From positions 1 to 20,299 of the IMG/VR virus record IMGVR_UViG_3300020438_002386: a stretch of 20,299 nt of DNA, one strand, 5' to 3'. Each line of letters begins with the position of its first letter. Positions within the stretch are counted from its first letter, which is position 1. Below the pieces are notes generated by a model that saw only the letters and a program-made list of their open reading frames with translations, had not been told where the DNA came from and did not search any database. Made by a program: the position numbers and the translations under genes. This DNA comes from a virus. Below, one piece after another: positions 1 through 20,299 of the stretch.

Positions 1-268
1 AATTACGAATCTTTGTCCGAAGTGTATCAATGTTACCGTCTTCCGAACAGTTGATTGTCATATAATCACAACCAAGTTCTTCGCACATAGCCTTTGCAAT
101 TGTTGTCTTACCACATCCTGCACCACCGGACAGGAGCAAATTTTGCATCTCTTCAGCATCAACCATTTTTTGGAAGGTTTCCCGAAGACTCTCGGACAAG
201 ATACAATCACTCACTTTCCGTGGGCGATACTTCTCAACCCACAGATATTCATTAAATTTATTTGTCAT
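1..268 (-). CDS. 44: Sliding-clamp loader large subunit gp44 (N-terminal part)
   Basis: This is the AAA+ ATPase subunit that, with gp62, loads the gp45 sliding clamp onto primer-template DNA. Only the first 89 codons are present; the gene runs off the left edge. The N-terminus contains WVEKYRPRKVSD (residues 10-21), the typical opening of clamp-loader/RFC ATPases, and a Walker A motif GGAGCGKTT at residues 48-56, followed by the CEELGCDYMTINCSEDG stretch typical of gp44. An AGGAT ribosome-binding site (GAGGATAAAATG) supports the ATG at 268. It begins 7 bases after the gmd stop, so it is probably co-transcribed with gmd/fcl. In T4, gene 44 directly follows gene 45; here two sugar genes separate them. 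The identification is firm despite truncation. Confidence 0.95.
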   Translation of the reverse strand, partial: MTNKFNEYLWVEKYRPRKVSDCILSESLRETFQKMVDAEEMQNLLLSGGAGCGKTTIAKAMCEELGCDYMTINCSEDGNIDTLRTKIRN

Positions 269-275
269 TTTATCC

Positions 276-1265
276 TCATGTAATAATATCGAGTGAAGTT
301 TTATACTCCAACTCTAGTTCATACTCAATCATTTCACTCATCATAGATTCAAATGTATATGTCTCACTCCATCCGAGTTCTTCTCGTATTCTACTAGAGT
401 CACCCTTGAGATCCTTCAACTCCTCTGGACGATAAAACCTTGGATCAATTGTAACATAATCTTCATAGTTTAGTCCGAACGTAGAAAAAACTTGCTTGCA
501 GCAATCTCTCACGCTATGAGAAACACCAGTGGAACACACATAGTCCTCGGGTGAATCCTGTTGAAGCATCATCCACATAGCGTTGACATAATCAGAAGCA
601 TGTCCCCAATCGCGGGTTGCCTCTAAGTTACCTAAACTGAGTTTGTCTTGTTTACCCATTGCGATGGCACAAGCACCCTTTACAATTTTACTAGTCACAA
701 AGTTAGATCCCCTTCGTGGAGACTCATGGTTAAATAGTATACCATTACTAACAAACATACCATAAGAATTTCTGTAGTTCCTAGAAATATTATACGAATA
801 AACCTTAGCACACCCGTAGGGACTCACTGGATTCATCGGTGTAGTTTCTCTTTGATACCCATCGTCGTCAATATTGTTTCCAAACATCTCAGATGAAGAT
901 GCTTGATAAATTTTAGATGTGGGTGAAACCAATCTACATGCCTCTAGAACATTTAAAGTTCCAAGGCCAGTTGTTAATCCTGTATAATAAGGCTGATCAA
1001 AACTGATTCTAACATGAGACTGTGCTGCAAGATTATAGATCTCGTCCGGTTGTACTTCCTTGATTACAGAAATCAAAGAAGATAGATCTGTCAGATCCCC
1101 ATAATGCAGATGTAAATAATTTCTAATATGATCAATTCGTGTTGTTTGATTCTCTGATACAGAATTTCTTTTTAGAATACCATGAACCTCATATCCCTTT
1201 TCGAGTAACAACTCTGCTAGATATGAACCATCTTGTCCATTAATACCTGTGATTAATGCTTTCAT
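276..1265 (-). CDS. gmd: GDP-mannose 4,6-dehydratase (Gmd)
   Basis: This enzyme converts GDP-D-mannose to GDP-4-keto-6-deoxy-D-mannose, the first step to GDP-L-fucose and related deoxysugars, in the cytoplasm. The 329-residue protein is a short-chain-dehydrogenase-type Rossmann enzyme. It has the NADP-binding glycine motif TGINGQDGSY (residues 6-15), the SSSEMFG segment (123-129) with catalytic Ser and Glu126, and the Tyr-x3-Lys pair in YGCAK (Tyr150, Lys154). NPVSPYGCAK and RDWGHASDYV are hallmarks of Gmd. The length is slightly below the roughly 345-370 residues usual in bacteria. The ATG at 1265 overlaps the fcl stop (ATGA) and has a GAGAGGTGAG Shine-Dalgarno, so the pair is translationally coupled. 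The product is the substrate of the neighbouring Fcl. Family identity is clear; the final sugar acceptor is unknown. Confidence 0.95.
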   Translation of the reverse strand: MKALITGINGQDGSYLAELLLEKGYEVHGILKRNSVSENQTTRIDHIRNYLHLHYGDLTDLSSLISVIKEVQPDEIYNLAAQSHVRISFDQPYYTGLTTGLGTLNVLEACRLVSPTSKIYQASSSEMFGNNIDDDGYQRETTPMNPVSPYGCAKVYSYNISRNYRNSYGMFVSNGILFNHESPRRGSNFVTSKIVKGACAIAMGKQDKLSLGNLEATRDWGHASDYVNAMWMMLQQDSPEDYVCSTGVSHSVRDCCKQVFSTFGLNYEDYVTIDPRFYRPEELKDLKGDSSRIREELGWSETYTFESMMSEMIEYELELEYKTSLDIIT

Positions 1266-2161
1266 TTTCTCACCTCTCCATAATTTTCATTAAAGTATTT
1301 TATGGTTTGTTCTAACCCAATTTCAATCGGAACAAATTTATAATTTGGTAAGAGGGACTTTAGTTTAGAGTTATCTGATGGTTTTCTTATTTGACCATCT
1401 AACTCACCATTATAGACTAAATTTCCGTCAAAGTCCATTCTCCATGCTATCTCTTGTGCTAGTGTTCCAATATTAATCTCTTCGTCGGGAGAAATAATAA
1501 GAGGCTCTGGATCATTATAATTTTCGAGAACCCATTGAACTATGTAACCAACATCTTTAGAGTAAATGAATTCCCTATACGCTTTACCAGTTCCCCATAT
1601 TTCAAAGTCACTGGCTGACCATTTTGCATTATGACATTTGTGTATGAGTGATGGAATAACATGTCCAGATTCTAAGTTGTAATTATCATCTGGTCCATAT
1701 ATGTTACATGGAATTACCGTTACGAAATTACAACCATACTGATCACGATAGGCTCTACTTTGGACTTCCAGCATTCTTTTTGCATATGCATATGCATAAT
1801 TAGAAGAATGTGGTTCGCCCAAGTGAATCTGATCTGTAGTTAAAGGATACACTGCATCATTTGGAAATACGCAAGTGGACATAAAAGAAACAACTTTTTG
1901 TACTCCTGTTTCTCTTGCAGCCTCTAGAATATTAGTATTCATCACCATATTGTCGTGATAAAATTCACCTAACTTTTCAGAGTTAGCCTTAATACCCCCA
2001 ACCTTTGCAGCACAATGAATAATAGAATCGATTCCATTATCGTCAATATAATCTACGATAGAACGATAGTCCATTAGATCTAGATCATGTTGCTGCGGTT
2101 TATAATCACTCTGGATAGTTGATCCAACAAGACCACTACCGCCTGTCACTAGTGTTTTCAT
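1262..2161 (-). CDS. fcl: GDP-L-fucose synthase (GDP-4-keto-6-deoxymannose epimerase/reductase)
   Basis: The product completes GDP-L-fucose synthesis by 3,5-epimerisation and NADPH-dependent reduction of the Gmd product. The 299-residue protein has the Rossmann motif TGGSGLVG (6-13), HCAAKVGGI (49-57), and the catalytic set expected for this family: Ser95 and Cys97 in MSTCVFP, and Tyr124/Lys128 in the YAYAK segment. PCNIYGPDDN follows, as in bacterial Fcl/WcaG. The start chosen is the ATG at 2161, because GGAG at 2170-2173 lies 8 bases upstream. A GTG two codons earlier (2167), overlapping the gp45 stop, is too close to that site. The gene is sandwiched between the clamp gene and gmd, and its stop overlaps the gmd start. 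Confidence in family is high; whether it modifies virion, DNA or host glycans is unknown. Confidence 0.93.
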   Translation of the reverse strand: MKTLVTGGSGLVGSTIQSDYKPQQHDLDLMDYRSIVDYIDDNGIDSIIHCAAKVGGIKANSEKLGEFYHDNMVMNTNILEAARETGVQKVVSFMSTCVFPNDAVYPLTTDQIHLGEPHSSNYAYAYAKRMLEVQSRAYRDQYGCNFVTVIPCNIYGPDDNYNLESGHVIPSLIHKCHNAKWSASDFEIWGTGKAYREFIYSKDVGYIVQWVLENYNDPEPLIISPDEEINIGTLAQEIAWRMDFDGNLVYNGELDGQIRKPSDNSKLKSLLPNYKFVPIEIGLEQTIKYFNENYGEVRK

Positions 2162-2163
2162 TA

Positions 2164-2862
2164 TCACTTCTCCGATGTTGAATCACTCTCCAGTGCAATC
2201 CAGTATGTGATGTCCTCGACATCATTCGTGAACTGACTTACCATCTGATCACTAACTTCAACTGTATATGTCCCCGGAAGAATCTTCAAACTATCTACCT
2301 TGAAGTAGAATGAATAAGAAGAAAGTGTATTATCTCCAACCGTACTCACTGTATATGTGTTGCTAGTAACATCACCCTTATCAGTAAGAACCAAAAGAAT
2401 TTCTTCACCCTCATCTGAATTAGTAATCTTCAGATCTGGAAGTTGAAGAACAGAAGAAGCCTTCATGAGTTCTGAAAGTTCTGATGAAGATAGATCAAAT
2501 TTAAGAACACTCTCTGGCATATTAACATCTCGGGGAGGTGTTGTAAGAAGAGTTGGTTCAGAATAATGATAAACTACCTGAGAAGTATTTGACTCATTAC
2601 TAATAACTACCTTACCATCATCGAATGTTAGATGTGGATCTGAGAAAAGGGACACTGTACCTAGAAACTTATGTAGATCCCAAATACCAAATTCTACGTC
2701 AAAGGTTTCTTCTACCTTAGCCTTACCCATAAGATTCTTCATGGGAGATACAGTACTAAGAGTGCTTCCGGGTTTAACCAGAATGTTAGAATTAATTGAC
2801 GCAAAGTTCTTTAGAACATCCATCGTTGATTTACTGAGTTTCATTGTTTCGCTTGTCATCAT
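2164..2862 (-). CDS. 45: DNA polymerase sliding clamp gp45
   Basis: This is the trimeric ring that tethers phage polymerase to DNA and, in T4, also acts as the mobile activator of late transcription with gp55 and gp33. The 232-residue protein closely matches the T4 clamp in length (228) and layout. MKLSKSTMDVLKNFASINSN opens it (residues 7-26), FDVEFGIWDLHKFLGTVSLF is in the first domain, and IALESDSTSEK closes it, resembling the T4 end VALEADSTHDF. AGGA at 2870-2873 is 7 bases from the first ATG (2862); MKLSK at 2844 is the start by analogy with T4, but it lacks a comparable site. It follows the 64-residue gene after 15 bases. The clamp loader should lie next, but fcl and gmd intervene. Confidence 0.92.
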   Translation of the reverse strand: MMTSETMKLSKSTMDVLKNFASINSNILVKPGSTLSTVSPMKNLMGKAKVEETFDVEFGIWDLHKFLGTVSLFSDPHLTFDDGKVVISNESNTSQVVYHYSEPTLLTTPPRDVNMPESVLKFDLSSSELSELMKASSVLQLPDLKITNSDEGEEILLVLTDKGDVTSNTYTVSTVGDNTLSSYSFYFKVDSLKILPGTYTVEVSDQMVSQFTNDVEDITYWIALESDSTSEK

Positions 2863-2877
2863 AAAAAAATCCTTTAA

Positions 2878-3072
2878 TTAAAATCTTTCAAAGTTATCTA
2901 TTTCATCTTCATCAAAATAGTCATAAGAAATCATGTCATCTAGTTGCCTTTTCATATTTCTTTTATGACTTCGTTTCTTTTCTTTTTTAATACCCTTCCC
3001 TCGCATGTCTTCGTAGTCTTCATATTGAGAATGGTAATTTTGATTATTCTGTTTTTCTTTTTTCTTTGCCAT
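2878..3072 (-). CDS. Small highly charged hypothetical protein
   Basis: This 64-residue protein is not recognised. It has a lysine/asparagine/glutamine-rich N-terminus (MAKKKEKQNNQN), an acidic-tyrosine patch (QYEDYEDM), a strongly basic centre (KKEKKRSHKRNMKRQ) and an acidic C-terminus ending DNFERF. No membrane segment or signal peptide is present. The ATG abuts the RNase H stop codon (TAAATG), with GAGGA upstream, so it is very likely a real coupled gene. In T4 the comparable position upstream of gene 45 holds rpbA (RNA-polymerase-binding protein) and 45.2, but I see no convincing similarity to them. The charged pattern suggests binding to nucleic acid or a replication partner, which is only inference. 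Confidence 0.7.
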   Translation of the reverse strand: MAKKKEKQNNQNYHSQYEDYEDMRGKGIKKEKKRSHKRNMKRQLDDMISYDYFDEDEIDNFERF

Positions 3073-3927
3073 TTAAAATTCCTCGATACTCCCCATTAGA
3101 TTCTTTAACTTTCTTTCTATGAAATAGTTTAACAGATTAGATCTGTCTGGCGTCTCGCTAGTTTCAAAAGACTGAATTGATTCTTTAACGATATGATCTG
3201 GTACTTTACATAGATCAATTAGTGTTTCATTTCTATTCCAGTTTCTGGAATATGAACCCATATCAGATCCGTCAGTATACAAGTCATAAATCTCTTCAAA
3301 TCTTTTTGATGTTAATCTTTTTTGTCTCTTATCATCTGTTACAAATACATCATCGTCTGACAAAATATTAGGAACACCATCAGATGCATCTCCCCGAATA
3401 ATATGATCGAGCAAAAACATATTAGGTTTTTCACATACCAAATATTTCTTTTTGGTTGGACTGAATTGTTTGACAGTCGGAAACACTTGCAACTGCTGAA
3501 AATCTTTATCGTTAGAAACGATTAGAATATTCTCGATTTGATTGAACTCTTTGCACATAGCATAAATGATATCATCTGCTTCTGCTCTGTCTACCTTGAT
3601 ATTTTTATAAGGTAGATGTTTTTCTATATCACTTCTAACCGAATCCATTAGGTTATGGACTTCAGACCAATCTACATCTGATTTCTTTTGTGCCTTCTTT
3701 CGATTTGCCTTATACTCAGGAAAGAGGTCTTTCCTCCAGCAATTAGAAGAGTCGTGACATATTACTAGTTCACCAAATTCTCGCAAAAACTTAGTACGGT
3801 ATAGACGATAGGAATTGAGAACCATGTGTAGTAACATGTTTTCTTTTTCCGCCGGATCATCTATTCCTTGTTTTTCTAGTTGGAAAAAATTGGACAATAT
3901 TAGTTGGTTGTTATCTATTAAGATCAT
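3073..3927 (-). CDS. rnh: RNase H / 5'-3' exonuclease (T4 Rnh family)
   Basis: This FEN-1-like nuclease removes RNA primers and adjacent DNA from lagging-strand fragments. The 284-residue protein follows T4 RNase H along its length. It has LIDNNQLILSNF near the start with the first metal-binding Asp, WRKDLFPEYKANRKKAQ (basic arch region, around residues 64-80), DRAEADDIIYAM (acidic cluster), VSNDKDFQQLQ (Asp cluster), FSPTKKKYL, a GDASDGV helix-hairpin DNA-binding segment, and a C-terminus NLMGSIEEF like T4's LTNSINEF. No Shine-Dalgarno precedes ATG 3927. A sigma-70-type promoter ends only 6-7 bases upstream, so the mRNA may be leaderless. It lies in the replication operon directly before the small charged gene and the clamp. 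Confidence 0.92.
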   Translation of the reverse strand: MILIDNNQLILSNFFQLEKQGIDDPAEKENMLLHMVLNSYRLYRTKFLREFGELVICHDSSNCWRKDLFPEYKANRKKAQKKSDVDWSEVHNLMDSVRSDIEKHLPYKNIKVDRAEADDIIYAMCKEFNQIENILIVSNDKDFQQLQVFPTVKQFSPTKKKYLVCEKPNMFLLDHIIRGDASDGVPNILSDDDVFVTDDKRQKRLTSKRFEEIYDLYTDGSDMGSYSRNWNRNETLIDLCKVPDHIVKESIQSFETSETPDRSNLLNYFIERKLKNLMGSIEEF

Positions 3928-3933
3928 TATGTT

Positions 3934-3962
3934 ATTGTACTCTATTTGTATTCATAAGTCAA
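3934..3962 (-). promoter_or_regulatory. Sigma-70-type early promoter for RNase H
   Basis: On the minus strand the -35 hexamer TTGACT (3962-3957) and -10 hexamer TACAAT (3939-3934) are separated by 17 bases. The site fills the short gap between the 106-residue gene and RNase H. The predicted start of transcription (about 3928-3927) falls on the RNase H start codon. It is likely used by unmodified host RNA polymerase early in infection. Assigned by eye from consensus only. Confidence 0.6.
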
Positions 3963-4283
3963 TTACAAAGATATCCATTGCGAAGTATCTTCATCGATAA
4001 TATATTTATAAAGAGTTCCTGAAGACGTATCAAACCATTCGTCTCCTAGATTGGCGTTGGATGGAGCCGTATCTCCGGAAGTGAAATTCATTATTCTAGA
4101 CTCGTTTAACTTTTTCCAGCCTGCTCGTTCGCCTTGTTCTGGAGAATATCCCATAGTGTTTTTAATGGCGGAGTATAAAAATCCATCCTTAGAAACTTGA
4201 TCTCCTTCTTTATAGAGAACTAGTTTGCCGGAAGAGTCTTTCATAGACCATTCACCACGGGGATTGTTAATGTAGTCTGTCAC
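3963..4283 (-). CDS. Small tail-fibre-like / surface-binding hypothetical protein
   Basis: This 106-residue protein has two recognisable patches. The N-terminal half contains YKEGDQVSKDGFLYSAI and a spaced Trp, a pattern resembling small carbohydrate-binding modules on phage appendages. The C-terminal half contains GDTAPSNANLGDEWFDTSSG followed by a Tyr and terminal Trp, a repeat-like motif common in phage tail-fibre and neck-appendage proteins. The start is a GTG overlapping the preceding stop (GTGA); ribosome-binding signal is only a purine-rich run. An ATG at residue 14 is an alternative. Its position among replication genes is odd for a structural protein. Function is inferred from motif style, not a recognised family. 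Confidence 0.65.
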   Translation of the reverse strand: MTDYINNPRGEWSMKDSSGKLVLYKEGDQVSKDGFLYSAIKNTMGYSPEQGERAGWKKLNESRIMNFTSGDTAPSNANLGDEWFDTSSGTLYKYIIDEDTSQWISL

Positions 4284-5044
4284 TTAATTTTTTTCTTTCT
4301 CTTCTTTCGTGTGGCTTTCTTTTCTTGATGGAATTTATCACAATCAGATATCCATTCAATCAATGTTTTGTGCATCTTTTTAAGAACCACACGACCAACA
4401 TAGGAATACCCCTCGACAAGTTGGGGATCCTCTTTATTTATAGCAGATAGTAATTCGTCTGCCATTGGTTTCCAATATTCACCTATTCTCTTCACCTGTA
4501 CTGTTTTCACATTATTAGATTTTAACCAAGAGTACATCGAGAATGTTACCGTCTCTTTCTTGATTAAATGAGAAAGAGTATTGTCCCACTCTATTTCGAG
4601 TGCAGAAAGATATTCCTCAACCTGTTCATTAATATATTCTTGAACACTCTTCTTTGGGGGTGTAGATTCCTTTTTGATCTTACCATCGTGTAGGCACTTT
4701 TTGATGAATTTATCTAGAGGAGACTTTCTGTCTTCTCCTAAAACAGCACCCCGATCCATCATCCTAAAATATCTACCCTTATTACTAAAGAGTTTAACGG
4801 AGATTGTTTTTACATAAGAAACATCATCAGTAGAATAGTCATTGTTTACCAGATATTCTAGAGTCCATCTTTTTTCATCTCTTGGTGTAGAATTGTTTCT
4901 ATACCAAGAGAGTCCATTGTAGATGTGATCTTCATATCCATCCGCTTCATGATCCAAATGAGTATAATCGGCTTCTTTACCATAAGCCCTTTCAAACAAA
5001 TTTTTCTTGGATCTTTTCTTTTTTTGCACGGACAACCTCGCCAT
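4280..5044 (-). CDS. Conserved-looking hypothetical protein with basic termini
   Basis: I do not recognise a functional family for this 254-residue protein. It starts with a basic segment (VQKKKRSKKN), has a central aromatic region with DHIYNGLSWYRNN (about residues 39-51) and TLEYLVNND, a mid-part rich in lysine (KSPLDKFIKKCLHDGKIKKE), and ends in a strongly basic tail (ATRKKRKKKIK). It is predicted soluble, without signal peptide or membrane helices. The IYNGLxWY pattern is reminiscent of uncharacterised proteins in marine T4-like phages, from memory and unchecked. The ATG at 5044 has GAGGT about 9 bases upstream and lies 17 bases after the GSII stop. Basic ends suggest nucleic-acid contact, a weak inference. 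Confidence 0.75.
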   Translation of the reverse strand: MARLSVQKKKRSKKNLFERAYGKEADYTHLDHEADGYEDHIYNGLSWYRNNSTPRDEKRWTLEYLVNNDYSTDDVSYVKTISVKLFSNKGRYFRMMDRGAVLGEDRKSPLDKFIKKCLHDGKIKKESTPPKKSVQEYINEQVEEYLSALEIEWDNTLSHLIKKETVTFSMYSWLKSNNVKTVQVKRIGEYWKPMADELLSAINKEDPQLVEGYSYVGRVVLKKMHKTLIEWISDCDKFHQEKKATRKKRKKKIK

Positions 5045-5061
5045 TTTAATTTACCTCGCCA

Positions 5062-6153
5062 TTATGTAGAAATTAGCATTTCTTGGTGAGACTTAGATAC
5101 AGCCTCTACCAAACTAGTTAAGCATTGATATGGATCCATGTTAGCAGAAGGTCTTCTATCTTCTAGATGCCCCTTACCATCCTTTACAATGGTTGCTAGG
5201 GGGATGCGAATAGAACAACCCCGGTCGGATTCACCCCAAGAGAAATCATTTATATGGGCAGTTTCGTGAACACCCGTCAAACGTCTCTCGTTACCTTCTC
5301 CGTAGTTGGAGATGCATTCTTTATGATCCTGTCCCATACCTTCACATAATACACGAAGATACTCCATATTGGAATCCTCTCTCATGAATTTTGTTGAAAA
5401 ATTTACATGAGCGCCGGATCCATTCCAATCGCCTTCTACAGGCTTTGGATCATACGAAATTGAAACATTAAATCTTTCTGAAATCATATCCAAGATATAT
5501 CGAGATAACCATAGGTGATCTGAAACTGTCATGGCATCACCCGCTCCAATCTGGTATTCCCATTGAGAAAGCATTACTTCGGCGTTTGTTCCCTCGAAAA
5601 GAAGATCCGCTCCCATACAAGCAATTGCGTGGTTATCACAAATCTCTCTTCCCTTTACCCTATCACTTCCCACACCGCAGTAGTATTTTCCTTGTTTTTC
5701 TGGATCATCTGGCCAAGCAAAAGGTGTGGTTCCATCTTTATTCATGATAGTATACTCTTGTTCGATACCGAACATCATACTCTTCTGTTTATTTTTTCTT
5801 AAAGTTAATTCCAACTTACTTCGTGTATTTGATTCATGTGGAGTTCCGTCCGGATTTAGAACCTGACAAAGTACAAGAAAAGAATTGATCTTAAATTTTT
5901 CTATAGGATTTTGTTTAACCGTAACAGGACGAATAATTAAATCACTATTACTACCTTCTGCTTGTCCAGTACTAGATCCATCGAAAGACCAATCTGGAAT
6001 AAGTGGTAGAATATCTTTCATTGATTTCAGTGAAGGTCTGCCTGTGTCATCGGTTTGGATAATATCCAATGAAGTGTACTTCGTTTTACTACGAGTGTTT
6101 TTAACTTTATTACCATCTAACCAAATATAATCTAACTTTACTTTTTGATTCAT
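5062..6153 (-). CDS. glnII: Type II glutamine synthetase (GSII)
   Basis: GSII makes glutamine from glutamate, ammonia and ATP. The 363-residue length fits the short GSII class (eukaryotes, rhizobia, actinomycetes), not the roughly 470-residue bacterial GSI. In order: DYIWLDG (8-14), the beta-grasp motif FDGSSTGQAEG (57-67), FGIEQEYT with Glu131/Glu133 metal ligands, YYCGVGSDR (157-165), AEVMLSQWEYQIG with Glu192 and Glu199, DWNGSGAHVNFSTK with His249, NYGEGNERRLTGVHE with Arg291 and Glu297, RGCSIRIP with Arg311/Arg316, and GHLEDRRPSANMDPY with Glu331. All expected active-site residues appear present, with no frameshift. The GSI adenylylation loop is absent. ATG 6153 has AAGGA 8 bases upstream and follows the methyltransferase stop by 3 bases. 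A metabolic gene acquired by phage is the likely reading; the donor is unknown. Confidence 0.96.
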   Translation of the reverse strand: MNQKVKLDYIWLDGNKVKNTRSKTKYTSLDIIQTDDTGRPSLKSMKDILPLIPDWSFDGSSTGQAEGSNSDLIIRPVTVKQNPIEKFKINSFLVLCQVLNPDGTPHESNTRSKLELTLRKNKQKSMMFGIEQEYTIMNKDGTTPFAWPDDPEKQGKYYCGVGSDRVKGREICDNHAIACMGADLLFEGTNAEVMLSQWEYQIGAGDAMTVSDHLWLSRYILDMISERFNVSISYDPKPVEGDWNGSGAHVNFSTKFMREDSNMEYLRVLCEGMGQDHKECISNYGEGNERRLTGVHETAHINDFSWGESDRGCSIRIPLATIVKDGKGHLEDRRPSANMDPYQCLTSLVEAVSKSHQEMLIST

Positions 6154-6156
6154 AAT

Positions 6157-7743
6157 CTAATCCTTTTGTTTCTTAAATACAAAAATTGGTTCATATTTTA
6201 AATATCTATCTTCTACCTTGCAGTAGTTTTTACATTTTGGAATACCATCTTCATCAACTCTATTCTGCCCCGGCATTGATTCCATAGCCATCTTTAGTGT
6301 GTATTGATATTCTAATCCAACTGATGCTAGTATATCAATTGAATCTTTTTCTAAAGGGAGATATTCTCCTTTAATTAAAAGATCTGCAATGTTCCACAGT
6401 AAATATCTTTCTGGTTTCAACCAAGCAGCACATGTTTGTAGAGTTGGTTTTAGAAAACCATCTCTCCAAGATTCATATGAAGATCCATACTTCTTGTATG
6501 ATTGGTTCTCATCCTCGCTGTATGCTTCTCTGTTGAAATATGGAGGAGATGTAAATATCAAGTCCACCTTACCTTTATACTTTTTAAAGTCTTCGTTGTG
6601 TTGAATTACTTCCGAACCGAGTTTAAAAAGTTGGTAACTGTTTGTTTTGGAAAAGAAAGGATTTCCTCTATAAGTCTCGGTGTTGTAAAAATCAGCGAGA
6701 TCAGAGTAGCGAGAGCGGCTATCATCGTCATGAAAATTATCAGGATTGGGATCAGTACCAATGTAATGAATGCTGCGATCATCGCGGCAGGCCATAGCAC
6801 CAAGTATGCGACCACCCCATCCAGACGACGGATCGTAGATATTAATTTCCTCTTGATCTTTGAATTCTTCTGTGAATCGCTCATACAAATATTTCGCTGT
6901 CATTGGTGGGAAATTAACCGCTGGTTGAATATACCCAATCCTAAAAGATTTAAACGCAGCGGGAAACACCCTGTTTCCCTTTTTATATATCCGTATAGAG
7001 TATACCTTATCATCCTCCATGTTGTCAACATCAAAAGTAGAGTAATGTCGATATGACATCTTATCTTTCCATTCTAAAACTTGTTCCTTCGTAAGTTGTA
7101 GAATATCTGATTGTTGAATCTGAAAGTATCCACTATTAAATCCTTCTCGGATTGCAACTTGCTCTAACATGAAATCATGTTCTTTAAACATCTCAGGACT
7201 ATTGAAGAAGGCCTTCATCCACTCTTCGCCACTTTCGACACTAACAATGCCATATTTTGTATCGTTCTTTATGGCAGAAAGAGCATGTGTGTAGAAAGAA
7301 TCTCTTCTTAGATGACGCATCGCACCCTTCACGACACGATCTAATCTCTCATCGTCTGCAACTAAATCATAAATTGAATAACCATTATCTGTATCGCTGT
7401 AGTTGATTCGTGTCTTGAACATGTTTGAGAACCACTGGTCCGCTTCTACACCGATTCTAACTTTGTTTATGATCACATCATCACCAACAGTAGACAATTC
7501 ATCTGTATGTGTAAACTTATGAACTGGATATTCTGATAGTTTATTGAATTGAGAAATAATGTCTTTCTCATTTTTCCCAGTTCTTGGAGGACATCCATTC
7601 TTGTCCCATGATTCTTGGATTGTTGATCTCATCTGTATAACCCAATCACGAAACTGGCTGGGATTCATCTCTAGAAGATCTTCAAATAACACATTCACTT
7701 CATGATCTATGACATGATCATTACGTTCATAAAAACTTTTCAT
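6157..7743 (-). CDS. DNA methyltransferase with TSPPY motif and long N-terminal domain
   Basis: This is a predicted S-adenosylmethionine-dependent amino-methyltransferase (N6-adenine or N4-cytosine). The 528-residue protein has the SAM-binding motif I IYDPSSGWGGR (302-312) followed downstream by the catalytic motif IV TSPPYF (398-403), an order shared by motif I-first DNA methylases. GTDPNP (329-334) fits the acidic residue that contacts SAM. About 300 residues precede the catalytic core and are not recognised; they may select the target site or partner. FRIGYIQPAVNFPP (267-280) links the two halves. The ATG overlaps the gp46 stop by one base (TAATG) and has AGGAT upstream. No restriction endonuclease lies beside it, so a role in protecting phage DNA or regulation is more likely than a complete restriction-modification system. 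Confidence 0.88.
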   Translation of the reverse strand: MKSFYERNDHVIDHEVNVLFEDLLEMNPSQFRDWVIQMRSTIQESWDKNGCPPRTGKNEKDIISQFNKLSEYPVHKFTHTDELSTVGDDVIINKVRIGVEADQWFSNMFKTRINYSDTDNGYSIYDLVADDERLDRVVKGAMRHLRRDSFYTHALSAIKNDTKYGIVSVESGEEWMKAFFNSPEMFKEHDFMLEQVAIREGFNSGYFQIQQSDILQLTKEQVLEWKDKMSYRHYSTFDVDNMEDDKVYSIRIYKKGNRVFPAAFKSFRIGYIQPAVNFPPMTAKYLYERFTEEFKDQEEINIYDPSSGWGGRILGAMACRDDRSIHYIGTDPNPDNFHDDDSRSRYSDLADFYNTETYRGNPFFSKTNSYQLFKLGSEVIQHNEDFKKYKGKVDLIFTSPPYFNREAYSEDENQSYKKYGSSYESWRDGFLKPTLQTCAAWLKPERYLLWNIADLLIKGEYLPLEKDSIDILASVGLEYQYTLKMAMESMPGQNRVDEDGIPKCKNYCKVEDRYLKYEPIFVFKKQKD

Positions 7744-9455
7744 TACTTTATCCTGCTAAAGTTATTCTTCTTTTCAAACTTAATCTGTCCAGAAAATTTA
7801 TCAATTAACTGATCTGACTTGTGACTAATCACAAATATATTTGATCTGTTACCCATTGTCGTAATCAATTTCATGAACTCTTCAGTTCCACCACCATCTA
7901 AACTTGAATCAAAAACTTCATCTAGTATGAGAAGATTACAATTAACACTATTCTTTAGTCTTGCTACCTCTCTCCATGCGAGAAGCAACGACAAGTCAAT
8001 ACGCAGTCGCTCACCTTCACTGAAACTGTGATATGTAAATTCATCTCTATGTCTGCTCTTTATTGTCTCATTGAAAGTTTCATCTAAACTAAACTGACAG
8101 AAGAAATCCATAGAGGTAAGAAACTTGTTTACTAGTTTATTCATGATGGGAAGATAGTGTTTGATAATCTTTGATTTGATTCCACTATCTTTTAGAAGAA
8201 CCGAAACTATATCATATTGATACATCTCTTCTTTTTTCTCCTGATGATCAGTTACCTTTTCTGTACCCTGTTCAATAAGATCTAAAAGAATAGATTCCTC
8301 CTCAGAAGACTCTGGTGTTTCTTTCTCAACATCATCCACTTTCTTCTTCATAGTATTTACATACTTTTCATGAGCATTCTTAGAAGACTGGAGTTCGTTT
8401 ACTTTTTCTTGCATTTTACTACACTGGGTTATGAGTGCCTCTGCATCGCTGATCATGCCCATATAGTCGTTGATCTGTTGATCCATAGAAATCAATGCAC
8501 CGTCGAGTGGTTGCTTTTCTTTTTCATTCTTTTCAATCAAAGAATCTTTGTGTTTATGTTCTATTGGTTGATCACACGTTGGACATACATTATTGTTCTC
8601 ATAAAAATCAATCTGATCATTTATCTTTTTTATCTTAGAAGACATCTGAGTTCGTAAATCTTTATACTTGTCCATAGTCTTTTGTAGAGTTTTTTTATTT
8701 TGAGTATTCTTGGTTAGACTACTAATAGAATCGCTCAGAACTAAAATTTGATTCTCTATTTCTTTGATTTCATTTTGTGTTTCTTTAATATCTAAGTTGT
8801 ATTTTTCAACAGTAGTCTTAGATCTATTCTTAATTTTTTCTATGTACTTCTTCTGGTTATCTACTTTGTCTTTTAGTAACTCGACTTCATTTTTTAAAGA
8901 CTGTATTTCTTCTTTGCATTTAGAAACTCTACCTTTAAGTAATGAGTTCATCACAGAAAAAACATCAATATCCAATAAATTTTCAACTACCGATCTTCTA
9001 TCTGCTGCGGTTAGTTTCATGAAAGGTATATAATTAGATGATCCCAAAATAACCACTTGACAAAATGACTTGTAAGTCATCTTTAGAATTCTTTCTTCTA
9101 GAATGCGTTGATAATCTTTTGATTTAGAATCCTGTGGTAGAAGTTCCCCATCAACGTATACTTCAAATAGTTTTGGTTTGAGTCCACGTTTAACTAGGTA
9201 TTCCTTTTCTCCGATAGTAAACTCAATTTCTACTATGCAGTTTTTATCATTAACACTATTCACAAGTTGCGGTATGTTAATACCACGAAAAGATTTTCCA
9301 AACAAAGCAAACGTCAAAGCATCGAGCATAGTAGATTTACCTGCTCCGTTTTCTCCTGATACTAAAGTAGTATCACGTTTCACTAAATCTAATTTAGTGA
9401 ATACATTTCCAGTGGAAAGAAAGTTTTTCCAACGTAATGTTTTAAAAACTATCAA
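7743..9455 (-). CDS. 46: Recombination endonuclease subunit gp46 (Rad50/SbcC-like ATPase)
   Basis: gp46 is the SMC-like ATPase partner of gp47; together they degrade host DNA and process ends for recombination-dependent replication. The protein has LRWKNFLSTGN near its start, Walker A GENGAGKST (34-42), long coiled-coil arms split by a zinc hook CPTC (Cys291/Cys294), then signature SFSEGERLR and Walker B LLILDEVFD near the C-terminus. I chose a TTG start at 9455. It overlaps the upstream stop as TTGA, gives 570 residues against 560 in T4, and aligns the N-terminus with T4 gp46. An ATG at 9512 with a weak AGG would add 19 residues and overlap the upstream gene by 61 bases. The downstream methyltransferase start touches its stop. 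Family is certain; start is probable. Confidence 0.94.
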   Translation of the reverse strand: MIVFKTLRWKNFLSTGNVFTKLDLVKRDTTLVSGENGAGKSTMLDALTFALFGKSFRGINIPQLVNSVNDKNCIVEIEFTIGEKEYLVKRGLKPKLFEVYVDGELLPQDSKSKDYQRILEERILKMTYKSFCQVVILGSSNYIPFMKLTAADRRSVVENLLDIDVFSVMNSLLKGRVSKCKEEIQSLKNEVELLKDKVDNQKKYIEKIKNRSKTTVEKYNLDIKETQNEIKEIENQILVLSDSISSLTKNTQNKKTLQKTMDKYKDLRTQMSSKIKKINDQIDFYENNNVCPTCDQPIEHKHKDSLIEKNEKEKQPLDGALISMDQQINDYMGMISDAEALITQCSKMQEKVNELQSSKNAHEKYVNTMKKKVDDVEKETPESSEEESILLDLIEQGTEKVTDHQEKKEEMYQYDIVSVLLKDSGIKSKIIKHYLPIMNKLVNKFLTSMDFFCQFSLDETFNETIKSRHRDEFTYHSFSEGERLRIDLSLLLAWREVARLKNSVNCNLLILDEVFDSSLDGGGTEEFMKLITTMGNRSNIFVISHKSDQLIDKFSGQIKFEKKNNFSRIK

Positions 9456-10015
9456 TTTAGTACTGCTTCCTGTTCCTGATTCCACCAAGTTGGAATATTT
9501 CCATCTTTCCATTTTGCAAACCTAGTCTTCTCTCCAAGATAGTATGCACGGTATGCTTCTACTGCATCAGAATTTTTGTATTCTTCAGGCATTGCTTGTG
9601 CGAATGGTGTGATAGAATTTGCAATTGCAATATTTGCAGGTTTACGATATCGAATAAGAGATATCATATCATCTGTCTTATGAACTTTACCATATCGACG
9701 AGTGTATTCTCTGCATAGTTCATATGCATGTTCTGCTAACCAGTAATAGTTTTTATTGTTTTCCATTACCCACTTGGTACATGGGTGTCCAACAAATGAT
9801 GCTTTGTATAGAATATCTTCCATCAACTTGTATGGTGACTTCCATCTTTTTATTCGACGATTGTTTGCAGACAACTCCGTATACTGTTCTCCATCTAGAA
9901 CACGATGTGCAGTAGACAGCATCTGAGCCGACTCTACAATCATTTTAACAACGTGCTTATCACACATCATCTGAGCGGCGGTTGTTGGTTTTTTATCCAA
10001 TACAAAAATATTCAC
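9452..10015 (-). CDS. Unknown protein encoded between gp47 and gp46
   Basis: No functional family is recognised for this 187-residue soluble protein. It begins MNIFVLDKKPTTAAQMMCDK, then HVVKMIVESAQMLSTAHR, and is rich in aromatic, His and Cys residues. Features include CDKHVVKM (18-25), HPCTKWV, NYYWLAEHAYELCREYTRRYG, and a C-terminal KWKDGNIPTWW. A similar opening occurs in uncharacterised proteins of marine T4-like phages (memory, unchecked). It starts at a GTG overlapping the gp47 stop (GTGA) with GGAGAG about 9 bases upstream, and its own stop overlaps the proposed gp46 TTG. This tight triple coupling suggests co-translation with the Mre11/Rad50-type nuclease and perhaps a role with it. 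Conserved Cys/His residues could bind metal, which is inference. Confidence 0.82.
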   Translation of the reverse strand: MNIFVLDKKPTTAAQMMCDKHVVKMIVESAQMLSTAHRVLDGEQYTELSANNRRIKRWKSPYKLMEDILYKASFVGHPCTKWVMENNKNYYWLAEHAYELCREYTRRYGKVHKTDDMISLIRYRKPANIAIANSITPFAQAMPEEYKNSDAVEAYRAYYLGEKTRFAKWKDGNIPTWWNQEQEAVLN

Positions 10016-11052
10016 AGCGACAAACTCTCCATATAAAGATCACTTATTAGTTTTTTGATTTCGTCTTTCTTGTCTGTTTCTAACGAATCTATTTCTTCGT
10101 GTATAAGTGTAACAGTATCTTTCGCCATGTCAACCATTTCTTCTTTAGATTCCTCTACTAACTCTTCCATGATTGTTAAGTTAGCCACGTTTGCTTTGTA
10201 GAAGTTATCTATAAAGAGATCAAACAAGAAAGGCTGTGTTTTCTTGTGTACCATTATCTTTACATAACATCCTTCGTATCTAGAGAAATCAAAGTCTCTC
10301 CAATCATGAACTCCGGTGTCGTTATAATCAACTGCATGAAACATGATATTTGGATTTTCGATGAAGTTTAGGCTTCTATCTTTGGTATCTAATACATGGA
10401 ATCCTTTAACTTCACCGAGATCTGAGAATGTTATTTGATATTGTGTTCCTAGATAATGAATATTGTTTTTTGACTGTCTTCCGTGAAAATGACCAGACAT
10501 TACCATTTCATAATTTTTGAAAATAGAATCGTCTATACCACCATCAAACTTAACCCCTCGTATTACTTCATACCCAGTCAGTTCAAAATGACCACCTAAG
10601 ATTGGGCATGGACATGATTTAATAAAGTCTACACACTCATCTGTATTTTCTGTTGTTAACCACGGAACCAAACCAACACACAATCCTTCAAAATCCAACA
10701 CAGTTGGTTTATCGACTATATTAAATCCTTCATACTTTGAGAATAGTTCTATCAAAGAATTTACATCGTTTGTGTTGCGATAGTAGGTATCGTGATTACC
10801 CAACACACAATGAAGTTTTATTCCCATTGTTTCTAATGGTTCTATGATTCGGGTTCTAACTCGATTCAGTGTATTGAAGTTTACAAATTTACGCCTATCC
10901 ATAAAGTCACCAAGATGAATGACATCAGATATATCATTCTTCTGGACATATGGAAAGAAAACCTCATCAAAAAACTTGAAGAAGTAATCTAAAAATTCTT
11001 TTTGATCGTTTCTTGCACCGAAGTGTGTGTCATTTATGACAGCAATTTTCAT
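10012..11052 (-). CDS. 47: Recombination nuclease subunit gp47 (Mre11/SbcD-like)
   Basis: gp47 is the metallophosphoesterase nuclease that pairs with gp46. The 346-residue protein (T4: 339) shows all calcineurin-like motifs in order: DTH with Asp8 and His10, GDFMDRR with Asp49, GNHD (85-88), GGHFE with His155, and SGHFHGRQ with His188 and His190. These would coordinate the two catalytic manganese ions. The C-terminal part, rich in Glu/Lys helices, is the likely gp46-binding region. The ATG at 11052 follows the gp55 stop by 3 bases with only a weak purine-rich ribosome site (GTAAG), so coupling to gp55 translation is likely. The next gene starts within its stop codon. Confidence 0.95.
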   Translation of the reverse strand: MKIAVINDTHFGARNDQKEFLDYFFKFFDEVFFPYVQKNDISDVIHLGDFMDRRKFVNFNTLNRVRTRIIEPLETMGIKLHCVLGNHDTYYRNTNDVNSLIELFSKYEGFNIVDKPTVLDFEGLCVGLVPWLTTENTDECVDFIKSCPCPILGGHFELTGYEVIRGVKFDGGIDDSIFKNYEMVMSGHFHGRQSKNNIHYLGTQYQITFSDLGEVKGFHVLDTKDRSLNFIENPNIMFHAVDYNDTGVHDWRDFDFSRYEGCYVKIMVHKKTQPFLFDLFIDNFYKANVANLTIMEELVEESKEEMVDMAKDTVTLIHEEIDSLETDKKDEIKKLISDLYMESLSL

Positions 11053-11055
11053 AAC

Positions 11056-11595
11056 TTACTTCTTACCCTTTTTCTTTTTCTTTGGAGTAAACTTCTGAAT
11101 ATCTGCATCAGATAAATTGAAATGTTTAGTCATGGTGTCTGGTAATTCTTCAGAACTCTTTTCAAAATAATTAGACTTGAACCACTTATTTACTGCCGCA
11201 TCAGGAGACTGTTCTAACATCTTGTACTTCACATATGATTGCTTCTTTTCTTTTTCGATTCTTCTTAAGAATGCATAATATATTATCTGGGTGAAATATG
11301 AAAATGGATTCTTTGATTTTTCTGGATCAAAATTATGTGCGTACATTAAGCAGTTTTCAATACCATCTCCAACCATCTCTTCTCTGTATGGATAGTTTAT
11401 AAAGTTTGGTTTGTGTGATAGGTGTTCTGCTATCTTAACAAAACAATCTCCAATGTATTCTGAAATAGGAGGTCTTCCTTCACCTACGTTCTCTGCTTCT
11501 ATTACATTCTTTTTCCATTCTTTCATTGCTTCAAAAAAATCAGCATTGACTATGTAATGGTTTTTAGTGTCTTTTGGTTTTTCTTTTTCTTCCAT
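11056..11595 (-). CDS. 55: Late-transcription sigma factor gp55
   Basis: gp55 is the minimal sigma factor that directs host RNA polymerase to TATAAATA late promoters, with the gp45 clamp as activator. The 179-residue protein (T4: 185) shares with T4 gp55 the N-terminal ADFFEAMKEWKKNV, then EEMVGDGIENCLMYAHNFDPEKSKNPFSYFTQIIYYAFLRRI, interrupted here only for quotation: the GDGIE (about 81-85), HNFD (92-95) and KNP segments correspond to T4 ADGIE, HNFD and KNP. The C-terminus ends in a basic tail (TPKKKKKGKK) instead of the hydrophobic/acidic clamp-binding end (SLDFLYE) of T4. ATG 11595 has AGGA 9 bases upstream. Three to four matching late promoters occur in this window. Identity is strong. 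Confidence 0.92.
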   Translation of the reverse strand: MEEKEKPKDTKNHYIVNADFFEAMKEWKKNVIEAENVGEGRPPISEYIGDCFVKIAEHLSHKPNFINYPYREEMVGDGIENCLMYAHNFDPEKSKNPFSYFTQIIYYAFLRRIEKEKKQSYVKYKMLEQSPDAAVNKWFKSNYFEKSSEELPDTMTKHFNLSDADIQKFTPKKKKKGKK

Positions 11596-11647
11596 AATAA
11601 TAAATCCTAAATTTACATTTTTTTCGTTTGACAGATTTCATTCACTA

Positions 11648-11676
11648 ATAGTATAATACATTTGCCCTAGTTTCAA
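11648..11676 (-). promoter_or_regulatory. Possible sigma-70-type promoter for gp55
   Basis: On the minus strand TTGAAA (11676-11671, overlapping the upstream stop codon) is followed by TATACT (11655-11650) at 15 bases or TACTAT (11653-11648) at 17 bases. It lies in the 77-base gap before gp55, the largest gap in this part of the operon, and would give a leader of about 45 bases. The spacing is not ideal, so confidence is modest. Confidence 0.4.
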
Positions 11677-12419
11677 GGATTATCTTCTTTATTATCTTCT
11701 TTATTATCTTTGAAATAATCTTCTGGGTTAGAACTCCAATCAGTCCACTGAGTTCCTAGATCATCCCGTTCTTGATCTCCGGTATAGAGATCCGACATAG
11801 AAGAAAACTTACCATCAGTTTTTTGTACCTCTCGAAGTATTTCGCCTAGGTGTTTAGGATTAATCAATCCACTGTTGATCATTTTAGTTAATAGTTCAGG
11901 AGGAAAGAACATGGTCATAGTTACCATGTCCATCATGTTTTGTTCTTCTTCATCCAACTCATCCAACTCATCCAACTCCTGATCAGTAGGTTCGATATCA
12001 TCTAATAGGTCTTCTCTCTCTTCTTCTAAATCTTCCATGTCTTCTTTTATTCGAATAAGAGACTCCAACATAGACATCATATCAGAAGGCTTTGGTTTTT
12101 CATTAGGAAGTGGTTGAGCAATGATATTACTTTCTATTCTATCTTCTTGATCCTTTTCCAATTCATATAATTCAACTGCCTCAATAGAAGGAGTCATGAA
12201 GGTTGCAACATGATCCTCTGGAATCTTTGTATGAATGTCGTTTGTATTTGGAGTCCAGTTTCTAAGAATAGTTACTTCTTTTGGTCTACCTAAACCATCA
12301 TGTACCATCATTGTTCGGAAAACCATCGGACGCTCAAGGATCATTTTACCCCGTTGCTTTCCGGTGATTCGCGTAATAAGTTCTTCACCACTTCGTAATT
12401 TGAGTATTCTGTACTGCAT
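11673..12419 (-). CDS. Acidic hypothetical protein with possible Sm-like N-terminal domain
   Basis: This 248-residue protein has two parts. The N-terminal part (about 1-90) reads MQYRILKLRSGEELITRITG then KMILERPMVFRTMM, a beta-rich pattern that resembles Sm/LSm-type folds seen in uncharacterised marine phage proteins; this is inference from pattern. The rest is very acidic and helical, with DELDELDELDEE and a repetitive end DNKEDNKEDNP, both encoded by short DNA repeats. The start at 12419 is chosen because AAGGAG (12431-12426) sits 6 bases upstream; a longer reading from 12434 would place that site inside the gene and start within the uvsW stop region. It lies between uvsW and gp55, so a role in RNA handling or transcription is conceivable but unproven. 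Confidence 0.8.
   Translation of the reverse strand: MQYRILKLRSGEELITRITGKQRGKMILERPMVFRTMMVHDGLGRPKEVTILRNWTPNTNDIHTKIPEDHVATFMTPSIEAVELYELEKDQEDRIESNIIAQPLPNEKPKPSDMMSMLESLIRIKEDMEDLEEEREDLLDDIEPTDQELDELDELDEEEQNMMDMVTMTMFFPPELLTKMINSGLINPKHLGEILREVQKTDGKFSSMSDLYTGDQERDDLGTQWTDWSSNPEDYFKDNKEDNKEDNP
11679..11711. repeat. 12-base tandem repeat, about 2.75 copies
   Basis: On the plus strand the unit ATTATCTTCTTT occurs at 11679-11690 and 11691-11702, followed by a partial copy at 11703-11711. It encodes the repeated DNKE residues at the C-terminus of the acidic protein and keeps the reading frame, since the unit is four codons. Copy number could vary by slippage without breaking the gene. Confidence 0.85.
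11952..11978. repeat. 9-base tandem repeat, three copies
   Basis: Three exact copies of ATCCAACTC (plus strand) at 11952-11960, 11961-11969 and 11970-11978 encode the DELDELDEL repeat of the acidic protein. The three-codon unit preserves frame. Confidence 0.9.
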
Positions 12420-12430
12420 AGTTTGCTCCT

Positions 12431-13918
12431 TCATAGCCTTATGGTGATAGCATTATGATTGAACTTCTCTCTATTATATATCTTTATTCTCTCATCCATG
12501 TGCTTATAGGTGTGGTTGATATACTTCCTAAAACGAAGATCATCGCTGATATCATAAAGTTTTACATTATTTTTATCTTCAGTTCTACGAAGTCCTCTCC
12601 CTATAGACTGCAAGACTCTAACTACAGACTTAGAGGGAGAAGCAAAAATAATGTTGTGAATGTTTTTAATGTTGATTCCCGTAGAACACGTTCCATAAGA
12701 AGCAACAAGAATAGCATTTTTTTGTCTATCCACAATCTTTCTTATCTTCTCTCTTTGATCCACATCAGTTCCTCCGTAAATCATAAACACTTTTCGTTTC
12801 GGATAAGCCTTTTTAATCATTTCAAAAAGAGGTTTTCCGTGTAGTTCCACATAGTTGTAAAGAAGAAGAACATTACTATCTAAGTTACCGCACAATTTGA
12901 TAAGAAATTCATTTCTCTTTTGATTTGTTATCAACCATTTTATTTCTTCTTGATATGTAATTCGTTTTGTTTCTTCAACCTCATCACCGTACTTAAGTAT
13001 TATACGGTCAATGTCAAGTTTAGACAATAAATTTTTATCCATTAATTCTTTGGTTGTGGTAGCCTTGAATACTTTTCCAAACAATCCTTCGATAACAAGT
13101 TTATGTGTCTGCGTCCCATCCAAAGTTCCTGTAGTTCCAACTCTAATAGGACAGTTAGTCAACTTTGACATAAGACTTGTTAATGATTTAGCCTTAAACA
13201 AATGACACTCATCACCAAATACAGCCCCATATTGTTCAAAGTGTTTAGTGTGTAGTTTATATACACTCTGCCAAGTTGTTATTACCACACGCTTATCGGT
13301 TTCTTTATCTTTACCGGCATATATCGTGTGACATTCTTTCTTCGCGTTCCATGATGACTTAGAAGAATAGTCACTAAAATCATCATATAACTGTGCAACT
13401 AGATTGGTGGTAGGCACTACGATTAAAATCTTTTTATCTTTGGGAATTTTATCTAGGTAGTATCTAATAAGTGAATATATGATGAAAGACTTACCACTTC
13501 CTGTAGGTGATAGGAGAAGGCATCTTTCTTTGTTCAATGCATGAGTAATTGCATTTACTTGATGTTCGTGTGGTTTGATTGGTTTATCTACACAATATGG
13601 TTGAAGATATTCGTTGATATACTTATCAACCATTTCTTTTGTTATAGTTCCACTTGGTCTATTTGTTTTATTTGATACTGTATAGTTTCTGTCTTTTGCA
13701 AACGTAAGAACATAGTCTAATAGACCAGAGTATAAATTTCGTGTGTGGAGATTAAACAGACGTATCTGTCCATCCCAAAGTTTATTTTTATATGCTGGTG
13801 TGTATTGATGATTGGGAACGTAGAATGTGAAAAAGTCGCTGAGTTCCCTAGCGATTCCCTTTTCAGATTCTATCTTTATGTGAACAGAATCTACATCTTT
13901 TATCTCTAGATCTGTCAT
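12431..13918 (-). CDS. uvsW: DNA/RNA helicase UvsW
   Basis: UvsW is a superfamily 2 helicase that unwinds branched recombination intermediates and R-loops, switching T4 from origin-dependent to recombination-dependent replication. The 495-residue protein (T4: 503) has an N-terminal substrate-binding region, then Q-like motif around HEHQ (117-120), Walker A SPTGSGKS (137-144), motif Ia VVPTTNL, DECH box (236-239), motif III TTGTLDG (262-268), and in the second RecA lobe VASYGTCSTGIN and motif VI QSIGRGLRR (about 445-453). All helicase motifs appear intact. The ATG overlaps the uvsY stop (ATGA), matching the T4 neighbourhood of uvsY and uvsW. Expression probably starts from the strong promoter before uvsY. 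Confidence 0.95.
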   Translation of the reverse strand: MTDLEIKDVDSVHIKIESEKGIARELSDFFTFYVPNHQYTPAYKNKLWDGQIRLFNLHTRNLYSGLLDYVLTFAKDRNYTVSNKTNRPSGTITKEMVDKYINEYLQPYCVDKPIKPHEHQVNAITHALNKERCLLLSPTGSGKSFIIYSLIRYYLDKIPKDKKILIVVPTTNLVAQLYDDFSDYSSKSSWNAKKECHTIYAGKDKETDKRVVITTWQSVYKLHTKHFEQYGAVFGDECHLFKAKSLTSLMSKLTNCPIRVGTTGTLDGTQTHKLVIEGLFGKVFKATTTKELMDKNLLSKLDIDRIILKYGDEVEETKRITYQEEIKWLITNQKRNEFLIKLCGNLDSNVLLLYNYVELHGKPLFEMIKKAYPKRKVFMIYGGTDVDQREKIRKIVDRQKNAILVASYGTCSTGINIKNIHNIIFASPSKSVVRVLQSIGRGLRRTEDKNNVKLYDISDDLRFRKYINHTYKHMDERIKIYNREKFNHNAITIRL

Positions 13919-14349
13919 GAGCCTTGTGTAAATTTAATCCAATCTATAGTCGAACGAATTAACCATTGTCGGTTTGTGACTATACCAACAACACTCTTCA
14001 GGTATTCTACTTTTTCTTTCTGAAGAAGTATTTTATTTTCGTGTAGTATGATTTCATCATCAGATTCAATAAACCTATCGATGTCTGTTTTAAGAAGGGA
14101 AAGTGCAAAAGGTTCCCATCCAAGATAGTCTAATTCTTCTTGACTCATTTTACCAGTATAGTAAAGCCATTTGTTTTTTCTGAGTTGTTTATAATCACTT
14201 TCCAACTTACCCAGAACCAATTTCTCATCGGTATACATGATAAGATATTTATTGTGTAACTGAGGAGTTTTCATGGACTCCATATCAAGTTCAGTTTTAT
14301 CCATTACAATGTCTTTGGAAACATTCCGTCGTATTTCATCTAAGTTCAT
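13915..14349 (-). CDS. uvsY: Recombination mediator UvsY
   Basis: UvsY loads the UvsX recombinase onto gp32-coated single-stranded DNA. The 144-residue protein (T4: 137) matches the family in length and helical layout: IRRNVSKDIVMDKTELDMES at the N-terminus corresponds to T4's LKKDVFIDSTKLQYEA, a central KNKWLYYTGKMS matches T4's KARLDYYSGRG, and the C-terminal helix NRQWLIRSTIDWIKF fits the hexamerisation/binding end. The ATG at 14349 has a strong GGAGGT site and is preceded by a near-consensus sigma-70 promoter giving a leader of about 14 bases. Its stop overlaps uvsW. Similarity is moderate residue by residue, but context makes the call secure. Confidence 0.88.
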   Translation of the reverse strand: MNLDEIRRNVSKDIVMDKTELDMESMKTPQLHNKYLIMYTDEKLVLGKLESDYKQLRKNKWLYYTGKMSQEELDYLGWEPFALSLLKTDIDRFIESDDEIILHENKILLQKEKVEYLKSVVGIVTNRQWLIRSTIDWIKFTQGS

Positions 14350-14369
14350 ATCTATAGACCTCCGAAATA

Positions 14370-14397
14370 ATTATACTTCATATAAACAGAATGTCAA
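14370..14397 (-). promoter_or_regulatory. Strong sigma-70 early promoter for uvsY-uvsW
   Basis: On the minus strand TTGACA (14397-14392) and TATAAT (14375-14370) are both exact consensus hexamers separated by 16 bases. The predicted transcript begins near 14363, at the GGAGGT ribosome-binding site of uvsY. The promoter fills the 50-base gap after the tail-tube-like gene and would start the recombination operon with host polymerase early in infection. Confidence 0.8.
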
Positions 14398-14399
14398 GA

Positions 14400-15032
14400 T
14401 TATTTTTCAGGCGGAGTGAATAGGTCTACTATATTTCCCGGTTGTTGTGAAGGATAGTCAACTATCGTCATAGCGGTAAATGCGAATGTCGCAGTGGCAA
14501 TAGTAGGCGTCGTATCTGTATCAACAGAAGAAAACTCAACACTAGATAGGTTAGTGGGAATTATGTCCTTCAATATTATTTCTTTCTTTGCTTTAAAGGC
14601 ACTATTGGTTACTAATATTCTTGCATCAGAGAAATGATCTGCCTCATCAATTACATTTCCGCCTTTTTGTATAGGAATATTTGATTCGTAGTTTGCGATA
14701 CTAATCATCCAATTAAACATTTCTGTCCAGTTATCCATATTTTCATCAACAAGAAAACTTACAGTTAAATCATCAAAGTTATATGTGTCACCTGCTCTTT
14801 TCTGACGAAGACCTAGGGCAGTAAACTGATCAGCAACACCAATAGAAATTCCCGGTAGGTTTACTGTTTGACACATATATGTCATAGTAGGCAGTCTACC
14901 TAGAACTAATTTAAAATAACTAGTGTTTAGAAAGTTATTTGTATCGGGTTGTTTTTGAGCATTAGATCTGGTGACATCGGGAATGCCTGGTCCAGTATAC
15001 CCACCCGTAGATCCATCTATAATTATTGACAT
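14400..15032 (-). CDS. gp19-family tail tube-like protein
   Basis: This 210-residue protein belongs to the T4 gp19 tail-tube family. Segments align by eye: FKLVLGRLP and CQTVNLPGISIG with the tube N-terminal strand and loop, RAGDTYNFDDLTVSFLVDE with T4 AGDRTFDDWTVTVMND, and EIILKDIIPTNLSSVEF with T4 EIEIKGLWPTNVGELQL, ending in a strand like T4 FEVTLALDY. It has an extra N-terminal arm of about 35 residues and a C-terminal extension, making it longer than T4 gp19 (163). It lies after gp23, whereas the T4 tube gene lies before gp20, so it may be a paralogue or tube variant. A strong GGAGGA site and its own TATAAATA promoter support independent late expression. Confidence 0.82.
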   Translation of the reverse strand: MSIIIDGSTGGYTGPGIPDVTRSNAQKQPDTNNFLNTSYFKLVLGRLPTMTYMCQTVNLPGISIGVADQFTALGLRQKRAGDTYNFDDLTVSFLVDENMDNWTEMFNWMISIANYESNIPIQKGGNVIDEADHFSDARILVTNSAFKAKKEIILKDIIPTNLSSVEFSSVDTDTTPTIATATFAFTAMTIVDYPSQQPGNIVDLFTPPEK

Positions 15033-15051
15033 AGAAGTATTCCTCCACTAC

Positions 15052-15059
15052 TATTTATA
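15052..15059 (-). promoter_or_regulatory. T4-type late promoter for the tail-tube-like gene
   Basis: The exact late -10 box TATAAATA reads on the minus strand, immediately after the gp23 terminator and 20 bases before the ATG at 15032. The expected transcript start (about 15046) coincides with the GGAGGA ribosome-binding site (15046-15041), giving a leader of only about 14 bases. It would be recognised by the gp55-RNA polymerase. Confidence 0.75.
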
Positions 15060-15065
15060 AAAGAA

Positions 15066-15095
15066 AAAGGGGAGTGGATTGCTCCACTCCCCTTT
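15066..15095 (-). terminator. Rho-independent terminator after gp23
   Basis: A perfect 13-bp stem (AAAGGGGAGTGGA paired with TCCACTCCCCTTT, plus strand) closes a 4-base loop at 15079-15082. Reading on the minus strand the stem is followed directly by TTTTTCTTTT, the T-run expected of an intrinsic terminator. It lies 31 bases after the gp23 stop and should isolate the abundant capsid transcript from the downstream gene. Confidence 0.93.
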
Positions 15096-15126
15096 CGGTA
15101 GATCTAACCAAATCTGTTATTCAGAA

Positions 15127-16512
15127 TCAGAGTCCGTGTCCGGTGTTACCGTGTAGGTTACTGACGGTGAAGAGTCTGTAGTAGACGTTATCACCATTAC
15201 CGAGCAGTCCGTCACCTGCACCTGATCCACCCTTGGAGAATGGGTTTGCAACCATTCCGTATCGAGTCTTGAACCCGATCTTAGGCTGGAAGGTGTTCTC
15301 ACCAACCGCACGAACCATCTGGAGTGGAACGTATGGACAGTAGAAGATACCTGCGTCGTATGGGTTAGTACCTCTGTACCCGACACATACGAAGTTGGTG
15401 TCAACCTTACTGTAAGGATCGATGTAAACCTTCATCTTACCGTTTAGTACACCAGCGAAGGTGTTACCAGTATCATCAACATCAAGTTGAGTGTTGATTG
15501 CAGGTGAGATGTTTAGGAATCCACCCATTGCGAGGGCTGAGGCAACATCTGACGAGCAGATGATGAAGTTACCCTTACCGCGACGAGTTTCCTTAGCGAT
15601 TGCGTTGGCTTCACGTTCGATCTGGAACATGAGTCCACGGAATCTTTCAGCACTCCAACGTCCATCGGAGTCGATGTTTAAGTCGTAAGTACCTGATGCG
15701 AAGAGATCGCTCTGCTGGGCACCGGAAGAAGCACTAGTGTATACTGTGCGAATAAGTTCCCGGTTGATTTCAGCGAGGATTTCGGTGCTTAGGATGTTAG
15801 CAAGTTCAGTCTCTGCATCGAGTCCGTGAACAGCCTTGAGATCCTGAGCGAGTTCAGTAGTGTACTCAGCCTTGAGGGCGCGAGTCTTGGCTTCTACAGC
15901 AACACGCTCGATGCTGAATGCCATTTCCTTGAATGCGTTGGTGTTAGTACTAACATTAGTTGTACCTGCAACTTCTTGCTGAAGACCTTCAGCAGTTGCA
16001 GTAAGCATTGCACGGAAACCGTCGAGTGAGAGCGAACCTGTTGGATCGATACCACCAGTTGCATGAACGCTTGCTCCAGCGGAGGTGTTACCTGCACCGG
16101 AGAACTTACTGAATGCTTCCTGATAGAGAGCCTCTGCACCAGTCTGGTTGTTGTATCTTGCACGCATAGCAAAGATCAAACCAGTTGGGGCACTCATGGG
16201 CTGGACACCAGCAATGTCGTATGCCATTAAGTTAGGCATTGAACGACGAACGAGGCTGATTAGGATTGGATCATAACCAGCGAGGTTGCCAGTAGAAGAA
16301 GCAGCAGCAGAAACGCTGAATCCACCACCCATTTGGTTGGTAGGTGCTTCGGTGAGGTTCTGCTCACGGAGAGCAGTCTCTTGATTTTCAAGAAGAGCGG
16401 CAGTTACCTTCTTCTTATATGGATCGGCAATCGCGGGTAGTGAGTCATGTTCGAGGACAGGCTCCCACTTCTCGCTTAACTGATCGTATGGTGTTCTATT
16501 AAGTTCCGACAT
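15127..16512 (-). CDS. 23: Major capsid protein gp23
   Basis: gp23 forms the hexamers of the phage head (HK97 fold). The 461-residue protein shows the family landmarks: WEPVLEHDSLPAI near the N-terminus, PILISLVRRSMPNL and DIAGVQPMSAPTGLIFAMRARY in the conserved core, NGKMKVYIDPY, GYRGTNPYDAGIFYCPYVPLQ, and KIGFKTRYGM near the C-terminus. A consensus prohead-protease site LTE|A at residues 53-56 predicts removal of the first 55 residues by gp21, parallel to cleavage after Glu65 in T4. The ATG at 16512 has a strong AAGGAG site. GC content and codon choice look richer than in the flanking genes, as expected for a highly expressed capsid gene. A strong terminator follows. Confidence 0.97.
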   Translation of the reverse strand: MSELNRTPYDQLSEKWEPVLEHDSLPAIADPYKKKVTAALLENQETALREQNLTEAPTNQMGGGFSVSAAASSTGNLAGYDPILISLVRRSMPNLMAYDIAGVQPMSAPTGLIFAMRARYNNQTGAEALYQEAFSKFSGAGNTSAGASVHATGGIDPTGSLSLDGFRAMLTATAEGLQQEVAGTTNVSTNTNAFKEMAFSIERVAVEAKTRALKAEYTTELAQDLKAVHGLDAETELANILSTEILAEINRELIRTVYTSASSGAQQSDLFASGTYDLNIDSDGRWSAERFRGLMFQIEREANAIAKETRRGKGNFIICSSDVASALAMGGFLNISPAINTQLDVDDTGNTFAGVLNGKMKVYIDPYSKVDTNFVCVGYRGTNPYDAGIFYCPYVPLQMVRAVGENTFQPKIGFKTRYGMVANPFSKGGSGAGDGLLGNGDNVYYRLFTVSNLHGNTGHGL

Positions 16513-16569
16513 CGTAGATCTCCTTGAATTTCTGTGGTTAGATTTTTTACCTTGTTTTAATCTACCTAG

Positions 16570-16577
16570 TATCTATA
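16570..16577 (-). promoter_or_regulatory. Possible late promoter for gp23 (TATAGATA)
   Basis: On the minus strand TATAGATA differs by one base from the TATAAATA box used elsewhere in this window. It lies 58 bases before the gp23 ATG, in the 98-base gap after gp22. gp23 needs strong late expression, so a promoter here is expected; the mismatch lowers confidence. Confidence 0.45.
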
Positions 16578-16582
16578 ATTTG

Positions 16583-16604
16583 TTGGCTTTCAGTGGGAAG
16601 CCAA
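16583..16604 (-). other. Stem-loop between gp22 and gp23
   Basis: TTGGCTT (16583-16589) pairs with AAGCCAA (16598-16604), extendable by a G-T and a C-G pair, with a short AGTG-centred loop. It lies just after the gp22 stop and before the putative gp23 promoter. There is no T-run on the minus strand after it, so it is more likely an mRNA end-stabiliser, processing site or weak attenuator than a full terminator. Confidence 0.5.
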
Positions 16605-16610
16605 AGTGCC

Positions 16611-17807
16611 TCATCCTTTGAGGTGACGACTGATCGTGTTAACGTATTTTTCCATACCCGGAGAATTTTCTTCGGAGATGATTTGGTTTGTTGTTTGTTC
16701 ATCTAAAGTATCTTCAGACATAGCATTTTCACCAAAGTAGTTTTCTTTGATTACTGAGATTTTTTCTGCATATTGTTCTACAGAATCAAACTCAATTCCT
16801 TCGACGAGTGATGCAAATTTTTCAATTTCCATGTCTGTCAACTCATCGCAACTTTCAGCGAAAGCGAGTCCACACTCAGAACCCATAAGTTCTGCTTTGA
16901 GTTCGACATTATCTGATACGAGTTCATTGATTTGTTCTTGAAGACCTTGGTTTGCTTCATGAACTGCATCAAGGACTGCAACTTTCTCTTGAGGAACATC
17001 GATCCAACAAGATTCAAACAGTCCTTTGAGTCCATGAATAAAGTTTTCAGAAACATTTGTTCGAACACCAGATTCAAGTGCAATTGCATTTTCACTCAAC
17101 CAGTTTTCAACAACGTAGTTTAAGTATTCGTCTAACTTACCAGCAAGTCCTTCGGTGACTTCTTCCATATGTTCTGCTAGAAGAGTTTCATATGACTCAG
17201 TAAGTTCTTCTTCGATTACTGCAACACGATCATTTACTGCTGCTTCAAAGATGATCGATGTCTTTTCCATGAATTCTTCAGATAGATCTTCTCCATCAAA
17301 AAGGGAACCCATTACATCTTCCATTCTTTCCTGTGGTGTACCACTGGCAGTAGGATCTTCGATTTTACCAGGTCCCTTTGCCTTACCAGCAATAGAAGCC
17401 TTGTTCTTCTTATCCTTACCTTCAGTACCCTTATCGGTATCGATCTTGGCGTGCTTACCTTCTGCGTCTTGATAAAGATCAGCATCTTCCTCAGACTTTG
17501 CGTTTACAACGCCCATTTCTGCTTCATTTACGTTAGTGTCTTCCATCGGATTTGCACCCCTTTTTTTGGTTAGTTTACTTTTGGCTTTTGCTGCAAGAGC
17601 GGTAGCCGCACTTGTTGCAGCCGCAGTTCCCACTTCTTTACCTACCTTTTTTGCGGTGTTACTAGTAACCGCTTTCTTTACAAATGGCATCGCTGCTCTT
17701 GCAGCACCAGAAATAGCAGCACCATACTCATCAAGTTGTGTCTCTTCAGTTTCTACTTCAGAGTTTTCATCTAAAATTTGGTTTACAACATCTTTAATGT
17801 CTGACAT
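16611..17807 (-). CDS. 22: Prohead scaffold core protein gp22
   Basis: gp22 is the main scaffolding protein of the prohead core and is destroyed by gp21 during maturation. The position between gp21 and gp23 and the composition identify it: 398 residues (T4: 269), very acidic and helical, with many LxE/IxE-type protease sites such as LDE near residue 26 and LTE and LAE in the centre. A basic, alanine-rich N-terminal region (about residues 29-85, with KKVGKEVGTAAATSAATA and KAKSKLTKKRG) and a linker rich in Lys/Asp/Gly come before the coiled-coil scaffold part (about 155-398), which explains the extra length. It starts at ATG 17807 with AGGAG and a TATAAATA late promoter upstream. Family is assigned mostly from context and composition. 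Confidence 0.85.
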   Translation of the reverse strand: MSDIKDVVNQILDENSEVETEETQLDEYGAAISGAARAAMPFVKKAVTSNTAKKVGKEVGTAAATSAATALAAKAKSKLTKKRGANPMEDTNVNEAEMGVVNAKSEEDADLYQDAEGKHAKIDTDKGTEGKDKKNKASIAGKAKGPGKIEDPTASGTPQERMEDVMGSLFDGEDLSEEFMEKTSIIFEAAVNDRVAVIEEELTESYETLLAEHMEEVTEGLAGKLDEYLNYVVENWLSENAIALESGVRTNVSENFIHGLKGLFESCWIDVPQEKVAVLDAVHEANQGLQEQINELVSDNVELKAELMGSECGLAFAESCDELTDMEIEKFASLVEGIEFDSVEQYAEKISVIKENYFGENAMSEDTLDEQTTNQIISEENSPGMEKYVNTISRHLKG

Positions 17808-17843
17808 GAATATGCTCCTATGACTGGCTTTACTTAGTCACAA

Positions 17844-17851
17844 TATTTATA
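17844..17851 (-). promoter_or_regulatory. T4-type late promoter for gp22
   Basis: An exact TATAAATA box on the minus strand lies in the gap between the gp21 stop and the gp22 start, 36 bases before the ATG. The leader contains a small inverted repeat (TGACT at 17821-17825 with AGTCA at 17836-17840). It would drive scaffold, and by read-through capsid, expression late in infection. Confidence 0.75.
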
Positions 17852-17855
17852 TAAA

Positions 17856-18503
17856 TTACAGTTTTGACAAGAAATCTTTGAACACCTTCATTGCGTTTTC
17901 TTCTAGTTCTCTCTTGGAAGATTTCTTAATGACTTGTTGGTATTCGTGAATTTGCTTTTCTCTCAGTACACCATTATCCCAAACCCATTCGGCACCTTCC
18001 ATGATACCGTTTACAAAAGCACCGGGAGCAGATGGATCTGCAACAATGTCTACCGCTGAGAGCATGTAGTCCTTCTGGACTTCGTTCACTCCCTTTTTGT
18101 TCTTCTTCAAAGATCCCATACCTCTAGAAGATACACCTAACTTGGCACCTTCATCAATCAGATTCTTCGCAATATTTCCCATTGGAGTATCGAGTAGTTT
18201 CGCTTTTCCGTAAATATCATTACCTTCTACACGAAGATCCTTGATGATGTGGGATACACGATCAAGATTTACGGTAGGTCCTTGTGGATGATTGAGTTCA
18301 CCCATCGCACGATTTTTACCAACGTACTCTTTGTTATATCGTTTTACTTCGTTCGATAGAACCTTGAGAGGATACATTCTTTTGTTCTTGTTAGTAGTTT
18401 CTGCTTGCATAAAGATACCATCAATGAAATGGCTTTTGTTTCCATCATCATCGGATTCAATTAAGCAACTAACTTCTTCTACCATTTCGGTGATTAGTTT
18501 CAT
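17856..18503 (-). CDS. 21: Prohead maturation protease gp21
   Basis: gp21 is the serine protease that cleaves the scaffold and gp23 inside the prohead. The 215-residue protein (T4: 212) keeps the family motifs: NKNKRMYP (39-45) near the N-terminus, catalytic His72 in MGELNHPQGP, the GVSSRG motif with nucleophile Ser125 or Ser126, and Asp152 in SAVDIVADPSAPGAF. The N-terminal 20 residues carry an acidic leader with an IES segment that may itself be processed. The ATG at 18503 overlaps the stop of the upstream core protein (ATGA). Transcription probably comes from the TATAAATA site before that upstream gene. Confidence 0.95.
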   Translation of the reverse strand: MKLITEMVEEVSCLIESDDDGNKSHFIDGIFMQAETTNKNKRMYPLKVLSNEVKRYNKEYVGKNRAMGELNHPQGPTVNLDRVSHIIKDLRVEGNDIYGKAKLLDTPMGNIAKNLIDEGAKLGVSSRGMGSLKKNKKGVNEVQKDYMLSAVDIVADPSAPGAFVNGIMEGAEWVWDNGVLREKQIHEYQQVIKKSSKRELEENAMKVFKDFLSKL

Positions 18504-19369
18504 TTGGTTACTGCCTTCTTTGATCTATATGCTTGTTTTACTGCTTGCTTTTCTTGATCTGGGAGTTGCGAATACTTTTCTCTGGACATACCGTAGATTT
18601 CCATGTCCTCTGCCATTCCAGCACCACCACTGTTTGCCATTCTTTGTTTTCTTTCCCAGTCCTTCTTCCCTCTACTCTTACCCATCATGTAACCAGCAGT
18701 CGCAAGTCCTGTTTTAGTTGTGAGTGCTTTTGCGGCTAAACCAACGAGAGGAGCGAGTTCATCAATCTGCTCACCGTCATGATGATCGTGATCTTCGTGC
18801 ATTCCTTCACCCAGAATAGTCAAGTCCTCAGTAAACACATGCTCTTCGATACCATGCTCAAACTCTACGTTGTACCATTGAACATAACCATCTTCGTCTG
18901 GGGTTGCATGTTCACCATGAACAGGAATACCCTGTCCCCACTCTGCGTGTTCTACATGGTTTGCACAGTTATGAGAACCCTTCTTCTTTTTCTTTCCCTC
19001 TTCCTCTTTCATCTTCTTACCGTATCCCTCGGTTGCTTCCTCTTCATCACCATCGTCTTTGTTGATGGCTTTCTTAACAGTCTTTCGTCTGTTCTTCAAG
19101 TAGTCATCAGAATCATCTGAATCACCATCGTTATCAATATCATCATCCTCTGCACCGACTGGATCCATACCTTCACCATCGTCATCCTTATCGGTAACTT
19201 TGGCTTTCTTTTTGGACTCCAATGATAAACCATAAACGTCTTCTACTATAGCAGAAGAAAATCCTTCTAGAATTTCACCACTCTTTTGATATAAAAGTGA
19301 TTCAGTTTTAGTCTTGGCACTACCAAGATTTCCTTCTAAAATGTCTGCAACTATTAGTCTTGTATCCAT
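18500..19369 (-). CDS. 68: Prohead core protein, gp68-like, with Tudor/SH3-like insert
   Basis: The position between gp67-like and gp21 genes matches T4 gene 68, a prohead core protein, but at 289 residues it is about twice the T4 size (141). An N-terminal helical region (IVADILEGNLGSAKTKTESL, 5-24) is followed by an Asp-rich stretch, a basic KKKKKG linker, then an unusual segment CANHVEHAEWGQGIPVHGEH and YVQWYNVEFEHGIEEHV (about 137-185), whose pattern resembles small Tudor/SH3-like barrels. A His/Asp cluster (EDHDHHDGE) follows, then a basic helical tail that could bind DNA or core partners. ATG 19369 has AAGGA 9 bases upstream and a TATAAATA promoter. The gp68 name rests on position and composition. 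Confidence 0.72.
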   Translation of the reverse strand: MDTRLIVADILEGNLGSAKTKTESLLYQKSGEILEGFSSAIVEDVYGLSLESKKKAKVTDKDDDGEGMDPVGAEDDDIDNDGDSDDSDDYLKNRRKTVKKAINKDDGDEEEATEGYGKKMKEEEGKKKKKGSHNCANHVEHAEWGQGIPVHGEHATPDEDGYVQWYNVEFEHGIEEHVFTEDLTILGEGMHEDHDHHDGEQIDELAPLVGLAAKALTTKTGLATAGYMMGKSRGKKDWERKQRMANSGGAGMAEDMEIYGMSREKYSQLPDQEKQAVKQAYRSKKAVTK

Positions 19370-19390
19370 TGGAGATATTCCTTTTCTAAT

Positions 19391-19597
19391 TTATTTATCT
19401 GTAGTATTTATAGTATCACTACTTTCAGGCTCTGAATGTGGTGTACCTTTTTCACTTGAAACCATTCCAGTAGTAACGGCTTTTGCAAATGCAGGCATTT
19501 TACCTGAAATTCTAGTTTTTAATTCAGCATCAAATGCTGTGTTGAAGTTTTCTTGATCGTTATTAATCAACGAAGTCATCATTTTTTCCATACTCAT
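19391..19597 (-). CDS. 67: Small prohead core protein, gp67-like
   Basis: This 68-residue protein lies immediately after the portal gene, the T4 position of gene 67 (80 residues), a prohead core protein. It contains MTSLINNDQENFNTAFDAEL (residues 7-26), a short helical pattern of a small residue-poor core followed by KTRISGK, resembling the core-protein helices in T4-like phages, and ends in a polar SEPESSDTINTTDK tail. The ATG overlaps the gp20 stop (ATGA) and has an AAGGGG ribosome site. A late promoter for the next gene is embedded in its last codons. Identification is by position and general pattern, not strong similarity. Confidence 0.7.
   Translation of the reverse strand: MSMEKMMTSLINNDQENFNTAFDAELKTRISGKMPAFAKAVTTGMVSSEKGTPHSEPESSDTINTTDK
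19405..19412 (-). promoter_or_regulatory. T4-type late promoter for the gp68-like/gp21 genes
   Basis: The minus strand reads TATAAATACTACAG, an exact TATAAATA box inside the last codons of the gp67-like gene, 35 bases before the ATG at 19369. It would start a late transcript covering the core protein and gp21. Confidence 0.72.
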
Positions 19598-20299
19598 AAT
19601 TCGTCCCCTTCACCTTCTGGTTGTTCTTGTCGTATTTGATCATCAATTAGTTTTATATCATCATCTGTTTGCTTAAGAATATTTCTTCTAACCCAATCAT
19701 GAGAATAATATTTTCCAATATACTCATCTAAAGATTGAAGAATTTCTAATCTTTCTCTGAGAATTTCTGTTTGCTTCAATTCGGTAAAATATGAATCAGT
19801 TTCATATTCGAAGGTTAAGAATGAAGAAATCTTATTCCAATCATCCTCCGTCATAACACCCTTAAGAACTAACTGGACACGAAGAAGATTCATGAATAAC
19901 TCTGCAAATTTATTTCTGAGTCGTTCAATAAACTTACTAAACTTTACTTCATCACGGGTAATCTCAGTAGATCTTCCCATGTTAAAGCCATTTTCAGTTT
20001 CCATTCTTGAAGAAGGAACATTTAAGGAATGATATACCTTCTTTAGAAGATAATTCACATCTTCCATTTCACCTAAGTTTTGTCCACCATCTAAGGTAGA
20101 AATTTCAGTTCCTCTACCACCTTCTCTTCGTGGAAGCCAATAATCTTCTAGCATGTGAAGGTGTTTTCTATCGTCTCTCACTTCACCACTAGTGGCATCA
20201 TACGTTAGTTTATTTCTATATCGGTTCATCAAAGTCTTGATGTACTGTTCGGCTTTTTGTTTAGGTAAGTTACCAACATCAATATAAAATATTCTTCGT
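19594..20299 (-). CDS. 20: Portal vertex protein gp20 (C-terminal part)
   Basis: gp20 forms the dodecameric portal through which DNA is packaged and to which the neck attaches. The last 234 residues are present; the reading frame continues past the right edge, so the methionine at about 20229 is internal. RRIFYIDVGNLPKQKAEQY, then YDATSGEVRDD, MLEDYWLPRREGGRGTEI and LDGGQNLGEMEDVNY align closely with T4 gp20 (RRVFYIDVGNMPARKA, EDYWLQRRDG, NTGNMEDIRWF). LNVPSSRM and GRSTEITRDEVKF follow. The acidic C-terminus (EQPEGEGDEL) is where T4-like portals vary. The stop overlaps the gp67-like start. Identification is firm. Confidence 0.95.
   Translation of the reverse strand, partial: RRIFYIDVGNLPKQKAEQYIKTLMNRYRNKLTYDATSGEVRDDRKHLHMLEDYWLPRREGGRGTEISTLDGGQNLGEMEDVNYLLKKVYHSLNVPSSRMETENGFNMGRSTEITRDEVKFSKFIERLRNKFAELFMNLLRVQLVLKGVMTEDDWNKISSFLTFEYETDSYFTELKQTEILRERLEILQSLDEYIGKYYSHDWVRRNILKQTDDDIKLIDDQIRQEQPEGEGDEL

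Follow-up and report, generated by a model that had tools for sequence, protein, structure and literature searches.

What does a small gene do when it lies between the two subunits of a phage recombination nuclease and overlaps both of them? The window considered here, the whole 20,299-nucleotide stretch of viral DNA (IMG/VR record IMGVR_UViG_3300020438_002386), belongs to a T4-like myovirus by its major capsid protein, the best matches being Methylophilales phages (Melnitz, 61% identity). Its replication region contains the following features:

11056 to 11595, minus strand: gene 55-like late sigma factor, upstream neighbour of gene 47
10012 to 11052, minus strand: gene 47, Mre11/SbcD-like nuclease (phrog_100, 319.5 bits; PF00149)
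10025 to 10030, minus strand: GGAGAG, Shine-Dalgarno-like, 9 nt 5' of the GTG start (read from the sequence)
10012 to 10015, minus strand: GTGA overlap of the gp47 stop and the ORF start (read from the sequence)
9452 to 10015, minus strand: the ORF, GTG start, a 187-aa Pyr_excise-like protein of the phrog_624 family (ORF list and profile matches)
9452 to 9455, minus strand: TTGA overlap of the ORF stop and the likely gp46 start (read from the sequence)
7743 to 9455, minus strand: gene 46, Rad50/SbcC-like ATPase (phrog_77, 583.6 bits), TTG start favoured over ATG at 9512
6157 to 7743, minus strand: DNA methylase-like gene (PF01555, 28.1 bits), immediately following gene 46, with synteny in many relatives

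The same region includes a glutamine synthetase gene (5062-6153, minus strand; PF00120 and PF03951), for which the PHROG match is distant (phrog_21628). Elsewhere, the stretch 276-2167 (minus strand), between the clamp gene 45 (2164-2862) and a clamp-loader-like gene (2-268), encodes a GDP-mannose 4,6-dehydratase and another epimerase that by eye resembles a fucose synthase.

The gene and its junctions

The original prediction placed the ORF between Mre11-like and Rad50-like genes, coupled to both, and the profile matches listed above confirm its neighbours. The two overlaps are read directly from the sequence, and both recur in relatives. Among 25 relatives in which gp47 and gp46 adjoin the ORF, the gp47/ORF overlap is 4 nt in 24; the ORF/gp46 junction is a 4-nt TTG or ATG overlap in 19, 8 nt in two and a 433-nt gap in four. 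This double coupling is kept in proteins down to about 50% identity, so the three-gene arrangement that had been proposed is conserved over a diverged clade. A gp46 start at ATG 9512 was considered and rejected: at least six of the 25 relatives (L005, L009, L010, L013, L014 and L015) have a stop codon within this frame, which, together with the retained TTG/ATG overlap, supports the TTG start first suggested. In three relatives (L009, L010 and L011; records G013, G014 and G015), the gp46 match comes in two separate pieces, which would fit a frameshift, an insertion or a break in the assembly.

The ORF is a real gene under purifying selection (dN/dS 0.026/0.45 against relative L002 and 0.086/0.68 against L003). 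Its description as Cys/His/Trp-rich holds in a mild form: three Cys, five His and six Trp make up 7.5% of the protein, the highest value among the 22 window genes tabulated (next 6.6%), but the cysteines form no conserved metal cluster. Residue conservation was counted over 106 non-redundant rows, obtained from 159 by a 95% identity filter; dropped from the first set of relatives were the window itself (L001) and two loci cut by contig ends (L042 and L062). In these rows Cys18 is present in just 89, and no Cys occurs in the columns kept at 97% or more, so a zinc-binding Cys/His protein was rejected as a candidate.

Profile, fold and conserved residues

The sequence had been said to give no function, but it does point to one at the level of the superfamily. 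The ORF protein scores 42.2 bits with the Pfam profile PF03013 (Pyr_excise, pyrimidine dimer DNA glycosylase) over profile positions 1-78 of 81, above the curated cut-off of 23 that defines membership; T4 DenV reaches 53.3 bits with it (positions 1-77). Of five bacterial homologues tested, two fall just under this cut-off (20.5 and 21.0), and a distant phage member, ctfzr, had no PF03013 match. At E <= 1 the ORF protein matches phrog_624 alone among PHROGs ("DNA binding protein"; 214.2 bits, residues 1-182), while T4 DenV matches phrog_1183, a profile to which the ORF protein has no match at that threshold.

Other comparisons add little. A PDB search with the ORF protein gave no match, and one with the family profile gave chance matches only (best E 0.2, cytochrome oxidase subunit 6B); the NCBIfam search did not help in identifying the family. 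Alignment of the family to DenV by hhalign is insignificant alone (probability 0.2%, E 0.28, 23 columns). Pfam profile aside, the sequence evidence for kinship with DenV is thus modest to weak. In the same comparisons T4 DenV matched phrog_11903, the family to which the window gene at 4280-5044 belongs as well, at E 0.17; this was taken as chance.

Predicted structures point in the same direction as Pfam. An AlphaFold2 model of the ORF protein, built on 42 sequences (pLDDT 92.7), was compared by VIA-align with Foldseek's 630 candidates, 625 of which were aligned. The top three were all T4 endonuclease V (Z 8.5, 8.4 and 8.3; rmsd 3.6, 3.6 and 3.5; 118, 115 and 119 aligned of 137 residues), the next row having Z 3.2, and Met1 of the model was placed at chain residue 2 of the T4 enzyme. 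A second model, of a relative 52% identical (L156; 64 sequences, pLDDT 93.0), again matched T4 endonuclease V best (Z 8.6, 8.6 and 8.4; 117 aligned; next 3.9). In the Foldseek search of the PDB itself neither model had a match at E <= 0.001. Both models suggest a T4 endonuclease V-like fold, a Z of 8.5 for a helical fold not being proof: middling Z values are common for helical proteins, so the assignment rests on profile, fold and residues combined.

The residues concerned are encoded as follows:

10010 to 10015, minus strand: Met1 (GTG) and Asn2, aligned in the model with T4 Thr2; Asn2 in 106/106
9953 to 9961, minus strand: Asp19-Lys20-His21, aligned with T4 Asp14-Gln15-His16
9932 to 9934, minus strand: Glu28, aligned with the catalytic Glu23 of T4 endonuclease V; 106/106
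9782 to 9787, minus strand: His77-Pro78; 106/106
9695 to 9709, minus strand: Glu103 to Arg107, aligned with T4 Glu77 and Arg81
9482 to 9493, minus strand: Pro175-Thr-Trp-Trp178, aligned with T4 Pro126-Thr-Trp-Tyr129

Invariant in all 106 rows are Met1 (counted as methionine where the start codon is GTG or TTG), Asn2, Asp19, His21, Lys24, Glu28, Gln31, His77, Pro78, Trp82, Arg107 and His112. MAFFT, hhalign and a profile merge all agree on the register that places His21 on T4 His16 and Glu28 on Glu23, so the active-site glutamate of Pyr_excise and its companion histidine are present in every row. The merge, once the T4 numbering allows for a single trimmed column, also pairs Glu103 with Glu77, Arg107 with Arg81 and Pro175 with Pro126; among columns conserved at 95% or more in both sets of rows, six carry the same residue (D, H, E, E, R, P), a result equalled in two of 60 column shuffles. 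In the C-terminal Pro-x-Trp-aromatic motif, Trp177 is kept in 100 of the 106 rows and position 178 is Phe, Tyr or Trp in 97; the T4 counterparts Trp128 and Tyr129 are found in 41 of 41 DenV rows.

The closest described protein is accordingly T4 endonuclease V, or T4 pyrimidine dimer glycosylase (DenV; PF03013, phrog_1183; PDB 2END), which shares the Pfam profile over its whole length, provides the best-matching fold and has the same register of His16/Glu23, Glu77/Arg81 and Pro126-x-Trp-aromatic. It differs in its N-terminus: the ORF protein begins Met-Asn-Ile-Phe, T4 DenV Met-Thr-Arg-Ile. Thr2, Arg3, Gln15 and Arg22 are each present in 41/41 DenV rows, whereas the family has Met1/Asn2, Lys20 and Val27 instead; the ORF protein has in addition an extra beta-hairpin (residues 43-59) and a longer C-terminal half, and falls in phrog_624 rather than phrog_1183. 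The Thr2-Arg3 hallmark being replaced by Met-Asn in 106 of 106 rows, the family is best placed as a sister branch and not as a DenV, and these replacements suggest that its lesion or chemistry may differ. Assignment to Pyr_excise is already in Pfam; the N-terminus is the unusual part.

Distribution and gene neighbourhood

Of 50,697 phage records, 597 contain the family, and 316 of these bear the name Synechococcus, Prochlorococcus or Cyanophage. Most of the listed rows carry the annotation "hypothetical" or "DNA binding protein", and some records already have "putative endonuclease V" or "pyrimidine dimer DNA glycosylase"; the same phrog_624 family includes cyanophage T4-GC 147 (PSSM4_127, PSSM2_151) and an Acinetobacter phage "putative endonuclease V". 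Pseudomonas phage PaBG has a family gene unannotated in its record (L169, 3001-3423). A jumbo-phage survey (PMC7824862) reports T4 endonuclease V-type glycosylases in part of its subgroup 2.2, which includes PaBG. Alteromonas phage R7M ORF11, a predicted pyrimidine dimer glycosylase (PMC8265664), also matches PF03013 (50.4 bits); it was rejected as an earlier description of the family, since it lies on the phrog_1183 side, begins MRTW and gives just 19 bits by BLASTP to the ORF protein.

Is the place between genes 47 and 46 a property of the family? On a tree of the 106 rows, 24 are labelled between 47 and 46, six near one of them, 41 away and 35 on contigs too short. All 24 fall inside one supported clade of 41 rows (96/94); outside it none of 65 is between (30 away, three near, 32 on contigs too short to tell). 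The neighbourhood is thus conserved in one clade and not family-wide, other phrog_624 members usually lying elsewhere. In the records of L018, L025 and L052 about 52-90 kb separate the gene from 46/47, and in Mosig, Melnitz and Berthold it lies far from gp46; the record scan behind the former distances, and behind the split gp46 matches above, covered 42 of 80 loci, mostly longer contigs. Some members have a C-terminal extension, as in Vibrio phage River4 (L170, 3001-4041), where a SAP-domain match is weak and under cut-off (13.6 bits) and phrog_4328 also matches.

Cyanophages show a looser arrangement. The gene was found in 10 of 15 records searched, three of the 15 having been chosen as carriers. 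In the nine carriers with detectable gp46 it is 3.3-6.6 kb downstream in eight and 22 kb away in S-SSM4; in P-SSM4 it sits between gp45 and gp44, with an ATGA overlap with gp45. That homologues might lie mostly away from 46/47 had been named at the outset as counting against a role with that nuclease: across the family this is largely the case, while an association at the level of the module stays. The gene behaves as a mobile repair gene, often settling in replication/repair modules, with a fixed 47/46 coupling in one clade.

In bacterial and archaeal genomes 140 related stretches were found, of which 80 were kept. Carriers include named isolates of Moraxella, Nitrosomonas marina and Marinobacterium, and several SAR86 single-cell genomes; some contigs from MAGs or single cells may belong to phages. 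Genes 46/47 were within reach in one of the 80 loci. A Bacteroidetes MAG (L317, 337-4534) has gp47- and gp46-like genes followed within 1 kb by the family gene, and is possibly a binned phage contig. In three closely related SAR86 loci (L305, L307 and L310, near 3434-4495) an O6-methylguanine methyltransferase gene lies two genes upstream of the chromosomal family member, and a DUF6356 gene also adjoins it. A literature search on SAR86 and PDG found nothing.

The family and T4-type DenV were never found together in the records tested, a small, hand-picked sample. A search of 12 phages with the single T4 DenV protein found T4 only and none of 11 family carriers; the phrog_1183 profile matches T4 and KVP40, both lacking phrog_624, and none of 15 further records. 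A set of 12 phages that we take to be part of the Sullivan et al. collection has phrog_624 in seven and phrog_1183 in none. Sullivan et al. (2010; PMC3037559) list denV for 13 of 16 cyanophages and for none of the non-cyanophages; five absences of phrog_624 exceed their three, so their denV cluster, as described there, would not simply be phrog_624, or thresholds differ. A 2010 review (PMC2984593), on the other hand, has denV in no cyanophage genome and another mechanism as likely, and an ocean-sampling paper (PMC1821046) reports new DenV diversity in seawater. The literature searches made here found no biochemical test of any family member.

Proposed function and its alternatives

Taken jointly, the evidence makes it probable that the ORF encodes a lesion glycosylase/lyase, the lesion probably being a UV dimer, which would use the amine of Met1 and Glu28 and be co-expressed with gp47 and gp46 without forming a complex with them. 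The predicted enzyme would flip or grip a damaged base and cut its glycosidic bond, probably on one side of a UV pyrimidine dimer, and the strand would then be nicked via a Schiff base on the enzyme's own N-terminal amine, with Glu28 as acid/base. Which amine would this be? Asparagine at position 2 normally prevents removal of the initiator methionine, so Met1 should be retained and would carry the amine, where T4 uses Thr2. For T4 endonuclease V, PMC3285167 describes a Schiff base formed by the amine of the processed N-terminal threonine, with a glutamate as acid/base. Incision at lesions on replicating phage DNA could feed breaks or gaps into the gp46/47 recombination-replication pathway, which we propose as the reason for making the three proteins together; the coupling would then reflect co-expression within a replication/repair module and no fixed complex.

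An alternative, the one originally proposed, is that the protein assists or regulates the gp46/gp47 nuclease-ATPase, binding the complex or DNA ends and modulating resection. Tight coupling on both sides, kept to about 50% identity, the PHROG label and the cyanophage copies, which likewise often lie a few kb from gp46, would fit such a protein, but beyond the shared operon neither fold nor sequence links it to Mre11-Rad50 accessory factors. With the 47/46 arrangement confined to one clade, the gene distant from gp46 in Mosig, Melnitz, Berthold and the records of L018, L025 and L052, coupled to gp45 in P-SSM4 and present on bacterial chromosomes without 46/47, adjacency loses its value as a pointer, and fold and motif already explain an independent enzyme; we regard an accessory role as improbable. 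Still slimmer is the chance that the protein is an endonuclease V relative which binds DNA but has lost catalysis. Thr2, the source of the nucleophile in T4, is missing in 106/106 rows and the PHROG name is merely "DNA binding protein", but invariant Glu28 and His21 would be unusual for a dead enzyme, and Met1, modelled at the Thr2 position, could supply an amine.

More serious, though in our view unlikely, is a Pyr_excise-fold glycosylase/AP lyase acting on something other than cyclobutane dimers: a base altered by oxidation, alkylation or phage modification, or AP sites as such. Replacement of Gln15, Arg22 and Thr2-Arg3 would fit this, as would the family's own invariants (Asn2, Lys24, Gln31, His77, Trp82 and His112), the DNA methylase gene downstream of gp46 in the window and the O6-methylguanine methyltransferase gene close by in the three SAR86 genomes. 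Against it, the Glu, His and C-terminal aromatic residues are retained, and many hosts are sunlit-ocean organisms or phages.

A broader and more doubtful extension of the glycosylase/lyase reading is that the family forms a second, little-recognised endonuclease V-type lineage with the amine of a retained, deformylated Met1 as nucleophile, carried by DenV-less marine phages and some bacteria of the sunlit ocean, SAR86 among them, and translationally coupled to whichever replication-recombination operon is available (47/46 in the window, 45/44 in P-SSM4). A formylated Met1 could not act, so activity would depend on peptide deformylase if the Met1 reading is true; some marine phages carry this enzyme. 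In sunlit waters phages must be able to repair UV dimers in the dark, and a widespread DenV-like family is a candidate for doing so, one whose Met-Asn N-terminus predicts which amine serves as the nucleophile.
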